Assembly (NCBI RefSeq): GCF_900199405.1
Contig: NZ_LT963430.1
Location: forward strand, 3,069,605-3,133,604
Source of the DNA: Beduinella massiliensis
GTDB taxonomy: Bacteria; Bacillota; Clostridia; Christensenellales; Aristaeellaceae
DNA length: 64,000 nucleotides
Direction of reading: 5' to 3'
In this document: positions 1 to 64,000 of the stretch, piece after piece
Layout of the letters: every line of letters starts with the position of its first letter
Position numbering within the stretch: the first letter of the stretch is position 1
Program-made: the position numbers and the translations under genes
Notes under the pieces: model-generated
Database searches by the model: none
The model's input: only the letters and a program-made list of their open reading frames with translations
What the model was told of the DNA's origin: nothing

Positions 1-1
1 C

Positions 2-460
2 ACCTGCTCCACGCTGTATCACGCGATCACAAACCAGAGAGCCAAGGCCGTGCTGCGCGTGCTCGACCACACTTCGATCTTCCTGCTGATCGCAGGCACC
101 TACACGCCCATCACCCTGGTGACGCTGCGCGGCCCCGTGGGCTGGACGATCTTCGCCGTCGTATGGTCCGCGGCGATTCTGGGCGTCGTGCTCAACGCGG
201 TCAGCATCGAGCGATTCAAGGTCTTTTCGATGATCTGCTACGTCGCGATGGGCTGGTGCGTGGTCTTCGCGTTCCCGCCGCTCTTCCGCGCGCTCGCGCG
301 GCCCGGCATCTACCTGCTCATCGCGGGCGGCGTCTGCTATACGGGCGGCATCGTCTTTTACGCGCTCCGGCGCCGCTACATGCATGGCATCTGGCATCTC
401 TTCGTGCTCGCGGGCGCTGTCTGCCACTATCTGTGCGTGCTGCTGTACGTGATCCTCTGA
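2..460 (+). CDS. Hemolysin III / PAQR-family membrane protein, 5' partial
   Basis: The reading frame is open from base 2 and ends at 460, so only the C-terminal 152 residues are present. The visible part begins with a TCSTLYH stretch, then has an LDHTSIFLLIAGTYTP motif, a hallmark of the hemolysin III (YqfA/PAQR-like) family, and about five hydrophobic segments. A conserved histidine near the end lies in the MHGIWHLFVLAGAVCHY region; family members are thought to use His and Asp residues to bind a metal. The protein is integral to the cytoplasmic membrane. Its physiological role in bacteria is poorly known, and the name does not prove haemolytic activity. The missing start lies upstream of the window. 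Confidence 0.9.
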   Translation, partial: TCSTLYHAITNQRAKAVLRVLDHTSIFLLIAGTYTPITLVTLRGPVGWTIFAVVWSAAILGVVLNAVSIERFKVFSMICYVAMGWCVVFAFPPLFRALARPGIYLLIAGGVCYTGGIVFYALRRRYMHGIWHLFVLAGAVCHYLCVLLYVIL

Positions 461-464
461 TCTG

Positions 465-473
465 TGGTATAAT
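465..473 (+). promoter_or_regulatory. Extended -10 promoter for the glycosyltransferase gene
   Basis: TG-G-TATAAT (extended -10) lies just after the stop codon of the upstream gene and about 50 bases before the start at 523. No good -35 box is visible 17 bases upstream, which is tolerated by extended -10 promoters. Confidence 0.55.
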
Positions 474-522
474 ACAAAAATCTGCACCGTGCGCAAAGCA
501 CAAATGCCTTGGAGGAATACAA

Positions 523-1473
523 ATGCTTTTATCCTTTGTGGTGCCCTGTTACAATGAAGAGGACAACGTAGCGCTCTTTTACAGCGAGGCTGTGCGCGTC
601 GTCCGCGAGAAGACCGACGACTTCGAGCTGATCTTCATCAACGACGGCTCCAAGGACGGCACGCTGAAAAAGCTGAAGGAAATCGCCGCCGCGAGCGACG
701 CGTGCGTCAAGGTCGTCAACTTCTCGCGCAATTTCGGCAAGGAAGCGGGCATCTACGCCGGACTTCACCACGCCAGCGGCGAGTACACCTGCATCATCGA
801 CGCGGACATGCAGCAGCGGCCGGAGGTCGCCATGGAAATGCTCGACTTCCTGCAAAGCAATCCGGATTACGACTGCGTCGCAGCCTTTCAGAAGGACCGC
901 AAGGAGAGCCGGCTGCTCACGTTCTATAAAAACGCGTTTTACAAGCTCATCAACCGCATGTCGGAGGTCGAATTCGTCTCCGGCGCGAGCGACTTTCGCA
1001 TGATGAACCGCAAGATGGTCGATGCGGTGCTCTCCATGAGCGAATACTACCGCTTCTCCAAGGGGCTCTTTTCGTTCGTCGGCTTCAACACCCACTTCAT
1101 GCCCTACGACGTGCAGCAGCGCGCGAACGGCACCTCAAAGTGGTCGTTTTGGAAGCTGTTCCAGTACGCCGTGGAGGGCATCGTCTCCTTCAGCACGGCG
1201 CCGCTTCGGCTGACAACCGTGCTGGGACTCATCTTTTCGGGCATCTCGTTCCTCTACCTGCTGGTCGTGGTGCTGCAAAAGCTGATCATCGGCATCGAGA
1301 TCGCAGGCTATCCCACGCTGGTCGCGCTGATATTGCTGCTGGGCGGCATTCAGCTCCTCGCCCTGGGCATCATCGGCGAATACCTCGCCCGCAACTACGT
1401 GGAAACCAAGCGCCGTCCGGTGTACATCGTGCGCGACGTCATCGAGAGCGAGAAGGAGAAACGCGTAAGTTAA
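523..1473 (+). CDS. Glycosyltransferase family 2, polyprenyl-phosphate sugar transferase type
   Basis: This 316-residue protein has an N-terminal GT-A fold of the GT2 family: SFVVPCYNEE at the start, INDGSKDGT near residue 40, and the metal/nucleotide-binding DAD at 93-95. Two hydrophobic hairpin segments follow at about 228-250 and 263-288, then a short basic tail. This layout matches DPM1/GtrB-like enzymes that move a sugar from UDP- or GDP-sugar to undecaprenyl phosphate at the inner face of the membrane, for later use in cell-wall polymer decoration. The start at 523 is supported by GGAGG eight bases upstream. The sugar and final acceptor cannot be read from the sequence. Confidence 0.92.
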   Translation: MLLSFVVPCYNEEDNVALFYSEAVRVVREKTDDFELIFINDGSKDGTLKKLKEIAAASDACVKVVNFSRNFGKEAGIYAGLHHASGEYTCIIDADMQQRPEVAMEMLDFLQSNPDYDCVAAFQKDRKESRLLTFYKNAFYKLINRMSEVEFVSGASDFRMMNRKMVDAVLSMSEYYRFSKGLFSFVGFNTHFMPYDVQQRANGTSKWSFWKLFQYAVEGIVSFSTAPLRLTTVLGLIFSGISFLYLLVVVLQKLIIGIEIAGYPTLVALILLLGGIQLLALGIIGEYLARNYVETKRRPVYIVRDVIESEKEKRVS

Positions 1474-1521
1474 AGGCAAAGGGGCGGTCCATGGCGGCCG
1501 CGGCACACGCTACATACAAGA

Positions 1522-1558
1522 CGGGGCTTCAAGGCGGAAAGACCGCCTTGAAGCCCCG
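1522..1558. terminator. Bidirectional Rho-independent terminator
   Basis: A perfect 16-bp stem (1522-1537 with 1543-1558) closes a 5-base AAAGA loop between two converging genes. A short pyrimidine run (CTTCTTT) follows on the + strand. Confidence 0.8.
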
Positions 1559-1563
1559 CTTCT

Positions 1564-3843
1564 TTACGCCTGTGCCCGCTTCGACGCGTCGTTCAGCGCC
1601 GCGACGATCGCCGGCAGCTTGCCGCGGTCGGCCTTATCGCCCGCAAACGCAAACGCCGCGCGCAGCGGCAGATCGCGCAGCATGGCCGCCGCCATCTCGC
1701 GCGTGCTTTCGCCCAGCGCCTCGCTGTTTTCACCGCCCAGCATCGCGCCGATGCCGTCGGTAAAGGGCTTTAGGATTTCGGCCGCGCCCGGAATCTTCAA
1801 TGCGTCGCCGAACGTCGTGTTTTCGTGCACGTGCACGGGCAGGCGGCGCGTCGCCTCGATCTCGACCCGCGCCTGCGCGCGGACGTCCGCGCTGGAAGCA
1901 GCCGCCAGCACCGCATAGGCGCCCGGCTCCACGAACCAGTCCGCGATCGCCGTCTCGTAATACGCAAACGCGCGCGGCGGCAGTTCTACGGTCACGGTCT
2001 TCGTCTCGCCCGGCTCCAGATAGACCTTTTCAAAGCCGCGCAGCTCCTTGACGGGCCGCGAAATCCCCGCGTGTGCCGGGGAGACGTAAAACTGCACGAT
2101 CTCCTTGGCCGCGACGCGGCCCGTATTCGTGACGTCCACGCTCGCCGTGAGCGTCTCGGTGTCCTTCATCTGCACCTTGTCCAGACGCAGATTCGCATAT
2201 TCAAACGTCGTATAGGTCAGCCCATGGCCGAACGGGAAGCGCACGTTGACCCCGCGCTTGTCGTAATAGCGGTAGCCGACGTAGATGCCCTCGCGGTATT
2301 CCACGGTGTCGCCGTCGCCCGGGAAGTTGAGATAAGAGGGATTGTCTTCCAGGCGCAGGGGGAACGTCTCCGCCAGCTTGCCGCAGGGGGACGCCTTGCC
2401 GAACAGCAGGTCCGCGACGGCGCCGCCGACCGCCTGACCGCCCAGGTACGCCTCCAGGATGGCGGGCACCTCGTCCGCCCATGGCATCTCGACCGGGGAA
2501 CCGTTGTGCAGCACGACGACCACGCGGCGCTGCACCTTAAGCACCTCACGGATGAGCTCGTTCTGGCAATCGGGCAGGCGCATGTGGGTTCGGTCGTAGC
2601 CCTCGGACTCAAAGCTGTCGGGCAGGCCCACGAACAGCACCGCCACGTCCGCCGCCTGCGCCGCGTTGACGGCGCGCAGGAGCAGCTCCGGCTCCGTGCG
2701 GTCTTCCTTTGTTCCGCAGCCCTGGGCATAGATGACGTCCGCGTACTCGGAGGCCGCCTCCATCGCGCAGGTCTCCTCGCTGGCGTTGATGTGCGAGCTG
2801 CCGCCGCCCTGATAGCGCGGGCGCTTGACGAACGGCCCGATGAACGCCACGCGGCGCGAGGCCGAAAGCGGCAGAAGGTTTCCGTCGTTTTTGAGCAGCA
2901 CCATGCTTTCCCGCGCCACCAGCCGGGCGAGGTTGTGGTGCGCCGCGCGGTCGAACACCGCCGTGCGGTCGCGGCCCTCGAAGTATCGGTACATCACCGT
3001 GAGGATGCGCTCCGCCGCGCGGTCGACGGCCGCCTCGGAAATGCGCGCCTCGCGCACGGCGCGCACGAGCGCCTCGTCGTTGTAGCTGCCGCTGGAGGGC
3101 ATCTCCAGGTCCAGTCCCGCCTCGACGCCCGCCACGTGGTCGTTGCACGCGCCCCAGTCGGTCACGGTGAACCCGTCAAAGCCCCATTCGTCCCGGAGAA
3201 TCCCGGTCAGCAGCCGTGGATTCTCGCTGGCATAGGTGCCGTTAATCCTGTTGTAAGAGCACATCACCGTCCAGGGGTGTCCGCCCTTCACCGCGCCCTC
3301 GAAACTTGCCAGATAGATTTCGCGCTGCGTGCGTTCGTCAACCCGCGCGTCCACGCTCATGCGGCGCGTCTCCTGGTTGTTGACGGCGAAGTGCTTCAGG
3401 CTGGTGCCCACGTTTCTGGACTGCACGCCGCGAATATGCGCCGCCGCCATTTCGCCGGACAGATACGGGTCTTCGGAAAAGTACTCGAAGTTGCGCCCGC
3501 ACAGCGGGGAACGCTTGATGTTCGCCGCCGGGCCCAGGATGACGCCCACGTCCTCAGCCTGGCACTCCTTGCCCAGCGCCTCGCCCACGCGGAAGAGCAG
3601 CTCCCGGTCAAAGGAACAGGCGAGTCCTGCCGCCGTCGGGAAGCAGACGGCCTTGATGCTGTCGTTGATGCCCAGGTGATCCGCGGACTGATCCTGCTTG
3701 CGCAGGCCGTGCGGCCCGTCGGAGACCATCATCTGGGGGATTCCCAGCCGCTCCACGGCCTTGGTATGCCAAAAATCCGCCCCGGAACAAAGCGACGCCT
3801 TTTCCTCCAGCGTCATTTCCTGTACGAGTTTGTGTACATCCAT
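1564..3843 (-). CDS. Beta-glucosidase, glycoside hydrolase family 3
   Basis: The 759-residue protein is a GH3 retaining exo-glycosidase. The N-terminal barrel carries MVSDGPHGLR near residue 40, NNQETRR near 155 and the nucleophile Asp229 in GFTVTDWG. The second alpha/beta domain and a fibronectin III-like domain (NTGRVAAKEIVQFYVSP) follow, with an extra C-terminal part of about 100 residues. There is no signal peptide, so it is probably cytoplasmic and cleaves imported oligosaccharides such as cellobiose or related beta-glucosides. Family members also include beta-xylosidases, and specificity cannot be decided here. It is monocistronic, with its own promoter and a terminator shared with the converging gene. 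Confidence 0.95.
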   Translation of the reverse strand: MDVHKLVQEMTLEEKASLCSGADFWHTKAVERLGIPQMMVSDGPHGLRKQDQSADHLGINDSIKAVCFPTAAGLACSFDRELLFRVGEALGKECQAEDVGVILGPAANIKRSPLCGRNFEYFSEDPYLSGEMAAAHIRGVQSRNVGTSLKHFAVNNQETRRMSVDARVDERTQREIYLASFEGAVKGGHPWTVMCSYNRINGTYASENPRLLTGILRDEWGFDGFTVTDWGACNDHVAGVEAGLDLEMPSSGSYNDEALVRAVREARISEAAVDRAAERILTVMYRYFEGRDRTAVFDRAAHHNLARLVARESMVLLKNDGNLLPLSASRRVAFIGPFVKRPRYQGGGSSHINASEETCAMEAASEYADVIYAQGCGTKEDRTEPELLLRAVNAAQAADVAVLFVGLPDSFESEGYDRTHMRLPDCQNELIREVLKVQRRVVVVLHNGSPVEMPWADEVPAILEAYLGGQAVGGAVADLLFGKASPCGKLAETFPLRLEDNPSYLNFPGDGDTVEYREGIYVGYRYYDKRGVNVRFPFGHGLTYTTFEYANLRLDKVQMKDTETLTASVDVTNTGRVAAKEIVQFYVSPAHAGISRPVKELRGFEKVYLEPGETKTVTVELPPRAFAYYETAIADWFVEPGAYAVLAAASSADVRAQARVEIEATRRLPVHVHENTTFGDALKIPGAAEILKPFTDGIGAMLGGENSEALGESTREMAAAMLRDLPLRAAFAFAGDKADRGKLPAIVAALNDASKRAQA

Positions 3844-3886
3844 ACGTTGTCCTCTCTTCCGTGCGACTTACGCGGCGCACAGCATC

Positions 3887-3915
3887 TTTATAATTGATGA
3901 AGAATTTCGATGCAA
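3887..3915 (-). promoter_or_regulatory. Sigma-A promoter of the GH3 gene
   Basis: On the minus strand TTGCAT (3915-3910) and TATAAA (3892-3887) are separated by 17 bases, about 45 bases upstream of the GH3 start codon. Confidence 0.65.
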
Positions 3916-3984
3916 TATGCCCGCTTTCCTCCTACAAAATTGTAAAAATCCGAAAAGGTTTTCGTGAAACGCTAAAATAAACGC

Positions 3985-4015
3985 GGCCCAGCGGAAGCAT
4001 CGCTTCCGCTGGGCC
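3985..4015 (-). terminator. Terminator of the molybdenum hydroxylase operon
   Basis: A perfect 14-bp GC-rich stem (3985-3998 with 4002-4015) with a 3-base loop lies 9 bases after the last stop codon. On the minus strand it is followed by the T-rich run GCGTTTATTTTAG. Confidence 0.85.
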
Positions 4016-4023
4016 GACGCCGC

Positions 4024-4521
4024 TTACGGCATGATCTTTGTGGGCGTGCCCGCGCCCGGCAGCACCCGCGAAAGCGCCTCGCGAATCTCCTGATAGCTCG
4101 TGCAGCGGCACAGGTTCGATTGCAGCCACTCCTCCGCCATGCACTCGTCCGCATCCGGGTGGCGCATCGAAAGCGCGTGACAGACCATCAGGAAGCCCGA
4201 CGTGCAGTAGCCGCACTGAAACGCCTGACAGTCCACGAACGCCTGCTGTATGGGCGCGTTTTGCAGCCCCTCCACCGTGGTGATCTCGTGACCTACGGCC
4301 TCCACCGCCAATACAAGGCAGCTCTTCACGGGCCAGCCGTCCATGATGACGGTGCACGCGCCGCAGTCGCCGTTCTTGCAGCCGATCTTCGGGCCCGTGA
4401 GGCCGAGCTGCTCGCGCAGCACGTCCACCAGCACGTCCGAAGGCCAGACAGCCGCCTCTCGCTCCTCGCCGTTGACGCGAAGGGTGATCAGGCTCCTTCC
4501 CGCGTAATGCTCCATGCTCAT
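4024..4521 (-). CDS. Molybdenum hydroxylase iron-sulfur subunit ([2Fe-2S], xanthine dehydrogenase family)
   Basis: This is a 165-residue small subunit with two [2Fe-2S] domains. The plant-type ferredoxin domain carries CKNGDCGACT near residue 48, and the helical domain has QCGYC and NLCRCTSY further on. It passes electrons between the molybdopterin and FAD subunits of xanthine dehydrogenase-like hydroxylases. Its start codon overlaps the stop of the FAD subunit by 4 bases (ATGA), so translation is probably coupled. It is the last gene of the operon. The length is normal for the family. The true substrate (a purine or another N-heterocycle) is not decided by this subunit. Confidence 0.95.
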   Translation of the reverse strand: MSMEHYAGRSLITLRVNGEEREAAVWPSDVLVDVLREQLGLTGPKIGCKNGDCGACTVIMDGWPVKSCLVLAVEAVGHEITTVEGLQNAPIQQAFVDCQAFQCGYCTSGFLMVCHALSMRHPDADECMAEEWLQSNLCRCTSYQEIREALSRVLPGAGTPTKIMP

Positions 4522-5348
4522 TCCCCCTCCAGCGTATTGATCGTGTCTTCCACCGTGTCGATGAACACCTTCGTGCGAAAATCTGCCTGCGCGCCCAGGT
4601 CCGCCAGCACGCCCGCGGGCGCCTGACCCGCCATCTGTTCGGCGCGCGCCCGCGCGCTCAGGCCCGTGTCATTCATCGTGCGCTCCATCTCCGCCGAACG
4701 GAACGGGAATTCGCAGTAGCCGGAGACGGCGATGCGCATCTGCCCGTCCACCTTCATGGCCGCGACGGTCACCAGCGGATAGCCGATCTTCTCCACCGCG
4801 ACCTTTTTGACGTGCACCCAGGGCGCCTGCAGGAACTTCGGCTCCACCGCCACCTGCGCCAGGAATTCGTCCTGCCCGCGCCGCAGGCGCTCCTGAAAGC
4901 CCTCCGCGATGGGCACGCGGCGCTCGCCCTGCGGTCCGCACAGCACGAGCGTCGCGTCCGCCAGCAGCAGCGGCAGCACCGCCTCGCGGTAGATGATCGT
5001 ACCGGAGAGATTGCCGCCCAGCGTGATGCGCACCTGGTTCGTGTGATCCGCGATGCGCGACGCCGTCGCGCCCAGCAGCGGAAAGGCGTTCGTCTCGTGC
5101 AGCGCGCTGAGCGTCACGCAGCCGCCCGCGATCAGCCTGCCGCCGTCCGTCTTGAGCACGGACAGCTCCGGGATCCCCTTCAGATCGATGACCGCCGTGG
5201 GGCGGATCGAGTCCATGCGCGCCATGGTGATGATCTCCGTGCCGCCGCCGTAGTATTGAGGCGTGCCGTTCTTGGCCGCCTCGCCGTAGGCCCAAACCGC
5301 CTCCTGAACCGTCTTCGGGCGGTAATATTCAAAAGGATGAGCGATCAT
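4518..5348 (-). CDS. Molybdenum hydroxylase FAD-binding subunit
   Basis: A 276-residue medium subunit. The FAD pyrophosphate-binding segment YYGGGTEIIT lies near residue 33, and the CO dehydrogenase flavoprotein C-terminal domain follows (PFRSAEMERT). The start at 5348 (MIAHPFEYYRP) is chosen because it overlaps the stop of the upstream molybdopterin subunit by 4 bases and matches the usual family N-terminus. The frame stays open far upstream, but that region is antisense to none and belongs to the large subunit in another frame. FAD receives electrons from the [2Fe-2S] clusters and passes them to NAD or another carrier. Confidence 0.94.
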   Translation of the reverse strand: MIAHPFEYYRPKTVQEAVWAYGEAAKNGTPQYYGGGTEIITMARMDSIRPTAVIDLKGIPELSVLKTDGGRLIAGGCVTLSALHETNAFPLLGATASRIADHTNQVRITLGGNLSGTIIYREAVLPLLLADATLVLCGPQGERRVPIAEGFQERLRRGQDEFLAQVAVEPKFLQAPWVHVKKVAVEKIGYPLVTVAAMKVDGQMRIAVSGYCEFPFRSAEMERTMNDTGLSARARAEQMAGQAPAGVLADLGAQADFRTKVFIDTVEDTINTLEGE

Positions 5349-7687
5349 GCCATCACCTCCCCTGCCTGATTGCCGCTTTGCAGCAGCCGCCACAGGCTCT
5401 CGTTCGTCGCAGGCAGCATGTCCACGTCCCTGCCTATCGCGCGCGACAGCGCGTTGCACAGCGCTGCCGGCATGCCGATGATGCCGTGCTCGCTGTAGGC
5501 GCGGTTGCCAAACGGCGCGTCGAGCTGGGGCGTCTCCACGAACTGCACCAGATACTGCGGCTCCTCGCCGATGCGCATGACCTTGTACGCCCGAAAGCTC
5601 GTCGAGAGGTTCTCGCATGCGGGACCGTAGTGCAGCGTCTCTTCCCGCGCGAGGGAGAGGCCCATGCTCATGCCGCCGCGCACCATGCCCTCGTAAGCCA
5701 TGGGGTCGATGACCCTGCCCACGTCCATCACCGTAGCCGCACGAATCAGGCGGTAGGAGCACTCGCGCCGGTCGAATTCCACCTCGACCATCTGCGCGCC
5801 GACCGTCCAGGCCGGGCCGGTCTTTCCCTTGCCGTTGTCCGGGGCGAGCGGCGTCAGGTGATTGAACACCGCGCCGCCGCGGCCCACGATCTGCCTGCCC
5901 ACGGTATTGCCGCCCGGATGCTTCAGCCCGAACGCCAGATCCTGAAAGCCGATGGCGAACTTGGGCTGGGCCTTGCAAAAGACGCGCTCCTCGCCAAAGT
6001 CCAGGTCGTCCTCCGGGCACCGCAGGGCGATGGCCGCCGTCTCCTTGAGCTGGCGGATCACATCCTCCGCCGCGGCCATGACCGCGCGCCCCACGAGGTA
6101 AGTGCTCATCGAGGCCACGGTCTTGTAGTACTCCGGCATCGTGCGCGTGTCCACCTCCAGCGTCACGTGCACCCGGTCGTAGCCCATGCGCAGCTTGTCC
6201 GCCAGCATCTGTGCGATGGCCGTCTGTCCGCCGGAGCCCATCTCCACCGCGCCGGTCACGAGGTTGACGCTGCCGTCGGAGTTAAAGGTGATGACGGCGC
6301 CCGCCGAGGCGTTGACGGGCGGGTTCGGCGTCTTCCAGAGGCAGGCGTAGCCCTTGGCACGCACCTTGCCGTCGCCGATGTCGATGAGATCCCCCTCGCC
6401 GGAACCCACAAGCTGAGAAAGCTTGTCGATGCAGGCCTCCAGGTTGCCGACGTTGGAGAGGGAAAGCTCCACCTGCGTAGGCGAGAGGTTGCCCGGGCGA
6501 ATGGCGTTCTTCCGTCTGAATTCGACCGGGCACATGCAAAGCAGGCCCGCAAGCGCGTCCATGGTGCGCTCCACGCAAAGCGTGAGGGACTCGTGCGAAA
6601 AGCCGCGGAAGGCCGTCACGTAGTTGTGGTTGGTGTACACGCAGATGCTGTCCACCGACAGGTTCTCGATGTTGTAGGGGCCCGTGCAGTCCACGGCGAT
6701 GGCCTTGGACATGTAGGGGCCGATCTCGGAATAGGCGCCCGTGTCCAGCCAATAGGTCATCTCGCCCGCGCAGAGCATTCCCTCAGCGGTCACGCCCAGC
6801 TTGATGTCCGCCTCCAGCGCAAGGCGCGAGGGCGCGGTGGTAAATTCGTCGGCGCGCGTATAGACGAGGCGCACGTTGCGCCCGCCCGCGGCGCGCGAGG
6901 CGACATAGGCGAGGATCTCGATCTGCACCGCCGACTTGCCGCCGAATCCGCCGCCGACCAGCGGCACGTCCACCCAAACCTTGCCCTCGTCCAGGTTGAA
7001 CATGTCCGAGAGCTGCTGCTTGATCTGGTAAGGCGACTGCGAGGAGGAGACGATGTGCACGCGCCCGTCGGGCAAAATCTCCGCCTGCGCCGCGTGCGTC
7101 TCCATCGAGGCATGAACGGAGGCGGGCAGCGAAAAGCGCTTGTGCGCGGTGTAGGCCGCGGCCTGCCAGCCCGCCTGCATGTCGCCCTTGCGCACCTTGT
7201 AGCTGGAGGCGATATTGGTGCCGGGCTCCGGGTACACGTCCTGAACCGGCGTCTCGTAATTGCCGAGCTGGCTGTGAATCACCGTCGCGTCCGGCGCGAG
7301 CGCATCCGCGACCGAACCCACGATCGGAAGCGCCTCGTATTCGACCTCGATCAGCTCCAGCGCGGCGGCGGCCTCCTGCTCTGTCTGCGCGACGACGATG
7401 GCAATCACCTCGCCGTAGCAGCGCACGCGGTCGGTCGCAATCGGCTGCCTGTCCTTGATGAGCACGCCGCCCCATATCGGCACGTCCAGCCCCGTGACGA
7501 CCGCCTTCACGCCCTTTGCCTGGCGCGCCTTGTCGACGTTCAGGCTCTTGATCATCGCGTGCGCCTGCGTCGAGGTAAGCAGCCTGGCATGCAGACTGCC
7601 CGGCCGCAGGATATCCGCGGTATAGCGCGCGCGGCCCGTGACCTTGTCGTAGGCCTCCTTGCGCGTAACGCTCTTCCCTACACTCAT
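5345..7687 (-). CDS. Molybdenum hydroxylase large subunit, molybdopterin-binding (xanthine dehydrogenase family)
   Basis: The 780-residue catalytic subunit has the N-terminal a/b hammerhead domain (VTGRARYTADI) and the molybdopterin-binding domain. Visible signatures are GGGFGGKSA, FRGFS and, near the C-terminus, a Glu in AYSEHGIIGMPAA at the position of the catalytic base. It hydroxylates a purine or similar N-heterocycle with water as oxygen donor. The three subunits are encoded in the order large, FAD, iron-sulfur with 4-bp overlaps, typical of a heterotrimeric enzyme. No XdhC-type maturation factor or selenium-dependent accessory gene lies next to it, so cofactor insertion genes must be elsewhere. 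Assignment to xanthine rather than another substrate is uncertain. Confidence 0.94.
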   Translation of the reverse strand: MSVGKSVTRKEAYDKVTGRARYTADILRPGSLHARLLTSTQAHAMIKSLNVDKARQAKGVKAVVTGLDVPIWGGVLIKDRQPIATDRVRCYGEVIAIVVAQTEQEAAAALELIEVEYEALPIVGSVADALAPDATVIHSQLGNYETPVQDVYPEPGTNIASSYKVRKGDMQAGWQAAAYTAHKRFSLPASVHASMETHAAQAEILPDGRVHIVSSSQSPYQIKQQLSDMFNLDEGKVWVDVPLVGGGFGGKSAVQIEILAYVASRAAGGRNVRLVYTRADEFTTAPSRLALEADIKLGVTAEGMLCAGEMTYWLDTGAYSEIGPYMSKAIAVDCTGPYNIENLSVDSICVYTNHNYVTAFRGFSHESLTLCVERTMDALAGLLCMCPVEFRRKNAIRPGNLSPTQVELSLSNVGNLEACIDKLSQLVGSGEGDLIDIGDGKVRAKGYACLWKTPNPPVNASAGAVITFNSDGSVNLVTGAVEMGSGGQTAIAQMLADKLRMGYDRVHVTLEVDTRTMPEYYKTVASMSTYLVGRAVMAAAEDVIRQLKETAAIALRCPEDDLDFGEERVFCKAQPKFAIGFQDLAFGLKHPGGNTVGRQIVGRGGAVFNHLTPLAPDNGKGKTGPAWTVGAQMVEVEFDRRECSYRLIRAATVMDVGRVIDPMAYEGMVRGGMSMGLSLAREETLHYGPACENLSTSFRAYKVMRIGEEPQYLVQFVETPQLDAPFGNRAYSEHGIIGMPAALCNALSRAIGRDVDMLPATNESLWRLLQSGNQAGEVMA

Positions 7688-7763
7688 GTTTGTCCCGCCC
7701 TTCCTGTGTCTTTCGACCCTAGTATGGGCATAAATGGAGGGACGTATGCCGCGGCCCTTTCAG

Positions 7764-7796
7764 AAAAAATGCGCGAGGCATGCGCTTCGCCCGCGC
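7764..7796 (-). terminator. Terminator of dinB
   Basis: On the minus strand GCGCGGGC pairs with GCC-T-CGCGC (one bulge) around a 9-base loop and is followed by ATTTTTTCTG. It lies about 20 bases after the dinB stop codon. Confidence 0.65.
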
Positions 7797-7817
7797 GTCA
7801 GGCGGCAGGTTTCCTCG

Positions 7818-9050
7818 TCAATCCCCCTCCGGCGCGTCCTCCTCTGTCCGCGCGTTGTCGCGACGCTCCATCGCGCGCCCCGTCGTGATCGCTTCCCGTC
7901 CGTACTTGCCGCGGATGCGGTCCATCGCCCGCTCCAGCCGCAGCTGGCGCGCGCGTTCCTCCCGGCTTTCCGCCTCGAAGAAGCTCACCTGCTCCTCCGC
8001 CTCACCGGTGCGCACGATCTGCTCCCCGGTGACGGTCAGCGTGCGGATCGCGCTGTAGGCGCTGCGGTTCTCCGTCAGCAGCGCGAGCGCCGCACGGGCG
8101 ATCTCCCGCGCTACGCAGGTCGGCGCGTCCAGGCGCCGCTGGCGCGAGATGCTCTTAAAGTCCGGATCCTTTACCTGCACCTGCACCACGCGGCAGAACA
8201 CGCCCTGGCGGCGAAGGCGCGTCGCCACGCTGTCCGCGAGCAGCGCGACCGCCCAGCGGATGTCCTCCGCGACCGAAAGGTCGTGCGAAAATGTCATGCC
8301 GTTTCCGATGCTCTTGATCTCACGCCTGTCGTAATACGAAGCGACGGGGCTCGATTCCAGACCGTTCGCGTAGTCGTAGAGCATCTCGCCTGCCTTGCCC
8401 ATACGCGAAGCGAGCAGCGCCCGGTCGCACCCTGCGAGGTCGCCGATGGTGCGAACGCGCAGGCCTAAAAGCGTGCGCTCCGCCGCGCGGCCGACGTACA
8501 GCAGGGCGGTCACGGGCAGCGGCCAGACGATCTCCCGATAGTTTTCGCGCGTAATGACCGTGGTCGCGTCCGGCTTTTTGTAGTCGCTTCCGAGCTTGGC
8601 GAAGACCTTGTTGTACGACACGCCGACCGAAATCGTCAGGTCCAGCTCTCGCTTGACCGCCTCCCGCAGCGCGTCGGCGATCGCCCTGCCGTCCCCGAAG
8701 AGGTGCCTGCTGCCCGTCACGTCCAGCCACGACTCGTCGATGCCGAAGGGCTCGATCAGGTCGGTGTACCGCTCGTAAAGCGCGTTGACCTTCCGGGAGT
8801 AATCCTCGTAGACGTCGTGGCGCGGCGGCACCAGCACGAGGCCCGGACACTTGCGCTGCGCCTGGCTCACCGTTTCCGCCGTCACGACGCCCGCGCGCTT
8901 GGCCAGCTCGTTCTTGGCCAGGATGATCCCGTGACGCGCCTTCGGGTCGCCCGCCACCGCCATGGGCACCGTGCGAAGCGAAGGGTCGCGGATGCACTCC
9001 ACGGAAGCGTAAAAGCCGTTCAGGTCACAATGCAGAATCGTCCTGTCCAT
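7818..9050 (-). CDS. dinB: DNA polymerase IV (Y-family translesion polymerase)
   Basis: A 410-residue Y-family polymerase. The palm carries Asp9 in ILHCDLNGFYASVE and the DES motif at 105-107 (GIDESWLD), the carboxylates that hold the catalytic metals. YNKVFAKLGSDYKKP and the thumb with a helix-hairpin-helix follow, then the little-finger domain. It copies past damaged bases with low fidelity. The start at 9050 is supported by GGGAGGAAG six bases upstream and gives the canonical MDRTILHCDLN start. A LexA-type SOS box lies about 53 bases upstream, so damage induction is likely. The C-terminal tail is acidic and charged; no clear beta-clamp peptide stands out. Confidence 0.95.
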   Translation of the reverse strand: MDRTILHCDLNGFYASVECIRDPSLRTVPMAVAGDPKARHGIILAKNELAKRAGVVTAETVSQAQRKCPGLVLVPPRHDVYEDYSRKVNALYERYTDLIEPFGIDESWLDVTGSRHLFGDGRAIADALREAVKRELDLTISVGVSYNKVFAKLGSDYKKPDATTVITRENYREIVWPLPVTALLYVGRAAERTLLGLRVRTIGDLAGCDRALLASRMGKAGEMLYDYANGLESSPVASYYDRREIKSIGNGMTFSHDLSVAEDIRWAVALLADSVATRLRRQGVFCRVVQVQVKDPDFKSISRQRRLDAPTCVAREIARAALALLTENRSAYSAIRTLTVTGEQIVRTGEAEEQVSFFEAESREERARQLRLERAMDRIRGKYGREAITTGRAMERRDNARTEEDAPEGD

Positions 9051-9102
9051 GCGTCTTCCTCCCCGCCGCGTAAAAAGCAAAAATCTACGTTTAAGTTCGA
9101 TG

Positions 9103-9116
9103 CGAACATATGTTTT
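9103..9116 (-). promoter_or_regulatory. LexA (SOS) box upstream of dinB
   Basis: CGAACATATGTTTT matches the Gram-positive SOS consensus CGAACRNRYGTTYC at nearly all positions, 53 bases upstream of the dinB start. It overlaps a second palindrome, GTTCG-ATG-CGAAC (9095-9107). dinB is a known SOS gene in Firmicutes. Confidence 0.75.
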
Positions 9117-9294
9117 TCCTTCTGCCTTTTACGTTCCCACGGCTCGCGGAAAAATATTTCGCAAAGACAAACCGGCATGCTGCCGGTTGCATCACCGACG
9201 CAGATCTACAAATCCCATCGCTCTGTGCCCGCGGCCAATGCTTGACAAGGGGATTCCATCACAAAACCACTGCTTTGAAGAAGTCCCAGCGCGC
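9117..9294. other. Intergenic region upstream of dinB, no gene seen
   Basis: This stretch holds a small hairpin (AACCGGCA at 9170-9177 pairing with 9181-9188) whose minus-strand product is followed by GTTTGTCTTTG, and no open reading frame with a ribosome binding site. The hairpin could be a back-up terminator for the upstream leftward gene. Confidence 0.4.
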
Positions 9295-9336
9295 AAAAAG
9301 AGGCTGTCCTGCCGGCGAAAAAACAGCAGGCCAGCC
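9295..9336 (-). terminator. Terminator of the PadR / membrane protein operon
   Basis: On the minus strand an 11-bp stem with one mismatch (9326-9336 with 9302-9312) is followed by TCTTTTTG. It begins 12 bases after the stop codon of the membrane protein gene. Confidence 0.75.
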
Positions 9337-9347
9337 CTGGGTCTTCA

Positions 9348-10541
9348 TCAATCCATACGCAGCGTGCCCATGCGCCCGATCCCCATGACCAACCCGATCT
9401 GAAAGAGGTTGAGCACCGTGGAGGCCGCCTCCGTATCGAAAAACGGCATCGGCCAGGCCGGGTTGTCGTAAGTCCCCGTCGCGTTCGCCAGCCCGCACGC
9501 GTACTGCATCAGCATAGACAGGGCGACGGCGGAGCAGATCATCTGCGCGCCCGTTCCTTTTTTGCGCGCGCCCGTTTTCAGACACAGGAAGGCCAGGGAG
9601 AGATACGGAACCGAGACGATCAGGAACGCTCCCCAGCCGAAGGCGCGCGTCAGGAACCATCCGCCGCTGCCCGCGCCAGCCGCCGCGTCGAAACGGAAGA
9701 GCGGCATTTCCCGAAGCCGCCCGCCGAACGGGTTCAAATCGAAATACTCCCCAAATGTGCCCGTCCAAATCGGGCCCGCGGCGAGCAGCAGCAGCGCCAG
9801 CGCATAGAGCCGGGGAAGAAAACGCACGCGGGGAAAGAAACCCGCGGCAAAGGCGTAGAAGGGCAGCATGAGGCCGATTCCGAGCAGCAGCTCCCTGCCA
9901 AGCATGCTGAAAGTCCCTTCGGTCAGCGCGTGTACCAGCCACGGCGCGGCGAGGCAGGCCGCCCCGGCGCAAAGACCCCTGCCCCGCATCGACCCGATCA
10001 GAAAGGCCTGCGCCAGCGGGGCGAGCAGCAGCCAGTAACCGCCCACCGCCCAATCCAGGTTGAACGGCAGCGCCCAGGTAAACGCCGCGACATAGCAAAA
10101 AATCAGCCCCAGCGCATATAGGAGGTAGACGGCGGCGCCCCGGCGAAGGAACGGCCGCACGTCCAGAAAGTACCCGGCCGCAAACGCGCCCGCCCCCAGG
10201 AGCATCCCCGCCGCGTCCGCCCATAGCCCGCCCTTGTCCGGGTTCACCGCATGCCGCAGCAGGCCGAAGAGCGCCGCGAAGAGGTACAGCGCGGCGAGCA
10301 CTGTCAGCATTCTCCGATCCGTCCGCGGGCGCAGCACCCGATCGTAGCCCTTTGCCACCTGCGCGGCGTCCCCCATATCCAGAATCGCCTTCTCCTCCGC
10401 CTGCTCCTTTGGCATGCCGTCTTGCAGGTACGCTTCCATTTGGTCTTCCACGTGCGCGGCGAGCTCCCGCCGCACGGTCTCGTGCGCGCGCTTCCAGCGG
10501 ACGCCCCCGAGCACCGCCTCCACGTATGCCTCCTTACGCAA
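9348..10541 (-). CDS. Permease-prefix (HAAS) domain multi-pass membrane protein, PadR partner
   Basis: The 397-residue protein starts with a helical domain of about 60 residues (RRELAAHVEDQMEAYLQDGM, EAILDMGDAAQVA) known as the HAAS or permease-prefix domain, found beside PadR regulators. About ten hydrophobic segments follow. The start is a TTG at 10541: it has GGGAGGGG six bases upstream, begins exactly at the conserved domain, and overlaps the PadR stop by 8 bases, so translation is coupled. The partner domain is thought to tie the membrane protein to control by PadR. Transport substrate or other function is unknown. Confidence 0.8.
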   Translation of the reverse strand: MRKEAYVEAVLGGVRWKRAHETVRRELAAHVEDQMEAYLQDGMPKEQAEEKAILDMGDAAQVAKGYDRVLRPRTDRRMLTVLAALYLFAALFGLLRHAVNPDKGGLWADAAGMLLGAGAFAAGYFLDVRPFLRRGAAVYLLYALGLIFCYVAAFTWALPFNLDWAVGGYWLLLAPLAQAFLIGSMRGRGLCAGAACLAAPWLVHALTEGTFSMLGRELLLGIGLMLPFYAFAAGFFPRVRFLPRLYALALLLLAAGPIWTGTFGEYFDLNPFGGRLREMPLFRFDAAAGAGSGGWFLTRAFGWGAFLIVSVPYLSLAFLCLKTGARKKGTGAQMICSAVALSMLMQYACGLANATGTYDNPAWPMPFFDTEAASTVLNLFQIGLVMGIGRMGTLRMD

Positions 10542-10875
10542 GCGAGGCCCCTCCCTTCGCCGCGAGCACCCGATCCACCGCCTCGGAAAATACCCGCCAC
10601 TCCGAGGCTTTCTGCTCAAGCAGCAGATTTCCTGTCCGCGTCAGATGATAGTAACGCCTGACGCGGCGCTCCGGCGTGGCCCGTTCATAGCTTTCGACCG
10701 CGCCCTGTTCCTCCAGCGCGTGCAGCAGCGGGTAGAGCGTGCCCGCCTTCAGGCTGAACACGTCGCTTGAGCGCTCCCGCAGCCGCTCGATCATCTGGTA
10801 TCCGTATAGGTCCCCCTCCGCGAGCAGGCGCAGCAGCAGCATGCCCGTGCTGCCCGAAGTCATGCTCCTGTCCAT
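10534..10875 (-). CDS. PadR-family transcriptional regulator
   Basis: A 113-residue winged-helix repressor. The TGMLLLRLLAEGDLYGYQMIERL and LKAGTLYPLLHALEEQGAVE signatures are classical PadR elements, followed by the wing RVRRYYHLT and a short C-terminal dimerisation helix. The start at 10875 (MDRSMTSGS) has GGGAGGTGA four bases upstream. It is the first gene of a two-gene operon with the HAAS-domain membrane protein, and its own promoter carries two repeated operator-like sites, so it probably represses itself until an inducer binds. Proteins of this subtype often respond to cell-envelope stress or drugs, but the ligand here is not known. Confidence 0.92.
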   Translation of the reverse strand: MDRSMTSGSTGMLLLRLLAEGDLYGYQMIERLRERSSDVFSLKAGTLYPLLHALEEQGAVESYERATPERRVRRYYHLTRTGNLLLEQKASEWRVFSEAVDRVLAAKGGASLA

Positions 10876-10892
10876 GTCTTCACCTCCCAATA

Positions 10893-10951
10893 TATAGATT
10901 CTCTACCTATCCATCTCCTCGCATTATAGATCGATCACCTATATATGTCAA
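10893..10951 (-). promoter_or_regulatory. PadR promoter with two operator-like sites
   Basis: The minus strand has a perfect consensus promoter: TTGACA (10951-10946), 17 bases, TATAAT (10928-10923). Two 18-bp sites share TATAGAT-N5-ACCTAT: 10893-10910 and 10925-10942. Each is an imperfect palindrome (ATAGAT-N5-ACCTAT). Their starts are 32 bp apart, three helical turns, so they lie on one DNA face. One covers the spacer and -10 box and the other the region just after the transcription start. Confidence 0.8.
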
Positions 10952-11046
10952 CCTGTATGCCCACGCAGGTTTTTGCGCGAATTAGAGGGTTTTGGGGGTT
11001 GGGGGCGAATCCTTCCATCATTCCAAATACGATCGGAGCGCTCGCC

Positions 11047-12252
11047 ATGCACTTTACGTATCGTCACACCCGCTATTGCTGTTACGCCTCCAGCATCTCG
11101 CATGCGGCGGTCAACAATCTCGCGCCGCTGCTCTTTCTCACCTTTACCCGTCAGTTCGGCATCTCGCTCTCTCAGCTCGCTTTTCTGGTGACGCTCAACT
11201 TCGGCATCCAGATGATCGTGGATCTGGCCGCCGCGCGCTACGCGGTTCGCCTGGGCTACCGCTGGTGCGTCGTCGCCGCGAACGTGCTGTGCGGCACAGG
11301 GCTGATCGGCCTGGGCGTGCTGCCCTACGCGCTCCCCAGCCCCTATGCGGGCCTGATCGGTTCCATGGTGCTCTACGCGCTGGGCGGCGGCCTGCTCGAG
11401 GTGCTCACCAGCCCGATCGTCGAGGCGCTGCCCGGCGAGGAGAAGGCGGCCGCGATGAGCCTCCTGCACTCCTTTTACTGCTGGGGACACGTGGCCGTCG
11501 TGCTCCTCTCCACGCTGTACTTCACCACCATCGGCATCGCCCGCTGGCGCTTTTTGCCGATGCTCTGGGCGGCCGTTCCGCTGACAAACGCCTTTTTCTT
11601 CTCGCGCGTGCCGATCAACACGTTCGGGGGCGAGGGAGAAAACCTGTCCGTGCGCGGGCTGCTCCGCCTGCCTTCCTTCTGGCTCTTCTTCCTGCTGATG
11701 CTGTGCGCGGGCGCGGCGGAGCAGGCGATGAGCCAGTGGGCCTCCCTGTTCGCAGAGCAGGGCCTGCGCGTCTCCAAGACGGTGGGCGATCTGCTGGGGC
11801 CCTGCGCCTTTGCCGTGCTGATGGGGCTTTCGCGCCTGCTCTACGGGCGCTTCGGCGCGCGTCTGCGCCTGAACGCCTGTATTTTCTACTCCAGCCTGCT
11901 GTGCGTCCTTTGCTACCTGCTCACCGTCTTTTCCCCCAATCCGCTGCTCTCGCTGCTCGGCTGCGCGGTCTGCGGCTTCTCGGTGGGCATCCTCTGGCCG
12001 GGCACGCTCAGCCTCTCCGCCGCGCGCTGCCCGCAGGGCGGCACGGCGCTCTTCGCCCTGCTCGCGCTCGCCGGGGACGTCGGCTGCTCCGCAGGGCCTG
12101 GGCTCGTCGGGTTCATCTCCGACAGGGGCGCAGGCGCCCTCGCCGCGCTGTTTACCGGCGATGCCGGGCTCAGGCTGGGCATGCTCGCGGCCATCGTCTT
12201 CCCGCTGCTGCTCGTGCTCGGTTCCCTGTGGCTGCTCCGAAAAACATCCTGA
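11047..12252 (+). CDS. Major facilitator superfamily transporter
   Basis: This 401-residue protein has about 12 hydrophobic segments in two halves, with an MFS-like basic loop between segments 2 and 3 (AAARYAVRLGYRW) and a longer central loop. It resembles sugar or drug MFS carriers of the FucP/YfkF-like groups, but no substrate motif is decisive. The start at 11047 (MHFTYRHTRY) has GGAG 8 bases upstream; the frame is open further upstream but without a good ribosome site. It is followed after 18 bases by the epimerase-like gene and is probably co-transcribed with it and the phosphoesterase. Confidence 0.88.
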   Translation: MHFTYRHTRYCCYASSISHAAVNNLAPLLFLTFTRQFGISLSQLAFLVTLNFGIQMIVDLAAARYAVRLGYRWCVVAANVLCGTGLIGLGVLPYALPSPYAGLIGSMVLYALGGGLLEVLTSPIVEALPGEEKAAAMSLLHSFYCWGHVAVVLLSTLYFTTIGIARWRFLPMLWAAVPLTNAFFFSRVPINTFGGEGENLSVRGLLRLPSFWLFFLLMLCAGAAEQAMSQWASLFAEQGLRVSKTVGDLLGPCAFAVLMGLSRLLYGRFGARLRLNACIFYSSLLCVLCYLLTVFSPNPLLSLLGCAVCGFSVGILWPGTLSLSAARCPQGGTALFALLALAGDVGCSAGPGLVGFISDRGAGALAALFTGDAGLRLGMLAAIVFPLLLVLGSLWLLRKTS

Positions 12253-12270
12253 AATTTGGAGGTATGACCT

Positions 12271-13122
12271 ATGCAAACGCTGCTCATTACCGGTTCCACG
12301 GGTTTTGTCGCTTCGCGCATGGCACAGGACCTTTCCGCCGCCTTCCGCGTCGTGATGGCCCCGCACGATTCCCTCGACATCACCGACCCCGAAGCCTGCC
12401 GCCGCACGATTCTGGACGCGCGGCCGGATGCGGTCGCGCACTTCGCCGCCATCTCCCACATCGACGTGTGCGAGCAAAATCCGCAGCTTGCCCACGACGT
12501 CAACGTCCTGGGCACCGAGAACATCGCGCGCGCCTGCGCGGAGGCGGGCGCTGCGCTCATCTACGCCAGCAGCGATCAGGTCTACACGGGGCTTCCCGGC
12601 GACACGCCCCATCGGGAGGACGAGGCGCTCTCGCCTACGAACGTCTACGCGCGCACCAAGGTCGAGGCGGAGCGGCGCGCCGCCGCCCTATGCGATCGGT
12701 TCTACGCGCTGCGCCTGACCTGGATGTTCGACCTGCCGGTGCGCTTCTGCTCTTCCAGCCTGGGCGTCGTCGGCATGTGCCTGGGCGCGCTCACGACCGG
12801 CAAGCCCGTGCGCGCCGCAACGGACGACCATCGGGGCTTCACCTACGTGCGCGAGGTCATCGAAAACATCCCCGCGCTGCTTTCGGCGCCCAGCGGCGTG
12901 TACAACTACGGCAGCGCGAACTTCGACAGCACCTACGACGTCTGCCGTTACCTCTTCGACCGCCTGGGCGCGGGTCATCGCGTGAAGGAGCTGCTCGTCC
13001 CCTTCGAGACGGACGGCCATAAGAACCTCATGATCGACGACGCCAAGCAGCGCGCGGCGGGCATCATGTTTTCCGATACGCGCGGCGGTATCGACCGGAT
13101 GCTCGACGAATACCGTCTGTAA
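12271..13122 (+). CDS. NAD-dependent epimerase / RmlD-like sugar nucleotide reductase
   Basis: A 283-residue extended short-chain dehydrogenase. It has the nucleotide-binding GSTGFVA at residues 8-14, HFAAISHIDVCEQNP near 61, SSDQVYTG near 95 and the catalytic YxxxK in NVYARTKVEAE. Order and spacing match RmlD (dTDP-4-dehydrorhamnose reductase) and its relatives. The rest of the rhamnose pathway (RmlA, B, C) is absent from the window, so the substrate is open. GGAGG lies 8 bases before the start. The gene sits between an MFS carrier and a phosphoesterase in an apparent operon. Confidence 0.85.
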   Translation: MQTLLITGSTGFVASRMAQDLSAAFRVVMAPHDSLDITDPEACRRTILDARPDAVAHFAAISHIDVCEQNPQLAHDVNVLGTENIARACAEAGAALIYASSDQVYTGLPGDTPHREDEALSPTNVYARTKVEAERRAAALCDRFYALRLTWMFDLPVRFCSSSLGVVGMCLGALTTGKPVRAATDDHRGFTYVREVIENIPALLSAPSGVYNYGSANFDSTYDVCRYLFDRLGAGHRVKELLVPFETDGHKNLMIDDAKQRAAGIMFSDTRGGIDRMLDEYRL

Positions 13123-13136
13123 ACGCAGGAGCTTGC

Positions 13137-14285
13137 ATGAATACGACCGTTCGACATATCGACATCCCGCAGGGGCGGCGGTTGATCGCCGTCAGCGACG
13201 TTCACGCCCATCCCGGCCACCTGCGGGCGCTGCTGCAAAAGATCCGCTTTTCCACAGACGACGTGCTCGTCATCGTGGGCGACATCATCGAAAAAGGCCC
13301 GGACAGCCTGGGCGCGCTGCGCCTCGTCATGGAGCTTTTTAAAACGCACACCGTCCACGCGCTGGCCGGCAACGTGGATCTTTGGCAGCTCACCTGGATT
13401 TTGCGGGACGACGAGGAAACCGCGTGCGATTTGCACGAGCATATCGTCCGGATGCGGGCATGCTACGGCGGCTGCCTCTTTTCGCAGATGTGCGAAGAGG
13501 CCGGGCTGCCTGTTGAAAACGCCGAAGACGTGCGCGCCTCGCGCCGCGCCGTGCGAAAGCTTTTTCAACAGGAAATCCGCTTTTTGGGGGAAATGCCCAC
13601 CATACTGAGCGCCGGAAACCTCCTTTTCGTCCACGGCGGCATTCCCACAGAGGACGTGGACGCGCTCGCGGGCACGCAGGCGCATCCCTACCTCAAGTGC
13701 GACCATTTCTTAGAGCAGGGACTCTCCTTTTCCCGCTGGGTCGTCGTAGGGCACTGGCCCACTACGCTCTACAGCGCGCGCTACCCCTGCTTCAATCCCT
13801 ACGTCAGCGAGCGGCAGCGGATCATCAGCATCGACGGCGGCTGCGGCATCAAGCACGACGGCCAGCTCAACGCGGTGATCTTTGAGGACGCCGCAAACGG
13901 CCGTTTCACATTCGCCGCCTACGACGATCTGCCTGCCGGAACCGCGCTGGACGCGCAGGCGAAGAGCTTGGATTCCTTTTATCTGCGCTACACCGACTGC
14001 CGCGTGCGCGTGCTGGCGCGCGAGGGAGATTGCGCGCTGGTCGAACAGCGCAGTACCGGCCGCCGCCTTTGGGCGCCGCAAAGCTTTTTGTACGAGGACG
14101 AGCAGCGCTGCATGGACGTAACGGACTACCTGCTGCCCGTGCGCGCGGGCGACCGCCTGTCGCTGGTGCGAAAGACCTCCCGCGGATGGATCGTCAAAAA
14201 GGACGGCGTGACCGGCTGGTACCTGGGCCGCGTACAGGCGTGCGAAGATGAACAAAGCACTTTATGTTCTGGGATGGTGTCGTAG
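13137..14285 (+). CDS. Metallophosphoesterase (ApaH/PrpE-like) with C-terminal extension
   Basis: The 382-residue protein has the calcineurin-like phosphoesterase motifs in order: SDVHAHPGH (D-x-H), VGDIIEKG (GD-x-x), LAGNVDLW (a GN-x-D variant of GNHE), HGG near 165 and GHW near 207. The bimetal site looks largely intact, although the usual GDxxDRG is GDIIEKG and GNH is GNV. A C-terminal part of about 120 residues ends in an SH3-like segment (GWIVKKDGVTGWYLGRV). Targets may be a phosphoprotein or a dinucleotide; neither can be chosen from sequence. It starts 14 bases after the epimerase-like gene. Confidence 0.85.
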   Translation: MNTTVRHIDIPQGRRLIAVSDVHAHPGHLRALLQKIRFSTDDVLVIVGDIIEKGPDSLGALRLVMELFKTHTVHALAGNVDLWQLTWILRDDEETACDLHEHIVRMRACYGGCLFSQMCEEAGLPVENAEDVRASRRAVRKLFQQEIRFLGEMPTILSAGNLLFVHGGIPTEDVDALAGTQAHPYLKCDHFLEQGLSFSRWVVVGHWPTTLYSARYPCFNPYVSERQRIISIDGGCGIKHDGQLNAVIFEDAANGRFTFAAYDDLPAGTALDAQAKSLDSFYLRYTDCRVRVLAREGDCALVEQRSTGRRLWAPQSFLYEDEQRCMDVTDYLLPVRAGDRLSLVRKTSRGWIVKKDGVTGWYLGRVQACEDEQSTLCSGMVS

Positions 14286-14322
14286 ATTTTTCCGCTCTGC
14301 CGCGCCGCCCCAAATGATCGAC

Positions 14323-14357
14323 AAAGGCCATGCTTTCGCTGGGAAAGCATGGCCTTT
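14323..14357. terminator. Strong hairpin between converging genes
   Basis: A perfect 15-bp stem (14323-14337 with 14343-14357) closes a 5-base loop. It lies between the phosphoesterase and a leftward small gene. No long T run follows, but the AAA/TTT arms could act in either direction. The preceding ATCGACAAAG is also found in the hairpin repeats near 40.9 and 61.6 kb. Confidence 0.55.
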
Positions 14358-14421
14358 CATCATGGAAAATCCACCCTGCCATCGCGCACGATCGCAAAGG
14401 CAGGGGCTTATCTTTTGGTGT

Positions 14422-14538
14422 TTACCTGTTTTTTGATAGGTATATCGCCAATGCGCGTGCGCCCATGACGGCGAGTATACCTAAAGCAAGGAGAAGCGCC
14501 ACATTGGCAAGCTGATGAACGAGCGATAAGATATCCAT
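14422..14538 (-). CDS. 38-residue single-pass membrane protein
   Basis: A short gene on the minus strand starting at 14538 with GAGGTG six bases upstream. The product begins MDILSLVHQLANVALLLALG, has one hydrophobic helix of about 22 residues and ends in AIYLSKNR, so the C-terminus is basic. Codon use is normal for the window. Single-helix proteins of this size and ending (x-IYLxKN) are common in Clostridia, but I know of no assigned function. It stands alone: a hairpin lies 65 bases past its stop, and the EFR1 gene upstream is transcribed in the same direction. Confidence 0.65.
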   Translation of the reverse strand: MDILSLVHQLANVALLLALGILAVMGARALAIYLSKNR

Positions 14539-14650
14539 ATGCACCTCGCACGATGCCGCACAGGCATGTCTATACAATGCAGTGATTCCAGGAATGGATC
14601 CATCTCCCGACCCGCGCGCACCCGAGAGCAGCTTTCGGGTGCTTCGTCGT

Positions 14651-15412
14651 TCACAGGAACAGTTCGTTTGGCTTTCTGCCCTCGCAGGCCTTTTTCATCT
14701 TCTGCGACGCCGCGAAGACCAGTGCGGCGTTCACCTTGCGCGCGTGCGCTGGGCAGATCGAGACGCAGCGCATGCAAGAGATACAGGCCTTCTCGTCCGT
14801 CTTCGCCGGGTCGTGCGGGTCGATGGCTCCGACCGGGCATTTCCTCGCGCACAGCCCACAGGCGGTGCACGCCCTGCCCGCCTTGGGCTTCATCGGCACA
14901 CCGCCGTATTCCCGATAGGGAGACGCGCCGGGCACCCGCACGTCGGGCGCGTCCGGCACCTCCCCGAGCCTCTCTCTGACCCGCTCGCCGTAGGCCCGCA
15001 GTTCTTCTTCGTCGCGTGCGTCCGGCCTGCCCGCGGCGAAAGCATGCATGATGGAGTGCTCCGCGACCGCAGCGACCGCAGCGCGGCAGCGCATACCGGC
15101 CTTTTCGAGCGTTTCCCTCAATTCCAGCAGCGTGTCGTCGTAGGCGCGGTTTCCGTAGACGCACAGGAGCACGGCCTGCGCCCCGCCGCCCCGCATTTGG
15201 GAGAGACGCTCCACCGCTACCTGCGGCACGCGTCCGCCGAAGGAGGGCACCGCGACGAGGCAGACGTCCTCCGGCGCAAAGACGCAGGCGGCAAAGTCCG
15301 TCCGCGGGTCAGACAGGTCAATCCGGCTGGCCTCGTCCCCCCATGCGGCGCCGAGGAACCTGGCCGCCTCCTGCGTTCCGCCGGTAGGGCTGAACACGAT
15401 TTCATAGCGCAT
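14651..15412 (-). CDS. EFR1-family flavodoxin-like / ferredoxin fusion protein
   Basis: The 253-residue protein has an N-terminal flavodoxin-like half (FSPTGGTQEAARFL with the phosphate-binding loop, VAVPSFGGRVPQ, VYGNRAYDD) and a C-terminal bacterial ferredoxin domain with two [4Fe-4S] signatures: CTACGLCARKCP and CISCMRCVSICP. This is the EFR1 arrangement, common in anaerobic Clostridia and thought to carry low-potential electrons. The start at 15412 (MRYEIVFSPTGG) has GAGGAG 9 bases upstream; in-frame ATGs at 15421 and 15433 are less well placed. It lies 29 bases after the GNAT-DinB gene, probably in one operon. The redox partner is unknown. Confidence 0.88.
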   Translation of the reverse strand: MRYEIVFSPTGGTQEAARFLGAAWGDEASRIDLSDPRTDFAACVFAPEDVCLVAVPSFGGRVPQVAVERLSQMRGGGAQAVLLCVYGNRAYDDTLLELRETLEKAGMRCRAAVAAVAEHSIMHAFAAGRPDARDEEELRAYGERVRERLGEVPDAPDVRVPGASPYREYGGVPMKPKAGRACTACGLCARKCPVGAIDPHDPAKTDEKACISCMRCVSICPAHARKVNAALVFAASQKMKKACEGRKPNELFL

Positions 15413-15441
15413 CCTGCGCATCTCCTCTCGCATCTTTCTCT

Positions 15442-16494
15442 TTACATGTACCGATCGAAATCTCCCCGCGGGAACTCCCCCTCCAGGCCGAGCACGCGCG
15501 GCCAAAGGCCCGTCTCCGCTACGATAAAACCCATCAGCATGCCCATGTGCGTGTGCAAATGCCGATGCTGGGCGAGGATCAGCGTAAAACGCGTGTGCCC
15601 GCACCCCGTCGGGCGCTCGCTCAGGATCTCATCCGTGAGCGACGCCAGATAATCCTCGCTTTTTCTGCATACCTGCGCGCGATACGCCTCGAGCTGCGTC
15701 CGGCTGATCGCTCCCCGCACAGGCGCGTCCAGATCGTTCAGCCCCGGTTTGTGAAAGGGCGGTTCGACGAATCCCCCATCACATGGGTTTTCAAGCCAGC
15801 GGTCGAGCGAATGCAGCATGTGATATGCGTGCTTCCATAACGGCTGGTCGCAGTACGTCTTTTCCCATAGCGCGTCCGGGATGCAGCACAGGACGTTTTG
15901 AACCTCCCACAGCGCCCTCCGCGTCTGTTCGCGAACCGCGCGGCACAGCGGCCGCGCGCCCGCGCACCGCGCCGCCCGCAGCGCCTTTGGGTCGAGCGGA
16001 ATGCGCGTATAACGATACCCCGCGTCCGCGTGGTGGATATACGCGCCATTCTTTTGCTGCACGCGCAGCGAAGCCTCGTTCCCGGACTCGCAGGACAGGT
16101 AGACCTCCGCCTCCTCGATGTCGGGCAACAGCAGCTCGACCGCTAGGCGCAGCCCTTCGGTAGCGTAGCCCTTTCCCCGGTATTCTGGGAGGATCGCATA
16201 GCCAACGTGACCCGCGCCCATGCGAAGCGCTTCGTTCAGGACGGGACGCACCTTGAACAGCCCTACGATCTCTTCCCCATCCCAGAGAAAATAGCAGGTT
16301 TGGGGCACGTAGCCCGCCGGGAGGCCGACGCCCCGCGCCATGTGCAGCAGCGACGCAAGGCCATCCTGCATGAAGGCTTCCCGGGTCATGCCGTGACACG
16401 GGGTCTCAAAACCGTTTTCATGCGGCGCAAGCCATTGCAGGGCCTCGTATTCCTGATCCGCGTCCTCGAGATTGGCGGGCTTTAACAATCGCAT
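15442..16494 (-). CDS. GNAT acetyltransferase fused to a DinB-like four-helix domain
   Basis: This 350-residue protein joins two domains. Residues 1-170 are a GNAT N-acetyltransferase with the acetyl-CoA loop in ILPEYRGKGYATEGLRLAVEL. Residues 185-350 form a DinB/YfiT-like helical bundle with spaced histidines (KHAYHMLHSLDRW and HRHLHTHMGML), which in that superfamily bind a metal and may catalyse thiol-dependent transfers. The start at 16494 has AAGGGGGA upstream. The gene sits 16 bases after the serine hydrolase and 29 bases before the EFR1 gene. The acceptor of either domain is unknown. Confidence 0.8.
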   Translation of the reverse strand: MRLLKPANLEDADQEYEALQWLAPHENGFETPCHGMTREAFMQDGLASLLHMARGVGLPAGYVPQTCYFLWDGEEIVGLFKVRPVLNEALRMGAGHVGYAILPEYRGKGYATEGLRLAVELLLPDIEEAEVYLSCESGNEASLRVQQKNGAYIHHADAGYRYTRIPLDPKALRAARCAGARPLCRAVREQTRRALWEVQNVLCCIPDALWEKTYCDQPLWKHAYHMLHSLDRWLENPCDGGFVEPPFHKPGLNDLDAPVRGAISRTQLEAYRAQVCRKSEDYLASLTDEILSERPTGCGHTRFTLILAQHRHLHTHMGMLMGFIVAETGLWPRVLGLEGEFPRGDFDRYM

Positions 16495-16510
16495 CGTTTT
16501 CCCCCTTTCT

Positions 16511-17953
16511 TTACGCCTCTTCGTCCCCCAACGCAATGGGCTTCGCCGGGTTGTGCACGTCGTACATGCGCGCGTCCATTCTCCCCTCCGCCGTCCGCAG
16601 CTCCAGACGGAAGTCCATGAGCGCCTCCGGGATGAACAGGCGCACGACGAGCGCGCCGCCCTGCATGCCGTAGCCCGCGTACACCCGCGTCACGACGTTC
16701 AGGTACGCGCCGTTCACGCAGAACGCGCAGGGCGCCTCCTGGCAAAGCAGCCTGCCCCGCGCCGCGCGGAAGGGCTGCCCGCTCATCTGCGTTTCAAGAA
16801 GCAGCTCGTCGCCGTCCGATGACAGGGCGATCTTTTGCCCTCCGGCGGTCAGCTTCCTGGGAAGCAGCGCGTCCGGCACCTGCCCCCCGTCGTCCAGGAC
16901 GGGCTCCATCAGGCACGACAGGCCTGCGAGCGTTTCCTGAAGATGCGCGTCTGCTTCGGGAGCCTGCGCGAGCGGAGCGTCCTGCATCTTTGAAAGCACC
17001 TCGTCGAAGTATACGTCCAGCTCGGCCTGAATGTCGTCCACGAAGGCCGTCATCGCGAGCACCGCGTTCTTCTCGCGGTTCATCACGCAAAGCTGACCGA
17101 ACATGCCGTCCCCGCGGAAGCTGCCGTTTTCGCACATCCAGAACTGATAGCCGTAGCCCGCCTCCCAGTCGCGCGTCGCGCCGCGTCCGCCGTTTTCGAT
17201 CTGCCTGCTCGTCGCCTGAATCAGGTAATCCCGGGGCAAAAGCTGCTTTCCTTCCCACGCGCCGCCCTGCAAAATCAGCACGCCGAACTTGGCGATGACC
17301 TCCGGCAGGATGGAGAGGCCGAAGCCACCCGTGCAGATGCCCGCGCCGGTGCGCATCCAGTGCAGGCCGTGAATGCCCATGGGGTCGAAGAGCCTTTCCT
17401 GCAAGTACGCCTCCAGATCCACGCCGCGCTTTTTGAGCGCAGCCGCGCACATGAAGGTCGCCATGGTGTTGTATCGAAACACCTCGCCCGGCATGTCCGT
17501 GAAGGGGACGGACAGGAAGCTTTGCACAAAATCGCCCGCCCAGCGCTCCTCCGGCTGACCCGTGGACATGCGCAGCAGGTGCCGCAGGGTGAGGCTTTTA
17601 AGCTCCGGCCCGACGCGCACGCCCGCCATTGCGATCTCGTCCGCGAAGATCTCCGCGACGCGCTCGTCCAGCGAGAGGATGCCCTCCTCCTGCGCAAGCC
17701 CCATCGCGGCGGAGGTAAACGACTTGGAGAGCGAGTAAACCGTCTGATACTGCTGCGCGTCAAAGGGGCTGTAGTACCCCTCCGCGTACACCCGGCCGTC
17801 CCGCACCAGCAGGAAGCTGTGGATGCGAAGCCCTGTCCGCGCATAGACGTTCACCATTTCCTCCACCCAGTCCGCCTGAACGCCCGCTTCCTCCGGCGTG
17901 ACGCGCGGAAGCGGCGCGCCCGCGCACGCCTCGTACCGAATCGCCTTTTCCAT
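16511..17953 (-). CDS. Serine hydrolase, beta-lactamase class C / DD-peptidase family
   Basis: The 480-residue protein has the SxxK nucleophile motif as SLSK (Ser74, Lys77) in YSLSKSFTSAAMG, followed by FRYNTMATFM, the region of the second catalytic tyrosine, here YNT rather than the usual YxN. No signal peptide is seen, so it appears cytoplasmic, as in many esterase-like members of the family. A C-terminal domain of about 130 residues follows the catalytic domain. It could hydrolyse esters or D-amino-acid peptides; antibiotic resistance is not implied. It is the first gene of a leftward operon with its own promoter. Confidence 0.88.
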   Translation of the reverse strand: MEKAIRYEACAGAPLPRVTPEEAGVQADWVEEMVNVYARTGLRIHSFLLVRDGRVYAEGYYSPFDAQQYQTVYSLSKSFTSAAMGLAQEEGILSLDERVAEIFADEIAMAGVRVGPELKSLTLRHLLRMSTGQPEERWAGDFVQSFLSVPFTDMPGEVFRYNTMATFMCAAALKKRGVDLEAYLQERLFDPMGIHGLHWMRTGAGICTGGFGLSILPEVIAKFGVLILQGGAWEGKQLLPRDYLIQATSRQIENGGRGATRDWEAGYGYQFWMCENGSFRGDGMFGQLCVMNREKNAVLAMTAFVDDIQAELDVYFDEVLSKMQDAPLAQAPEADAHLQETLAGLSCLMEPVLDDGGQVPDALLPRKLTAGGQKIALSSDGDELLLETQMSGQPFRAARGRLLCQEAPCAFCVNGAYLNVVTRVYAGYGMQGGALVVRLFIPEALMDFRLELRTAEGRMDARMYDVHNPAKPIALGDEEA

Positions 17954-17982
17954 GAAGACCGCCCTTTCCTTCCGTTTTGCTC

Positions 17983-18011
17983 AGCATAGCACATTTCGCG
18001 CGATGTGTCAT
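17983..18011 (-). promoter_or_regulatory. Promoter of the serine hydrolase operon
   Basis: On the minus strand ATGACA (18011-18006), 17 bases, TATGCT (17988-17983) preceded by TGC, an extended -10. It is divergent from the GH42 promoter 30 bases away. Confidence 0.6.
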
Positions 18012-18041
18012 CGATATTTGATAGAAAACGGGCCGGCGTCA

Positions 18042-18050
18042 TGTTATAAT
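18042..18050 (+). promoter_or_regulatory. Extended -10 promoter of the GH42 gene
   Basis: TG-T-TATAAT lies about 31 bases before the GH42 start codon. A possible -35 (TTGATA at 18018-18023) is too far (21 bases) for ideal spacing, so the extended -10 probably carries the promoter. Confidence 0.6.
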
Positions 18051-18080
18051 GAACCCAAACATCGACAGGAGGGAACCGTC

Positions 18081-20111
18081 ATGGCGCAATATCCCCCGAT
18101 CATGAAGGACAAGCCCGTGTTTTTGCACGGCGGCGACTACAACCCCGACCAATGGCTGAACGAAAAGTCCACCGTCTGGCCGCGCGACATGGAGCTGGCG
18201 AAGAAGGCCGGCATCAACACGCTTTCCGTAGGCATCTTCTCCTGGGCCACGCTGGAGCCGGAGGAGGGACGCTACACCTTCGAATGGCTCGACGAAGTGA
18301 TGGACATGCTCGCCCAAAACGGCATCAAGGCGGTGCTCGCCACGCCCAGCGGCGCGCGCCCGGCCTGGATGGCGGAGAAGTATCCCGAGGTGCTGCGCGT
18401 GACGGAGGATCGCCGCCGCAACCTCTTCGGCGAGCGGCACAACCACTGCCTGACCTCGCCCGTATACCGCGAAAAGGTGCGCAAGATGAACACGCTGCTC
18501 GCCGAGCGCTACAAGGATCACCCCGCGCTCGGCATGTGGCACATCTCCAACGAATACGGCGGAGAGTGTCACTGCCCCCTTTGCCAGCAGCGGTTTCGCC
18601 AATGGCTGAAGGAGCGCTACGGCACCATCGACAAGCTCAACGACGACTGGTGGAATACATTCTGGTCGCACCGCTACAGCTCGTTTGACCAGATCGAAAG
18701 CCCCTCCTCCATCGGCGAGAGCGGCAGCCACGGTCTGAACCTGGCGTGGAAGCGCTTCACCACCCAGCAGTTCTGTGACTTTTACAGCTGGGAGATCGAG
18801 CCGCTGCGGCGCATCACGCCTGACGTGCCCTGCACGACGAACCTGATGCACACCTACCCCGGCATCAATTACTTCGAGCTGGGCAGGCTGCTCGACCGGT
18901 GCAGCTGGGACAACTACCCGCAATGGACGAACGACATGCGCGACGCCAAGGTCGCCGCCCATTCCGCCTTCTGCCATGACCTGATGCGCGGCGTGTGCGG
19001 CGGCAAGCCCTACATGCTGATGGAGTCCTCGCCCTCCTGCGTCAACTGGCAGGCCGTCAACCGCCTGCGCCAGCCCGGCATCCTGATGCTACAGAGCCTG
19101 CAGGCCGTCGCCCATGGCTCGGACACGGTGCAGTACTTCCAGTTCCGCAAGGGGCGCGGCTCCTTCGAGAAGTTCCACGGAGCCGTCGTCTCGCACGACG
19201 AGAGCGAGCAAAACCGCGTGTACCGCGAGGTCTGTGCCGTGGGCGAGGCGCTCGCGGGGCTCACGCCCGCGCTCGGTGCCGCGCCCGAAAACCGCATCGC
19301 CGTCGTGTACGATTGGGAAAACCGCTGGGCCCTGGAAGACGCGCGCTTCGGCCTGAACACCGGCAAGGGATACGAAGAGACGGTGCGCACGCACCACACA
19401 GCCTTCCTGCGCGCTGGCTACGGCGTGGATGTGATCGACGAAACCTGCGACCTTGCGCCCTATCGCGTGGTCTGCGGCCCCATGACCTACATGCTGCGCC
19501 CCGGCTTTGCGCAGCGCGTTCGCGCCTTCGTCGAGGCGGGCGGCACCTACATATCGACCTACTGCTCCGGCTGGGTGAACGAGGAAGACCTCTGTTTCAT
19601 GGGCGGCTTCCCCGGCCCGCTGCGCGAGGTCTGCGGCCTCTGGGACGAGGAGACGGACGCGCTGGACGAGACGCAGCGCAACCGCTTCACCTGGAACGGC
19701 AGGAGCTACGAGGCGAAGGACTTCTGCGCCGTGGTGCATCCGGAGGGCGCGCAGGTGCTCGCCGCCTACGAGGAACGCTTCTATCAGGGCGCGCCCGCGC
19801 TGACGGTGAACGCCTTTGGCAAGGGCCGCTGCTACTACATCGCCGCGCGCACGGGAGAGGATTTTCTCTGCGACCTGTACGCGCACGTCGCAAAGGAGGC
19901 GGGGCTCTCTCCGCTGCTTCCGGCGCTGCCTTCCGGCGTGCTGTGCACGGAGCGCGTGGGCGCAAACGGGCGCTTCCTCTTCGTGATGAACACCGTGCCC
20001 GAAGCGCGCACGGTCACGCTGCCCGCCTGCACCGACGTTCAAACGGGTCTTATGCGAAAGGGAGACTGCACGCTCGGCGCATACGGCGTGATGGCCGTCA
20101 GGCTCGCGTAA
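18081..20111 (+). CDS. Beta-galactosidase, glycoside hydrolase family 42
   Basis: The 676-residue protein has the GH42 layout: a (beta/alpha)8 barrel starting GGDYNPDQW, acid/base Glu158 in WHISNEYGG and nucleophile Glu315 in YMLMESSPS. Cys123, Cys163, Cys165 and Cys168 form the zinc site known in this family. A trimerisation domain follows (CGPMTYMLRPGFA), then a small beta domain. No signal peptide is present, so it probably hydrolyses imported beta-galactosides in the cytoplasm, for example plant galactan or arabinogalactan fragments. The start at 18081 has AGGAGGGA 6 bases upstream. It converges with the leftward sugar importer. Confidence 0.95.
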   Translation: MAQYPPIMKDKPVFLHGGDYNPDQWLNEKSTVWPRDMELAKKAGINTLSVGIFSWATLEPEEGRYTFEWLDEVMDMLAQNGIKAVLATPSGARPAWMAEKYPEVLRVTEDRRRNLFGERHNHCLTSPVYREKVRKMNTLLAERYKDHPALGMWHISNEYGGECHCPLCQQRFRQWLKERYGTIDKLNDDWWNTFWSHRYSSFDQIESPSSIGESGSHGLNLAWKRFTTQQFCDFYSWEIEPLRRITPDVPCTTNLMHTYPGINYFELGRLLDRCSWDNYPQWTNDMRDAKVAAHSAFCHDLMRGVCGGKPYMLMESSPSCVNWQAVNRLRQPGILMLQSLQAVAHGSDTVQYFQFRKGRGSFEKFHGAVVSHDESEQNRVYREVCAVGEALAGLTPALGAAPENRIAVVYDWENRWALEDARFGLNTGKGYEETVRTHHTAFLRAGYGVDVIDETCDLAPYRVVCGPMTYMLRPGFAQRVRAFVEAGGTYISTYCSGWVNEEDLCFMGGFPGPLREVCGLWDEETDALDETQRNRFTWNGRSYEAKDFCAVVHPEGAQVLAAYEERFYQGAPALTVNAFGKGRCYYIAARTGEDFLCDLYAHVAKEAGLSPLLPALPSGVLCTERVGANGRFLFVMNTVPEARTVTLPACTDVQTGLMRKGDCTLGAYGVMAVRLA

Positions 20112-20138
20112 AGCGCGTTCGTAAAGACGAATAAAAAG

Positions 20139-20174
20139 CGAGAGCGCTTCCACCGAAAGGAGGAAGCGCTCTCG
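20139..20174. terminator. Bidirectional terminator between GH42 and importer
   Basis: A perfect 13-bp stem (20139-20151 with 20162-20174) lies between converging genes. On the minus strand it is followed by CTTTTTATT, so it best serves the leftward importer operon. Confidence 0.85.
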
Positions 20175-20201
20175 TCTTATCTCATGTACGATTTGTATGG
20201 A

Positions 20202-21728
20202 TTACTGCGCTAGGAAGGCCTGGAACTGCGCGTTCGCCTCGTCTACGATCTTCTGCATGCCGGCGTCTTCCATCTTCTGAAGGAACTCGGGCAGAACGGT
20301 CTCGACATCGGCAGCGCCGGTGCACAGGGTCAGCGCATAGGCTTCCTTGATGTTCGCGACGGCGGCGATCTCCTTGGAGACGGGCGTCGGATCGAAGGTG
20401 AAGCCGTAGATCGGCAGCTTCTTGGAGCCGGCATAGAACTCGGCAAAGCGCTGCTGGAAGTCAGAGCCCTGGCCCTTCTGCGGGGGCAGGATGGTCACGT
20501 TGCCGACACCATTGGTCCAGACGCTGTAGGAGTTGTTGCGCTCATCGGTGAACTCAACTTCGCCCGCATCGTTCAGGTTGTAGTGAACGCCCTCGACGCC
20601 GTAGTTGAGCAGGGTCATGACCTTGGGATCGGTGTTCAGCAGGTTGAGGAACTTGAAGCACTCGACCGGATGATCGGAGTTCGCGGAAATGGCCATCATG
20701 CCGCCCTGCACGGAGGTGTTGTCGATGTAGGGAGCGTCGGTCGTCATGATGTACTGCACGTCGATGCCGCGCTGCGCGGAGGTGGTGAACTCGTAGCCGT
20801 ACAGGGAGACCTCGCTGGAGATCAGGTAGTTCGCGGTGTTCTGCGCGTTGCGCCACGCGTCGGTCGCGGTCTCGCCGATGGCGATCGCCGGATCGATGTA
20901 GCCCGCCTCGTAGTACTTGCGCATCTGCTCAGCGAAAGCCTTGAACTCGGGGGTGGCGTACTTGTTCATCAGCACGTTGCCGTAGGCGCCGGGAACGGAG
21001 ACGTCTTCCGCGTTCATATAATAGCTCAGCAGCAGGCCGCTGTCGCCGGTCACGATGGGCGTTCCGTCCACAAAGCGCTCGACGACCGCGCCTTCAAACA
21101 CGAAGGGGTAGAACACGCTGCCGTCGGCTTCTTCGCCGGCCTTCACCTTCGCGAAGATTTCGTCCCAGCCGAAGAACCCGGCCTTCTGAACGTCTTCCAC
21201 CGTATAGCCGTACTTTTCAAGCAGGGTCACGTTGACGTCCCAGCAGTTCATGGTGGCGAAATCCTTGAAGCCGGGCACCGCATAAATGCCCTTTTCGCCT
21301 TCGGGGCCTTCGGTCTTGGCGCCTTCAAACAGGAGCTCGGGAAGCGCCGCCTTCAGGTCCGCGCCGTACTGTTCGATGTAATTGTCTTCCGGGTCGTCCA
21401 GGCGAACGTAGGCGCCGGCCTTGGAGTACTTCGCATAGTCGTTCTTGGTCCAGGAGCAGGTGAACATGATGTCGTATTCATCGCTGCCGGTGTTGACGGC
21501 GTTCAGCGCCAGATCGTCGAAGTTCGCCCAGGTGCCCCACACGGGCTTGAGGGTCACGCCGATCTTCTCCTGCAGGTAGGGATTGAGCTGCTCCAGCACA
21601 GCGGTATCGTCGGACACGGTGTTGCCGTTGAGCAGGATGGTGATCTCCACGGGGGCGTCAGCGGCCAGCGCCGGAACCACGCCCAGGAGCATCATCGCGG
21701 ACAAGAGCAGGGCTAGGAACTTTTTCAT
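20202..21728 (-). CDS. ABC transporter extracellular solute-binding protein (DUF3502-type C-terminus)
   Basis: A 508-residue secreted binding protein. The N-terminus is a signal peptide (MKKFLALLLSAMMLLGVVP) ending in ALA, which points to signal peptidase I; there is no lipobox Cys. The body is a type 1 carbohydrate-binding fold, and the C-terminal 50-70 residues (NIKEAYALTLCTGAADVETV) match the DUF3502-type tail seen in LplA-like proteins. It follows the two permease genes of the operon and delivers an oligosaccharide to them. No ATPase gene is present; such importers commonly share an MsmK-type ATPase coded elsewhere. Confidence 0.92.
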   Translation of the reverse strand: MKKFLALLLSAMMLLGVVPALAADAPVEITILLNGNTVSDDTAVLEQLNPYLQEKIGVTLKPVWGTWANFDDLALNAVNTGSDEYDIMFTCSWTKNDYAKYSKAGAYVRLDDPEDNYIEQYGADLKAALPELLFEGAKTEGPEGEKGIYAVPGFKDFATMNCWDVNVTLLEKYGYTVEDVQKAGFFGWDEIFAKVKAGEEADGSVFYPFVFEGAVVERFVDGTPIVTGDSGLLLSYYMNAEDVSVPGAYGNVLMNKYATPEFKAFAEQMRKYYEAGYIDPAIAIGETATDAWRNAQNTANYLISSEVSLYGYEFTTSAQRGIDVQYIMTTDAPYIDNTSVQGGMMAISANSDHPVECFKFLNLLNTDPKVMTLLNYGVEGVHYNLNDAGEVEFTDERNNSYSVWTNGVGNVTILPPQKGQGSDFQQRFAEFYAGSKKLPIYGFTFDPTPVSKEIAAVANIKEAYALTLCTGAADVETVLPEFLQKMEDAGMQKIVDEANAQFQAFLAQ

Positions 21729-21795
21729 GATTCATTTCCTCCATTATCGTATTTGTAAGCGGTCGCTATCGACAGCGGCCGTTCTTACCAAAGGA

Positions 21796-22725
21796 TCAGC
21801 CCTTCACGGAGCCGACGGTCAGGCCGGCCACGACGTAGCGCTGAAAGAAGGGGTACGCGCAGGCGATGGGGACGACGATAAACACGACGGTCGCCATGCG
21901 CATGGTCTGATTGGGCAGCCGCATGATCGCGTCTGCGCTCGCCGCGCCGATCATGGAGCTGTTGCGTGCGAGGAATTCCGCGTTGCGCTGCATCTCCATC
22001 AGCAGGTATTGCAGCGGATACAGGCTGCGTTCGGTCACGTACAGCAGGCAGAGAAACCATTCGTTCCAGTAAGCCAGCGCCGTCAGCAGCGCGACGGTGG
22101 CGATGCCGGGCTTCACGATCGGCAGGATGATGCGCCACAGGGTGGAGTACTCGCCGCTGCCGTCGATGGTCGCCGCCTCGATGAGGTCAAACGGCACCGA
22201 GGTCTGGAAAAACGTCCGCATGATGATGATGTTAAAGGGACTGACCAGCATTGGCACGATGAGCGCGGCGTAGTTGTTGCCCAGGCCGAGCAGATTCCTG
22301 CACACGATGTACGTGGGAATGAGGCCGCCGCCAAAGATCATCGTAAAGAAGCTGAAGAAGCTGAAGAAATTGCGGTACTTAAAGTCCTTGCGAAACAGCG
22401 GATAGGCGTACAGCACGCACATGGCGACGCTGATGACCGTTCCGACGATGGTGACGAAGAAGCTGTTGAAGTAGCTGCGCCAGAGCACGTCGCCCATGCC
22501 CAGCACCTGCTTGAACGCCGCCAGCGACCAGGCCTCCGGGATGAAGGAGTAACCGATGTGCTTGATGCTGTCCTCAGAGCTCAGCGCGATGATGACGACG
22601 AACACGAACGGGATGATGCAGAGCAGCGAGAAGAGCCCCAGCACCAAATGAAAGAACGCTTCCATCGGCACGCTGACCGAGTTGAGCCTCAGGGCACGGG
22701 GAGTTTTCTTCTGAGCGGTCGTCAT
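21796..22725 (-). CDS. Sugar ABC transporter permease, LplC/YtcP-like
   Basis: A 309-residue permease with six hydrophobic segments and the EAA coupling loop EAATIDGSGEYSTLWRIILP. It belongs to the carbohydrate uptake transporter-1 family, LplC/MalG side. It starts 15 bases after the LplB-like gene, with AGGGGAG upstream, and pairs with that protein to form the membrane channel in the cytoplasmic membrane. It precedes the binding protein gene by 67 bases. Substrates of LplBC relatives in Clostridia include complex plant oligosaccharides, but none is indicated directly. Confidence 0.93.
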   Translation of the reverse strand: MTTAQKKTPRALRLNSVSVPMEAFFHLVLGLFSLLCIIPFVFVVIIALSSEDSIKHIGYSFIPEAWSLAAFKQVLGMGDVLWRSYFNSFFVTIVGTVISVAMCVLYAYPLFRKDFKYRNFFSFFSFFTMIFGGGLIPTYIVCRNLLGLGNNYAALIVPMLVSPFNIIIMRTFFQTSVPFDLIEAATIDGSGEYSTLWRIILPIVKPGIATVALLTALAYWNEWFLCLLYVTERSLYPLQYLLMEMQRNAEFLARNSSMIGAASADAIMRLPNQTMRMATVVFIVVPIACAYPFFQRYVVAGLTVGSVKG

Positions 22726-22740
22726 GTTTCTCCCCTCCTT

Positions 22741-23718
22741 TTAGAATAGACTGCTGTCGGAATCGATCTTGCGCACGACCGTATTGGCGACCATGATGCA
22801 CACGAACCCGACCAGATTTTGCAGGAAGCCCGCGGCCGTGGACATGCCGACGTCGCCCGTGAACTTGTAGGAGCGGTAGACGTAGGTATCAACCACCTGC
22901 GTGACCGGGAACAGCGGCGCGGAGTTCATCGGGACGGACCAGAACAGGCCGAAATCCGCGTTGAAGATCTTGCCGACGTTCATGATGAGCAGGATGATGA
23001 TCATGGGCCTCAGATGCGGCAGCGTCACGTGAATCATCTGCTGCCATTTGGTCGCGCCGTCCACCGCCGCCGCCTCGTACTGGGCGCGGTCGATGCCGGT
23101 GATGGCCGACAGGTAAAGCACCGTAGAATAGCCCGTGTTCTTCCAGACGTTGCAGATCGTGAGGATGAACGGCCAGTACTTGGGTTCGTTGTACCAGTCG
23201 ATCACCTGCGCGCCGGCGAGACGCTGCGCGCGGACGATCATGCCGTTGCTCGGGTCAAGGAAGGCGAAGAGGAAGTACGCCGCCACGACCCAGCTGAGGA
23301 AGTACGGGAAGAACATCAGCGTCTGATAGGTCTTCGCCAGAAACTTGCGGGTGAGCTCGCTCATCATGATCGCCAGCGCCACCGAGATCACCAGGCCCAG
23401 CAATATCCACACGATGTTGTACCCCAGCGTGTTTCGGATCATCGTCACGGAGTCCTTGGTGAACAGGAACTGGAAGTTATCCAGGCCAACCCACTTGCTG
23501 TGAAGCAGATTGACCGGAAAGGGCATCTTCTTGGTCGGCAGGCGATAGTCCAGAAATGCCATCACGATGCCGAACATGGGCAGGTAACGGATGAACAGCA
23601 GCCACAGCGCGGCGGGCGACACCATCGTCAGCAGCCATAGCGTCTTCGTCCTGCGGGAGCCATTCATGGATGCGCGGCGCCCGATCGCCCGATCCGTCCC
23701 GGCAACTTTCTTAACCAT
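22741..23718 (-). CDS. Sugar ABC transporter permease, LplB/YtcO-like
   Basis: The 325-residue protein has a short cytoplasmic tail, six membrane segments and the EAA loop YEAAAVDGATKWQQMIHVTLP. It is the MalF-side permease (LplB type) and starts the importer operon. The start at 23718 is supported by GGGAGGG 7 bases upstream; the frame stays open far upstream but without any ribosome site or family similarity. The DUF3502-type binding protein downstream is a usual companion. Confidence 0.93.
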   Translation of the reverse strand: MVKKVAGTDRAIGRRASMNGSRRTKTLWLLTMVSPAALWLLFIRYLPMFGIVMAFLDYRLPTKKMPFPVNLLHSKWVGLDNFQFLFTKDSVTMIRNTLGYNIVWILLGLVISVALAIMMSELTRKFLAKTYQTLMFFPYFLSWVVAAYFLFAFLDPSNGMIVRAQRLAGAQVIDWYNEPKYWPFILTICNVWKNTGYSTVLYLSAITGIDRAQYEAAAVDGATKWQQMIHVTLPHLRPMIIILLIMNVGKIFNADFGLFWSVPMNSAPLFPVTQVVDTYVYRSYKFTGDVGMSTAAGFLQNLVGFVCIMVANTVVRKIDSDSSLF

Positions 23719-24013
23719 GTAATCCCTCCCGTGCGTTTGCCGCCGCTTGATGGTATTATTGTACAAAATGCGCCGACGGATTTCATCGTTTGGCGTTGCG
23801 TTTTCTTGTACCTTGTTGTTCAGTTTGCGAAAAAGAAGACAAGGACGTCCTCCCCCTTCGCGTTTTCCCAGGTGCGATAGCCTGTCCAGCGGCACCGGCC
23901 GGGATGACGGGCGGCGACGCCACGTACAGAGATTCGCGCGCCGCAGACTTTTCGATCCCCTTCTCCCGCCGCCCCGAATGGCACAGACGATCCATCTTTC
24001 CGCCAACGGACAC
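23719..24013. other. Intergenic region upstream of the importer operon
   Basis: No gene with a ribosome site is visible. A minus-strand TACAAT about 45 bases before the permease start may be a -10 box, but no clear -35 fits. The rest is GC-rich with no obvious repeat. Confidence 0.4.
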
Positions 24014-24020
24014 AAAAAAA

Positions 24021-24051
24021 CGCCGTTCCGGGTCTTAAACCCAGAACAGCG
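24021..24051 (-). terminator. Rho-independent terminator of the small transcript
   Basis: On the minus strand CGCUGUUCUGGGU pairs with ACCCGGAACGGCG through 11 Watson-Crick and 2 G-U pairs around a UUAAG loop, then UUUUUUUG. On the plus strand the two G-U pairs become C-A mismatches, so it is oriented leftward. Confidence 0.8.
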
Positions 24052-24063
24052 TGATGAATGCCT

Positions 24064-24135
24064 TTATGAAAATCGCCCTTCGCAGCACAGCGCCGCGCCT
24101 GTATCCTTCAAAAAGGTACTAAGAAACAAGCCCAT
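24064..24135 (-). CDS. Possible 23-residue small protein
   Basis: Inside the small transcript, an ATG at 24135 is preceded by GAGGGAAC and begins MGLFLSTFLKDTGAALCCEG, with the stop 13 bases before the terminator stem. It has a hydrophobic start, a CC pair and a short basic end. The short length gives little statistical support; it may be a leader or regulatory peptide or not translated at all. I do not recognise it. Confidence 0.3.
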   Translation of the reverse strand: MGLFLSTFLKDTGAALCCEGRFS

Positions 24136-24160
24136 GTTCCCTCGCGGAGATCATATCTAT

Positions 24161-24189
24161 ATAATAAGCGTCAAATGTCAAGCTGTCAA
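24161..24189 (-). promoter_or_regulatory. Consensus promoter of the small transcript
   Basis: On the minus strand TTGACA (24189-24184), 17 bases, TATTAT (24166-24161). The predicted start is near 24154. A second TTGACA lies inside the spacer. Confidence 0.7.
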
Positions 24190-24270
24190 GCATTTTTAAG
24201 AAAAACGGCGTAATCGGCCCGGTTATACGGATGCCCTGCGGTGCCGGCATGGCGGTGCGTCCCGTCCCGC

Positions 24271-24299
24271 TTGGGAAAAGGGGCCTTCTCCGGTATACT
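24271..24299 (+). promoter_or_regulatory. Promoter of the ABC-2 exporter operon
   Basis: TTGGGA (24271-24276), 17 bases, TATACT (24294-24299), about 35 bases before the start of the ATPase gene. Confidence 0.65.
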
Positions 24300-24333
24300 G
24301 GCGCGTACGGCGCATTGAAAGGAGATGACGGAA

Positions 24334-25143
24334 ATGGCACAGATTTCACTCAGAGGCATATCCAAGCGCTTCACGGTCTACGAGCGTCCGTCGGGCCGGT
24401 GGGGGCTCCTCAAGGGGGCCTTCATTCGGGAGCGGCGACAGGTGGAGGCGCTGCACGACATCACGTTTGACATCGCGGAAGGCGAACTCGTCGGCTATAT
24501 CGGCCCCAACGGCGCGGGCAAGTCCACCACGGTCAAGGTCATGGGCGGCATTCTCACGCCCGACGCCGGCGAATGCCGCGTCATGGGGCGCGTGCCGTGG
24601 AGGGAGCGCAAAGAGCACGTGCAGCACATCGGCGTCGTCTTCGGCCAGCGAAGCCAGCTGTGGTGGGACGTGCCCGTATCCGATTCTTTTGAGCTGCTGC
24701 GCGATATCTATGCCGTCCCCCAGGCGGATTACGTCCGTCGGCTGGGGGAGCTCACGGAGCGGCTGGGCATCGGCTCGCTCCTGCGCACGCCCGCGCGTCA
24801 GCTTTCTCTGGGGCAGCGCATGCGCTGCGAGCTCGTGGCAGCGCTGCTCCACAGTCCGCAGATTCTCTTTCTGGACGAGCCGACCATTGGGCTGGACGCC
24901 GTCTCAAAGCTCGCGCTGCGCGCCTTTTTGCGCGAGGAAAACACGCTGCATGGCGTCACGATGCTGCTGACGACGCACGACATGGACGATATCGAGGCGC
25001 TTTGCAGCCGCGTGATGGTCATCGGCCATGGGCAGCTGCTGTCGGACGGTCCGCTATCCGCCCTCAAGGCGCGCTACGCCACGCGCGAGGGCGAAGATAT
25101 CGACGAAGTCATCGCAGGCATGTACCGCGAAATGGCGCTGTAG
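24334..25143 (+). CDS. ABC-2 type exporter ATP-binding protein
   Basis: A 269-residue ATPase with Walker A GPNGAGKST, Q-loop VVFGQRSQLWWD, a signature in the LSLGQRMRCEL form, Walker B ILFLDEPTIGLD and the switch His in TTHDMDD. It matches the COG4586 type that works with two distinct ABC-2 permeases. The start at 24334 is chosen because AAAGGAG lies 9 bases upstream; the ATG at 24325 is too close. It ends 11 bases before the first permease gene. Confidence 0.93.
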   Translation: MAQISLRGISKRFTVYERPSGRWGLLKGAFIRERRQVEALHDITFDIAEGELVGYIGPNGAGKSTTVKVMGGILTPDAGECRVMGRVPWRERKEHVQHIGVVFGQRSQLWWDVPVSDSFELLRDIYAVPQADYVRRLGELTERLGIGSLLRTPARQLSLGQRMRCELVAALLHSPQILFLDEPTIGLDAVSKLALRAFLREENTLHGVTMLLTTHDMDDIEALCSRVMVIGHGQLLSDGPLSALKARYATREGEDIDEVIAGMYREMAL

Positions 25144-25154
25144 GAGGAATGGAC

Positions 25155-25988
25155 ATGGACTGGTTCAAGCGAACGCTGAAGCCCTGCCTTGCGCTCTTCC
25201 GCCTGCGCCTGGCGGAGGCGCTGCAATACCGGCTGGCCGCGCTTTCAGGCGCGAGCATCAGCGTCTTCTGGGCTTTCCTTGAGATCTTCGTTTATACGGT
25301 TTTTTACGCCTATGGCGACAACCGCGCCGCGCTATCGGGCACGCTTTCGCTCGGCCAGGCGGTCTCCTATGCCTGGCTTGCGCAGGTCTTCTTTCCCCTG
25401 CAGCCTATGAGCATCGACGAAGAGATCCACGACAAGATCATCTCCGGCGACGTGGGGCTCGAGCTGTGCCGCCCGCTGGACGTGTACGCGCACTGGTTCA
25501 GCAAGACCGCCGCCGGGCGGGTCGGCGGCTTCTTCCTGCGCGGCGGGCTGATCCTCCTTTGCGCGCTGCTGGCGCCCGCGCCCTATCGCCTGCAGGCCCC
25601 TGCCTCCGCGGCAGGCTTCCTGCTCTTTCTCTTTTCGGAGTTCAGCGCCTTTTTGCTCTGCACCGCCTACGGCATGCTGATCGCCTCGGTGCGCATCGGC
25701 ATCACCTGGGGCGAGGGGCCGACCTACATGCTGTTGCTTGCCGGCGGCATCCTTTCCGGCAGCTACCTGCCGCTGCAGCTCTGGCCGGACAGCCTGCAAA
25801 CGATCCTGCTGCTGCAACCCTTCGCCGGCTATCTGGACATCCCCCTGCGCCTTTACGTCGGCAGCCTCTCCCCCGCGCAGGCCGGTCTGGGCCTGTCGCT
25901 GCAGCTCGCCTGGACCCTGCTCTTCATCCTGCTGGGGCGCATCCTGCTTCAAAGGCAGCTGAAACACATCATCGTACAGGGGGGCTGA
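25155..25988 (+). CDS. ABC-2 type exporter permease (COG4587-like)
   Basis: The 277-residue protein has six hydrophobic segments and the start RTLKPCLALFRLRLAEALQY typical of this permease family. The first start ATG at 25149 is one base from TAGGAGG; the second at 25155 is 7 bases away and is preferred. It forms a heterodimer with the next permease. Such trios export unknown hydrophobic compounds or take part in envelope upkeep; a direct substrate is not shown. Confidence 0.9.
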   Translation: MDWFKRTLKPCLALFRLRLAEALQYRLAALSGASISVFWAFLEIFVYTVFYAYGDNRAALSGTLSLGQAVSYAWLAQVFFPLQPMSIDEEIHDKIISGDVGLELCRPLDVYAHWFSKTAAGRVGGFFLRGGLILLCALLAPAPYRLQAPASAAGFLLFLFSEFSAFLLCTAYGMLIASVRIGITWGEGPTYMLLLAGGILSGSYLPLQLWPDSLQTILLLQPFAGYLDIPLRLYVGSLSPAQAGLGLSLQLAWTLLFILLGRILLQRQLKHIIVQGG

Positions 25989-25991
25989 ACT

Positions 25992-26783
25992 ATGCGAAGG
26001 GAATGGAAGATTTATTGGAAGTTCATCCGCATGCACCTGCTTTCCGGGCTCGAATACAAGGGCTGGTGGATGATGCTCTTGCAGGTATTGCTGGTCGTCT
26101 TTTCCGACTGCATCAGCACGCTGCTGCTCTTTTCCCGCTTCGGAGCCATCGGTGCATGGACGCTGCCGCGCATCCTGCTGGTCTATTCGCTGGCGCTGAC
26201 CGCCTTTGGCCTGGCGGAGAGCCTCTGCCGCGGCTTCGATTACTTTCCCTGGAAGATGCTGCGAACCGGTGGTTTTGACCGGCTGATGCTGCGGCCGCTC
26301 TCGCTCACCACGCAGGTGGCGGCCTCGTTTTTTCACCTGCACCGCCTGATGCGCGTCGCCTGCGGCCTCCTTCTCATCTGCTGGTCGCTTCGCAGCCTCG
26401 GCGTCCCTTTCTCCCCGAACAACGCCGCGCTGCTCACCCTTGCGCTGCTGGGCGGTACGGCGATGTACAGCGGGGTGTTCATCATGAGCTCGGGCGTCGC
26501 GTTCTTCACCATCAAGGCGCTCGACTGGATTTACATCTTTACCAATGCCAGCTATCAGGTCACCCGAATCCCCATGCCCTACCTGCCCCGCGCGCTCAAG
26601 GGGATGTTCACATTCCTGGTTCCGATGCTGGCCGTCAGCTATTACCCTGCGTCCGCCGTCTGCGGCTGGGGCGACGCGCCCGCGCTGGGGCTGCTGGCGC
26701 TGCCCGCGGGGCTTCTCTTTCTGGGCGCTTCCCTGCTCGTCTGGCGGCTGGGCGTTCGCCACTATCAAAGCACGGGGAGCTGA
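25992..26783 (+). CDS. ABC-2 type exporter permease (COG3694-like)
   Basis: A 263-residue protein with six membrane segments that starts 3 bases after the previous permease. The start region (WKIYWKFIRMHLLSGLEYKGW) and the RGFDYFPWKMLRTGGFDRLMLRPL stretch are shared with the second permease of COG4586/4587/3694 exporters. It ends the operon, which closes with a terminator 60 bases later. Confidence 0.9.
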   Translation: MRREWKIYWKFIRMHLLSGLEYKGWWMMLLQVLLVVFSDCISTLLLFSRFGAIGAWTLPRILLVYSLALTAFGLAESLCRGFDYFPWKMLRTGGFDRLMLRPLSLTTQVAASFFHLHRLMRVACGLLLICWSLRSLGVPFSPNNAALLTLALLGGTAMYSGVFIMSSGVAFFTIKALDWIYIFTNASYQVTRIPMPYLPRALKGMFTFLVPMLAVSYYPASAVCGWGDAPALGLLALPAGLLFLGASLLVWRLGVRHYQSTGS

Positions 26784-26842
26784 CAGGGTCCTCAAATCCC
26801 GTTCAGGCAGGCTGCTCGAATGCGCACGGAAAACCCAAAAAC

Positions 26843-26876
26843 GGACGCCGGAGGGCCCTCATGCCCTCCGGCGTCC
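26843..26876. terminator. Bidirectional terminator between exporter and phosphohexomutase
   Basis: A perfect 14-bp GC-rich stem (26843-26856 with 26863-26876) between converging genes. TTAT follows on the + strand, and GTTTTTGGG on the minus strand. Confidence 0.85.
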
Positions 26877-26901
26877 TTATCTCCGCTCCGCACGGCTTCG
26901 C

Positions 26902-28320
26902 TTAATTGAGTTGGAGGCCGAGGAAATCCGCCATTTCCTTGCAGACCGCCTCCGCGCGCGCGAGGGTCGGCATCTCGCAGAACACGCGCAGCAACGGCTC
27001 CGTGCCCGAGAAGCGCACGATGATCCAGCCGTCCTCGAAGTAGACCTTGCAGCCGTCCATGTAGGAAACGTGATCCACCTTTTCCGTGAACTGGGGCAGC
27101 TCTTTATCGATCATCAGCTTCTTTTGCAGGCGGCTCTTCATCTCCGCGTCGAACTTACAGTCGTGCTCGGCCATGAAGCACTCGCCGAACTGGTCTGTGA
27201 TCTCCTCGTAGAGCTCGGACAGCTTCTTGCCCGTCACAGCCAGCATTTCCACGAGCAGCGTGCCCGCGTAGATGCCGTCCTTGCCGCTGATGTGCCCGCG
27301 CACCGTCAGGCCGCCGGAGGACTCGCCGCCGATGACCGCGTTGTGCTCGTCGATGGCCGCCGACACGTACTTGAAGCCGACCGGCACCTCGTAGCATTCC
27401 TCGCCGAAGGCGTGCGCCACCTTGTCCAGCAGGTGCGTGGTGGCGATGTTGCGCACCGCAGGCCCGCGCCAGCGGCGGTACTTGATGAGGTAGTAGTACA
27501 GCAGCACGAGGATCTCGTTGGGGTGCACGAACTTGCCCTCGTCGTCGATGATGCCCAGGCGGTCCGCGTCGCCGTCCGTGGCAATGCCGATGTCCGCGCC
27601 CGTCTCCACCACCATGCTGCGCAGCGCGCCCAGCGTGCGCTCGTTCGGCGCAGGCAGCCTGCCGCCGAACAGCGTGTCGTGCCGCTCGTGGATGACGTCC
27701 ACCTCGCAGCGCGCGGTGAGCAGAATGGTCTGAAGCGCCGTGCGGCTCACGCCGTACATGGGGTCCAGCACGACCTTGAGGTCGCGCGAGCGGATCGCGT
27801 CCATGTTTACCGCGCGGATGATCGTGTCGATGTAGCTGTTGTAGGGGCTTATGACCTCCACATAGCCCGCCTTCAGCGCCTTTTCAAACGGCATCGCGGG
27901 GATGTCCTCCGCTCGAATCCCGGCGCAGGAGGCCGACAGCTCGTCCGTGATCTCCTGCACCGCGTCACGGCCGCCCTTGGTGAAGAGCTTAATGCCGTTG
28001 TACAGCGCCGGGTTATGGCTCGCCGTCACCGCTATGCCGTAGTAGAGGCCGTACTGCTGCACGGTGTACATGATGAGCGGCGTGGGCGATTCACGGTCGA
28101 TAAAGTACGTATGGATGCGCCGCGCGGCCATGACCTCCGCCGCCCACTGGGCTGCTTCGCGGGAGAGAAATCTGCGGTCAAAGCCGATGCACAGCCCGCG
28201 GGCGGCGACGTCTTCCTGCTCCATGCGAAGCGCCAGCGCAAGTGCGAGCCGCTGCACGTTTTCCTTGGTAAACTCGTCTCCGATGATCGCGCGCCAACCG
28301 CCCGTTCCGAATGCTATCAT
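26902..28320 (-). CDS. Alpha-D-phosphohexomutase (phosphoglucomutase / phosphomannomutase family)
   Basis: A 472-residue mutase. Motifs in order: the start FGTGGWRAIIGDEF, the phosphoserine loop TASHNP with Ser101, the metal loop DGDADRLG, a sugar-binding GGESSGG and the phosphate-binding FSGTEPLLRV. It interconverts hexose 1- and 6-phosphates. It lies downstream of N,N'-diacetylchitobiose phosphorylase on the same strand, so GlcNAc-1-P or Glc-1-P is a plausible substrate. AAGGAGGA precedes the start by 7 bases. Whether it accepts GlcNAc-phosphates cannot be told from motifs alone. Confidence 0.93.
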   Translation of the reverse strand: MIAFGTGGWRAIIGDEFTKENVQRLALALALRMEQEDVAARGLCIGFDRRFLSREAAQWAAEVMAARRIHTYFIDRESPTPLIMYTVQQYGLYYGIAVTASHNPALYNGIKLFTKGGRDAVQEITDELSASCAGIRAEDIPAMPFEKALKAGYVEVISPYNSYIDTIIRAVNMDAIRSRDLKVVLDPMYGVSRTALQTILLTARCEVDVIHERHDTLFGGRLPAPNERTLGALRSMVVETGADIGIATDGDADRLGIIDDEGKFVHPNEILVLLYYYLIKYRRWRGPAVRNIATTHLLDKVAHAFGEECYEVPVGFKYVSAAIDEHNAVIGGESSGGLTVRGHISGKDGIYAGTLLVEMLAVTGKKLSELYEEITDQFGECFMAEHDCKFDAEMKSRLQKKLMIDKELPQFTEKVDHVSYMDGCKVYFEDGWIIVRFSGTEPLLRVFCEMPTLARAEAVCKEMADFLGLQLN

Positions 28321-28374
28321 CTGTTTATCCTCCTTTTCAGGCGCTGTCCCGGCCCCATTCGGGAAACCGCCCCC

Positions 28375-28420
28375 TTGGAATCCATCCTCTGTGCGCCGCC
28401 GGTACGGTGGGGGATTCCAA
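28375..28420. other. Inverted repeat between phosphohexomutase and chitobiose phosphorylase
   Basis: TTGGAATCC (28375-28383) and GGATTCCAA (28412-28420) are perfect 9-bp arms spaced by 28 bases, within the 136-base gap between the two genes. There is no T run. It could be an RNA processing site, an internal attenuator or an operator. Confidence 0.35.
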
Positions 28421-28456
28421 AGAGCGGGGCTTCCCGTCAAGGGCGTTCGCCTCTCC

Positions 28457-30847
28457 TCATCCCATCACCACGCGCACGTCGTGCGTCTCCCCCGCGCTGA
28501 AGACGGGAAGGGACGATACCTGCTTCCCATCGACGAACAGGGCGGAAACGCCCTTTTCCACGTGCTCCGGGTTCTCCACCTTGATGCGGTACGTCGCGCC
28601 GCGCCACTTGCGCACGGCCGAAAAGCCGTCCCACTTGGCGGGAATGCACGGATCGACGACCAGCTCCTCCCACTCGGGGCGAATGCCCAGCAGGTACTGC
28701 GTCGCGGCGAAATACGCCCATCCCGCGCTGCCCGTCATCCATGGATGGCGCGCCCTGCCATGCGCCGTGTGGTCCTTGCCCATCACGAACTGGCAGTAGG
28801 CGTAGGGCTCGCTCTGGCGCACCTCGATCTTGTCGTTCTGGTTTTCGGGCAGCAGCGCGTCGTAAAACTTCATCGCGCGCGCGCCGCGGCCGATCTTCGC
28901 CTCTGCCACCCAAGCCCAGGGATTGGGGTGACTGAAGATCGCGCCGTTTTCCTTGATGCCCGCGTACACCCGCGTGACGAAGCCGATCTCGTCGTCCGGC
29001 GTCTCAAACGAAGGAGCGTTGAGCATCAGGCCGTAGGGGGTGTAGAGGTATTCGTCCACCGCGTCCATGGCGCTTCGCGCCTGCGCCTCGTCCGCCGCGC
29101 CGCTGATGACCGCCCACGTGTTGCTCTCCATGTGCACGCGGCCTTCCGTGTCCTGCTGCGTGCCGATCCGCCTGCCGCTCTTCGTGATGCCGCGGATGAA
29201 CCATTCGCCGTCCCACAGCTCGCGCCGGCAAACCTCGCGCACGCGGGCGCGCATCTGCGCGTACTTCTTCTCCTCTTCCGAACGCCCCAGCGCCGCGCAC
29301 AGGTCGCAGAACGCGTCCAGCGCCCACAGGTGCAGGAAGGAGACCATCGCGCTCTCCCCGCCGCCCAGGTTCAGGCAGTCGTTCCAGTCCGCGCGCAGGC
29401 CCTTACAGACGCCGTTCTGGCCAACCTGCTGCGCGGAAAAGTCGAGAATGCGGCGCATGTGCTCCAGCACCGTGCCCTCGCCGCCGTCCGCATAGGTGAA
29501 TACTTCGTCGGCAAAGGATAATTCTCCTGTCTCTTTCATGTATTCGCAGATCGCGGGCACGAGCCAGAGCGCGTCGTCCGCGCAGACGTCCTTCAGGCCG
29601 TGCACGATCTGGGATTTATCGGGCGTGGGCACCACCGTCGGGGACTTGAACGACTGCTGCTTTTCCGCCGGCTCAAACCACGCGGGCTCGAACAGGTGCA
29701 GTCCGTATCCCTCGCTGGTAAGGCCCCGTAGGAGCTGGCCGATGCGGCGTTTGCAGCCCTCGGGCTCCGCATGGGGAATGCACATCGCGTCCTGCGCGGT
29801 GTCGCGGTATCCAAGGCCCCTGCGCCCGCCGACCTCGATGAACGAGGCGAAGCGTGAGAAGAGCACGTTGACCTCGCTTTGGTACAGGTTCCAGGTATTG
29901 AGGCTCGTGTTCATGGTGCTGCTCGGCGTCATCACCTGCAGCGCCCCGAGCTTCTGCTCCCAGTAGCCATGCAGCGCCGCGCGCGCGTGGTCCACCGCCT
30001 CCGGGCTGTAGCGCTCGCGCGTGCGCCGGGCCGCGCGCTCGTCGCCCTGCCCCAGGAAGAAGAGCAGGCGGCGGCGCTCGCCGGGGCGCAGCGTCAGGCG
30101 CTTCATCAGCGCGCCGACCGGGTTGCCGCCGAGCTCTTCAGAGCCCGTAAGCTTGCCGCACTCCACGCCCAGCGGGTTCTTCTCTGTGCGCCAGCCGCCG
30201 CCCAGGAAGGCGTCGCGGCAGCCCTCGTAGCCGTCCGGCGTCTCGCCCAGCGTGAAGTACTGATAGCTGTCCTCCTCGTAGTGCAGCTCGATGAGCGCCG
30301 CGCCGTCGCGGTAATGCGATCCCGCCGCGTAAAGGCTCATCTGAAAATTCTGATTGTCCATGTCGATATGGTGAAAGGAAAACTCCACGTAGCCGAACGC
30401 CGAAAGCGTCCGCACCTCTCCGGATCGGTTTTCGACCGTCACGTCGAAGATCTCCACGTCGTCGTCCCGGGGGATGAAGAGCGTCTGCGAGGCGTAAATT
30501 CCCTTGTATTCGCATTCAAAGGTCGTATAGGAAAGGCCATGCCGGCACCGGTATGCGGCCTCGCTCAGCGGCTTATACGTCGGCTGCCAGCTTACCGACC
30601 AGTAATCGCCGTCCGCGTCGTCGCGCAGGTAGACGTAGTGCCCGGGGCTGTCCATCGGCACGCCGTTGGGGCGAAAGCGCGTGATGCGGTGATACTGCGG
30701 CGATTTGTACCAGCAGTATCCGCCGCCGTGGTGGGCGATGCAGGCCGCCATATCCTGCGTGCCCAGGTAATTCGTCCAGGATACCGGCGTGTCCACGCGG
30801 TCTACGACGTACTCCCTGCGGGCGTCGTCAAAATGTCCGTATTGCAT
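28457..30847 (-). CDS. chbP: N,N'-diacetylchitobiose phosphorylase, GH94
   Basis: The 796-residue protein is collinear with GH94 chitobiose phosphorylases over its whole length. Characteristic stretches are VSWTNYLGTQ near the start, PGHYVYLRDD, FASFIEVGGRRGLGYRDTAQD, KSPTVVPTPD, the catalytic-acid region LRADWNDCLNLGGGES near residue 490, and PNPWAWVAEAKIGRG. These match N,N'-diacetylchitobiose phosphorylase better than cellobiose phosphorylase. The enzyme splits (GlcNAc)2 with phosphate to GlcNAc-1-P and GlcNAc, sparing ATP. No signal peptide is present. The phosphohexomutase downstream fits processing of the sugar-1-phosphate. The function call rests on sequence likeness only. Confidence 0.9.
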   Translation of the reverse strand: MQYGHFDDARREYVVDRVDTPVSWTNYLGTQDMAACIAHHGGGYCWYKSPQYHRITRFRPNGVPMDSPGHYVYLRDDADGDYWSVSWQPTYKPLSEAAYRCRHGLSYTTFECEYKGIYASQTLFIPRDDDVEIFDVTVENRSGEVRTLSAFGYVEFSFHHIDMDNQNFQMSLYAAGSHYRDGAALIELHYEEDSYQYFTLGETPDGYEGCRDAFLGGGWRTEKNPLGVECGKLTGSEELGGNPVGALMKRLTLRPGERRRLLFFLGQGDERAARRTRERYSPEAVDHARAALHGYWEQKLGALQVMTPSSTMNTSLNTWNLYQSEVNVLFSRFASFIEVGGRRGLGYRDTAQDAMCIPHAEPEGCKRRIGQLLRGLTSEGYGLHLFEPAWFEPAEKQQSFKSPTVVPTPDKSQIVHGLKDVCADDALWLVPAICEYMKETGELSFADEVFTYADGGEGTVLEHMRRILDFSAQQVGQNGVCKGLRADWNDCLNLGGGESAMVSFLHLWALDAFCDLCAALGRSEEEKKYAQMRARVREVCRRELWDGEWFIRGITKSGRRIGTQQDTEGRVHMESNTWAVISGAADEAQARSAMDAVDEYLYTPYGLMLNAPSFETPDDEIGFVTRVYAGIKENGAIFSHPNPWAWVAEAKIGRGARAMKFYDALLPENQNDKIEVRQSEPYAYCQFVMGKDHTAHGRARHPWMTGSAGWAYFAATQYLLGIRPEWEELVVDPCIPAKWDGFSAVRKWRGATYRIKVENPEHVEKGVSALFVDGKQVSSLPVFSAGETHDVRVVMG

Positions 30848-30848
30848 G

Positions 30849-30911
30849 AGATGGCACCTCTCTTATGATTCTCCCGATGGATACGGGGATATCATAACAG
30901 AAGTGCCATCT
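30849..30911. promoter_or_regulatory. Nested dyad over the chbP promoter
   Basis: Two perfect inverted repeats share one centre near 30880: AGATGGCAC (30849-30857) with GTGCCATCT (30903-30911), and TTATGAT (30863-30869) with ATCATAA (30891-30897). The minus-strand -10 (TG-T-TATGAT, extended) falls in the right inner arm. The left outer arm reaches the ribosome-binding region. A regulator that bridges both sides of the start site is a possible reading. Confidence 0.6.
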
Positions 30912-30913
30912 AA

Positions 30914-30950
30914 AAGACATGCTTTCATTGGTCTTTTCTTGTCATGTCTT
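30914..30950. promoter_or_regulatory. Upstream inverted repeat of the chbP promoter
   Basis: AAGACATG (30914-30921) and CATGTCTT (30943-30950) are perfect 8-bp arms with 21 bases between, just upstream of the chbP promoter dyad. Confidence 0.45.
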
Positions 30951-30970
30951 GTGCTCTCGCTGTGAATTTT

Positions 30971-31642
30971 TTAAGAAAGCTCCGCCTCTTTTTGCAGGGC
31001 CGACAGCCGCGCGTCCACCTCCGCCATGCGGCGGGATAATTTCTGCATTTCCCGAAGCGCCTTCGGCGCGCATTCGCTCTCCCGCTTGTAGCAAAGGTCG
31101 TGCTCCATGCTCGCCCACACGTCCATCGCGAGGGTTCGCACCTGCACCTCCACCGGCACGTAGCGCGTGCCTTCGATCAGGCAGACCGGCACGTTCAGCA
31201 CGATGTGCAGGCTGCGGTATCCGTTTTCCTTGGGTTTATGAATGTAGTCCCGTTCGCGCACCACGTACATTCCCTGCAGCGAGCGCAGCATGCGCGCCAC
31301 CGCGTAGACGTCCTGCACCGTCGGGCAGACGATGCGCATGCCCGCGATGTCGTACAGGTGCGCGCTCGCGTTCTCGCAGCTCACGTCGTAACCCTTGCGC
31401 GTCAGCTTTTCGCAGATGCTGGAATAGGTCTTGATCCTCGTCTGTACGTGATGGATGGGGCTCCGGCGGCTCTTAAGCGCCATCTCGCGCCGAAGAACCG
31501 ATACGCGCATGTTCATTTCCTCCAGCGCCGCGCCGTACAGGTGCTGCATGCGCAGGTAGGCCGTCGGGCTGATCCGTTCATCCTGTGTACCGGCCGGCAC
31601 GAGCCGCATTCGCGTAGCCGCTTGATGTAAATGAGCATCCAT
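30971..31642 (-). CDS. Small alarmone synthetase, (p)ppGpp synthetase RelP/RelQ-like
   Basis: The 223-residue protein is a stand-alone RelA/SpoT-type synthetase: SRIKTYSSICEKL-like start, the G-loop region IAGMRIVC, ERDYIHKPKENGYRSLH and PVEVQVRTLAMDVWASMEHDL. No hydrolase, TGS or ACT domain is present, as in RelP and RelQ. It makes (p)ppGpp from GTP or GDP and ATP. A C-terminal helix (MQKLSRRMAEVDARLSALQ) resembles the tetramer-forming helix of RelQ. The start at 31642 is chosen because AGAGGTG lies 7 bases upstream. The gene is divergent from rlmA-like. Confidence 0.92.
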   Translation of the reverse strand: MDAHLHQAATRMRLVPAGTQDERISPTAYLRMQHLYGAALEEMNMRVSVLRREMALKSRRSPIHHVQTRIKTYSSICEKLTRKGYDVSCENASAHLYDIAGMRIVCPTVQDVYAVARMLRSLQGMYVVRERDYIHKPKENGYRSLHIVLNVPVCLIEGTRYVPVEVQVRTLAMDVWASMEHDLCYKRESECAPKALREMQKLSRRMAEVDARLSALQKEAELS

Positions 31643-31788
31643 GTCTTTCACCTCTGACTGGTTTGAATCGTATGCGCTTTACGCCGCCTCTCCTGTAACC
31701 TCTTTCTAAAAGATAGTGTACCCTGGAAAAGTGACTGTCTGATGTGCAGATTGTAGCGTTGGTGTGAAGAATTTCATCCCGTGCTCCC

Positions 31789-31825
31789 AAAAAACCGCCG
31801 CATACCTCCCTTTTTTTATGCGCGG
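31789..31825 (-). terminator. Hairpin with a T run, leftward
   Basis: CCG-C-CGCATA (31795-31804) pairs with TATGCGCGG (31817-31825) with one bulge; the minus strand continues into TTTTTT. It lies upstream of the alarmone synthetase gene and may block antisense transcription or act as a leader attenuator. Confidence 0.4.
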
Positions 31826-31845
31826 AGGTTTCAGGATATGACTGC

Positions 31846-31874
31846 TTGACAGAAACCGGCTTGTCCGCAATAAT
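31846..31874 (+). promoter_or_regulatory. Promoter of the rlmA-like gene
   Basis: TTGACA (31846-31851), 17 bases, AATAAT (31869-31874), about 35 bases before the start codon. Confidence 0.7.
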
Positions 31875-31908
31875 AGGCTTATATGGCGCCCGATAAGGAG
31901 GACTGTAC

Positions 31909-32796
31909 ATGTCCGATTTGCCCCTTCTCTCCCGGATGGATCGCTTCAAATCGCTGCTTGCCGCGCAAAGCGCGCCGCTTTCCTGCCCCGTCTGCCGCGG
32001 ACGCCTCCTGCCGCCGGAGGGCTCCTCCATTCGCTGCGCGCGGGGGCATTGCTTTGATATTTCGCGCAGGGGGTACGTCAACCTTGCGCAGGCGGGTACG
32101 CTCCCCCACTACGACAGGGCGCTCTTTCTCTCCCGCCGCGCCGTGCTGGAAGCGGGTTTTTACGAGCCCCTGCTGGAGACGCTGAGGGAAGCCGTTCGGG
32201 CCGAGTGCCGCAGACTGGGCCGCCCGGTTTCCCTGCTGGATGCCGGCTGCGGCGAGGGCTATTACGCCGCGGCGCTCGCGGAAGGGGAAGACCAGGTGTT
32301 TGCGATCGACCTGTGCCGCGATGCCGTCGTCCTCGCGGCGCAGCGCCCCGAGCCCGTCTGCTGGTGCGTCGCGGACCTTACCCGTCTCCCCTTCGCGGAC
32401 GGCAGCCTGGACGTCCTGCTCGACGTGCTGACGCCCGCCAGCTACGGTGAGTTTCGCCGCGTGCTGCGCCCCGGCGGGCTTATCGTCAAGGTCGTCCCGG
32501 GATGCGATTACCTGCGCGAGATTCGGGAGGCCGTGCATCAGCCCCCCTATGATAATAACGACGTAATCGCCTATTTTCATGCACATATGGATGACGTGAC
32601 CAATACGCCCGTGCGGTACGTGCGCAAATTGGACGAAGGCATGCGCGCGCCCTTCTTTCGCATGACCCCGCTCACCTTCGGAAAAAAGGCGGACAAAGCC
32701 GCCCTTTGCGGCATTTCTCAGATCACCCTCGACCTTTGCGTGCTGACGGGCCGCTTTGGCGCAAACGCGGGCGGCCTTCAGGAGGACAAAAGATGA
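31909..32796 (+). CDS. rlmA: 23S rRNA (guanine-N1)-methyltransferase, RlmA family
   Basis: A 295-residue protein with an N-terminal zinc finger (CPVCRGRLLP... CARGHCFDISRRGYVNL) and a Rossmann methyltransferase domain (LLDAGCGEGYYAAAL; the acidic ribose-binding DLCRDAV). This is the RlmA(I)/RlmA(II) layout; the enzymes methylate G745 or G748 of 23S rRNA near the peptide exit tunnel. RlmA(II) members can affect tylosin-type drug binding, but the subgroup cannot be told here. Start 31909 has GGAGG 8 bases upstream. The stop overlaps the start of the next gene by 4 bases. Confidence 0.88.
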   Translation: MSDLPLLSRMDRFKSLLAAQSAPLSCPVCRGRLLPPEGSSIRCARGHCFDISRRGYVNLAQAGTLPHYDRALFLSRRAVLEAGFYEPLLETLREAVRAECRRLGRPVSLLDAGCGEGYYAAALAEGEDQVFAIDLCRDAVVLAAQRPEPVCWCVADLTRLPFADGSLDVLLDVLTPASYGEFRRVLRPGGLIVKVVPGCDYLREIREAVHQPPYDNNDVIAYFHAHMDDVTNTPVRYVRKLDEGMRAPFFRMTPLTFGKKADKAALCGISQITLDLCVLTGRFGANAGGLQEDKR

Positions 32797-33590
32797 ACAT
32801 CACGGCGCTGGTGGAAAATCAGTCGCGCAGCGGCCTCAAGGCCGTGCACGGACTGTCCCTTTATATCGAGACTGCGCACCACAAAATCCTCTTCGACCTC
32901 GGCCCGGACGGAACCCTGTTTGAAAACGCCCGGGCGCTCGGCATAGACCTTCGGGCGGTCGATACGGTCGTCCTCTCTCACGGCCATGGCGACCACGGCG
33001 GCGCTTTGGCGGCCTTCCTGCGGCTGAACCGCGACGCCCGGGTTTACGTGCAGCGTAGCGCATTTGACCCCCATTACATCCGCGTCCTGTGCTTCCGCCG
33101 CGAGGCGGGCATCGATCCGGCGCTCCTCGGACATCCCCAGCTCGTCCCTTTAGAAGGAAATTTCTCCATCGACGGAGAGCTGACCCTCTTCACCGTGCGG
33201 GACCTGTCGCGCTGCCCTTCGCCCGCCAACCGCATGCTGTTTACGCAGAGCGGCCGCGACGACTTTCAGCACGAACAAAACCTGCTGATTCACGGCGAGC
33301 GGGAAGTGCTCATCACCGGCTGCGGCCATGCCGGCATCCTCAACATCCTGGCCGCATGCCCGTTGCGGCCCGCCGTCTGCGTCGGGGGCTATCACCTGTA
33401 CAACCCCATCGACCGGCGGACGGCGCCCAAGCCCCTGCTCGACGAGATCGCCCGCGCCCTTCGCGATGACGGGGCCGAGTTCTACACCTGCCACTGCACC
33501 GGCCAGCGCGCCTTTGACGCGCTCAGCCGGGTCAACGAACGCATGCATTACCTCTCCTGCGGCGAGAAGATCTCGATTCAGGCGCCCTAA
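32793..33590 (+). CDS. MBL-fold metallo-hydrolase
   Basis: A 265-residue metallo-beta-lactamase-fold enzyme with the metal motif LSHGHGDHGG, further histidines (GCGHAG) and the C-terminal CHCTGQRAF. It resembles the branch that includes archaeal dihydropterin/RFA-P synthase-like proteins. The actual reaction is unknown. It is translated right after the rRNA methyltransferase with an ATGA overlap, so the pair is co-expressed. A terminator lies at its stop codon. Confidence 0.88.
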   Translation: MNITALVENQSRSGLKAVHGLSLYIETAHHKILFDLGPDGTLFENARALGIDLRAVDTVVLSHGHGDHGGALAAFLRLNRDARVYVQRSAFDPHYIRVLCFRREAGIDPALLGHPQLVPLEGNFSIDGELTLFTVRDLSRCPSPANRMLFTQSGRDDFQHEQNLLIHGEREVLITGCGHAGILNILAACPLRPAVCVGGYHLYNPIDRRTAPKPLLDEIARALRDDGAEFYTCHCTGQRAFDALSRVNERMHYLSCGEKISIQAP

Positions 33591-33615
33591 AAGAGCGCCT
33601 TTTTTATTTTATTTT
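33580..33615 (+). terminator. Terminator overlapping the MBL stop codon
   Basis: AGGCGC (33580-33585) pairs with GCGCCT (33595-33600); the stop codon lies in the loop. TTTTTATTTTATTTT follows. Confidence 0.75.
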
Positions 33616-33712
33616 GAAGGAAATTTTCACAATCTCGCACATAAAGTAATTTATTATTTGATTTTACAACGATAATGAAACTTTTCACAAAAAATCCATC
33701 ATATTTGTCGCG

Positions 33713-33741
33713 TTGACATCGATATGAATGAATGGTAAAAT
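33713..33741 (+). promoter_or_regulatory. Promoter of the nitroreductase gene
   Basis: TTGACA (33713-33718), 17 bases, TAAAAT (33736-33741). It lies about 70 bases before the start codon in an AT-rich gap. Confidence 0.7.
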
Positions 33742-33809
33742 CAAGCCAGAAGTTATCCATTTTTAACTTTGTCCGCGCACAGTTGACCGGCCAAAGAAAG
33801 GAGCAAAAT

Positions 33810-34664
33810 ATGGACTACACAGCTTGCATCGACCGCCGCAAATCCATTCGGAATTATAAGGACAAGGCCATTCCCGCCGCCGTTCTGGAGGAAATTCGTT
33901 CGTTTCTTCCCAAGTGCCACCGCCTTCTGCCCGAAATCAAGTGGGAAGCGCGTTTGCTGGAGAAGGAGGCTGCGCAGGCGCTGAGCGGCGCCGCCGGGTA
34001 CAAGGGTTTCATGATCGCCGCCCCGGCCTACCTGCTGCTGCTTTCCGAGGAAAAGGAGCACTACATCGAAAACGCGGGCTATGTGGGCGAGGACATCGTC
34101 CTCAAGCTCACAGAACTCGGCCTCGCCTCCTGCTGGATCACGTTCGGCAGTGCGGACGCGGTCAAGGCGGCGCTGAAAATCGATTCGCCCTTGCAGGCGG
34201 CGGGCATGATCGCCTTTGGATACGCCGCCCCAATCCGGGAAAGCGTCCGCATCGACATGAAGACGCTATCCGACGTGGAGGTGCGGCGGGAGAGCGGCTA
34301 TTCCGCGCCCAAGCTTACGGTCGAGGACATGGTGCACCTCGGCGAGTGGGGACAGCGTCCCAATCCGTTCGAGCTCGCCTCGGATTCCCTCTGGCCCGCG
34401 CTGTACGCCGCAAGCCGTGCGCCCTCGTATTTCAACAGACAGCCCGTTCAGTTCATCGTAGACGGCGGACAGGTCGTCCTGGTCGTCCATCAGAGCGAGG
34501 AGACCGCCTGCCTGGACGAGCGGCTGAACGCGGGGATTGTGATGCTGCACTTCGCCGTCCTGCGCAAGGAGAGCGACCCGAATTTCCGCTGGGTCTTCGG
34601 CATGCCCGAAAAGCGTTACGCGCTGCCCGCGGGCTATCATGCGCTCGCGTGGTGCGTCGTTTGA
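33810..34664 (+). CDS. Nitroreductase-family flavoprotein
   Basis: The 284-residue protein has an N-terminal FMN-binding motif DRRKSIRNYKDKAI, a family-typical ELGLASCWI segment and a C-terminal YFNRQPVQFIV stretch that contacts the flavin. It is longer than classical NfsB types because two nitroreductase-like halves are joined, as in a Clostridia subgroup (nitroreductase-like, 'TM1586-type'). It probably reduces a quinone-like or nitro compound with NAD(P)H. AAAGGAG lies 7 bases before the start. It stands alone under its own promoter. Confidence 0.85.
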   Translation: MDYTACIDRRKSIRNYKDKAIPAAVLEEIRSFLPKCHRLLPEIKWEARLLEKEAAQALSGAAGYKGFMIAAPAYLLLLSEEKEHYIENAGYVGEDIVLKLTELGLASCWITFGSADAVKAALKIDSPLQAAGMIAFGYAAPIRESVRIDMKTLSDVEVRRESGYSAPKLTVEDMVHLGEWGQRPNPFELASDSLWPALYAASRAPSYFNRQPVQFIVDGGQVVLVVHQSEETACLDERLNAGIVMLHFAVLRKESDPNFRWVFGMPEKRYALPAGYHALAWCVV

Positions 34665-34721
34665 AAAAGCGCGCGCTGTCCCTCGCGCCGATGGCGCGCG
34701 CCGCCTCTTTTAGCAAATAAA

Positions 34722-34768
34722 AAAACACGGGGCATTTGTCCGTCCGGCGGGCAGATGCTCCGTGTTTT
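34722..34768. terminator. Terminator of the second sugar importer operon
   Basis: AAAACACGGGGCAT (34722-34735) pairs with ATGCTCCGTGTTTT (34755-34768) with one mismatch. The minus strand ends in TTTTTTTATTTGC, and the converging nitroreductase may use it as well. Confidence 0.75.
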
Positions 34769-34778
34769 GGGCCTCGTA

Positions 34779-35618
34779 TCAGCACTTGATCGCGCCGCTC
34801 GTGAGGCCCGCGATGATGTGCTTTTGAAAGCAGGCATAAATGACGATGATCGGTGCGATGGAAAGGACGAACGTTGCGAACGCGAGGTTGAATTCAAAGG
34901 CGTATTGGGATTTGAAGTTGTACTGAAAGAGCGGCAGCGTCCAATAAGCATTGGATCTGTTGAGCACCAGCAGGGGCATGAGAAAGTCGTTCCAGATCCA
35001 GAGCGAGTTGAGGATGATGATCGTGCCCGTCATCGGCTTCATCATGGGAAAGATGATGCGCGTGTAGGTGGTCAGGATGCCGCTTCCGTCGATCCGCGCC
35101 GCCTCTTCGACCTCCCCTGGGATCACCGTGCGCAGGTAACCCTGATACAGGAATACGCCCTGCGTCAGGGAATAGGTGATGTACAGCACGATGAGGCCGC
35201 CCTGATGCATCAGGTTCATCGCGCTCATCTGCTGCGTCATGGGCAGCATGAACACCTGGAAGGGAATCAGGATGCCCGCCACCAACAGCGCGTTGAACAC
35301 CTTATAGTAGAGGCGGCCGATGTTCTTGTGAATCGCATAGGCGGTCATCGGCACGACGGCCAGGATGCCCGCAACGGACGCGACCAGGATCAGCACGGAG
35401 TTTTGAAAGTACTGGATGAAGTTGTTCTTGGCGATGACCGTCTTGAAGTTGTCCAGATACAGGGAACTGGGCAGCGCGAAAAAGTCGTTCATGCTCTCCG
35501 CCGTCGGCTTGAACGCCGTCAGCACGGCGAGATAAAAAGGAATGCAGATGACGAGCAGACCGGCGGTGAGCACGGCATAGGCCAAGACCCTCGAAAGACG
35601 TTTGCCGGATTTAGCCAT
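34779..35618 (-). CDS. Sugar ABC transporter permease, MalG/MsmG-like
   Basis: A 279-residue permease with six hydrophobic segments and the EAA loop EEAARIDGSGILTTYTRIIFP. It is the MalG-side component of a carbohydrate uptake family-1 importer and the last gene of the operon; its start overlaps the stop of the MalF-side gene by 8 bases (35611-35618). Neighbours (nucleoside hydrolase, ribokinase fusion) hint at a nucleoside or pentose-containing substrate, which is inference. Confidence 0.93.
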   Translation of the reverse strand: MAKSGKRLSRVLAYAVLTAGLLVICIPFYLAVLTAFKPTAESMNDFFALPSSLYLDNFKTVIAKNNFIQYFQNSVLILVASVAGILAVVPMTAYAIHKNIGRLYYKVFNALLVAGILIPFQVFMLPMTQQMSAMNLMHQGGLIVLYITYSLTQGVFLYQGYLRTVIPGEVEEAARIDGSGILTTYTRIIFPMMKPMTGTIIILNSLWIWNDFLMPLLVLNRSNAYWTLPLFQYNFKSQYAFEFNLAFATFVLSIAPIIVIYACFQKHIIAGLTSGAIKC

Positions 35619-36486
35619 CCTGTTTCACCTCGAATCTCCTGCTGACGCCAAGCTGCACCACGGTAAAGATGAGGATGACGGCAAATACCGCGATGGAAAG
35701 CGCGTTGGAATAGCTGAACTTGAGCTCTTTAAAGGCGTAGTTGTAGATGAGCATGCCGACGGATTCCGTGGTTCGGGCCGGTCCGCCGCCGGTCAGGGCG
35801 TAGATGTTGTCAAAGGCCATCAGCCCGCCCTTGATGGTCATGATCGTGACGATGTTCAAGGTGGGGATCAAAAAAGGCACCTTGATGTGCAGAAACGTCT
35901 GCCAGCTGTTTGCGCCGTCCAGCCAGGCTGATTCGATCAAATCCTGCGGCACATTTTGAAGGGCCGACAGAAAGAGCAGGATGTTCGTCGAAAGGCCCTG
36001 CCAAAGCGCCGTAAAGACGACCGCCCAGAAGGCGAGGTGCACATTGCCCAGCACGCTGCTGGACAGCACCTTGGAGCCGATCTGCTTTCCGATCTGCGGA
36101 AGCGCGTTGGTAAACAGCTGATTCCAGATCAGCGCCACGGTCACCGTGCTGAGCACGGCCGGCAGGAAGTACATCGTCCTGTAAAAGCCGCGGCCGCGAA
36201 TGACGGTGTTGAGCATCAGCGCGATCGCCAGGCCCAGCACCAGCACGCCGATCAGCATGACGATCGTGTATTCCACCGTAAACGAGGCGGTGCGGGCGAT
36301 CTTGCGGTCGGAGAACAGGGACGCATAATTCGCAAGGCCGATAAAGTTTTTGTCTCTGCTGATGCCGTTCCAGTCGAGGAGGCTGTATGCCATGCCGCTT
36401 ATGAGCGGCATGATGAAGAAGACGGCATACAGCGCGGCGGCCGGAAGGCTCATCAGAAAGTAGACGATCCTGTTGCGTTTTTGCAT
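35611..36486 (-). CDS. Sugar ABC transporter permease, MalF/MsmF-like
   Basis: The 291-residue protein has six hydrophobic segments and the EAA-type loop IESAWLDGANSWQTFLHIKVP. It starts at 36486 (MQKRNRIVYF); GAAAGG lies about 8 bases upstream. The frame is open further upstream but without the family start. It joins the MalG-side permease to make the membrane channel. As with the first importer, no ATPase gene is near, so a shared ATPase is likely. Confidence 0.92.
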   Translation of the reverse strand: MQKRNRIVYFLMSLPAAALYAVFFIMPLISGMAYSLLDWNGISRDKNFIGLANYASLFSDRKIARTASFTVEYTIVMLIGVLVLGLAIALMLNTVIRGRGFYRTMYFLPAVLSTVTVALIWNQLFTNALPQIGKQIGSKVLSSSVLGNVHLAFWAVVFTALWQGLSTNILLFLSALQNVPQDLIESAWLDGANSWQTFLHIKVPFLIPTLNIVTIMTIKGGLMAFDNIYALTGGGPARTTESVGMLIYNYAFKELKFSYSNALSIAVFAVILIFTVVQLGVSRRFEVKQDG

Positions 36487-36570
36487 GCATTCACAGCCTT
36501 TCGTGGGTAATTCAGGGCCGAACCGCCCTCGAAACGGCGATGCCATTTCTCCGGCGGTCCGGCCAGTTCA

Positions 36571-37782
36571 TTACTTTCCGAAGATCTCGTCGAGGTTCTC
36601 GTTGAGCGACGCACGGTCGTGCAGCACGAAATATGACGCGAGCTCCTGCTGCCATTCTCCGTCCACGCCGGAGGCCCAGTTGAAGTGCAGCCACGGTTCG
36701 CTGCGGCCCTCTTCGTAAAGCAGGCTGGTCACGCCCTCGATCTGCGGGGAAACCGCCTTGACGCCGTTGATGGTGGAGGGGGACTTTTCACGGTCGGCAA
36801 AGTACTGCGCCGTCTCGGTGGAAGTCAGGTAGGCGACGAAGTCCTGCACCTGTTCCGAATTCTGGGTGTCCGCCGCGATGGAAAAGGCGAGGTCGATGCC
36901 GTACTGGATCATGCCGTTGCCTTCGTCGTTGGGCATCGGGAACATGGCAATCTCGTCCTGCATGCCCGCCTGCTCGGTCACGGCAAGCGCCCAGATGCCC
37001 TGCGGGAGCATGAGCGCTTCACCGCGGCTGAACAGCGCGACGGCCGTGCTGTAGTCGGTGCTGATCGAGTCCGGCTGCGAATTGTCCTCAAAGAAGTCGA
37101 GCCAATCGACCATCTTCTGAAACAGGGCGGAATCTTCCATCTTCACGCCGCTGTCTGCGAAGAGCGCATTCGCCGCCTCCGCGCCCTCCAGGTTGAGGAG
37201 GATGTTCTCCGCAAGGTGGCCGACGGTCCAGCCTTCCTTAAAGCTGGTGGCCATGGGAATATAGCCCGCCGCCTTGATCGCCTCGCACAGCGCCTTCAGT
37301 TCGTCCCAGGTGGCCGGCGCCTTCAGGCCCAGCTCGTCAAACTTCGTCTTGTTGTAAAAGATGCCCCAGCCGTTGACAGTCATGGGAATGCTGTAGCTTT
37401 TGCCGTCGACCTCGATGCCGGACAGAAAGCTTTCGTTGATGTTCTTGAGATACTCGCTGCCCGTCAGATCCATGTAGTAGCCCTCAGCCGCCTGCAGGCG
37501 GAAGTCCGATTCGTTCGGATACACGCCCAGGATGTCCGGCAGGTCGCCGGAAGCCATGCGGGAGTACAGGACGGTCGCCGCGTCAGGCACCTGCGTCTGC
37601 GTAACCTTTACGCCCGGATTTCCTTCCTCGTACATCGCGAAAATCTCGTTGAACAGGTCTACGGTCTCGCTCTTGCGCGAGAAAAACTCGATCTCCGCCG
37701 CGTCGTCCGCCAGCGCCAGAGCGGATGTCAGGCACATCGCCGCCGCCAGGATCAGGGCCAACCCATGTCTCATCGTCTTCAT
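36571..37782 (-). CDS. ABC transporter extracellular solute-binding protein, MsmE-like
   Basis: A 403-residue secreted protein. The signal peptide ends in ALALA (signal peptidase I type), and the Cys at residue 17 is not in a lipobox. The body is a family 1 carbohydrate-binding fold (PDAATVLYSRMASGDLPDI, VNGWGIFYNKTKFDELGL). It precedes the two permease genes and follows the nucleoside hydrolase by 58 bases. The ligand may be a nucleoside or a pentose-containing oligosaccharide, judging only from neighbours. Confidence 0.92.
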   Translation of the reverse strand: MKTMRHGLALILAAAMCLTSALALADDAAEIEFFSRKSETVDLFNEIFAMYEEGNPGVKVTQTQVPDAATVLYSRMASGDLPDILGVYPNESDFRLQAAEGYYMDLTGSEYLKNINESFLSGIEVDGKSYSIPMTVNGWGIFYNKTKFDELGLKAPATWDELKALCEAIKAAGYIPMATSFKEGWTVGHLAENILLNLEGAEAANALFADSGVKMEDSALFQKMVDWLDFFEDNSQPDSISTDYSTAVALFSRGEALMLPQGIWALAVTEQAGMQDEIAMFPMPNDEGNGMIQYGIDLAFSIAADTQNSEQVQDFVAYLTSTETAQYFADREKSPSTINGVKAVSPQIEGVTSLLYEEGRSEPWLHFNWASGVDGEWQQELASYFVLHDRASLNENLDEIFGK

Positions 37783-37840
37783 GTGGAAATCTCCTTTCGT
37801 CTTTCAGGTCTTCTTTTTTTCTTCCAGCGCATTCCCAGCC

Positions 37841-38734
37841 TCATGCCTTTAGCTGCGGAAACACCCTGGCAAAAAACAAATCCTTAAACCGCTCGCAGTC
37901 CACCTTTGCCGCCACTGCGGCGTTGGCCGGCGGCTCGCTTCCCCAAAACGCGTCCACCCTGCGGGCGGTAACGCCGCGCGAAAACTCCCCTGAGCGCTCT
38001 ACGCGCAGCTGCATGGGCTCAAATTCGATCAGCTCCGGATGGGCGATCGCCGCGGCTGTAAGCGGGTCGTGCAGGATCGGCATGTGGTGCGAGCGCTCCA
38101 TCCACTTCCTCGTCCAGCGGCTCAGCAGCCGGACCCGTTCGTCGTCTACGGCTTGCATCGCCTCCACCTCCTCCGGCGTCATCCGGCACTTCAGCGTCAC
38201 GTCCAGGCCCACCATCGTGACCTTCTCGTAGCTTCTGAACACGATGTCCGCCGCTTCCGGGTCGCAGCACACGTTCCACTCGGGATAGTGTGCGGAATAC
38301 ATGCCGCACATCACATACAGCGGCACGCCGCGCATCACGTCGGGCGCGATCCTGACGGCGCAGGCGATGTTGGTCAGCGGGGCGATCGCGAGGATCGCCG
38401 TGTCCGGGTGCCGCCGCGCCGTTTCGATGATAAAGCGCACGGCGTCCATGCTGCAGTTGGGTTCAACCGGGTTCACCCCCTCGTCCCAGTGCGCCGGGAT
38501 GTCCTCTACGTCCGCCGGGGTGTTCAGCGGCTGCCTGATTCCCTCCGCCACCGGAACATCCAGCCTGCCATACGCGCGCAAAAGCTGTAACACCAGCTGG
38601 CTGCGAAGACGCGTATTGCGAAACGCCGTCGTAACGCCCAGCACGTTCAGCCCGGGTTCCGCCAGCGCGTAGGCAAGTGCGTAGGCGTCGTCGATGTCGT
38701 CGCCGATATCGGTATCGATGATCACATTCTGCAT
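37841..38734 (-). CDS. Nucleoside hydrolase (IunH family)
   Basis: The 297-residue protein has the Asp cluster DTDIGDDIDDAYAL at residues 7-20 that binds Ca2+ and ribose in inosine-uridine nucleoside hydrolases, plus the family-typical PLTNIACAV and the C-terminal HDPLTAAA. It splits ribonucleosides to base and ribose. The start at 38734 is the family start; GAGAGG lies about 9 bases upstream. It leads the importer operon and is divergent from the LacI-ribokinase gene, which could phosphorylate the ribose it frees. Confidence 0.93.
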   Translation of the reverse strand: MQNVIIDTDIGDDIDDAYALAYALAEPGLNVLGVTTAFRNTRLRSQLVLQLLRAYGRLDVPVAEGIRQPLNTPADVEDIPAHWDEGVNPVEPNCSMDAVRFIIETARRHPDTAILAIAPLTNIACAVRIAPDVMRGVPLYVMCGMYSAHYPEWNVCCDPEAADIVFRSYEKVTMVGLDVTLKCRMTPEEVEAMQAVDDERVRLLSRWTRKWMERSHHMPILHDPLTAAAIAHPELIEFEPMQLRVERSGEFSRGVTARRVDAFWGSEPPANAAVAAKVDCERFKDLFFARVFPQLKA

Positions 38735-38781
38735 GCCGTGAAAGACCTCTCTTCTTTTCCTGCCAAGGATTGTAAACCTTT

Positions 38782-38879
38782 TTCTTAAAATGTTTTTCTT
38801 GTGCACACTGTACCACAGGAGTTATACAGTGTCAATAGATAAAAATCATTTTCCTAAAATATTTTTCCCATTTGTGCAC
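38782..38879. promoter_or_regulatory. Pair of operator-like direct repeats in the divergent region
   Basis: Site 1 (38782-38806) and site 2 (38851-38879) share TTC-YTAAAAT-RTTTTTC and then TTGTGCAC; the spacing inside differs by 4 bases. The cores (AAAATATTTT type) are palindromic, as is GTGCAC. Site 1 sits at the leftward start site and site 2 just upstream of the rightward -35. They are good candidates for binding by the divergent LacI-type regulator. Confidence 0.65.
38807..38835 (-). promoter_or_regulatory. Promoter of the nucleoside hydrolase / importer operon
   Basis: On the minus strand TTGACA (38835-38830), 17 bases, TACAGT (38812-38807). Operator-like site 1 covers the region directly downstream. 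Confidence 0.7.
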
Positions 38880-38883
38880 GCTA

Positions 38884-38912
38884 TTGCAATCTGCAACCTT
38901 TTCCTCTAAAAT
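38884..38912 (+). promoter_or_regulatory. Promoter of the LacI-ribokinase gene
   Basis: TTGCAA (38884-38889), 17 bases, TAAAAT (38907-38912), about 32 bases before the start. Operator-like site 2 ends 4 bases upstream of the -35. Confidence 0.65.
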
Positions 38913-38943
38913 GATATTTATCATGATTTACCGGGGGATGCAT

Positions 38944-40848
38944 ATGACCATCAAGGATATCGCCAGGGCCGCGGGCGTCTCCATCGCGACCGTCTCCAAG
39001 GTGCTCAACGGCAAGGAAGAGGGCGTGGGGGAAGACACCAGAAACCGCGTGCTGCAGGTCGTTCAGGAGATGAACTACGTTCCCTATTCTAAGATTCGCC
39101 ACCGTCTCGCCCAACAGAGCGGCATCGTCTCGCTGATCTTGCCCAGCCTTGAGACGCCCTTTCTCTGCGCCTTTTACGCGCATGTTTCCCGCCTATTCCA
39201 GTCCACGGAATATGCGCTGTCCCTCGCGCTTACGGGGTTTGACCCGGAGGCCGAGCGCGCGGCCATAGACAGCTTCTGCGAACGGCAGGCGGCCGGTATC
39301 CTCCTGTATCCCTCCGGCGAGGAGGCCTGCCGTCATCTTCTTACGCACCCCGAAAGGCCCTCTTCCGTCGTGCTGATCGACGGCGAGGGCGACACGCCCC
39401 TGCACACGCGCGTGTCGCGGCTCCACGCAAAGGCCGCCGCGCAGGCGGTGCAGCTGCTCGTCCAGTCCGGTGGCCGGCATATCGCCCTGATCCTGCATCC
39501 GGGCCCGACCTTCGTCTTAGAGCAGCTCACGGGCGGATACCGGCGCGCCCTGCTCGATTCGGGATACGAATACGACAAAAGCCTCGTCGTTTCCCTGGAC
39601 AGCTTCTTCGATCAGTCCGCGAACATGCTGCTCGGCCTCGGCGTCAACGGGATCGTCTGTCAGGACATGGCCTGCGCCCGGGCGGTGTACGCCTTTTTGT
39701 CCAAGCAGCACCTGCGCGTCCCCGACGACGTCGCCGTGATCTCGTTGGAGGATTCGCCCTACACGCCCCTGCTCACTCCCCCGCTTACGACCTGCGGCTT
39801 TGACCCCAAAGAGCTCGCGGAAAGCTGCTTTCAGGCGCTCATGGCCCAGCTAAGGCCCAAGGCCGGCCAGGCGGCGGAGCCCCTTCCGCCCCTGAACGCG
39901 CACCTCATCAGCCGCCGCAGCGTGGAGCGGGAGCTTCATCCGGAGCCAAGCAAAATTGCCGTCGTCGGCTGGCTGAACATGGACGTCAACCTCGAAATCC
40001 CCTATCACCCCGCGTTGGGCAACGCGCTGACCGCCACCCATATGAACTGCCTGCCCGGCGGCAAGGGAGGAAATCAGGCGATGGGCGCCGTGACGCTGGG
40101 CGCTTCCGCAGTCATGATCGGCGTGCTGGGCAACGACCTGTACGGCAAGCAGATCTACGCGCAGCTCATGCGCGGCGGCGTGGACATGCAGGCCGTGACG
40201 TTCGACGAACACCACCCGACCGGCACTGCCTACATCAACATCATCCCGGACGGTTCCAGCACCACGATCGGGAACGCCGGCGCCAACTGCTGCCTGGACC
40301 GCGAATATATCGCCCGTTACGAACCGCTGATCGCGAAGAGCAGCTATTGCCTGATGGAGGGCGAAGTGGACGAGGAGGCGCTCGCCTATCTCTTGGGCCT
40401 CTGCCGGCGCTGCGGCGTCTGCTCGATCTTCAAGCCCAACCTGACCCCGACGCCGCGCTTTATGCGGGAGGTGATGGGGCTGGCCGACATCCTCGTGCCC
40501 AACGAAAACGAGCTCGACATCCTTCTCCCCGGCACGGGCGACGTGGAGAAGAAGGCTCGCGCGCTCCTCGCGCTGGGCGTTCAGCACGTGATCGTCACCC
40601 GGGGAGCAAAGGGCTGCCTGTGGGTGCACGGCGGCCAGTCCAAAGCCTACCCGGCCGCCTCCGTCCGCTGCATCGATTCCACCGGCGCGAGCGACGTCTT
40701 CATCAGCTGCCTCGCCGTCCTGCTTACGGAAGGCAAGGACATGGACAGCGCCATCCGTTACGCCAACGCCGCAGCGGGCTACAGCGTCATGTGGAAGGGC
40801 GTCCAAAACGCCATCCCGGACCGGCAGACTCTCGAATCCCTCTGCTAG
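38944..40848 (+). CDS. LacI-family regulator fused to a ribokinase (PfkB) domain
   Basis: The 634-residue protein joins two complete modules. Residues 1-22 are a LacI helix-turn-helix (TIKDIARAAGVSIATVSKVL) followed to about 330 by a periplasmic-binding-like sensor domain. Residues 337-634 are a PfkB kinase: VVGWLNMDVN start, GGKGGNQA at 372-379 and the catalytic loop IDSTGASDVF with Asp584; the usual GAGD is GASD. It can be expected to bind the divergent operator-like sites, sense a sugar and phosphorylate ribose or a similar sugar. The start at 38944 has GGGGG 6 bases upstream. The frame is continuous, with no stop or shift at the junction. Confidence 0.93.
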   Translation: MTIKDIARAAGVSIATVSKVLNGKEEGVGEDTRNRVLQVVQEMNYVPYSKIRHRLAQQSGIVSLILPSLETPFLCAFYAHVSRLFQSTEYALSLALTGFDPEAERAAIDSFCERQAAGILLYPSGEEACRHLLTHPERPSSVVLIDGEGDTPLHTRVSRLHAKAAAQAVQLLVQSGGRHIALILHPGPTFVLEQLTGGYRRALLDSGYEYDKSLVVSLDSFFDQSANMLLGLGVNGIVCQDMACARAVYAFLSKQHLRVPDDVAVISLEDSPYTPLLTPPLTTCGFDPKELAESCFQALMAQLRPKAGQAAEPLPPLNAHLISRRSVERELHPEPSKIAVVGWLNMDVNLEIPYHPALGNALTATHMNCLPGGKGGNQAMGAVTLGASAVMIGVLGNDLYGKQIYAQLMRGGVDMQAVTFDEHHPTGTAYINIIPDGSSTTIGNAGANCCLDREYIARYEPLIAKSSYCLMEGEVDEEALAYLLGLCRRCGVCSIFKPNLTPTPRFMREVMGLADILVPNENELDILLPGTGDVEKKARALLALGVQHVIVTRGAKGCLWVHGGQSKAYPAASVRCIDSTGASDVFISCLAVLLTEGKDMDSAIRYANAAAGYSVMWKGVQNAIPDRQTLESLC

Positions 40849-40897
40849 ACAGGCGCATAAGCCGTACAGCCGCCCGATGCGTCCGGGCAAAAAGAAG

Positions 40898-40922
40898 ACC
40901 GGCATCGCTGCGCGATGCCGGT
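40898..40922. terminator. Hairpin downstream of the LacI-ribokinase gene
   Basis: ACCGGCATCGC (40898-40908) pairs perfectly with GCGATGCCGGT (40912-40922) with a 3-base loop. On the minus strand it is followed by CTTCTTTTTG, so it also could stop leftward transcripts from nfnB. Confidence 0.6.
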
Positions 40923-41003
40923 TCCAGATGATCGACAAGGTATCGTCATATAAGTAGGTGCAGGAAGGGAGCCTTTGCCTTCATCAAAGTGCGCGAGGCC
41001 CGA

Positions 41004-41099
41004 CCGACCGGCAAAGCCGGTCGATACGATTCCACATGAAGGGGAAGCCTCCCCTTCATGCATCCCCTTTTATAAGACGATACTTTGTCAACGGTCTGA
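41004..41099. repeat. Dispersed hairpin repeat, copy A
   Basis: A 96-base element made of two hairpins: CGACCGGC-AAA-GCCGGTCG (41005-41023) and a CATGAAGGGGA / TCCCCTTCATG stem (41034-41061), then ATACTTTGTCAACGGTCTGA. A near-identical copy (about 5 differences) lies in the opposite orientation at 61391-61487. It does not overlap a gene and ends right at a GC-rich hairpin. Confidence 0.85.
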
Positions 41100-41124
41100 G
41101 GCCCGCCGTCCGGCGGGCCCTTTT
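41100..41124 (+). terminator. Hairpin at the end of the copy A repeat
   Basis: GGCCCGCCG (41100-41108) pairs with CGGCGGGCC (41111-41119), followed by CTTTTG. It lies between the converging LacI-ribokinase and nfnB genes. Confidence 0.65.
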
Positions 41125-41129
41125 GCGCC

Positions 41130-42512
41130 TTATTTGCCGCTCAGGTATTCGTGAATCCCCTTCGCGGCCGCCTTGCCCGCGCCCATGGCGAGGATGACCG
41201 TCGCCGCGCCCGTCACGGCGTCGCCGCCCGCGTAGACGCCCTCCTTGGTGGTCTTTCCGTTTTCCTCGTCCGCGACGATGCAGCGCCACCGATTCGTCTC
41301 CAGCCCCTCCGTCGTCGAGGCGATGAGCGGGTTGGGCGACGTACCCAGCGCCATGATGACCGTGTCTACCTCCATGACGAATTCGCTGCCCTCGATTTCC
41401 ACCGGGCGGCGGCGTCCGGAAGCGTCCGGCTCGCCCAGGCCCATCTTGACGCAGACCATGCCCTTCACCCAGCCGTTTTCGTCCAGCAGGATTTCGCGGG
41501 GATTGGTGAGCAGGTCGAACAGAATGCCCTCTTCCTTGGCGTGATGGACCTCCTCCGCGCGCGCGGGCAGCTCCTTTTCGCTGCGGCGGTACACGATGTG
41601 CGTCTGCGCGCCGAGCCGCAGGGCCGTGCGCGCCGCGTCCATCGCCACGTTGCCGCCGCCTACGACCGCCACGCGCTTGCCCGTGATGATGGGCGTATCG
41701 GTGTCCTCCTCGAACGCCTTCATCAGGTTGGCGCGCGTCAGGTATTCGTTGGCGGAAAACACGCCGCTGCCGTTCTCCCCCGGGATGCCCATGAACTTGG
41801 GCAGGCCCGCGCCGGAGCCGATGAAGACCGCGTCAAAGCCCTCGTCCTCGATGAGCTGGTCGATGGTCACGGAGCGGCCGATGATGACGTTCGTCTCGAT
41901 CTCCACGCCCAGACGGCGGACGTTCTCGACCTCCGCCGCGACGACCTCCGCCTTGGGCAGGCGAAACTCCGGAATGCCGTAGACCAGGACGCCGCCCGCC
42001 TGGTGCAGCGCCTCGAAGATCTTGACCTCGTAGCCCAGCTTGGCGAGGTCGCCTGCGCAGGTGAGCCCCGCCGGGCCCGCGCCGATGACGGCCACGCGCT
42101 TGCCGTTCTTCGCGGCGGGCGCCTCAGGGCGGACGCCCATCCGGCGCGCCGTATCCGCAGCGTAGCGCTCCAGTTTGCCAATGGCGACCGGTTCTCCCTT
42201 GACGCCCAGTATGCACTTGCCCTCGCATTGGGTTTCCTGCGGGCAGACGCGTCCGCAGACGGCGGGGAGCGCGGAATCCCGCGCGAGAACCCGGCTGGCC
42301 CCCTCCGCGTCGCCTTCCTTCAGGCGCGCGATAAAGCCGGGGATATCGATGCCGACCGGGCAGCCGCCGACGCACTGGGGCTTCTTGCAGCCGAGGCAGC
42401 GCTGCGCCTCCGCCACGGCCTCCGCCTCGTCGTAACCGAGACAGACCTCTTCAAAGTTGCGCGCGCGCACCTCGGGCGCCTGTTCGCGCACCGGCACTCT
42501 CGTCTTAGCCAT
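41130..42512 (-). CDS. nfnB: NADH-dependent reduced ferredoxin:NADP+ oxidoreductase subunit B
   Basis: A 460-residue protein with an N-terminal Cys-rich helical domain that holds two [4Fe-4S] clusters (CLGCKKPQCVGGCPVGID and CGRVCPQETQCEGKC), then FAD-binding VIGAGPAGLTCA and NADP-binding VVGGGNVAMDAAR. The same layout is found in the small subunit of glutamate synthase, but its partner here is an NfnA-type protein, not a glutamate synthase large subunit. NfnAB couples reduced ferredoxin and NADH to NADP+ reduction by electron bifurcation. Its start overlaps the nfnA stop by one base. Confidence 0.9.
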   Translation of the reverse strand: MAKTRVPVREQAPEVRARNFEEVCLGYDEAEAVAEAQRCLGCKKPQCVGGCPVGIDIPGFIARLKEGDAEGASRVLARDSALPAVCGRVCPQETQCEGKCILGVKGEPVAIGKLERYAADTARRMGVRPEAPAAKNGKRVAVIGAGPAGLTCAGDLAKLGYEVKIFEALHQAGGVLVYGIPEFRLPKAEVVAAEVENVRRLGVEIETNVIIGRSVTIDQLIEDEGFDAVFIGSGAGLPKFMGIPGENGSGVFSANEYLTRANLMKAFEEDTDTPIITGKRVAVVGGGNVAMDAARTALRLGAQTHIVYRRSEKELPARAEEVHHAKEEGILFDLLTNPREILLDENGWVKGMVCVKMGLGEPDASGRRRPVEIEGSEFVMEVDTVIMALGTSPNPLIASTTEGLETNRWRCIVADEENGKTTKEGVYAGGDAVTGAATVILAMGAGKAAAKGIHEYLSGK

Positions 42513-43402
42513 CAGTCGTCACCTCCGCAATGCCCGCACCCGCCGTGATGCGTCTTTCCTTCGCGCAGCCGCAGCAGCGCGCGTCCTTCCTCCGTCTTGT
42601 ACATCTGCTGGCGCTTCATGGCCTCGTCGTAGTCGACGAGATGCCCGTCAAACTCCGGCCCGTCCACGCAGGCGAACTTCGTCTCGCCGCCCACGCTCAC
42701 GCGGCAGGCGCCGCACATGCCGGTGCCGTCCACCATGATGGGGTTGAGCGACACGACCGTCTTGATGCCGAGCTCACGGGTGAGCTCGGCGCAGAACTTC
42801 ATCATGATCATGGGGCCGATGGCCACGCAAAGGTCGTAGCGCCTGCCCTGATTTTCCACCAGGTCGCGCACCACGTCCGTAACGAGGCCCTTCATGCCCG
42901 CCGAGCCGTCGTTGGTCGCGGCGTATACGTTCCCGGCGACGGATCTCATCTCGTCCATTAAAATGAGAAGATCCTCGCTGCGCCCGCCGACGACCACGTC
43001 CGCGGCGATGCCGCGCTCGCGCAGCCACTTGACCTGCGGATACACCGGGGCCGCGCCCACGCCGCCCGCCACGAAGAGAATGCTCTTCTTTTTCAGGCTC
43101 TCCTCGTCCTCCAGCGTCAACTCGCTCGGGCGCCCGAGCGGGCCCACGACCGTGTCAAAAGCATCGCCCACGCCCATCTCCGCCATGCGCTCCGTGGAAG
43201 CGCCCACGGTCTGAAACACGATGGTGACGAGCCCCTTCTCCCTGTCGTAATCGCAAACGGTCAGCGGAATGCGCTCGCCCTTCGCGTCGATCTTGACGAT
43301 CAAAAATTGCCCCGGCTGACAGTTCTGCGCCACGCGCGGCGCTTCCACATCCATGAGGTAGATCTTGTCCGCCAGCTTTTCGGCCCTGCGAATCGGATAC
43401 AT
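42512..43402 (-). CDS. nfnA: NADH-dependent reduced ferredoxin:NADP+ oxidoreductase subunit A
   Basis: A 296-residue ferredoxin-reductase-like protein. The FAD domain starts MYPIRRAEKLADKIYLMDV and contains PLTVCDYD; FVAGGVGAAPVYPQVKWL is the NAD domain, and near the C-terminus CGACRVSVGGETKFAC and the following residues bind [2Fe-2S]. The C-terminal extension ends in a His/Cys cluster (HHGGCGHCGG). The start at 43402 has GGAGGA 6 bases upstream. It is the first gene of the pair and sits under a clear promoter. Confidence 0.9.
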   Translation of the reverse strand: MYPIRRAEKLADKIYLMDVEAPRVAQNCQPGQFLIVKIDAKGERIPLTVCDYDREKGLVTIVFQTVGASTERMAEMGVGDAFDTVVGPLGRPSELTLEDEESLKKKSILFVAGGVGAAPVYPQVKWLRERGIAADVVVGGRSEDLLILMDEMRSVAGNVYAATNDGSAGMKGLVTDVVRDLVENQGRRYDLCVAIGPMIMMKFCAELTRELGIKTVVSLNPIMVDGTGMCGACRVSVGGETKFACVDGPEFDGHLVDYDEAMKRQQMYKTEEGRALLRLREGKTHHGGCGHCGGDD

Positions 43403-43447
43403 GAAATTCCTCCAATGCAACGGCATCAAAATATAATTGCAGGTTTA

Positions 43448-43476
43448 ATCTTAATGCCTTGCAGGAGAAATGTCAA
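43448..43476 (-). promoter_or_regulatory. Promoter of nfnAB
   Basis: On the minus strand TTGACA (43476-43471), 17 bases, TAAGAT (43453-43448), about 46 bases before the nfnA start. Confidence 0.7.
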
Positions 43477-43497
43477 GCAGACCCCCCTGTCCAATTT

Positions 43498-44676
43498 TTA
43501 TGCGTCTTTGCCCGCACGCGCGCCATAATAGGCCTGACGCAGGATTTCCCGCAGGTCGCGCGCGTCCGCCCTGCGCGGGTTCGACGCGGTGCAGGCGTCC
43601 TCCGCCGCGAGGCGCGCGATGCTGTCCAGCGATTCCGTGAACTTCTTTTCCTCCACGCCCGCCGCCTGAAGGGAGCTGGGCAGGTCGAGCACGTTGCTGT
43701 AAGCCGCCACCGCCTCGCACAGCGAATCCGTCAGCCGCTCGTCCGTGTCGCCCTTGAGCCCCAGGCGGCGCGCAATCTGCGCATAGCGCCCGGCGCAGGC
43801 CCCTTGATTGAAGCGGATGACGTAAGGCAGGTAGATGGCGTTCGCCATGCCGTGCGGGATACCGAACAGCGCGCCCGTCTTGTGCGCAAGGGAATGCGTG
43901 ATGCCCAGCAGCGCGTTGGAGAAGGCGATGCCCGCCAGGCACTGCGCGTAGTGCATCTGCTCCCGCGCGCGCTCGTCCTCCTCTTTATAGGAAGAAAGCA
44001 GGTTGTCCATCACCTTCTCGATGGCCGCGAGCGCCATAGGGTCGGTAAACGCGCTGGCCGCTGTGCTGACGTAGGCCTCGATCGCGTGCGTCAGCGCGTC
44101 CATGCCCGTGCAGGCCACGAGCTCCCGGGGCATCGACATCGCGAGGTCGGGATCGACGATCGCGACGTCCGGCGTCAGGCCGTAATCCGCCAGCGGATAC
44201 TTCACGTGCGTGCTTCCGTCCGTGATGACCGCAAAGGGCGTCACCTCCGTCGCCGTGCCGGAGGTGGAGGCCGCCGCCGCCAGGCGCGCCTTTTTCCGCA
44301 GCGCGGGCAGTTCAAAGGGCTTCTTCGCCTCGTCGAAGCGCAGGTCCGGATGCTCGTAAAAAACCCACATCGCCTTGGCCGCGTCGATGACGGAGCCTCC
44401 CCCGACGGCCACGATCCAATCGGGCTCAAACGCGGCAAGGGCCTTCGCCCCCTTCATCACCGTCTCGACCGAGGGGTCGGGCTCCGCCTCCTCAAATCGC
44501 CGCACCTCCAGCCCGGCCTCTCGAAGCAGCTCCTCCGCCCGCTGCGCAAAGCCGTTTTGCCGCATGGCCCGGTCCGCGACGAGCATCGCCCGCCTGCCGT
44601 CGAGCTCGCGGAGCCGGCCTAGCGCCCCCCGGCCGAAATAAAGATCGCGCGGAATGGTAAAACGCCTGTCTTCCAT
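43498..44676 (-). CDS. Iron-containing alcohol dehydrogenase
   Basis: The 392-residue protein belongs to the Fe-dependent alcohol dehydrogenase family: VGGGSVIDAAK for NAD(P), ASTSGTATEVTPF, the metal-binding GMDALTHAIEAY and HSLAHKTGALFGIPHGMANAI with its histidines. It interconverts an alcohol and an aldehyde, probably as an electron sink in fermentation; close relatives include butanol and 1,3-propanediol dehydrogenases. Start 44676 has AGGAGGGG upstream. It stands alone between nfnA and a divergent secreted-protein gene. Confidence 0.94.
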   Translation of the reverse strand: MEDRRFTIPRDLYFGRGALGRLRELDGRRAMLVADRAMRQNGFAQRAEELLREAGLEVRRFEEAEPDPSVETVMKGAKALAAFEPDWIVAVGGGSVIDAAKAMWVFYEHPDLRFDEAKKPFELPALRKKARLAAAASTSGTATEVTPFAVITDGSTHVKYPLADYGLTPDVAIVDPDLAMSMPRELVACTGMDALTHAIEAYVSTAASAFTDPMALAAIEKVMDNLLSSYKEEDERAREQMHYAQCLAGIAFSNALLGITHSLAHKTGALFGIPHGMANAIYLPYVIRFNQGACAGRYAQIARRLGLKGDTDERLTDSLCEAVAAYSNVLDLPSSLQAAGVEEKKFTESLDSIARLAAEDACTASNPRRADARDLREILRQAYYGARAGKDA

Positions 44677-44825
44677 AAAGATTCCCCTCCTTTTTGAGAT
44701 GGGATTAGTATGACGCGGCGGTTTCTTCCTATTCACCCGCGCGCCGGTGTATAGCGTATCCCATCCCGGGTACAATGACTTGCAAGCACTTTTCGCAATG
44801 CCTATCGACCAAAGGAGGAATCGCC

Positions 44826-45821
44826 ATGCGTCCCGTCCGGCTCCGTCTGCTCCCATGTCTCTTGTTTCTGGCTCTCTCCCTCTCCCCCTTCGCTCAGGCA
44901 GAGGAACCCGCCACCGCGTTCGTGCGTAACCCGAGCGCCACGTCCCGCCTCAACCTGCGCGCCGCTCCCTCGGCGGAGGCCGAAGTGCTGATGCAATACT
45001 ACACCGGCGTTCAGGTCGCGGTCCTCAGCTCCCCCTCGGAGGAATGGGCCGAGGTTCGCGTTGGGGAGGGCGCGGGGGAGATGCACGGCTACATGATGGT
45101 ATCCTTTCTCGCGTTCGACGGGGATGCTTCGGAGACCTCCGCCTTACCCGTCTACGCGCCCGGCACGGCCTGGACGCTGCTGAGCGCGCGAAGCGCCGGC
45201 GCGCCGGCGCTGCTGGAGCTTGAAGCCGAAGATCAGGGCGTCGTGCTGGGCATGTCCAGGGACTGGCTGCACGTGAGCGCGGGGAACGTCTCGGGCTTCG
45301 TCCCGAATCCCAAAGCCCCGCAGGCCGTTTCCTCCCCCTCGCCCACCGCGCTGCCGCAGCTTACAGCCTCCGCGCAGGCCACAGCGCCCACGGTGCTCGT
45401 GCTGCGCGTGGAAACGCCCGTCTACGCAGCCCCCGGCGAGGCCGGTTCGCCGCTCATCGTGCTGCCCGCCTACGCACAGCTGCCGCTCCTGCAAACGACG
45501 GAGCAAGACTACGCGGCCTCCATGACCGGCTCGATCGTCTACGTGTCCCGTTCCGCACGCCCCTGGACGGACGTGGACCTTCGCGTCTACGCGCAGAGCC
45601 TGCGCCTGCCCGTGCGCGCCGTGCGCGAGACGAAGCTGCGCACGGGGCCGGGCGAGGAATGGCCCGCCGTCGAAACGCTGCCCGAGGGCGCGCAGGCGCT
45701 CGCAAACGGGGACGCGCTCCTGGCCGGCCCCCCGGAGGACGGCTGGCGGCCGGTGCGCATCGGGGAGGGCGCGGACTTTCCGCTGATCGCCTATGTAAGC
45801 GAGCAGGACGTAGCGGAATGA
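44826..45821 (+). CDS. Secreted protein with bacterial SH3 domains
   Basis: A 331-residue protein with a signal peptide (about 25 residues, ending PFAQA). An SH3b-type domain follows (SRLNLRAAPSAEAEVLMQYYTG, EWAEVRVGEGAGEMHGYM), then a Pro/Ser/Ala-rich linker (about residues 165-195) and a second SH3-like part near the C-terminus (KLRTGPGEEWPAVETLPEGA). Bacterial SH3 domains usually bind cell-wall peptides, so it may be tethered to peptidoglycan. No catalytic domain is seen. The start at 44826 has AAAGGAGGA upstream. Confidence 0.85.
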   Translation: MRPVRLRLLPCLLFLALSLSPFAQAEEPATAFVRNPSATSRLNLRAAPSAEAEVLMQYYTGVQVAVLSSPSEEWAEVRVGEGAGEMHGYMMVSFLAFDGDASETSALPVYAPGTAWTLLSARSAGAPALLELEAEDQGVVLGMSRDWLHVSAGNVSGFVPNPKAPQAVSSPSPTALPQLTASAQATAPTVLVLRVETPVYAAPGEAGSPLIVLPAYAQLPLLQTTEQDYAASMTGSIVYVSRSARPWTDVDLRVYAQSLRLPVRAVRETKLRTGPGEEWPAVETLPEGAQALANGDALLAGPPEDGWRPVRIGEGADFPLIAYVSEQDVAE

Positions 45822-45971
45822 GCAAAGGACGGCGTTCACAAAGCGGTAAAAAACCAGCTCCGGCGGATGCGCCATCCGTGAACCGCCTCCCGCAAAGCGG
45901 ACAGGCAAATTTTCTCAACTCCCGCTTTTCGCCGTACAATTCTTTCATTTAATGTACGGCAAAAAGGCAAG

Positions 45972-46002
45972 CAAAAAGGAGATGCCGTTTCCGTCATCTC
46001 CT
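45972..46002 (-). terminator. Leftward terminator downstream of tRNA-Lys
   Basis: AGGAGATG (45977-45984) pairs with CATCTCCT (45995-46002); on the minus strand TTTTTGC follows. A further stem GCCGTACA/TGTACGGC lies at 45931-45960. Confidence 0.65.
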
Positions 46003-46035
46003 AAAAGCATAAGATATTTTCCCTTACATAAAACA

Positions 46036-46083
46036 AATCCGAATCCGTCACAACAGTTCAACCTGCCTTGACGAGTTCGGATT
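46036..46083 (-). terminator. Terminator of the tRNA-Lys transcript
   Basis: On the minus strand a 15-bp stem with two mismatches (46069-46083 with 46036-46050) is followed by TTGTTTTATG. It starts 10 bases after the tRNA 3' end. Confidence 0.7.
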
Positions 46084-46092
46084 CTATGCATC

Positions 46093-46168
46093 TGGTGCGC
46101 CATCAGGGACTCGAACCCGGGACACCCTGATTAAGAGTCAGGTGCTCTACCAACTGAGCTAATGGCGC
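46093..46168 (-). tRNA. tRNA-Lys (CTT)
   Basis: The minus strand folds as a full cloverleaf of 76 bases with the CCA encoded: acceptor GCGCCAT/ATGGCGC plus A73, D-arm TAGCTCAGTTGGTAGAGC, anticodon stem CCTGA/TCAGG with loop CTCTTAA, and T-arm GGTTCGAGTCC. Anticodon CTT reads AAG. It has its own promoter and terminator. Confidence 0.97.
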
Positions 46169-46203
46169 ATAACGTGCAAGCACATAGCTTGGCAACGGAT
46201 GAT

Positions 46204-46232
46204 ATTATATATGCTTTCCCTGTCTGTGTCAA
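46204..46232 (-). promoter_or_regulatory. Promoter of tRNA-Lys
   Basis: On the minus strand TTGACA (46232-46227), 17 bases, TATAAT (46209-46204), a perfect consensus. The gene begins about 36 bases downstream. Confidence 0.85.
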
Positions 46233-46322
46233 GCGAAAAAGGCCGTTTTTTGAAATATATTTTGGTTTTCTGGTTTATATCGTATTTATTTCAAAAATAT
46301 TTCGATTTTGTTAAATTCTTCA

Positions 46323-46351
46323 TTGACATCCGAAAACGGATGTCATAAAAT
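46323..46351 (+). promoter_or_regulatory. Promoter with a perfect palindrome in its spacer
   Basis: TTGACA (46323-46328), 17 bases, TAAAAT (46346-46351). The inverted repeat TGACATCCG-AAAA-CGGATGTCA (46324-46345) covers the -35 box and the whole spacer. This position is typical of a repressor operator. No regulator gene of obvious fit is adjacent. Confidence 0.8.
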
Positions 46352-46376
46352 AGTCACAGAGTTATGCAAAGGAGAG

Positions 46377-47702
46377 ATGGACTTGAAGCAGAATATGCTT
46401 TTTTCGCTGCGCCGCGCCTGCGCAGCCGGTGTCTGCACGGCGATGCTTCTGGCGCCCTGCGCCGCATTGGCCAAGGACTATAAAAATTTGAAGCTGGGCA
46501 AGGAAAGCACGGAGGTAGCGGATTTGCAGCAGCGCCTCAAGGATTTGGGGTACTACACGGGCCGCATCTCCGGGCACTACGGAGAACTGACCGAATCTGC
46601 CGTCATCGCCTTTCAAAAGGACAAGGGGCTCGACGCGGACGGCATCGCCGGTCAGTCCACACAGGAGATGCTCTTTGAGGGCAAAACTTCGTCCTCCTCG
46701 TCCTCTTCTTCAACGTCCTCCCCGTCCGCCAGCTCTTCGTCCAGCCTGCTCAAGGAAGGCAGCAAGGGCGACGACGTCCGCCAGCTTCAGACGAAGCTCA
46801 AGGATCTGGGGTACTACAAGGGCAGCGTCACCGGCAATTTCGGCAGCCTCACCGCGCAGGCGGTCATGGACTTTCAACGCAAGAACGGCCTGAGCGCCGA
46901 CGGCGTCGCCGGGAAAAAGACGCTCGCGCTGCTGAATAATTCCTCGTCCGGGTCCGGCGGATCCTCCTCCAGCTCGTCCGAATCGGCCACCCTGCCCACG
47001 TCGGCAGTGCTCAAGATGGGCAGCAAGGGCGATGACGTGCTTTCGCTGCAGAAGAAGCTGAAGGAGCAGGGCTATTACTCCGGCGACCTCACCGGCAACT
47101 TCGGCAGCCTCACCGCCCAGGCGGTCATGAGCTTTCAGCGCAAGAACGGCCTGAGCGCCGACGGCATTGCCGGCAAGAAGACGCTCTCCCTGCTGAACGG
47201 CGCCTCGTCGTCCGGTTCGGGCGGTTCGTCCTCCGGCTCGTCTTCGACCACGAGCCCGAACGCGGGCACGGCCGCCAAGGTGCAGAACGTCAACTGGTAC
47301 ACGATGCGCGGCAAGTACCCGAACGGCACCATCATGACGGTCTACGACTTCTCGACCGGCTACAGCTGGAACCTGTCCGTCATGTCCAAGGACAAGCACT
47401 GCGACACGGAGCCCGTCACCGCCGACGACACGAACAACATGTACAAGGCGTTTCTGGGCCTCAGCAAGTGGACGATCAAGCCCGTGTGGGTGACCTTCCC
47501 GGACGGCAACACCTACATCGCCGCGACTTACACCGTCGCTCACGGCACGCAGCACAACACGCAGAACAACTTCAACGGTCATATCTGCGTGCACTTCCCG
47601 CTCTCCATGTCCGCGGCGGAGGAGATCGGCGACTGGGCCGTCAGCATGCAGAAGGCGATCGTCACCGGCTGGGACAAGACACAGAAGATGGCCGCGCAAT
47701 AA
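46377..47702 (+). CDS. Secreted protein with three peptidoglycan-binding domains and a C-terminal domain
   Basis: The 441-residue protein has a signal peptide ending CAALA, then three PG_binding_1 domains (LGKESTEVADLQQRLKDLGY; GSKGDDVRQLQTKLKDLGY; GSKGDDVLSLQKKLKEQGY) joined by Ser/Gly-rich linkers. The C-terminal 140 residues contain NNFNGHICVHFP, with His and Cys in an arrangement like that of cell-wall-modifying enzymes, but I do not recognise the fold with certainty. It is probably secreted to the wall. The start may be ATG 46377 (2 bases from GGAG) or TTG 46383 (8 bases away, giving MKQNMLFS). Domains 2 and 3 come from a recent internal duplication. Confidence 0.88.
   Translation: MDLKQNMLFSLRRACAAGVCTAMLLAPCAALAKDYKNLKLGKESTEVADLQQRLKDLGYYTGRISGHYGELTESAVIAFQKDKGLDADGIAGQSTQEMLFEGKTSSSSSSSSTSSPSASSSSSLLKEGSKGDDVRQLQTKLKDLGYYKGSVTGNFGSLTAQAVMDFQRKNGLSADGVAGKKTLALLNNSSSGSGGSSSSSSESATLPTSAVLKMGSKGDDVLSLQKKLKEQGYYSGDLTGNFGSLTAQAVMSFQRKNGLSADGIAGKKTLSLLNGASSSGSGGSSSGSSSTTSPNAGTAAKVQNVNWYTMRGKYPNGTIMTVYDFSTGYSWNLSVMSKDKHCDTEPVTADDTNNMYKAFLGLSKWTIKPVWVTFPDGNTYIAATYTVAHGTQHNTQNNFNGHICVHFPLSMSAAEEIGDWAVSMQKAIVTGWDKTQKMAAQ
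46758..47198 (+). repeat. Tandem domain duplication in the peptidoglycan-binding gene
   Basis: About 180 bases at 46758-46937 are repeated with high identity at 47019-47198 (offset 261). They encode the second and third peptidoglycan-binding domains. The Ser-rich linker between them is also repetitive. This is inside the coding sequence and could change copy number by recombination. Confidence 0.8.
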
Positions 47703-47716
47703 ACCACCTTTTATCG

Positions 47717-47753
47717 CGCCGGAGGGTGCGGCACCGCCGCTTCCTCCGGCGCT
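47717..47753 (+). terminator. Terminator of the peptidoglycan-binding protein gene
   Basis: GCGCCGGAGG (47717-47726) pairs with CCTCCGGCGC (47744-47753); TTTCTGC follows. It begins 15 bases after the stop codon. Confidence 0.8.
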
Positions 47754-47761
47754 TTCTGCGC

Positions 47762-47791
47762 TTGACACCGCACGCCCGGCGCGTATATACT
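47762..47791 (+). promoter_or_regulatory. Promoter of the cyclase-family gene
   Basis: TTGACA (47762-47767), 18 bases, TATACT (47786-47791), about 43 bases before the GTG start. Confidence 0.7.
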
Positions 47792-47833
47792 ACAGGTGGA
47801 TACTTCCAAAAGAATCTGTCAGGAGTGATTGAC

Positions 47834-48520
47834 GTGAGCGTATATCAGCTGGGTTCCCTGCGCGTGGTCGATCTGACCAAGACGCTCGATCCGAAGACCG
47901 AGTCCCGCCGCTGCCATATGTACCGCTTCAACACGGGCGGCCCGATTCCGGACTTTCACACCATCATGGATCTCACCAGCCATCTGGGCACGCACGTCGA
48001 GTGCCCGTATCATCACAGCGACGACTGGCACGACGTGCAGCAGCTTCCGCTGACGACGTTCATGGGCCGCTGCGTATACCTCAAGTTCGAGGATCTGGCC
48101 CCCAACGCGCACATTGGCGCCGCCGACCTCGACCGCATCAGCCGCGGCCGGGTGCGTGAGGGCGACATCGTCATCCTCGACTCCAATCACCCCTATCCCC
48201 CGTTTACGCCCGGCACCAATTCGCCGGACGACAAGCGCCTGTTCATCAACAGGGAGAGCGCGGAGTGGTTCAAGAAGATGGGCGTCAAGTGCGTAGGCTT
48301 TGGCGACGGCGTCTCCATCGAGAACTGCTACGAGGATGTCTGCGCGTTCCACGACGTGCTGATGGAGGTCGACTGCGTGTTCCTCGAGGTGCTCAAAAAC
48401 CTGGACGAGCTCACCAGCGACGTCTTCTTCTTCTCCTACGCGCCGCTGCCCATCAAGGGGCTCGATTCCTGCCCCGTGCGCGCCTACGCGATCGAGGGCC
48501 TGCCGGGGTTCACGGAATAA
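47834..48520 (+). CDS. Cyclase-family metal-dependent hydrolase (kynurenine formamidase-like)
   Basis: The 228-residue protein starts with GTG at 47834, with AGGAG 8 bases upstream. The signature SHLGTHVECPYHH is the metal-binding motif HxGTHxDxPxH of the cyclase/kynurenine formamidase family, but the Asp is Glu here. Other family features are VDLTKTLDP near the start and DSNHPYPPFTPGT in the middle. Known members open or close amide or lactam bonds, for example N-formylkynurenine; no kynurenine pathway genes are adjacent. It is monocistronic, with its own promoter and terminator. Confidence 0.85.
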   Translation: MSVYQLGSLRVVDLTKTLDPKTESRRCHMYRFNTGGPIPDFHTIMDLTSHLGTHVECPYHHSDDWHDVQQLPLTTFMGRCVYLKFEDLAPNAHIGAADLDRISRGRVREGDIVILDSNHPYPPFTPGTNSPDDKRLFINRESAEWFKKMGVKCVGFGDGVSIENCYEDVCAFHDVLMEVDCVFLEVLKNLDELTSDVFFFSYAPLPIKGLDSCPVRAYAIEGLPGFTE

Positions 48521-48537
48521 TGCATCCACATTGATAC

Positions 48538-48565
48538 GCCCGCCGCGAACGCTTACGCGGCGGGC
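48538..48565 (+). terminator. Terminator of the cyclase-family gene
   Basis: GCCCGCCGCG (48538-48547) pairs with CGCGGCGGGC (48556-48565), followed by ATTTTTGTCATTTTC. Confidence 0.85.
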
Positions 48566-48720
48566 ATTTTTGTCATTTTCAGGATGTCATCATGCCCCGC
48601 CAGGGGCAAATCGGCCCCAATTAGAAATATATTTCGCATCATTCATTTTATTGTTCGTCTTTTCAGCGAAGGTCATCTATGATACAATAAGAGCATTACG
48701 GTTATAAGGAGTCATTCATT

Positions 48721-50115
48721 ATGGCAGGCAAACTCAAGGCGCTTTTCGGCGCGCAGGACATGACGGTCGGCAGCCCATGGAAGAACCTGGTCATGTTCTC
48801 GACGCCGCTCCTCGTGGGCAATCTCGCTCAGCAGCTTTACAACACCGTCGATTCCATCGTCGTCGGCCGCTACGTAGGCGACAGCGCGCTCGCCGCGGTC
48901 GGCGCGAGCGGCCCGGTGCTCAACCTGCTGCTGCTGCTCTTCATGGGCATCTCCACGGGCGCGGGCATCATGGTATCGCAGTATTTCGGCGCCAAGCAGC
49001 GGGACGAGCTTTCCCGCACCATCGGCACGTGCATCATGCTCACGCTGCTGTCCGGCATCATCATCATGGTGGTCGGCCCCCTGATTTCCGGCCCGCTCAT
49101 GGCGCTGCTGGGCACGCCGGACGAGATTTACGGCATGTCGGTCTCGTATCTGACGATCATCTTCCTGGGCATTCTGGGGTGCGGCTACTACAACATCCTC
49201 TCCGGCGTGCTGCGCGGCATGGGCGATTCGCTCACCCCGCTGCTCTTCCTGCTCATCGCGTGTTTTCTTAACATCGTGCTGGACATCCTGTTCGTGGCGC
49301 AGTTCGGCATGGGCGTCGCGGGCGTCGCCTGGGCGACGATCATCGCGCAGGCCATCTCGGCCCTGCTGTGCTTCCTTCGCCTCTTCCAGATGAAGAGTCA
49401 AATCGACCTGAACAGAAAGACCCTGCGCCTGGATCGCGCCATGACCAGCCGGACGATCAAGTTGGGCCTGCCCTCGGGGCTGACGCAGGCGATCTTCTCC
49501 ATGGCGGCAATCGTCGTGCAGGCGCTCACCAATACGTTCGGCACCAGCGTCATCGCCAGCTCCATCGTCGTCATGCGTGTGGACGGCTTCGCGATGATGC
49601 CCAACTTCACCTTCGGCATGGCGATGACCACGTTCGTCGGGCAAAACGTCGGCGCGGGGCTCATGCACCGCGTGGACGAGGGCACGCGCGACGGGCTCAA
49701 GATGGCGATCGGCGTCTCCTGCGTGCTGACGGCCTGCATCCTGCTCTTTGGGCGGAACCTGATGCAGCTCTTTACCGGCACGGAGGAGGTCGTCAACCTC
49801 GGCATGCACATGATGCGCATCCTGGCCGTCGGCTACATCGCGATGGCGGTCACGCAGTCGCTCTCCGGCGTCATGCGCGGCGCGGGCGACACCATGACGC
49901 CGATGTGGATTTCCATCATCACCACGGTCATCATCCGCGTGCCGATCGCCTACCTCTGGGCAAACCTCACCAAGACGCCCGAGCTGCCGAACGGCTCGCC
50001 CGACAGCCTCTTCGCCTCGCTGCTCATCTCCTGGGTGCTGGGCGCGCTCATCACGTTCGTGTGCTACCGCAACGGGAAGTGGCGCAGCAAGGGCTTCGTG
50101 CGCGCCGAGGCCTGA
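48721..50115 (+). CDS. MATE-family efflux transporter
   Basis: The 464-residue protein has 12 hydrophobic segments in two similar halves, with the family pattern PLLVGNLAQQLYNTVDSIVVGRYVG at the start. It belongs to the NorM/DinF-like MATE family and probably exports cationic drugs or metabolites using a Na+ or H+ gradient. A candidate -10 (TACAAT at 48683-48688) lies 33 bases upstream, and GGAG sits about 8 bases before the start. A terminator follows. Substrate not determined. Confidence 0.94.
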   Translation: MAGKLKALFGAQDMTVGSPWKNLVMFSTPLLVGNLAQQLYNTVDSIVVGRYVGDSALAAVGASGPVLNLLLLLFMGISTGAGIMVSQYFGAKQRDELSRTIGTCIMLTLLSGIIIMVVGPLISGPLMALLGTPDEIYGMSVSYLTIIFLGILGCGYYNILSGVLRGMGDSLTPLLFLLIACFLNIVLDILFVAQFGMGVAGVAWATIIAQAISALLCFLRLFQMKSQIDLNRKTLRLDRAMTSRTIKLGLPSGLTQAIFSMAAIVVQALTNTFGTSVIASSIVVMRVDGFAMMPNFTFGMAMTTFVGQNVGAGLMHRVDEGTRDGLKMAIGVSCVLTACILLFGRNLMQLFTGTEEVVNLGMHMMRILAVGYIAMAVTQSLSGVMRGAGDTMTPMWISIITTVIIRVPIAYLWANLTKTPELPNGSPDSLFASLLISWVLGALITFVCYRNGKWRSKGFVRAEA

Positions 50116-50133
50116 ACCTAAAGTCGATCTTCC

Positions 50134-50160
50134 GAAAGCCGCTCGAAGCGGCTTTCTTTC
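50134..50160 (+). terminator. Terminator of the MATE gene
   Basis: GAAAGCCGCT (50134-50143) pairs with AGCGGCTTTC (50147-50156) with a 3-base loop, followed by TTTCGTTG. Confidence 0.8.
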
Positions 50161-50212
50161 GTTGAACATTTTTTGATGTTTTCGGGCTATGCTGTCAGCA
50201 GGAGGGATTTTT

Positions 50213-50887
50213 ATGCAGCCGACCTTGCTCATCGTCGACGACGAAGCGGACATCCTGTCCATGCTTCGCGATTACTTTGAAATGGAGGGGTATCGCGTCG
50301 TCACCGCAAGCAGCGGCCAGCAGGCGCTCCGCCGCGCTGAGCAGGGGCCCGACCTCATCCTGCTGGACGTCGGCCTGCCCGACATCGACGGGCTTACCAT
50401 CTGCAAGCGCATCCGCGAGCACGTCGCCTGCCCCATCGTCTTCGTCACCGCGCGCGTGGAGGAATCCGACATGCTGCGGGGGCTCGGAGTAGGCGGCGAC
50501 GACTACGTGGTGAAGCCCTTCAGCATCGAGCAGCTCGGGGCGCGGGTCAAGGCGCACCTTCGCCGCGAAGCCCGGCGCGCGCAAAGCACGCGCGTGCGCT
50601 TCGACGGCGACCTCACCGTCGATTACGCGAGCCGCTGCGCCTACGCCAAGGGAGCGCCCATCCCGCTGGCGAAGAAGGAATTTGACATTCTGGCGCTGCT
50701 CACGGAAAACGCCGGGCAGGTCTTCGACCGCGAGCGAATCTATGAAGCCGTCTGGGGCTACGACGCGGAAGGCGACAGCGGCGTCATCCCCGAGCACATC
50801 CGCAGGCTCCGTCAAAAGCTCGCGCAGGCGGGGTGCAGCGCGCGCATCGAAACCGTCTGGGGAGTGGGCTACAAATGGGTAAAATAG
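50213..50887 (+). CDS. OmpR/PhoB-family response regulator
   Basis: A 224-residue regulator. The receiver domain has the acidic pair in VDDEAD, phospho-acceptor Asp52 in LLDVGLPD and Lys101 in VVKPFS. The C-terminal winged helix (FDILALLTENAGQVFDRERIYEAVWG) binds DNA. The start at 50213 has GGAGGG 6 bases upstream. Its stop lies 13 bases inside the downstream kinase gene, so the pair is co-translated. Upstream, TTGAACATTT also appears before the TVP38-like gene. Target genes are not known. Confidence 0.94.
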   Translation: MQPTLLIVDDEADILSMLRDYFEMEGYRVVTASSGQQALRRAEQGPDLILLDVGLPDIDGLTICKRIREHVACPIVFVTARVEESDMLRGLGVGGDDYVVKPFSIEQLGARVKAHLRREARRAQSTRVRFDGDLTVDYASRCAYAKGAPIPLAKKEFDILALLTENAGQVFDRERIYEAVWGYDAEGDSGVIPEHIRRLRQKLAQAGCSARIETVWGVGYKWVK

Positions 50888-52245
50888 AAGGGCGGCAGCG
50901 AAAGGAGGCCCGCAGGGCAGCTCGCGCAAGCCGCCGCGCCCGGCAGCAGGAGAAGCGGCGCGCAAAAAAGGAGCGGCGCGCCGCCCAGCGAAGCGGCCGG
51001 CGCTCAAAGCGCGGACGTCTGCGCGTGTGGTTCGATAACCTCGCCATGCGCAAGGCCTTTCCCGCGTACATCCTGTTTTACCTGGCCGCCGGCACGCTCG
51101 TCTGCATGATGCTGCTGGGGATCTTCGACACCCTGTACAGCAACCTGCGAAACGCCTATCAGTCCGCTTTCCCCCGTCCCCCGGTGGACGGGAACGTTTA
51201 CATCTCCCTGTCGGACGTCGCCGCGTATCAGGTTACGGAGGACGGCGTGCTGCTTCAGAACGTCGAGCTCGCCCCCGGCGACCGCCTCCTGCTGGTCTTC
51301 ATCCACGCGGGGCAGCTGCTGACGATTCCGCTGTGCCTGCTGGGCGCTGTAGGCGCGTGCAGCTTCTCCTTTTACAAGCGCCGGATGCGCAGGCCTCTGC
51401 TCCTGCTGCGGGATGCCTCCAGACAGATCGAGCAGAACAACCTCGACTTTCACATCGAGTACGACCGAAAGGACGAGCTGGGGCAGCTCTGCGCAGCCTT
51501 TGAGCGCATGCGCGCCGCGCTGCTTCAAAACGAGCGCGCGATGTGGCGCTCCATGGAGGAACGAAAACGTCTGAACGCGGCCTTTTCGCACGACCTGCGC
51601 ACGCCGCTCACCGTGTTGCGCGGGCAGACGGACATGCTGCGCCAGTTCATGCCCAGCGGCAGGATCTCGACCGAAAAGGCGCTCGCCACGCTGGACACCA
51701 TGAGCGCGCACATCAGCCGCCTGGAAGGCTACGTCGCCACCATGAACGAGCTGCAGCGTCTGGAGGACATCGAGCTGCGCCCGCAGCGAATCACCTGCGG
51801 GGAAATAGCGCGGATGCTTCGCGCCTCGGCCGAAGTGCTCTGCCGGGAGAAGGGGCTCGCGCTCACCCTCAGCGAGTCGCATCCCGAAATCGAGCTGTCG
51901 CTGGATGCCGCGCTCATTCAGCGCGTGTGCGACAACCTGCTCTCCAACGCCCTTCGCTACGCCTCCGCCGGGCTGCGCCTGGAGTGCGCCGCGGCCAGCG
52001 AAACGTTCCTTCTGCGCCTCAGAGACGACGGGCCGGGCTTTTCCGAAGACGCCCTGCGCAACGCGACGCGCCCCTTTTACCGGGGCGACCGGCGCGACGA
52101 CTCCGCGCACTTCGGCCTTGGGCTGAACATCTGCCGCGTTCTGTGCGAGCGCCACGGCGGCAGCCTCGTGCTGGCCAACGGCGAAGCGGGCGGCGCGCGC
52201 ATCGACGCGTTTTTTGAAAGTTTTTCAGAATCGAAAAAAAGTTGA
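50875..52245 (+). CDS. Sensor histidine kinase with a strongly basic N-terminal tail
   Basis: A 456-residue kinase. Residues 1-50 are extremely Arg/Lys-rich and contain no hydrophobic segment. Two membrane helices (about 62-82 and 140-165) flank a small outside loop. The HAMP, the H-box with His239 in FSHDLRTPLT, the N-box DNLLSNALRYA and GxG motifs follow, so the kinase is complete. It probably phosphorylates the regulator encoded just upstream. The start overlaps that gene by 13 bases, with GGAG 10 bases upstream. The signal detected is unknown. Confidence 0.92.
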   Translation: MGKIEGRQRKEARRAARASRRARQQEKRRAKKERRAAQRSGRRSKRGRLRVWFDNLAMRKAFPAYILFYLAAGTLVCMMLLGIFDTLYSNLRNAYQSAFPRPPVDGNVYISLSDVAAYQVTEDGVLLQNVELAPGDRLLLVFIHAGQLLTIPLCLLGAVGACSFSFYKRRMRRPLLLLRDASRQIEQNNLDFHIEYDRKDELGQLCAAFERMRAALLQNERAMWRSMEERKRLNAAFSHDLRTPLTVLRGQTDMLRQFMPSGRISTEKALATLDTMSAHISRLEGYVATMNELQRLEDIELRPQRITCGEIARMLRASAEVLCREKGLALTLSESHPEIELSLDAALIQRVCDNLLSNALRYASAGLRLECAAASETFLLRLRDDGPGFSEDALRNATRPFYRGDRRDDSAHFGLGLNICRVLCERHGGSLVLANGEAGGARIDAFFESFSESKKS

Positions 52246-52319
52246 ACATTTCAAGGTACACTCTCCTTACGAAAAAGGGACGGCTTTCGCCGCCGCCCGA
52301 TCGCAAGGAGCGTGTTTTT

Positions 52320-53009
52320 TTGAACGGAAAGAAGATCGATCGATCGAAGGCAAAGGGCGTTTGTCTTCTGCTCGCGGGCGCTGCCTGCCTGGCGGTTCTC
52401 GCGCTTGCGCTGTCGGAGCCGCTGATGAACCTGGTGAAGGATCCCCAGACATTCCGCGACTGGGTTTCAGACAAGGGCATCTGGGGCCAGCTCGCCTGCG
52501 TAGGGCTGATGTTCCTTCAGGTCGCCATCGCGGTGCTCCCCGGCGAGCCGCTCGAAATCGCGGCGGGCTACGCCTTCGGCGCCTGGCAGGGAATGGCGCT
52601 TTGCCTGATTGGCGCGCTGCTCGGCTGCCTGGTGGTGGTGCCGCTCACCCGCCGCTACGGCACGCGGCTGATGCGCCTCTTCTTCAAGCAGGAGCAGATC
52701 GACTCCCTCGGCTTTCTGCAAAACACCAAGCGCCTGAAGCTATTGGTGTTCGTGATCTTCTTCATTCCCGGGTCGCCCAAGGATCTGCTCAACTACGGCC
52801 TTGGGCTGACGCGCATGCGCCTCACCGACGTGCTGCTGGTGACCGGTATCGCGCGCATCCCGTCGATCATCACCTCCACCCTCGGCGGCAGCGCGCTGGG
52901 GCAGCAAAACTACCTCTTCGCCGCGGCGGTGTTCCTGCTGACCGGGCTCATCAGCGCGGCCGGGCTCTGGTATTACCGGAAGCTGAGCCGGGAGGAAAAG
53001 GCGGCCTGA
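52320..53009 (+). CDS. TVP38/TMEM64-family membrane protein
   Basis: The 229-residue protein has several hydrophobic segments and the SNARE-associated (VTT/DedA-like) motif GEPLEIAAGYAFG followed by GALLGCLVVVPLTRRYG. A family-typical FIPGSPKDLLNYGLGLT is present. Such proteins are proposed to be lipid scramblases. The start is a TTG at 52320 with AAGGAG 9 bases upstream; the frame stays open further but runs inside the kinase gene. It lies 74 bases after the kinase and may belong to the same unit. Confidence 0.85.
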   Translation: MNGKKIDRSKAKGVCLLLAGAACLAVLALALSEPLMNLVKDPQTFRDWVSDKGIWGQLACVGLMFLQVAIAVLPGEPLEIAAGYAFGAWQGMALCLIGALLGCLVVVPLTRRYGTRLMRLFFKQEQIDSLGFLQNTKRLKLLVFVIFFIPGSPKDLLNYGLGLTRMRLTDVLLVTGIARIPSIITSTLGGSALGQQNYLFAAAVFLLTGLISAAGLWYYRKLSREEKAA

Positions 53010-53035
53010 CGCCAAAATATGCTGAACCAGAAAAA

Positions 53036-53065
53036 GGCACATCGCCGCATGGGATGTGCCCTTTT
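53036..53065. terminator. Bidirectional terminator
   Basis: GGCACATC (53036-53043) pairs with GATGTGCC (53053-53060); CTTTTG follows on the + strand and AAAAA precedes. It lies between converging genes. Confidence 0.7.
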
Positions 53066-53150
53066 GTGATTTCGTCAACCGGAGGAGACGCAAAGTCGCT
53101 TAAAGCGCCCGCGAGGAACGCACATCCAATCCATCCGTCCGGCTGCGATG

Positions 53151-54683
53151 TCAGCGCATCAGGTTCTGGACCAATTTGACGGCAAGCTCCTCCGCCTCCG
53201 CCTCGCTCACCCAAAGATCAGGAGAGTACCCGACGTATTCCTCAAAACTGCCCTCTGCAAACACCCGGAGATCGCTTCCCAACTGAACCACAATTCCGCT
53301 TTCCGGCAAGACCAAGGCTGTGTAGGCGTTGCTCAGCAACATGCCGTAGGTGTTCTGACCTATTATCAAGGTGTTTTCCACATTCATAGCCGCATCCACA
53401 AAGATTTCGGCGGCGGAGGCGGTATTTTTCCCCGTAAGTATCAAGAGCAGCGGCTCGCTGGGGACAAAGTTGTCCGGCAAATCGCCGTTTATCCTATACT
53501 CTGCGTTAAAGGGCGCGCTTCCGTCATAGGTTTGCATTTCCTCTATCGGGACGTAATAGGGATTTTTCGGGTCCTGCCCGTAGGCGCGCATCTCCTCTTC
53601 GTTCCAGCGCTGGAACGTCAGATGGTTTGTAGTAACCTGCGTGCCGGTGAAGGCCGAAAGCCACTTGAGGGGCAAGATGCCGTTGCCTCCGCCATTGGAA
53701 CGCATGTCTACCATGGATACAGGCGATTCCCGCAGCTGCTCCGCGTAGCGCAAAAACACCTTCCCATTTTCTCCGCCCGGCGCCTGATCAAAATCCATGC
53801 TGCGCGCGAAGAGCACGGGGATGCCCTGCCTATCGCGCAGCTCCACCTGCACGCCGCTTTGCTCATAACCGGATTTCCACTCGGGCGGCAGCAGTGTTTC
53901 ACTGCCGCCGTCAGCATACCGCACACACAGCGGTTCGGGGACGAGCCCATTTTCCAGCAGCACAACCGGATAATAGACGACCTCTCCCTCTGGGGAAATG
54001 GACAGGCGGAGCAGCTCTTCGGGCGGTTTCTCCGCGATGGACGCTACGACACGCCCGCCGTCCGCCGTGACATACGCCTCTCCAGCCCTCAGGTAGGCAG
54101 AACCCAGGTTGTAAACGTGCGCTTTTACCGGCTCAAAAAATCGTACGCCGTTTATCGTAAAATGCGCATCGCGAATGAACCGCAGCTGCTCGACGAGAAG
54201 GGCGGACAGCTCGCCCGCAGTCAGGCTCTTTTGGGCCTTGCACCGCTCAAGAACGCTTCCCTCCGCCTCCAGGAAGACATCGTCGCCGCCGAAATAATGA
54301 TAGGGGCCGTAGGCGGATTGCAGCGCCTTGAACAAAACGTCCACATCGCGCATCACCTGCTTGGCCGACAAAAGCGCCGCCTCGTCGTATCTTTTTCCCT
54401 GCCCGTAGGCGGTTAAATCGAACGCCTTGTCAGGGGAGCCGTGGATGTAGTCCGCAAACTTGATTTCGGGCTTTACAACGGCCTCGTGCTTGCGGTTGAT
54501 CTCCTCCATCAGCGCAGGCATCGTTTCCATTCGTTCCGGCGCAGGCGCGGCGACTTCCGATCCGGCCGCCGGTTGACCGGCTAAAGCGTGAGATCGCTCT
54601 GCCGGGGAATCGGGCCGTAAGGCCGAACAGCCTGGCAGCACCATCAAAAACGCGAGGAGAAGAATGACGGTTCGTTTTTTCAC
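53151..54683 (-). CDS. S41-family peptidase lipoprotein
   Basis: The 510-residue protein has a lipoprotein signal (MKKRTVILLLAFLMVLPGC, Cys19). The C-terminal half has the tail-specific protease fold: MVDMRSNGGGNG and GKNTASAAEIFVDAA with the nucleophile Ser. No PDZ domain is evident, and the N-terminal half is unlike known families. It probably works outside the cell, on a peptide. The start is a GTG at 54683 with GAAGAGG 8 bases upstream; earlier ATG at 54692 and TTG at 54701 are possible but lack spacing. The catalytic Lys is not certain from motifs. Confidence 0.8.
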   Translation of the reverse strand: MKKRTVILLLAFLMVLPGCSALRPDSPAERSHALAGQPAAGSEVAAPAPERMETMPALMEEINRKHEAVVKPEIKFADYIHGSPDKAFDLTAYGQGKRYDEAALLSAKQVMRDVDVLFKALQSAYGPYHYFGGDDVFLEAEGSVLERCKAQKSLTAGELSALLVEQLRFIRDAHFTINGVRFFEPVKAHVYNLGSAYLRAGEAYVTADGGRVVASIAEKPPEELLRLSISPEGEVVYYPVVLLENGLVPEPLCVRYADGGSETLLPPEWKSGYEQSGVQVELRDRQGIPVLFARSMDFDQAPGGENGKVFLRYAEQLRESPVSMVDMRSNGGGNGILPLKWLSAFTGTQVTTNHLTFQRWNEEEMRAYGQDPKNPYYVPIEEMQTYDGSAPFNAEYRINGDLPDNFVPSEPLLLILTGKNTASAAEIFVDAAMNVENTLIIGQNTYGMLLSNAYTALVLPESGIVVQLGSDLRVFAEGSFEEYVGYSPDLWVSEAEAEELAVKLVQNLMR

Positions 54684-54751
54684 GCTTTGCATCCTCTTCA
54701 ATTCTTCACATTTGAATCGACAACGGTTCTCCCCGGCCTTCGGGCTTGGGG

Positions 54752-55525
54752 TCAGGCCCGCTTTCCCTCTCGGTATTCGCTGGGCGTCACGCCGACGATC
54801 TTCTTAAACGTCTGGCTGAAGTAGCGAAAATCGCGGTAGCCGATCAAGTCCGCCACCTCGTAGACGCGGATAGAGGGATCCTGAAGGAGCGCCACGGCCC
54901 GCTTGATGCGGTAAAAGGTGAGGAATTCCACAAACGAAAACGCCGTGTGCTTCTGAAACAGATGGCTGAGGTGGCTCTCGGACACATGCAGCGTCTGCGC
55001 GACCTCGCGCAGGGTCAGCGGCATGGCGTACTGCTCGTGGATGATGCGCACGGCCGCCTCCACATACTGGTCGCCGCCCATGTGCTGCGCGCGCTGCTCG
55101 AACTCTTCCAGGCGCGTGCCCGCCTGCTCGACCATCTGCTCGTGCAGCTTGCGCCTGTCCGCGCGGGCCGCGGCGCGGCGCAAGGCCGCCACCAGCTCCT
55201 CGTCGTCCACGGGCTTGAGCAGGTAATCGCACACGCCCAGCTGCAGCGCCTCGCGCGCGAGCTGAAACTCGCCAAAGCCCGTCAGCACGATGTACGCGCC
55301 CGCGCCCTCCGGCTCCGCCGCGCGGATCATCGCAAGGCCGTCCATGCCCGGCATCCTGATGTCGGTCATCACGATGTCCGGATGAACCCGCTCGATCAGC
55401 GCAAGCCCCTCCGTCCCGGTCGCCGCCTCGCCCACGACCTCCATGTTCAGCTGCTGCCAGGGGGTCGTCATGAGCAGGCCGCGCCGCAGCAGCGTTTCGT
55501 CCTCCACGAGGATCACCTTGTACAC
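54752..55525 (-). CDS. AraC-type response regulator, YesN-like
   Basis: The 257-residue protein has a receiver domain with LVEDE, Asp55 in MTDIRMPGMDG and Lys in LLKPVDD, and a C-terminal AraC domain with two helix-turn-helix motifs (LREVAQTLHVSESHLSHLF and VYEVADLIGYRDFRYFSQTF). Start GTG at 55525 has GGGAGGAAG upstream and overlaps the kinase stop by 13 bases. This YesM/YesN pairing usually controls sugar importers in Clostridia; the nearest sugar gene is xylulokinase, about 2 kb away and on the same strand. Confidence 0.93.
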   Translation of the reverse strand: MYKVILVEDETLLRRGLLMTTPWQQLNMEVVGEAATGTEGLALIERVHPDIVMTDIRMPGMDGLAMIRAAEPEGAGAYIVLTGFGEFQLAREALQLGVCDYLLKPVDDEELVAALRRAAARADRRKLHEQMVEQAGTRLEEFEQRAQHMGGDQYVEAAVRIIHEQYAMPLTLREVAQTLHVSESHLSHLFQKHTAFSFVEFLTFYRIKRAVALLQDPSIRVYEVADLIGYRDFRYFSQTFKKIVGVTPSEYREGKRA

Positions 55526-57228
55526 GTCTCTTCCTCCCCGCGCATTCTGGGTATTACGAGCCGCACGCACAGGCCGCCCTCCGGCCTGTTGACGAGCTCC
55601 AGCCCGCAATCCTCGCCGTAGTGCAGGCGAAGCCTTCCCTGCACGTTGGCGACGCCCACGTGTTCGCGCCCGTCCTCCGCGCGCCTTCCGTCCAGCACGT
55701 CCTGCATCCGCTCCGGCTCGATGCCCGCGCCGTTGTCCTCCACCTCGATGCACATCCGCCCTTCCTGCGCGCGGGCGCGCAGGATCAGCCTGCCGTCCGC
55801 GCGCCCGGCAAGGCCGTGCACGATCGCGTTCTCCACGAGCGGCTGGAGCAGCAGGCGCGGCAGGCGTTCCTCCATCAGCTCCGCGTCCACGTCCTCTTCG
55901 TAGGTAAACGACTCGTAACGCAGGCTTTGAATCTTTACGTAGCTCTTGATGAGCCTCAGGCTCTCGTCAAGCGTCACGAACTCCTCGCCCCGCTCGGTGC
56001 TCGCGCGCATCAGCCGGGCGAACTGGGTCGTCACCTGCGCCGCGTCGTCGTTTCGGTTCAGCTTGATGAGCCATTTGATGGTATCCAGCGTGTTGTACAG
56101 GAAATGGGGATTGACCTGCGCCTGCAGGGCGCGGTACTGCGCGCTGCGCTCCGCGTCCTGACGGCGCACCAGCTGATCGACCACGTCCTGAAGCTGATCG
56201 GACATGCGGTTGAACGAGTGGGCGAGCGCGCCGAATTCGTCCCCCCTTCGTTCCTCGATGTGCGTGCCGATCGCGCCCGCCGCGACGCGCTCCATGGCCT
56301 TGGAAAGCCTACGCACGGGCCGTGAAAGGTAGCGCGCGAACAGCAGCGCGACCGCGATGCAGCTGGCTCCCGTGACGAGGCAGGCCAGCACGGTGATGTT
56401 CGTGAACATCTCGCCCGCGCGCTCCACCGAGGAAAGGGACGTGGCGCACAAAATGCGCAGCGCTCCATGCGCGCCGGGCTGCACCCCGATCCATGCGTCG
56501 TCGAGGCGCGCGTCGCCCGGCGTTTGCAGCATTTGAAGCGTCTGCTCGTCCGAAAGGACGCTTCCCTCGCGCCGCGGATCGAGCATGTCCAGCGCCACGG
56601 CGCCCGCCGCGTCGCAAAGCAGCGCCTGCGCGCCCGCCTTCTGCACGTAAGGGGAATACGCCTGCGTCAGCGCGTCGCGGGTGAGCGTGCAGGCGACGTA
56701 GCCGATGACCTCCGCCCGGTAGCGCACCGCCCGGCAGAGCGTGACGGCGTACCTTTGGCCGTGCGCCGAGCGGTACGGCGTCACCAGCACGAACGGGTCG
56801 GCGGCCGCGTGCGCCCGCCGAAGCGCTTCGCCGCCGCGCGCCGGGTCGATCTGCTCCGGCGGTTCGTCGGTCGAAAGCAGCACCGCCTCCTCCGAAACCA
56901 CGTAGAGCGCCGCCTCCTCCTGCGCGCTCGAAAGCGCGAGGTCGAGCAGAGCGCTCACGCCGCGCGCCTGCGCGCCGTCGCCGCGTATGAAGTCGTGCAC
57001 CGCAGGCGTGCGTGCGAGGACGGTCAGCGTGTCGCTGTAGCGCGCGCACAGCGCGTCCACGGCCAAGCTCACCGCGTAAGCCGTCTCGCGCGTCTGCTGC
57101 GCCTGCGCCTCGATCAGCGTGCGCGTGGTCATCCGCCGAAAGTATAGCCCCAGCAGGCCCGTCGGGACGAGCGCGATCACGCACAGGCAAAGCAACAGCC
57201 GCTCGAAAAAATTAAGTCCCCGGCGCAT
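55513..57228 (-). CDS. Sensor histidine kinase, YesM/LytS family
   Basis: A 571-residue kinase with a membrane helix near residues 11-31, a large outside domain with a Cache-like character, a second helix near 283-303, a HAMP domain and the His-kinase domain. The phospho-accepting His lies in QVNPHFLYNTLDTIKW, and the ATP-binding part has LLLQPLVENAIVHG and DNGAGI. It probably senses a sugar directly or through a binding protein and passes phosphate to the AraC-type regulator encoded next, whose start overlaps its end. Confidence 0.93.
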   Translation of the reverse strand: MRRGLNFFERLLLCLCVIALVPTGLLGLYFRRMTTRTLIEAQAQQTRETAYAVSLAVDALCARYSDTLTVLARTPAVHDFIRGDGAQARGVSALLDLALSSAQEEAALYVVSEEAVLLSTDEPPEQIDPARGGEALRRAHAAADPFVLVTPYRSAHGQRYAVTLCRAVRYRAEVIGYVACTLTRDALTQAYSPYVQKAGAQALLCDAAGAVALDMLDPRREGSVLSDEQTLQMLQTPGDARLDDAWIGVQPGAHGALRILCATSLSSVERAGEMFTNITVLACLVTGASCIAVALLFARYLSRPVRRLSKAMERVAAGAIGTHIEERRGDEFGALAHSFNRMSDQLQDVVDQLVRRQDAERSAQYRALQAQVNPHFLYNTLDTIKWLIKLNRNDDAAQVTTQFARLMRASTERGEEFVTLDESLRLIKSYVKIQSLRYESFTYEEDVDAELMEERLPRLLLQPLVENAIVHGLAGRADGRLILRARAQEGRMCIEVEDNGAGIEPERMQDVLDGRRAEDGREHVGVANVQGRLRLHYGEDCGLELVNRPEGGLCVRLVIPRMRGEEETCTR

Positions 57229-57279
57229 TGCGCACCTCCCCTACGGGCAAGCGGCCCGCCGTATCCTGCGTGCCCGCCC

Positions 57280-57693
57280 TCAGGCCTTCCGGTCGAACTT
57301 GTGGCCGCACAGCTTGCAGGTCACGGTGACCTCGCCCACGCCCTTCGGGATGCGCAGCTTGCCGCGGCACTTGGGGCAGGTGAAGTAGGCGTACTTGTCC
57401 CTGTTTTTGAAGCGGTTATAGCGCTCCTCTACCTTATGACGCAGCGGCTGCGCCATCAGCAGGAACTTTTCATTTTCCATACGGCGGGACGTAAAGTTGG
57501 TAGAAAGCATCCGAAACAGCGCCCAGCCGATCATGGCGTAAGCGACGAGCGTGAGCAGCGACAGCGGGGGCAGGACGCCCAGCACCAGAAAAGGCAGCGC
57601 GCCGTAGAGCAGCGTGCGCGAAAGCGCGTCCGGGCCGCACCGGCCCTGCATGAACCGGGCAAGCCGGTCGCGCAGATCGTCCAGAAATTTCAT
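57280..57693 (-). CDS. Small membrane protein with a C-terminal zinc ribbon
   Basis: The 137-residue protein has two hydrophobic segments near residues 28-62, a charged middle (EERYNRFKNRDKYAYF) and a C-terminal zinc ribbon, CPKCRGKLRIPKG ... CKLCGHKF, with two CxxC pairs. I do not recognise a named function. It starts 15 bases after the xylulokinase stop and probably is translated with it. The ribbon may help protein contacts or RNA binding. Confidence 0.75.
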   Translation of the reverse strand: MKFLDDLRDRLARFMQGRCGPDALSRTLLYGALPFLVLGVLPPLSLLTLVAYAMIGWALFRMLSTNFTSRRMENEKFLLMAQPLRHKVEERYNRFKNRDKYAYFTCPKCRGKLRIPKGVGEVTVTCKLCGHKFDRKA

Positions 57694-57708
57694 GAAAGCA
57701 TCCCCTTC

Positions 57709-59232
57709 TCAAAGGCTCGCAAGCGCCTTGAAGTCCGCCCGCATGCTGCGGTACAGGCGCTTATACAGATCGAAATACGGCTGATAGGCCGCGTGCGCCG
57801 CCGCGTCGGGCTGCTGCGTGGCGTCCCTGCGGATCACAGCGTCCGCAGCCTGTTCTACGCTCTCGTAGACGCCCGCGCCCACGCCCGCCAGAATGGCCGC
57901 GCCCAGCGCCGGGCCCTCGTCCACCGCGAGGGTGGAAACCGGGCAGCCGTACAGGTCGGAAAGCATCTGCCGCCACAGGGGGCTGCGCGCGCCGCCGCCG
58001 CAGGCGGTCATGCGCTCCACCGGCACCCCCATCTCGCGGAAGACCTCCACGCACTCGGCCTGCGAATAGCCGACGCCCTCCATCACCGCGCGGATGAGGT
58101 GGGCGCGCGTGTGCATCGCGGACAGGCCGAAGAACACGCCGCGGCAGTCCGGGTCGGGATGCGGGCAGCGCTCGCCCATGAGATAGGGCAGGTAGATCAG
58201 CCTGTCGGAGCCCAACGGCACGCAGGAGGCCATGTTGCCCATCAGCACGTAGGGATCGACGTCCTCCTCCCGCGCGCGGAGCACCTCGCCCTCGCAGCAG
58301 GTGTCGCGCAGCCAGCGCAGGGAAAGCCCTGCGGCCAGCGTGCAGCTCATGGCCGTCCACTTGCCGGGCACGGAGGCACACAGGGTATGGATGCGCCCCT
58401 TCGGGTCGATGGAGACGCTGTCAGAGATCGCGTACACGACGCCGGAGGTGCCCAGCGTGGTAAAGGCCGCGCCGCTCCTGACCACGCCCGTGCCGACTGC
58501 GGCGGCGGAGTTGTCCGCCGCGCCGCCTACGACGGGCGTACCCGCGCGCAGGCCCGTCTCCTCCGCAGCCCGCGCATGCACCCGGCCGGTCACGTCGGGC
58601 GATTCGTAGATGGGCGAAAGCAGCGCCCGGTCGATCGAAAGCTTCTCCAGCACCTCGGCCGACCAGCAGCGGTTCGCCACGTCCATGAGCTGCATGCCGG
58701 AGGCGTCCGACACCTCGGTCGCCCATTCGCCCGTCAGGCGGTAGCGGATGTAATCCTTCGGCAGCAGGATATGCCGGCAGCGCGCGTACAATTCCGGCTC
58801 GTTTTCCTGCACCCAGAGGATCTTCGCCGCGGTAAAGCCCGTCATCGCGGGGTTGGCCGTGATCTCGATGAGCCGCTGCGCGCCGATGAGCTGCTTCATG
58901 TGCTCGGCCTGCGCGCCTGTACGCTGGTCGCACCACAGGATCGCCCGCCGCAGCACGCGCCCCTCTGCGTCCAGCATCACCAGCCCGTGCATCTGGCCCG
59001 AAAGCCCGACGGAAACCACGTCCCCCGACTTCACATGCGCCGCCGCGAGGACCGCCTGCGCGCCCTCGCACACCGCGCGATACCAGTCCTCCGGGTCCTG
59101 CTCCGCCCATCCGTTGTGCGGCTGATGCATCGGGTATTCCGCCGTGTGGTTTGCCACGGCCTGCCCCGCCTCATTAAAAAGCACCGTCTTGGTGCCGGAA
59201 GTGCCCAAATCCACGCCTAACAGATAACGCAC
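57709..59232 (-). CDS. xylB: Xylulokinase
   Basis: The 507-residue protein is a FGGY-family kinase: MRYLLGVDLGTSGTKTVLF with the N-terminal phosphate loop, GLSGQMHGLV, the substrate segment LWCDQRT, GGAADNSAAAVG, LGTSGVVYAI with the phosphate-2 motif, and CGGGARSPLWRQMLSD. The GQMHG pattern separates xylulokinases from glycerol kinases. It phosphorylates D-xylulose with ATP for the pentose phosphate pathway. No xylose isomerase lies in this window. A zinc ribbon gene follows at 15 bases. Confidence 0.94.
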   Translation of the reverse strand: MRYLLGVDLGTSGTKTVLFNEAGQAVANHTAEYPMHQPHNGWAEQDPEDWYRAVCEGAQAVLAAAHVKSGDVVSVGLSGQMHGLVMLDAEGRVLRRAILWCDQRTGAQAEHMKQLIGAQRLIEITANPAMTGFTAAKILWVQENEPELYARCRHILLPKDYIRYRLTGEWATEVSDASGMQLMDVANRCWSAEVLEKLSIDRALLSPIYESPDVTGRVHARAAEETGLRAGTPVVGGAADNSAAAVGTGVVRSGAAFTTLGTSGVVYAISDSVSIDPKGRIHTLCASVPGKWTAMSCTLAAGLSLRWLRDTCCEGEVLRAREEDVDPYVLMGNMASCVPLGSDRLIYLPYLMGERCPHPDPDCRGVFFGLSAMHTRAHLIRAVMEGVGYSQAECVEVFREMGVPVERMTACGGGARSPLWRQMLSDLYGCPVSTLAVDEGPALGAAILAGVGAGVYESVEQAADAVIRRDATQQPDAAAHAAYQPYFDLYKRLYRSMRADFKALASL

Positions 59233-59304
59233 GTCGCCACGCCCTTTCGCGTTTCAATTCTGCGTATATTTTATCACATTTGTCTATGAAAGTCATCGCC
59301 CTTC

Positions 59305-59333
59305 TTGTAACCCGGCATCGGTTGCGGTATAAT
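59305..59333 (+). promoter_or_regulatory. Promoter of the ECF S-component gene
   Basis: TTGTAA (59305-59310), 17 bases, TATAAT (59328-59333). The gene starts 115 bases further on, so the transcript has a long leader. Confidence 0.7.
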
Positions 59334-59339
59334 AAAAAA

Positions 59340-59448
59340 ACTTACGGCCAGAAGGCCGCGCGCATCCCCTGTTTTCCATTTTATGTCGGGCGTCATGAAG
59401 GCGCCCTGCGCTCCCCCAGGGAGCCGGCAAGAAATGGAGGAATGTTTC
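59340..59448 (+). promoter_or_regulatory. Structured leader before the ECF S-component gene
   Basis: The leader of about 108 bases holds CGGCC-AGAA-GGCCG, GGGCG/CGCCC and GCTCCC-CCA-GGGAGC stems. ECF S-component genes often carry riboswitches (thiamine, folate, preQ1), but none of those consensus motifs is clear here. It could be an unassigned regulatory leader. Confidence 0.4.
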
Positions 59449-60015
59449 ATGAAACGCAACGCAACCCTTCGCCTCGTCCTCGCCGCACTCTTTACCGCCC
59501 TCGGCGTCGTGATGCCCGCCGTGTTCCACTCCGCCTGGCGCACCGTCGGCTCGGTCTTTCTGCCGATGCACATCCCGGTGCTGCTGTGCGGATTCATCTG
59601 CGGCTGGCCCTATGGACTGGCCTGCGGCGCGCTGACGCCGCTGCTCTCCAGCGTCATGAGCGGCATGCCGCCGATCTTCCCCACCGCCGTCTCGATGGCC
59701 TGTGAGCTGGCCGCCTACGGCGCGTTCAGCGGACTGCTTTACGGCGTGCTGCGCCCAAGGCTCCCGCTCAAGCAGCCGCTCACCGTGCTCCTTTCCCTCG
59801 TGCTTTCGCTGCTGCTCGGGCGCGTGGTGATGGGCGTGGTCAACACCCTGCTCTACAGCGCGCAGGGCAACGCCTACACGTTCGCCGCCTTCATCGCGGG
59901 CGCGTTCGTCAACGCCCTGCCGGGCATCGTCATCCAGCTCGTCGCGATTCCCCTGCTCGTGCCGCTGATCGAGCGCGTGCCGGGCGTAAAGGATCTGAAA
60001 AGCACCGCCGCCTGA
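59449..60015 (+). CDS. ECF transporter S component
   Basis: A 188-residue membrane protein with about six hydrophobic segments. The LRLVLAALFTALGVVMPAVFH start (with an AxxxA-like helix 1) and FLPMHIPVLLCGFICG match vitamin-binding S components of energy-coupling factor importers. It needs the shared EcfA/A'/T module, which is not in the window. The vitamin cannot be named from sequence. GGAGG lies 8 bases before the start. A uridine kinase-like gene follows by 67 bases. Confidence 0.85.
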   Translation: MKRNATLRLVLAALFTALGVVMPAVFHSAWRTVGSVFLPMHIPVLLCGFICGWPYGLACGALTPLLSSVMSGMPPIFPTAVSMACELAAYGAFSGLLYGVLRPRLPLKQPLTVLLSLVLSLLLGRVVMGVVNTLLYSAQGNAYTFAAFIAGAFVNALPGIVIQLVAIPLLVPLIERVPGVKDLKSTAA

Positions 60016-60082
60016 GCCGTCCCCGCGCGGGAAAACATCTCCCCGGGGCAATCTCAACGCCATTCCAAAGGAAGGTCCTCGC

Positions 60083-61138
60083 ATGTCAGAATTTCTGCGC
60101 GCATCCCTGCGCGCCCATCCCGCATCGCAGCCCGCGGACGCGGTCAAGCTATGCTATCAAAGCGCCTTTGCAGGCGGTCACATGATCGCGGACGCAGAAA
60201 AGAGCCTCGCTTTCCTGAAGGAAGAGCTCTTCGCGCTGCCGGACCGGGACGAGCCGCTCTTTGAACCGATCGGCGGCGGCTACGCGCGGCTGAACCTCGC
60301 CGGCGCGCGCCGCCTCGGCCTTCTGCCCGAGACGATGAACGCCCTGTTCGTGCGCGCGGCCAACCGCTGCCGGGGCACGATGCGGGATTTCAGCGAGCGG
60401 CTCTCCGCCCTGCGCGCACTCTGTCAGGCGGGAGGCTGCCCCTTCACGCCGCAGGCGCTGGAAGCCTACCTGACGGACTACAAGCTGCGCGGAAGCCCTG
60501 CCGTGCACCACAGCGATGCCTACCGCGAAGCGTACGCGCCCGCCTATCGCGTGGTGCTCGAAGACGACCTTAAATACCTCCCCGCCCTGACCCGAATCGA
60601 CGCGCGTCTCTCCTGCGGACAGGAAACGATCGTCGCCATCGACGGGCGCTGCGGCTCCGGCAAGACGACGCTCTCCGCGCTGCTCTGCGAGCTCTACGGC
60701 GCACCCGCCGTGCACATGGACGACTTCTTCCTGTCGCCGGAGCGCAAGACGCCCGAGCGCCTCGCGCAGCCCGGCGGCAACGTGGACCGCGAGCGCTTTT
60801 CGCGCGAGGTGCTGCCGGAGCTGCTGAGCGGGGAGGCCTTCGCCTATCTCCCCTACAACTGCCATGCGGGCGCGCTTTCCCAGGATGCGGTGCAGGTGCC
60901 CGCCGCGCGCGTTCGCGTGGTGGAGGGCGTCTACTGCCTGCACCCCGAAATCGCGCGTTCCTATCATGTAAAGCTCTTTTTGACCGTTTCGTCCCAGACG
61001 CAGCGCCGCCGCATCCTCGCGCGCAGCGGGGCAGAGATGCTCGCCCGCTTTGAGCGGGAATGGATCCCGCTGGAAGAGCGTTATTTTGAAGCTTTTTCCA
61101 TCGAAAAAGCCTGCCACGCCGTGATCTGTACGGATTGA
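60083..61138 (+). CDS. Uridine kinase-like protein with an N-terminal domain
   Basis: The 351-residue protein has a C-terminal P-loop kinase: IDGRCGSGKTTLSALL at about 188-203, VHMDDFFLS and a KLFLTVSSQTQRRRILAR lid-like segment, as in uridine kinase/phosphoribulokinase relatives. The N-terminal 170 residues are not a common partner and I do not recognise them; they contain many charged residues and no membrane segment. It may phosphorylate a nucleoside or a vitamin. AAGGAAGG lies before the start. Confidence 0.8.
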   Translation: MSEFLRASLRAHPASQPADAVKLCYQSAFAGGHMIADAEKSLAFLKEELFALPDRDEPLFEPIGGGYARLNLAGARRLGLLPETMNALFVRAANRCRGTMRDFSERLSALRALCQAGGCPFTPQALEAYLTDYKLRGSPAVHHSDAYREAYAPAYRVVLEDDLKYLPALTRIDARLSCGQETIVAIDGRCGSGKTTLSALLCELYGAPAVHMDDFFLSPERKTPERLAQPGGNVDRERFSREVLPELLSGEAFAYLPYNCHAGALSQDAVQVPAARVRVVEGVYCLHPEIARSYHVKLFLTVSSQTQRRRILARSGAEMLARFEREWIPLEERYFEAFSIEKACHAVICTD

Positions 61139-61191
61139 TTTCCCTGCATACGGCGGCCGCCTCTGCGAAGACTAAGGCCGAGGTGATGAGC

Positions 61192-61362
61192 ATGGCTGAG
61201 TATACCGATCTGTACGACGTGCTGGCCGACGACAAGGAGGCCAGGAGGCTGTTCCGTTCCCTGCCCGACTACGTGCAGGGCGCTGTGCAGCAGCACGCGT
61301 GCAACATCCATTCCGAAAAGGAATTCCGCGACTTCGTAAGCAGGCAGTATCCGGATCAATAA
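61192..61362 (+). CDS. 56-residue conserved-looking hypothetical protein
   Basis: A short gene starting MAEYTDLYDVLADDKEARRL and ending in SRQYPDQ, with AGGTG 6 bases upstream of the ATG at 61192 (an alternative ATG at 61186 is too close). The product is a small acidic helical protein without membrane segment. It lies 53 bases after the kinase gene and right before the hairpin cluster. No function is recognised. Confidence 0.6.
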   Translation: MAEYTDLYDVLADDKEARRLFRSLPDYVQGAVQQHACNIHSEKEFRDFVSRQYPDQ

Positions 61363-61366
61363 GCGA

Positions 61367-61390
61367 GACGGCCCTGACATCGGGGCCGTC
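61367..61390. repeat. 24-bp hairpin repeat, left copy (left edge of hairpin cluster)
   Basis: GACGGCCC-TGACATCG-GGGCCGTC, a hairpin of 8 bp. The same 24 bases occur again at 61605-61628, so they bracket a 214-base segment. It also could be a terminator for the upstream gene. Confidence 0.85.
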
Positions 61391-61487
61391 TCAGACCGTT
61401 GACAAAGTATCGCCTTGTAAAAGGGGATGCATGAAGGGGAAGTTTCCCCTTCATGGGGAATCGTATCGACCGGCTTTGCCGGTCGGG
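61391..61487. repeat. Dispersed hairpin repeat, copy B
   Basis: 97 bases that match copy A (41004-41099) in the reverse complement at about 95 percent. It starts with TCAGACCGTTGACAAAG and holds a GCATGAAGGGGA / TCCCCTTCATG stem (61429-61455) and the CGACCGGC-TTT-GCCGGTCG stem (61467-61485). It lies directly beside the left 24-bp hairpin. Confidence 0.85.
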
Positions 61488-61604
61488 CGGGGTGTTTTCC
61501 GTAGTCAAATGCGCAGCATTTGCGGAGGAAAACTTCTCCCGTGACATTCGTGCAAAATGTTTATTCATTTTGCACGAGGCCATCGACTTTGTCGATGGCC
61601 AGTA
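61488..61604. repeat. Hairpin cluster between copy B and the right 24-bp repeat
   Basis: Three further stems follow: GTTTTCC/GGAAAAC with inner CAAATGC/GCATTTG (61494-61533), CGTGCAAAATG/CATTTTGCACG (61549-61576) and GGCCATCGAC/GTCGATGGCC (61578-61600). No reading frame or transposase is present. The region may be a non-autonomous mobile element or a structural DNA or RNA element. Confidence 0.7.
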
Positions 61605-61628
61605 GACGGCCCTGACATCGGGGCCGTC
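61605..61628. repeat. 24-bp hairpin repeat, right copy
   Basis: Identical to 61367-61390. A TTCCTATTTTGG run follows, so it may serve as a terminator, too. Confidence 0.8.
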
Positions 61629-61661
61629 TTCCTATTTTGGCCGGCCGCCCTATCAAACGGG

Positions 61662-61690
61662 TGGACGCGGCGCGGTCCGGCGTGTATAAT
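61662..61690 (+). promoter_or_regulatory. Promoter of the zinc-protease-like operon
   Basis: TGGACG (61662-61667), 17 bases, TATAAT (61685-61690), 43 bases before the ATG at 61734. Confidence 0.6.
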
Positions 61691-61733
61691 GGATGAAAAC
61701 AGGGCGGTGAATTCGGAGAAAGAAGGTCTCACT

Positions 61734-62348
61734 ATGCGCATGACGGATGCGGGCTGGGGCTATCTGTGCGAGCGGGCGAAGCCGGAGCGCAGGGAGTTCC
61801 TGCAAATTTACGCAAAGCAGTACATCGAGCCCCTCTTCGCGAGCTATCCGGAGCTTTACGGCAAGGTCTACCTGGCGCTTCGCAAGAAGGGCTTCTTCGC
61901 GGAATACGACCCGGTTCTTCACATCATCGTACCCGAAAGAGCGCTCACAGCGTATACGCCCTTTCAGCTTCGCAGCATCGCGGCACACGAGATGCTGCAT
62001 CTCGTGCAGTTTCAAAACGAGGTCGGCAAGAAATCGCAGAGCAAAAAATACGAATACCAGGCGACCTTTCTGTCATGGGCGCGCGGATGTGCATACGACT
62101 TTGTCATGTCCTTCCCCGCCTCGTGCAAGGAGACGGCGTGCGCCTTTTCAAACCGCCATGGTTACTTCAGCTGCGGCGCGATTTTTTCAAAGTGCTGCCG
62201 GGACTGCTCCGAATCCGAGCTGCGCGCGCTCGCAAAAAAGCTGGAGGGGCTCTCCTTCCGCTACACGCTGAGCGACCTGCCGGATTTTGAGGCCGTCGTC
62301 CGGCGGGAACTGGGCACGGAAAAGGACGAAAAGGAGGGAAATCCATGA
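61734..62348 (+). CDS. Zinc metalloprotease-like protein (HExxH, SprT-like)
   Basis: A 204-residue protein. The metal motif is HEMLH (His85, Glu86, His89) in SIAAHEMLHLVQF, and a Cys-rich part (YFSCGAIFSKCCRDCSE) near the C-terminus may bind zinc, as SprT-like proteins have. The N-terminal half is helical. The start at 61734 has AAGAAGG 8 bases upstream; an upstream ATG at 61689 has no ribosome site. Its stop overlaps the next start by 4 bases (ATGA). Substrate unknown. Confidence 0.65.
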   Translation: MRMTDAGWGYLCERAKPERREFLQIYAKQYIEPLFASYPELYGKVYLALRKKGFFAEYDPVLHIIVPERALTAYTPFQLRSIAAHEMLHLVQFQNEVGKKSQSKKYEYQATFLSWARGCAYDFVMSFPASCKETACAFSNRHGYFSCGAIFSKCCRDCSESELRALAKKLEGLSFRYTLSDLPDFEAVVRRELGTEKDEKEGNP

Positions 62349-62728
62349 ACAGCCAGCGATGGCTGCATCCCTACTTTGCGTCCATCGCCGCGCAGGACGC
62401 AGAGGCGATACGGAATTTTTTTCATCCGGACGCCCAAATCCTTTGGCACAACACGAACGAACGCTTCACGCTGGATGGCTTCCTTCGCGCCAACTGCGAA
62501 TACCCCGGCAGCTGGGCGGGTGAGGTGGAGCGCGCCGAATCCCTCGGGGAGGGCCGCGTCCTTTCCGTCGCCCGCGTCTGGATACGCGGCGGCGGCCCTT
62601 CCTTCCACGTGGTTTCCTTCTTCGAGCTCGCGGAAGGCAAAATCGTCCGGCTGGACGAATATTGGGGCGACGATGGCCCCGCGCCCGCGTGGCGGCAGGG
62701 GCTGCGCTTAAGCGCTCCCATCCGTTAA
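62345..62728 (+). CDS. SnoaL-like / NTF2-fold protein
   Basis: A 127-residue protein with the NTF2-like pattern: WLHPYFASIAAQDAEAIRNFFHPDAQILWHNTN at the start and FFELAEGKIVRLDEYWGDDG near the end. SnoaL-fold proteins bind small hydrophobic ligands or catalyse simple isomerisations; no reaction is indicated. It is translated directly after the HExxH protein with a 4-base overlap. Its stop is followed after 32 bases by the flavin-type protein. Confidence 0.85.
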   Translation: MNSQRWLHPYFASIAAQDAEAIRNFFHPDAQILWHNTNERFTLDGFLRANCEYPGSWAGEVERAESLGEGRVLSVARVWIRGGGPSFHVVSFFELAEGKIVRLDEYWGDDGPAPAWRQGLRLSAPIR

Positions 62729-62760
62729 AGCCCGTCGGAGAAAAGAAAGGAATGGCAAAG

Positions 62761-63231
62761 ATGCGCAGAAAAGACAGGGAGATTACCGACGCCGCGCGCA
62801 TTGACGAAATCATCCGCCGCTGCGATTGCTGCCGGCTGGGGCTTGTGGACGCGGGCCGGGCATACATCGTGCCGATGAACTTCGGCTACCGCCGCGAAAA
62901 CGGAAAAGGCGTCTTTTACTTTCACAGCGCGCGAGAGGGACGCAAGATCGGCCTGATTCAAAACGGCGGCGAAGCCAGCTTCGAGCTGGACACAAACCAC
63001 CTGCTGCATGCGGGCGAGACAGCCTGCACCCACGCCTTCCGGTTTCAAAGCGTGATGGGCGACGGCACGGTTCGCATCCTTGAGGATGCGCAGGCGAAGC
63101 GCGCGGCGCTTGAGGCCATCATGGAGCACATGACGGGCAGGGACGGCTGGACGTTTGAGGAAAAGGCCCTCGAAGCCACCGCGCTCCTTCGCCTGGAGGT
63201 GCGCGAGATGACGGGCAAGGAACACGAATGA
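62761..63231 (+). CDS. Pyridoxamine 5'-phosphate oxidase-like flavin protein (NimA type)
   Basis: The 156-residue protein has the split-barrel flavin fold: RRKDREITDAARIDEII, CRLGLVDAGRAYIVPMNFGY, FYFHSAREGRKIGL and the C-terminal EVREMTGK. It resembles the NimA/nitroimidazole-reductase branch of PNPOx-like proteins, common in Clostridia. The usual role is unknown, although relatives bind heme or FMN. The start at 62761 has AAAGGA 9 bases upstream; ATG 62752 is too close. Confidence 0.88.
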   Translation: MRRKDREITDAARIDEIIRRCDCCRLGLVDAGRAYIVPMNFGYRRENGKGVFYFHSAREGRKIGLIQNGGEASFELDTNHLLHAGETACTHAFRFQSVMGDGTVRILEDAQAKRAALEAIMEHMTGRDGWTFEEKALEATALLRLEVREMTGKEHE

Positions 63232-63260
63232 CGCGCGGCGGCGCAGAGGAGCGTGGAAGA

Positions 63261-63797
63261 ATGTCGAGCTGTTTTACGATGGAATATCCCTCGCCGGTCG
63301 GTCTGCTCACCCTCGCCAGCGACGGCCAAAGCATCACGGGCCTTTGGATTCAGGGGCAAAAATACTTCAGAGAAAAGCTGCCCGATCCGGTACCCTGTGT
63401 TTCGCTGCCGGTCTTTCAGCAGGCCGCCGCGTGGCTCACCCGCTACTTTCTCGGCGAAGCGCCGGAAATGACGCTGCCGCTTGCGCCGGAGGGAAGCCCG
63501 TTTCGCCGGTCGGTGTGGGACATCCTCTTAAAGATCCCCTATGGTCAGGTGACCACCTACGGTGCCATCGCCAGGGAGCTCTCGACCGCCGCCGGCAAAA
63601 GCGTCTGCGCGCAGGCCGTGGGCGGCGCAGTCGGTCACAACCCCATCAGCATCCTCATCCCCTGCCACCGTGTGGTCGGCGCAAACAGCAGCCTGACCGG
63701 ATACGCCGGCGGCATCGACAGGAAGATTCAGCTTTTGACGCTCGAGGGCGCGGCGATGGAGCGGCTGTTCGCGCCGAGCCGTGGGACGGCGCTGTAA
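63261..63797 (+). CDS. ogt: Methylated-DNA-[protein]-cysteine S-methyltransferase
   Basis: The 178-residue protein has the acceptor-Cys motif ILIPCHRVVG and the C-terminal Ogt fold (FRRSVWDILLKIPYGQVTTYG, AVGGAVGHNPI). It moves methyl groups from O6-methylguanine to its own cysteine, directly repairing DNA. The start at 63261 (MSSCFTMEYPSPVG) has AGAGGAG 9 bases upstream and gives the usual length; an ATG at 63228 that overlaps the preceding stop is an alternative. It is the last complete gene in the window. Confidence 0.93.
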   Translation: MSSCFTMEYPSPVGLLTLASDGQSITGLWIQGQKYFREKLPDPVPCVSLPVFQQAAAWLTRYFLGEAPEMTLPLAPEGSPFRRSVWDILLKIPYGQVTTYGAIARELSTAAGKSVCAQAVGGAVGHNPISILIPCHRVVGANSSLTGYAGGIDRKIQLLTLEGAAMERLFAPSRGTAL

Positions 63798-63823
63798 CGC
63801 AAAAAATTCAGGAGGAAAAGCGC

Positions 63824-64000
63824 ATGCCGGATTTCCAATCCCATCCCTACCGAAAGACGTATAAGCCGTTCGTGCTTTGGCTTGCGGTGTTTTTCTGCCT
63901 CTCCATCGGCGTGCCGTTGCTCGCGCATGCCCTGCTGCACCTAGACGGCGCGGCGATCACCCGCGTAAGCCTGCTTTTAACGCTGCTCTTGCTTACGCTG
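63824..64000 (+). CDS. Membrane protein, 3' partial
   Basis: The reading frame starts at 63824 (GGAGG 8 bases upstream), with MPDFQSHPYRKTYKPFVLWL and at least two hydrophobic segments by the end of the window (59 residues). It follows ogt by 26 bases. The remainder is outside the window and no family can be assigned. Confidence 0.6.
   Translation, partial: MPDFQSHPYRKTYKPFVLWLAVFFCLSIGVPLLAHALLHLDGAAITRVSLLLTLLLLTL

Follow-up and report, generated by a model that had tools for sequence, protein, structure and literature searches.

The window analysed here, a stretch of 64,000 nucleotides of Beduinella massiliensis, contains a gene in which a LacI-type regulator is fused to a ribokinase-like protein, divergent from a nucleoside hydrolase gene. 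This arrangement raises the question of what the kinase half does. A sequence-only reading of the locus had proposed that the regulator phosphorylates the sugar it may sense, so that one protein senses and uses the sugar.

The fusion gene and its divergent region

The fusion gene is a single open frame of 634 codons encoding, by sequence and Pfam, a LacI helix-turn-helix (HTH), a LacI sensor core and a complete PfkB/ribokinase domain. Its start was assigned to ATG 38944, which has a GGGGG ribosome-binding sequence a few bases 5'; the in-frame TTG and ATG codons upstream of it (38872-38938) are more poorly placed as starts of the fusion. The features of the region are as follows.

34779-35618, minus strand: ABC permease 2 (BPD_transp_1, PF00528)
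35611-36546, minus strand: ABC permease 1 (BPD_transp_1, PF00528)
36571-37782, minus strand: CUT1-type solute-binding protein (SBP_bac_1, PF01547, 127.7 bits)
37841-38737, minus strand: nucleoside hydrolase, DTDIGDD and HDPL motifs intact (PF01156, 210.8 bits)
38769-38801, no strand: putative double operator A (sites 38769 and 38782, 13 bp apart; pair score 22.5, 0 of 20,000 shuffles)
38807-38835, minus strand: predicted promoter of the hydrolase/importer operon, TTGACA-17-TACAGT with TG (10/12 consensus)
38838-38870, no strand: putative double operator B (sites 38838 and 38851; same motif, pair score 16.1)
38884-38912, plus strand: predicted promoter of the fusion gene, TTGCAA-17-TAAAAT (9/12 consensus)
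38944-40848, plus strand: LacI-ribokinase fusion gene (634 aa; Pfam LacI, Peripla_BP_3 and PfkB; 67 fused relatives)
38947-39084, plus strand: LacI-type HTH (residues 2-47; PF00356, 67.5 bits)
39085-39117, plus strand: hinge region (residues 48-58; Arg at the PurR L54 position; model pLDDT <50 at 48-58)
39127-39924, plus strand: LacI core (sensor) domain, pocket residues altered (residues 62-327; PF13377/PF00532)
39952-40821, plus strand: PfkB/ribokinase domain (residues 337-626; PF00294, 168 bits; Foldseek 1rkd)
40057-40080, plus strand: GGKGGNQA sugar-binding motif (residues 372-379; corresponds to RbsK G41-A48)
40684-40695, plus strand: GASD anion hole and catalytic Asp (residues 581-584; Gly to Ser at 583)

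The core matched PF13377 with 70.5 bits, Peripla_BP_3 covering residues 169-327 and Peripla_BP_1 residues 62-263, so that the HTH and the core of a LacI/GalR protein are both present. In an AlphaFold2 model of the fusion (one plasmid-derived row was left out of the input), the domains, including the LacI core, were well-formed (mean pLDDT 89.3). Foldseek placed the kinase part nearest to E. coli ribokinase with bound ribose and ADP (1rkd, 1.6 Å rmsd; apo form, 2.2 Å), and its score against the ribokinase equivalog TIGR02152 was 231.5 bits, below the curated cut-off of 299.65. An assembly artefact or frameshift behind the fused frame was ruled out, since the frame is fused at full length in 67 other loci as well. 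The continuous frame and the two motifs described in the sequence-only reading were thus confirmed, and no frameshift or stop, which that reading had named as grounds for its rejection, interrupts the frame between the domains.

The divergent layout that it had described, a nucleoside hydrolase followed by a binding protein and two permeases, was borne out by Pfam. The PF01156 score and the DxDxxxDD and HDP motifs mark the first gene as a nucleoside hydrolase; it is RihC/UriH-like, with scores below the equivalog cut-offs. Pfam found no ATPase gene among the frames of the hydrolase/importer run and no separate ribokinase in the window's own operon. On one side of the region lies a large glycoside phosphorylase-like frame (28457-30847), and on the other a protein with peptidoglycan-binding-like repeats (46308-47702).

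A palindromic motif, TTAgGAAAAtaTTTTCcTAA, was obtained by training on 63 fusion loci with the window left out; 39 of these loci had two sites at a spacing of exactly 13 bp, which was much more frequent than any other. The family operator pattern from the other loci was TTAGGAAAA-nn-TTTTCCTAA, often doubled at 13 bp, and when words were counted in the upstream regions of 64 non-redundant fusion loci, window included, ATTTTCCTAA occurred in 14 loci against 0.2 expected. The window carries the doubled, 13-bp-spaced operator in two arrays, A and B, whose score was reached by none of the 20,000 shuffles. No other exact match to their core patterns occurs in the 4.18-Mb genome, weaker matches being at the level of a reversed-pattern control. 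The predicted hydrolase promoter (38835-38807, minus strand) lies between the arrays: A overlies the expected start of hydrolase transcription, and B lies between the two predicted promoters, upstream of that of the fusion gene. The LacI half would be expected to bind these sites in vitro.

Fusion operator sites are CG-centred in only 13 of 82 cases, whereas those of side-by-side RbsR/RbsK systems mostly are; a permissive pattern detected CG-centred sites close to the start in 11 of the 13 unfused rbsR-rbsK pairs. Overlapping operators 12-13 bp apart were also seen upstream of tandem rbsR-rbsK genes (L105, L108, L025 and L095), and the doubled arrangement may therefore be older than the fusion.

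The fusion family and its gene neighbourhoods

The sequence-only reading had suggested searching related genomes for the same domain pair and for conserved neighbours, and both were found. Of 292 loci the best 80 were read; 67 other full-length fusions were collected, 68 non-redundant ones with that of the window. Full-length fusions occurred in four other genomes of the window's family (300 sampled) and on an Enterococcus raffinosus megaplasmid, and searching species genomes with an alignment added about 60 (Lachnospiraceae, Enterococcus, Paenibacillus, Ruminiclostridium and others). A single-sequence search of genome contigs returned no fusion, whereas the alignment search did; the window's genus was represented by two further sampled species, neither of which gave a fusion at the thresholds used. 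At 13 loci rbsR and rbsK are separate neighbouring genes. Four fusion-like loci of the first phylum survey (L012, L013, L015 and L017) were rejected as tandem rbsR-rbsK genes with a stop between them.

A maximum-likelihood tree computed from a subset of the kinases placed the 26 sampled fusions in one clade (support 99/96) adjoining unfused kinases of Cohnella and Tepidanaerobacter, and a larger quick tree with 45 fusions agreed. The window's protein, which has the HTH, LacI core and PfkB domain in one frame, falls inside this clade as sister to all other fusions, on the deepest branch, which is long (1.3). The kinases nearest to the fusions belong to side-by-side RbsR/RbsK systems (E. coli rbsK-rbsR; tandem rbsR-rbsK in Thermoanaerobacter and Tepidanaerobacter; rbsK-rbsR in Cohnella), which comprise the same two protein families, encoded by adjacent genes and dedicated to ribose; unlike the fusions, they are separate proteins with the LacI pocket and the anion hole intact. 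Since a single clade lies beside the unfused kinases of tandem pairs, the simplest history would be that the fusions arose once, near such pairs, by a single fusion of adjacent genes. No model among the best NCBIfam matches spans both halves, and the PDB matches listed for each half are all too short to accommodate both halves. A search of the open-access literature found no paper on a LacI-ribokinase fusion, and the main text of a LacI regulon survey (PMC4052901) mentions neither the fusion nor ribokinase; the architecture must, however, already exist in protein databases.

Neighbours were counted at the 45 loci, window included, whose flanks each extended to 6.5 kb or more. A nucleoside hydrolase was present at 28 loci and an ADP-ribosylglycohydrolase-family gene at 7 others; a separate ribokinase was present at 30. 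The importers were CUT1, ECF or ribose/nucleoside-type ABC systems. The order of the window, permeases-binding protein-hydrolase-fusion, recurs in Robinsoniella, Dorea and others (L042, L043, L046 and L068). On the E. raffinosus megaplasmid (L032, 286-8899), the fusion, an ECF importer, an MFS transporter, a nucleoside hydrolase and a free ribokinase form one cluster. The window's genome has a free GAGD ribokinase elsewhere (C3:879195). The operon there (L130, 6698-14080; C3, ca. 872.7-880.1 kb) comprises an ordinary LacI gene, a CUT1 importer, a PF03747-like hydrolase frame resembling the PF03747 genes at other fusion loci, and the stand-alone GAGD ribokinase, which is the gene set of many fusion loci in unfused form. 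Comparable regulons are known: in Corynebacterium glutamicum, the genes for ribokinase, a uridine transporter and a uridine-preferring hydrolase form an operon that has a dedicated repressor, UriR, and bifidobacteria have RbsR2/RbsR3 regulons (PMC3146418, PMC4746261). As at the fusion loci, regulator, ribokinase, nucleoside hydrolase and nucleoside transporter are under one control, but regulator and kinase are separate and the transporters differ.

Residue changes in the two halves

Allosteric repression is usually taught with LacI regulators as its example, and the sensing function is almost always ascribed to their pocket; the functional roles of the PurR and RbsK residues compared here are established in these families. 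Like the classical regulators PurR, LacI and RbsR, the fusion has the HTH, the LacI core fold and palindromic operators, but it has an extra kinase domain, has lost the pocket Arg and has probably lost the hinge Leu. PurR Arg196 of the pocket was retained in 0 of 68 fusions as compared to 13 of 13 tandem RbsR, Asp275 in 1 of 68 as compared to 12 of 13, Phe74 in 5 of 68 as compared to 12 of 13, and hinge Leu54 in 13 of 68 as compared to 11 of 13. Of the columns conserved in tandem RbsR, the fusions keep 95% in the HTH and 41% in the sensor core, and at equal kinase divergence (30-50% identity) the ratio of sensor to kinase identity was 0.52-0.59 in fusions against 0.82-0.83 in tandem pairs. These results suggest that the LacI sugar pocket was dismantled across the fusions.

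The window's protein keeps 15 of 15 such HTH columns and 23 of 48 sensor columns. Its pocket changes are Arg196 to Leu, Trp/Arg147 to Gly and Asp275 to Glu, so that the effector-pocket pair R196 and D275 is replaced by Leu and Glu. The hinge has Arg at the PurR L54 column but Leu one residue on, an assignment that depends on the alignment. Since the protein is less eroded than its relatives (PurR F73 and the PF(F/L) motif kept, Leu at F74, Glu at D275), its LacI pocket may have retained some ligand binding.

In the kinase half, N14, D16, GGK, N46, E143, N187, T223, D249 and D255 are nearly invariant among the 68 fusions. The window's protein keeps all compared E. coli ribose-contact residues (N14, D16, GGK41-43, N46 and E143), catalytic D255 and RbsK Gln292. 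The anion-hole Gly254 is Ala in 45 fusions, Ser in 20 (window included) and Gly in 3, as compared to Gly in 13 of 13 tandem and 46 of 46 readable neighbouring free kinases; the Gly that precedes the catalytic Asp in ribokinases ([GA]AGD) is thus missing from the GASD of the window. Among the fusion loci, the anion-hole residue showed no link with whether a kinase is encoded nearby. The equivalent residue of ketohexokinase, Gly257, contacts the beta-gamma phosphate bridge of an ATP analogue through its backbone NH, and the motif is the anion hole (PMC2651755). Catalysis by the fused kinase is probably reduced, and the domain may be a slow enzyme or have no activity; some catalysis might persist with the GGAD and GASD motifs. 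In one fusion subclade (L029, L030 and L031), beside a glycerophosphodiester phosphodiesterase gene and a CUT1 importer, kinase Glu143 is lost (Ala/Asp) and GAGD is kept in two; its ligand is probably a different one.

A proposed sensor role of the kinase half and the alternatives

A pocketless LacI scaffold, a kinase with a kept substrate site and a changed catalytic loop, and operons that mostly have their own ribokinase make a sensory role of the kinase the best reading. We consider it somewhat probable that the window's protein belongs, as an early branch, to a family of fusion regulators that arose once, in which the kinase domain is the effector sensor on a LacI DNA-binding scaffold, controlling nucleoside/ribose-scavenging operons. 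It was hypothesised that regulation is as described below. The LacI part, having lost its sugar pocket and hinge leucine lever, would bind the doubled 20-bp palindromes between the divergent genes and act as a dimer scaffold, repressing the operon. The fused ribokinase domain, with its ribose and ATP contacts kept and its anion hole altered, would sense the effector. Once imported nucleosides are cleaved, free ribose would appear and, with ATP or ADP, close the kinase lid; the dimer on the DNA would respond to this closure, and repression of the hydrolase-importer operon would be lifted. Ribose released by the hydrolase is likely the signal.

Of the proposal that one protein senses and uses the sugar, the fusion, the layout, the conserved ribose/nucleoside link and the family operator in the divergent region are upheld. 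The complete sensor and complete kinase that it presupposed are at odds with the residues and the neighbourhoods: the LacI pocket is dismantled, the anion-hole Gly is Ser, and a separate ribokinase occurs at 30 of the 45 full-flank loci. The kinase half is more likely a sensor than a working metabolic enzyme. Against this reading, Asp255 and the ATP-site residues, kept in 67 of 68 fusions, also fit a working kinase, and in the window the operon has no ribokinase, the protein is less eroded and its branch is long.

These observations leave room for two less probable alternatives, especially for the window's protein as the deepest and least eroded branch without an operon kinase. In the first, ribose would be both sensed and slowly phosphorylated, so that the signal resets itself when ATP is plentiful. 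The catalytic Asp is not lost from the altered motif (GGAD, GASD) and the ATP-site residues Asn187 and Thr223 are kept, as such turnover would need; the conserved Asp may, however, merely serve to hold ribose, and we regard this alternative as unlikely but worth serious attention. In the second, ranked just after it and likewise unlikely, the protein would be plainly bifunctional, the LacI core sensing ribose or a nucleoside and the fused kinase being the ribokinase of the pathway. Intact sugar, ATP and catalytic Asp residues, the lack of another ribokinase in the window's operon and an ancestral rbsR-rbsK pair of normal regulator and enzyme agree with it; the loss of the pocket Arg in every fusion, a sensor core that diverges faster than in tandem pairs, the changed anion-hole Gly and the separate ribokinases beside most fusions and elsewhere in the window's genome argue against it.

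A ligand of the fused kinase other than ribose (ribose 1-phosphate, a nucleoside or another sugar), with an operon not induced by ribose, is improbable. The score below the ribokinase cut-off would fit it, and ligands may vary in the family, since Glu143 is lost in the glycerophosphodiester phosphodiesterase subclade; however, the window keeps every compared ribose contact and its fusion adjoins a nucleoside hydrolase. That the protein is a chance fusion without sensing, constitutive or degenerate, as its long branch might suggest, is very improbable given that kinase site, operator and neighbours are conserved among 67 relatives.

In ROK-family repressors such as NagC and Mlc, a sugar-kinase fold is the sensing part of a DNA-binding repressor. 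These proteins are an analogy only: their fold is not PfkB, and they have a winged HTH without a LacI core. We consider it evenly balanced whether the fusions represent a PfkB-family kinase turned ligand sensor of a LacI repressor, the LacI pocket being replaced altogether, and thus a second, independent kinase-to-sensor route besides ROK, with a matching loss of the hinge leucine and of CG-centre operator reading. The family is widespread, mostly in gut Clostridia and Enterococcus. If the kinase-sensor reading is true, sensing can move between domains, a fused kinase taking over as the pocket is dismantled; many uncharacterised operons would gain a testable inducer and operator, and the 'ribokinase' labels on fusion proteins may be wrong.

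Follow-up and report, generated by a model that had tools for sequence, protein, structure and literature searches.

The nearest precedent for the element described here is IS1630 of Mycoplasma fermentans, a member of the IS30 family, whose targets are reportedly terminators. By its title, Calcutt et al. 1999 is said to show that IS1630 targets and duplicates inverted repeats of variable length. In PMC3317919 seven copies of IS1630 with 27-bp inverted repeats are described, four of which are flanked by duplications of 16, 23, 25 and 26 bp. A target that is recognised by its inverted-repeat structure and not by its sequence is described for IS1272 of Staphylococcus (IS1182 family; PMC5678879). 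For IS30 of E. coli a preference for nearly palindromic hot spots or for its own ends is described, and transposase supplied in trans was able to integrate an IS30 minicircle that lacked an intact transposase gene (both from PMC9333248).

The elements of this study were found in a window of 64,000 nucleotides from Beduinella massiliensis (contig NZ_LT963430.1, positions 3,069,605 to 3,133,604). Taken as a whole, we consider it highly probable that they are terminator-duplicating MITEs which are moved in trans by an IS1630-like IS30 transposase. With IS1630 they share a duplication of variable length, and they would also have in common an IS30-type transposase. However, IS1630 is an autonomous IS of 1.2-1.4 kb in a mollicute, whereas in the present Clostridia it is a gene-less element of 0.2 kb that is abundant, the 39-bp end of the partner IS is itself a hairpin and an empty site is seen. 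IS30 of E. coli, which makes a short 2-bp duplication and for which we know of no terminator preference, belongs to the same transposase family as the partner IS and likewise has nearly palindromic targets. Group IIC introns also insert at terminator hairpins, but they are retroelements and differ from the present element in having neither terminal inverted repeats nor a target duplication. For bacterial MITEs such as MITEAba12 (PMC6382973) we know of no duplication of a whole terminator. MITEAba12 itself is, like the element here, short, non-autonomous and IS-derived, and IS1272 has a structure-read target as proposed here but replaces the target hairpin without duplication (PMC5678879). The mode of insertion is of a known kind, and the form, the host group and the abundance are new. 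A search of the open full-text literature yielded no report of MITEs duplicating terminators, which is weak evidence of absence as the search took in few subscription papers.

A repeat search of the window showed that positions 40999-41100 and 61390-61491 form an inverted repeat of 102 nt with 94% complementarity and 6 differences. An earlier note on this DNA had described the two inverted copies 20 kb apart as 96 nt long with about five differences; the pair is real and the figures are corrected here. The likeness of copy A (the first) and copy B (the second) is far beyond chance, with E = 1.2e-39 for the match of copy B to the 102-mer query in the own-genome search. Both copies end in AACGGTCTGAG beside a GC-rich hairpin of unrelated sequence, a claim of the same note that was borne out by reading both sites. 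When the whole genome (4.18 Mb, 3 contigs) was searched with the 102-mer, at least 40 separate places were found, and the part of copy B past the 102-mer (61492-61602) returned largely the same sites, so that the element is longer than had been seen before. In total about 50 places in the genome carry the element, as a copy or as a fragment. After 48 sites, several of them partial or degraded, had been fetched and read, followed by two more, the genome-wide search for many copies that had been proposed earlier had revealed a dispersed family, and not a single pair. When the window was scanned against Rfam, the repeats did not reach the gathering score of any RNA family, and the only match was a tRNA at 46096-46168. 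Elsewhere in the window, at 46536-47209, lies a 261-bp tandem repeat (87 codons) which is apparently coding and has repeated matches also in the genomes G001 and G002.

Copy B reads as a typical insertion. The full-length element occupies 61392-61602 on the minus strand, that is 211 bp between the hairpin copies, and is 94% identical over its whole length to the 213-bp reference copy L002. On this strand its left end CTGGCCATCGAC lies at 61602 and its right end, ...GGTCTG, at 61392. The terminator hairpin AGACGGCCCTGACATCGGGGCCGTCT at 61366-61391, the target duplication, is repeated at 61604-61629 with 26 of 26 bases identical, and one extra base (61603) stands between this second hairpin and the element. 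The terminator hairpin reported earlier for this site is indeed present, but it is not a single hairpin beside the repeat, as the same 26-bp hairpin stands on both sides. Directly before the first hairpin copy lies the stop of a 75-aa ORF on the plus strand (61135-61362). In both G001 and G002 the ortholog of this ORF has one hairpin behind it and no element, and then comes a different gene. As an empty site this comparison is weak, since only the left neighbour is orthologous and the next gene differs; the same applies to site A, where the left gene differs in these genomes.

Copy A, in contrast, is atypical. It is a variant element at 40925-41098 on the plus strand with the end motif at both 40925 and 41098. 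The common module makes up its right part (40999-41098), and its right terminal inverted repeat, CAGACCGTTGACAAAGT when read inward, was located by the end-motif search at 41082-41098 on the minus strand. The left part is not the usual left half but a right end that is inverted and has diverged (CAGATGATCGACAAGGTATCGTC). The hairpin ACCGGCATCGC-TGC-GCGATGCCGGT adjoins the left end of the copy at 40898-40922, and its sequence is unlike that of the terminator hairpin GGCCCGCCG-TC-CGGCGGGCC with its T-run beside the right end (41100-41119). As the two flanking hairpins differ, there is no hairpin duplication at copy A, which from its arrangement is probably a rearranged or chimeric copy.

The commonest form of the element is 213 bp long (L002, positions 1390-1602), gene-less and without a transposase gene. 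It is a string of five consecutive hairpins (seven helices) which in L002 runs from CTGGCCATCGAC-AAA-GTCGATGGCC through TCGTGCAAAATGA..TCATTTTGCACGA and a nested hairpin around CAAATGCTGCGCATTTG to GACCGGCAAAGCCGGTC, ATGAAGGGGA..TCCCCTTCAT and finally GACGATACTTTGTCAACGGTCTG. Its ends are imperfect terminal inverted repeats of about 17 bp, and when up to two mismatches are allowed the combined end pattern CWGRNCATCRACAAAGT is present at 73 places in the genome, compared to 9 for the backward control. In an alignment of 21 copies the proposed stems are paired in 96.2% of the cells, a value that leans towards the one aligned sequence from which the stems were read; when the stem partners are slid, pairing falls to 33-50%. 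Stronger evidence for the stems than the pairing percentage are the changes on both sides, which were found in 9 of 57 pairs (shuffled mean 3.0, with none of 500 shuffles as high). These changes point to a structure that is kept in the internal stems, a point for which the earlier note had suggested a covariance model. The extent given there missed the left half of the element as well as the duplicated hairpin, and it is these two that point to the mechanism.

Several copies deviate from this plan. In L008, L009, L025, L030, L016 and L066 another hairpin-rich cassette (TGCGCCCTG...CAGGGTACGG...) replaces the internal part or lies within it, so that the elements are modular mosaics. The loop of the first stem reads AAA in 10 of the 21 copies and TTT in 4. 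L199, around G000:C3:3924918, is a copy of about 55 bp with little beyond the two ends, an extreme internal deletion. A search with the end motif, together with the reading of eight further regions, gave no copies in the own genome that are longer and autonomous, but only partial or degraded ends and chance matches in genes.

The terminator-like hairpin beside the element differs from site to site, and at most complete sites an identical hairpin stands on the other side. We counted a site as a flush duplication when a direct repeat with a score of 13 or more lay flush with both ends, and as control the left and right flanks were swapped between sites. Among the 36 of 48 sites with a left end (the remaining 12 were dropped) the complete hairpin was present as a flush direct repeat in 23, compared to 1 of 1260 swapped pairs. 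All of these are two-ended copies (23 of 30, which leaves 7 of 30 without flush duplication), and none of the six partial copies has it. With a looser cut, a score above the 99th percentile of the swapped pairs at any position, the number rises to 25 of 36; the two additional sites, L071 and L028, are not flush and were left out of the 23. These counts, together with the paired-base changes in the internal stems, support the earlier suggestion of a dispersed, MITE-like family that targets terminators.

The duplications at the 23 sites are 16-39 bp long (median 26), on average 95% of the segment is taken up by the fold, and the length follows the hairpin, with no fixed stagger. In the outside 8 bases the right hairpin has on average 4.5 T and the left hairpin 3.7 A, whereas the 8 bases facing the element contain 2.1 T and 1.7 A. 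The A outside the left and the T outside the right hairpin show that an insertion which duplicated the hairpin has divided one bidirectional A-hairpin-T terminator, turning A-tract/hairpin/T-tract into A-tract/hairpin/element/hairpin/T-tract. According to a crude ORF caller, the neighbouring genes are convergent at 11, tandem at 12 and divergent at 1 of 24 sites (the 23 and L028). At L023 and L070 in the own genome the duplicated hairpin copies differ by paired changes which keep the stem (e.g., A-T to G-C in L023), and this suggests that both copies remain working hairpins.

An empty site was found in another genus, which is related to that of the window and includes the genomes G184 and G185. 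At the locus L239 of G184, GGACAGGCTCTGAAATGGCCTGTCC stands on both sides of an element relative of about 250 bp. G185 has at the same locus one hairpin and no element, the flanks are 88% identical on both sides, and the two flank alignments overlap by 26 bp, which is the hairpin. Within the genus of the window, the element is present at the site L026 in B. massiliensis, and both G001 and G002 have one terminator hairpin without element there. The genes on either side are orthologous (74-79% identical), with the hairpin sequence itself diverged. A genome search of G001 and G002 gave no match to the element. The site L004 was rejected for this comparison, as in both genomes its left and right flanks fall on separate contigs.

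Of 308 genomes of the taxonomic family, 65 have a match to a part of the element, mostly to the GACCGGCAAAGCCGGTC module and not to the whole. The module GACCGGCAAAGCCGGTCGATACGATT also occurs in many genomes of the family within other repeat types (e.g., L108, L116, L122), without the ends described here. The 26 loci collected from other genomes comprise 11 distinct two-ended elements, 2 repeats of these, 6 one-ended or internal-module loci, 3 loci truncated at a contig end and 4 flank loci that lack the element. All 11 distinct two-ended elements, from the six genomes G177, G184, G185, G186, G187 and G259, have the hairpin on both sides. At one locus, L286 (G184:C6:9316-9558), the hairpin stems are identical and the loop is inverted (TTTTAC vs GTAAAA), as if one hairpin had flipped.

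With the profile NF033563 no IS30 transposase was found in the genome of the window, while 69 of 308 genomes of the family have a match, and a similar transposase is present in 38 of 396 genomes of the order. When named genomes were scanned with the transposase, five loci were obtained, all in Candidatus Faecaligallichristensenella faecipullorum (Clostridia; G072), a member of the same family as the window's genome. Its IS is present with two full-length ORF copies of 328 aa, which reach NF033563 scores of 286.5 and 283.3 against a cut-off of 80; in a check for the HTH and the DDE core, PF13936 was above and PF00665 just below the cut-off. The transposase is flanked by 39-bp inverted repeats GGGTGTTGACAAAGTCAACACCCTTCGAAAAAATGAAAA, starting with C(A/T)GGGTGTTGACAAAGTCAACACCC, and this 39-bp end is itself a hairpin. 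The MITE L241 of the same genome starts with the IS end sequence, with 39 bp in common at the left end, and is flanked by duplicated hairpins; at its right end the likeness to the IS end is confined to roughly the outer 15 bp. At the level of sequence it is shown that the IS and the MITE of this genome have ends in common. A hairpin adjoins 4 of the 5 readable outer ends of the IS. The fifth, which has none, belongs to L246, the only copy with both flanks readable, so that at L246 just one of the two sides has a hairpin. The IS30-family IS of G072 is the likely mobiliser of the MITEs, on which it would act in trans, and it may duplicate hairpins itself.

For comparison 50 IS30 loci were taken, 19 from the family, 30 from the order and the IS of G072 again as L237. 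Eight were cut by contig ends, and among the 42 scored none outside G072 had element-like hairpin ends. Around the IS30 gene direct repeats of 15-27 bp were found at L214, L215, L216 and L324. The repeats at L215 and L324, of 23-27 bp, fold in part. Hairpin duplication may be wider among IS30 relatives.

Other origins have to be weighed against these data. REP/BIME-like elements, spread or maintained by a RAYT (Y1, HUH) transposase, would explain a dispersed, intergenic and hairpin-rich repeat at gene 3' ends with stems that keep pairing, the hairpins being the mobile unit and serving as terminators. We consider this very improbable, because the terminal inverted repeats are kept across genera, the flanking hairpin changes from site to site while the two hairpins of any one site are the same, and the target duplication is seen at an empty site. 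To our knowledge target duplication is not expected for Y1 elements, and no REP elements are described that combine terminal inverted repeats with a duplicated target; as both are present here, the REP-like option offered by the earlier note does not fit. The geometry of hairpin, insert and hairpin also resembles the repeat-spacer-repeat order left by integration of the CRISPR-Cas1 or casposase type, in which a repeat is duplicated. Those systems measure the duplication with a fixed ruler, but here its length varies from 16 to 39 bp with the hairpin and the insert ends are conserved inverted repeats, so that such an origin has next to no probability. Less remote, though still unlikely, is a MITE of another DDE transposase (e.g., IS1182/IS1272-like or IS1634-like), with the IS30 copy of G072 having only picked up the ends. 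The own genome is without IS30, in a search with NF033563 that covered IS30 only, and IS1272 targets stem-loops by structure (PMC5678879). However, according to the same source, IS1272 replaces the target hairpin without duplication, and all IS copies in G072 with readable ends carry the ends that have 39 bp in common with the local MITE.

Selection could now keep the element as a double terminator or 3' UTR element, in which the internal hairpins stabilise mRNA or insulate genes. The compensatory changes inside the element and between the duplicated hairpins of L023 and L070 are in line with a structure that is kept, as is the finding that at least one gene ends towards the element at 23 of 24 sites (again by the crude ORF caller). 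But presence and absence vary between close genomes, and pairing could be kept for transposition alone or by template switching in palindromes. Among the alternatives this one is the least improbable, although we would not expect it to hold, and it concerns the use of the element and not its origin.

The reading as terminator-duplicating MITEs accounts for a short, gene-less, multicopy element with terminal inverted repeats, a target duplication together with an empty site, and ends in common with an autonomous element (in G072). Such a family is real and well supported, and most likely its members belong to an IS1630-like IS30 transposase; we infer the enzyme from the shared ends, and in the same way the recognition of the target by shape. 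A transposase of the IS30 family, similar to that of IS1630 and supplied in trans, would bind the MITE ends and recognise a target by its palindromic or cruciform shape. The element would then be joined to opposite strands at the hairpin base, and gap repair would yield two hairpins. As the A-tract stays on one side and the T-tract on the other, each neighbouring gene ending there would keep a terminator. The insertion would be close to neutral, and the family could reach a high copy number.

More tentatively, and with slightly less than even confidence, we propose that the transposase reads the target DNA by shape alone. It would dock on an extruded cruciform or on a terminator hairpin opened by transcription and join the strands at the hairpin foot, the stagger being set by whatever hairpin is present (16-39 bp). 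Nearly all DDE transposases cut the target strands at a fixed spacing. Here the spacing varies more than twofold with the hairpin, in dozens of insertions at different sites and with an empty site for comparison, which makes structure-guided target choice directly testable. If reading by shape alone is true, this would be a natural, sequence-independent, length-independent and structure-guided insertion into terminators which leaves both neighbours terminated, and many of the paired identical terminators of gut Clostridia would find their explanation in it. For annotation, twin terminators around a hairpin-rich stretch in such Clostridia can be an insertion. For the parasite, the strategy would be to insert next to genes without leaving them unterminated.

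Follow-up and report, generated by a model that had tools for sequence, protein, structure and literature searches.

Towards the end of the window, by which we mean the whole 64,000-nucleotide stretch of the Beduinella massiliensis genome that was analyzed, seven hairpins follow one another within 265 bp, and this stretch contains five of the 20 stems of at least 9 bp found in the entire 64 kb. The outermost two hairpins are copies of one 26-bp sequence, AGACGGCCCTGACATCGGGGCCGTCT, at 61366–61391 and 61604–61629, the second being followed by TTCCTATTTT. The original prediction had described these flanks as identical 24-bp repeats separated by 214 bases; sequence comparison confirms their identity, with the length amended to 26 bp and the spacing to 212 bases. 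No convincing coding sequence is present, as had been stated: there are only short overlapping ORFs of 75–81 amino acids and the frame of the next gene, which extends upstream into the segment.

The five inner stems that had been predicted between the flanks can all be located by coordinates, on the plus strand. The first three, P1 (61430–61455), P2 (61461–61490) and P3 (61494–61533, GTTTTCC/GGAAAAC), belong to a conserved structured core at 61425–61540, which is recognized by its covariation and distribution and matches our covariance model R1 with 71.1 bits. An additional stem at 61507–61521 is nested inside P3. They are followed by P4, a perfect 12-bp hairpin (61548–61577), and by a terminal stem (61578–61600). 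Folded as RNA, the 264-nt segment reaches −157 kcal/mol, against −89.9 ± 5.1 kcal/mol for dinucleotide shuffles (z = −13.1), and none of 200 shuffles is equally low.

A dispersed element between duplicated hairpins

When the organism's own genome (4.18 Mb in three contigs) was searched with the window segment, about 40 places besides the 508-bit self match were found, most of them covering the stretch between the two hairpins; the cluster is thus not a structure conserved in place without other copies. Reading the copies with their flanks defines a unit of 211 bp that starts with CAGACC and ends with GGCCAG. None of the copies has a protein-coding gene, and the 211-bp unit holds chance ORFs only. 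Its terminal inverted repeats, CAGACCGTTGACAAAG and CTGGCCATCGACAAAG, are imperfect, and because of these repeats and the absence of a gene we regard the element as a MITE. In the window, the limits taken from the ends of the dispersed matches place it at 61392–61602 on the plus strand, with the left inverted repeat, CAGACCGTTGACAAAGTA, at 61392–61409, and the right one, the reverse complement of which is CTGGCCATCGACAAAGTC, at 61585–61602 on the minus strand; the latter is an imperfect inverted match to the left end and forms part of the terminal stem.

Several of the own-genome copies are truncated, and a few have an extra 50–170 bp of nested stems. The latter are seen in five copies of 259–378 bp, in which GC-rich nested stems, CCTGCTGCGCCCTGC...CTTCGCGTCC, have been inserted in the P2 or the P3 arm; one of the five (L029) has both inserts and still keeps a 37-bp hairpin duplication. 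The window segment had been said to include one copy of a dispersed repeat, correctly so, as a second, 3′-truncated copy is found on the minus strand at 40999–41100 (94% identity over 102 bp), adjoining a hairpin at 41100–41119 and with a core model match at 40965–41066. The surrounding region, 40898–41119, consists of two left halves of the element arranged head to head, one on the plus strand from about 40923 and the other being the minus-strand copy, and each adjoins its own, different terminator hairpin. This arrangement looks like the product of recombination or deletion involving two insertions.

The sequences on either side of the element are informative about how it inserts. Counting only repeats that abut both element ends, we find direct repeats at 20 of 32 near-full copies in the own genome and at none of 400 cross-paired control flanks. 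They are 16–39 bp long (median 26), nine of the 20 are perfect, and a stem of 6 bp or longer is present in 70%, compared with 7% of random segments. The hairpin differs from site to site, yet it is near-identical within a site and whole on both sides. Because each repeat is a different hairpin that has been duplicated whole, the flanks represent the target, which was one of the two origins that had been suggested for them. The other, a duplicated terminator, also holds, as the duplicated target is an intrinsic-terminator stem-loop. The 12 near-full copies in which no duplication is detectable may be read as cases of decay or later rearrangement.

The genomic context is that of terminators. At least four A residues before the left copy and/or at least four T residues after the right copy are present in 19 of the 20 duplications. 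No copy among the 39 scored lies between divergent genes, so that every one is located beyond the 3′ end of at least one gene, as expected for terminators. Between tandem genes, the two orientations of the element stand at 8 versus 17, which amounts to no clear strand preference. The natural reading is that the element enters an intrinsic terminator at its foot and that the entire stem-loop is duplicated in the process. For the window copy, the fact that the two hairpins are still identical suggests a fairly recent event. Neither of the other two genomes in the genus contains a match to the gene next to it, and no empty site was found.

IS1182-family insertion sequences with the same ends

Transposases of the IS1182 type were sought across the GTDB family of the organism, and the search identified insertion sequences in related genomes whose transposase gene sits between CAGACC...ACAAAG or CAGCCTGTCAAA ends. 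Six of these combine CAGACC- or CAGCCTGTCAAA-type ends with duplicated palindromes of 20–32 bp. In one, L104, the left end is identical to that of the MITE in 18 of 18 nucleotides, and outside the ends the interiors of the two are unrelated. The three transposases tested score 438.6, 426.7 and 409.9 bits with the NCBI IS1182 model NF033551, for which the cut-off is 270; PF13751 and PF05598 are matched as well. The composite history that had been proposed for the element is supported in one respect, namely that the insertion sequences with which it has its ends in common are unrelated to its interior; this interior is not a transposon remnant.

The pairing of MITE and insertion sequence recurs in another genus (G034). 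Of the 20 MITE copies read there, both ends were found for 17, and 12 of these are bounded by hairpin repeats of 19–41 bp; IS1182 loci of the same genome carry the same ends as its MITE copies. The window's own genome yielded no intact transposase gene bounded by the exact MITE ends. Decayed IS1182 fragments are present there, and one of them, with the end CAGACCATTAACA, adjoins a perfect 45-bp hairpin. Four similar IS1182 copies in this genome (L070–L073) were considered as the partner and are not supported, as their visible ends do not match those of the MITE. They are 98–99% identical to one another, several adjoin an IS3-type transposase gene, and they end in a fixed hairpin and lack CAGACC ends; they constitute an IS1182 lineage other than that of the presumed partner.

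Taken together, the element is short and gene-less, is dispersed with constant ends, has terminal inverted repeats, duplicates its target and has an autonomous relative with the same ends, all of which are features of a MITE. Among the possibilities that had been raised, a non-autonomous mobile element is therefore well supported by the multiple copies, defined ends and abutting whole-hairpin repeats.

The conserved structured core

A family-wide DNA search detected the central motif in 65 of 300 genomes. The core loci have a common plan, P1 – (A/T)TCGTATCG – P2 – CGGGCGGG – P3 – CATTCC, in which the stems vary freely in sequence yet stay paired and the linkers are near-invariant. P1, for example, differs in sequence between genera with its pairing kept, while the base of P2, TCGTATCG ... 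CGGGCGG, is near-invariant, including three U–G pairs that are conserved on one strand. Such one-strand U–G pairs lean towards RNA or single-stranded DNA. An outer helix closing the three stems (P0, GGGGATG/CATCTCCC) fits the window copies by eye, and is not claimed here as it looked inconsistent in other genera.

Covariance model R1 was built from ten sequences in other genera. In the MAFFT-based alignment of these seeds, which is the more neutral test, double changes are seen in 14 of 32 pairs. Among 79 model matches, whose alignment was fitted to the model, they are seen in 25 of 32 pairs, and the covariation score is 0.413, against 0.113 ± 0.006 when shuffled and at most 0.077 with slid partners. 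The own-genome copies alone (A1) show modest covariation, in 8 of 53 pairs; the strong result comes from the cross-genus alignments. The structure of the core is almost certainly under selection.

Of 100 genomes of the family, 36 have model matches, as do 24 of 50 genera; a carrier has up to 40 copies. None of 244 other genomes of the class has a match. In many other genera, the core is located in elements with ends and duplications that could not be recognized. Among the named carriers are Candidatus Limiplasma pullicola and MAGs with the label Christensenellaceae or Eubacteriales. In Ca. Limiplasma pullicola (nine loci), many core copies have a contig end no more than about 100 bases away, which is what one would expect of near-identical repeats at which an assembly breaks. 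The core motif is also present on three IMG/VR contigs classed as viral. High-copy loci of G008 and G121 (five were read) have inverted or rearranged variants of the motif, AACCGGCAAAGCCGGTCCTGCGGATT, which are possibly a sister element family. In three genomes, core copies lie just upstream of a tmRNA sequence, identified by an Rfam match in one case (L144) and by eye in the other two; a further locus also holds a tmRNA gene, and another a raiA RNA.

For the window and 18 relative loci, Rfam at the gathering score has no family for the element; the families reported at the scanned loci are tRNA, tmRNA and raiA only. With relaxed thresholds, the window copy obtains weak matches only, the best being RsaE (E = 0.079).

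The core is probably of service to the element itself or to its transcript. It is a serious possibility, though short of an even chance, that the core is a device of the element acting at the DNA level: single-stranded or cruciform DNA that has folded and is bound during transposition by the transposase or by a host factor. This would agree with the core being carried by the element in two genera that differ in the end sequences, with its orientation not being fixed relative to transcription, and with the targets of the element themselves being folded hairpins. However, DDE transposition normally needs the ends only, and IS1182 insertion sequences that share these ends are mobile in the absence of the core.

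Alternatively, the core could be primarily a functional host RNA, either a 3′-UTR or an independent small RNA, that IS1182 ends acquired on repeated occasions, with mobility being secondary. The very strong covariation and the combination of near-invariant linkers with one-strand U–G pairs are what one sees in structured RNAs, the core is found in nearly half of the genera scanned, and it is absent from the insertion sequences. Yet relatives have anything between 0 and 40 copies of it, it has no sense-strand preference between tandem genes of the own genome, it has no fixed genomic neighbour apart from a few loci, and it belongs to no Rfam family, so we consider a host RNA rather doubtful. Equally tentative is our own more specific suggestion, that the core is a structured nucleic acid of a new class, either RNA or single-stranded DNA, on which a family of terminator-seeking MITEs functionally depends. 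It might, for example, be the recruiting or regulatory part of a trans-mobilization system in which the DDE transposase recognizes folded DNA in two places, the target and the interior of the element.

Proposed mechanism of insertion and relation to known systems

Very probably, 61366–61629 represents the insertion of a MITE at the base of a terminator stem-loop, two copies of which now flank it, and the MITE was presumably mobilized in trans by an IS1182-type transposase, as the shared ends suggest. In the mechanism that we envisage, an IS1182-type DDE transposase would act in trans on the MITE ends and would join both 3′ ends to both 5′ feet of the hairpin in its extruded or otherwise folded form, after which gap repair would copy the whole hairpin on both sides. 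This route would correspond to pathway b in the model of Wan et al. for IS1272 (PMC5678879). The folded form might be extruded cruciform DNA, a hairpin at a replication fork or another structure. Of the other possibilities that had been raised, a protein recognizing cruciform DNA is plausible at the target site, and a role as RNA is possible for the conserved core. As the left hairpin keeps its upstream A-run and the right hairpin its downstream T-run, transcripts arriving from either side should still end, about 240 nt later. With termination kept from both sides, insertions would be nearly harmless, and terminator duplication can thus account for an element being present at the ends of many genes while hardly disturbing transcription.

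It is very unlikely that the paired hairpins are ordinary tandem terminators of independent origin with the element merely lying between them. Tandem terminators are known, and A/T runs like those of terminators accompany the outer hairpins; however, the repeats lie no more than a few bases from the element ends, hardly differ within a site and are different between sites, have no counterpart in the 400 controls, and follow the same pattern at the insertion sequences and in the second genus. The duplications of the hairpins contradict this origin, and we reject it. REP/BIME-like repeats moved by RAYT (Y1) transposases, or remnants of terminator-targeting group IIC introns, would also be small palindromic intergenic repeats near terminators, but they are scarcely credible here and are rejected because of the hairpin duplications, which to our knowledge neither system makes, the element having in addition terminal inverted repeats and matching IS1182 DDE elements, and the scanned loci giving Rfam matches to tRNA, tmRNA and raiA only.

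The MITE with its duplicated terminator hairpins can be compared with several known systems. Its core resembles the structured RNAs of Rfam 15 in having variable stems with compensatory changes and invariant linkers, and differs from them in having no match at the gathering score. It is a strongly covarying structure, matching no catalogued RNA family and widespread within a single clostridial family. REP/RAYT systems are similar in that small palindromic intergenic repeats are moved in trans; they lack terminal repeats and duplications and have a Y1 partner, whereas the present element has terminal repeats, hairpin duplication and a DDE partner.

The bacterial MITEs RUP, BOX, Chunjie and QMITE (PMC10969869) are likewise short, gene-less, multi-copy and intergenic, with terminal inverted repeats, target duplication and autonomous relatives with the same ends. 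The target duplication of known MITEs, however, is short and of fixed length, while that of the present element is a complete hairpin of variable length (16–41 bp), and its interior is a covarying three-stem core common to several genera.

The closest parallel in target choice is IS1272/TnSha1, which also has an IS1182-family DDE transposase and hairpin targets, often terminators, with no preference for a primary sequence (PMC4923244, PMC5678879); that IS1182 members in general target palindromes is based on these two IS1272 papers, which cite a review. Furi et al. showed that IS1272/TnSha1 enters terminator hairpins, part of which is deleted, and that no duplication results (PMC4923244). In the model of Wan et al., attack on the 3′ feet of a cruciform removes the stem-loop, which is what IS1272 does, and attack on the 5′ feet, considered in the model only, would duplicate it (PMC5678879). 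Where IS1272 removes part or all of the hairpin, the present element retains it whole on both sides, and it is gene-less and carries a conserved structured core. Duplication of the whole hairpin is the outcome that was predicted, and not reported, for IS1272 (PMC5678879). The copies described here provide many natural examples of a DDE element duplicating an entire hairpin, and make the choice of folded DNA by the IS1182 family testable with defined substrates.
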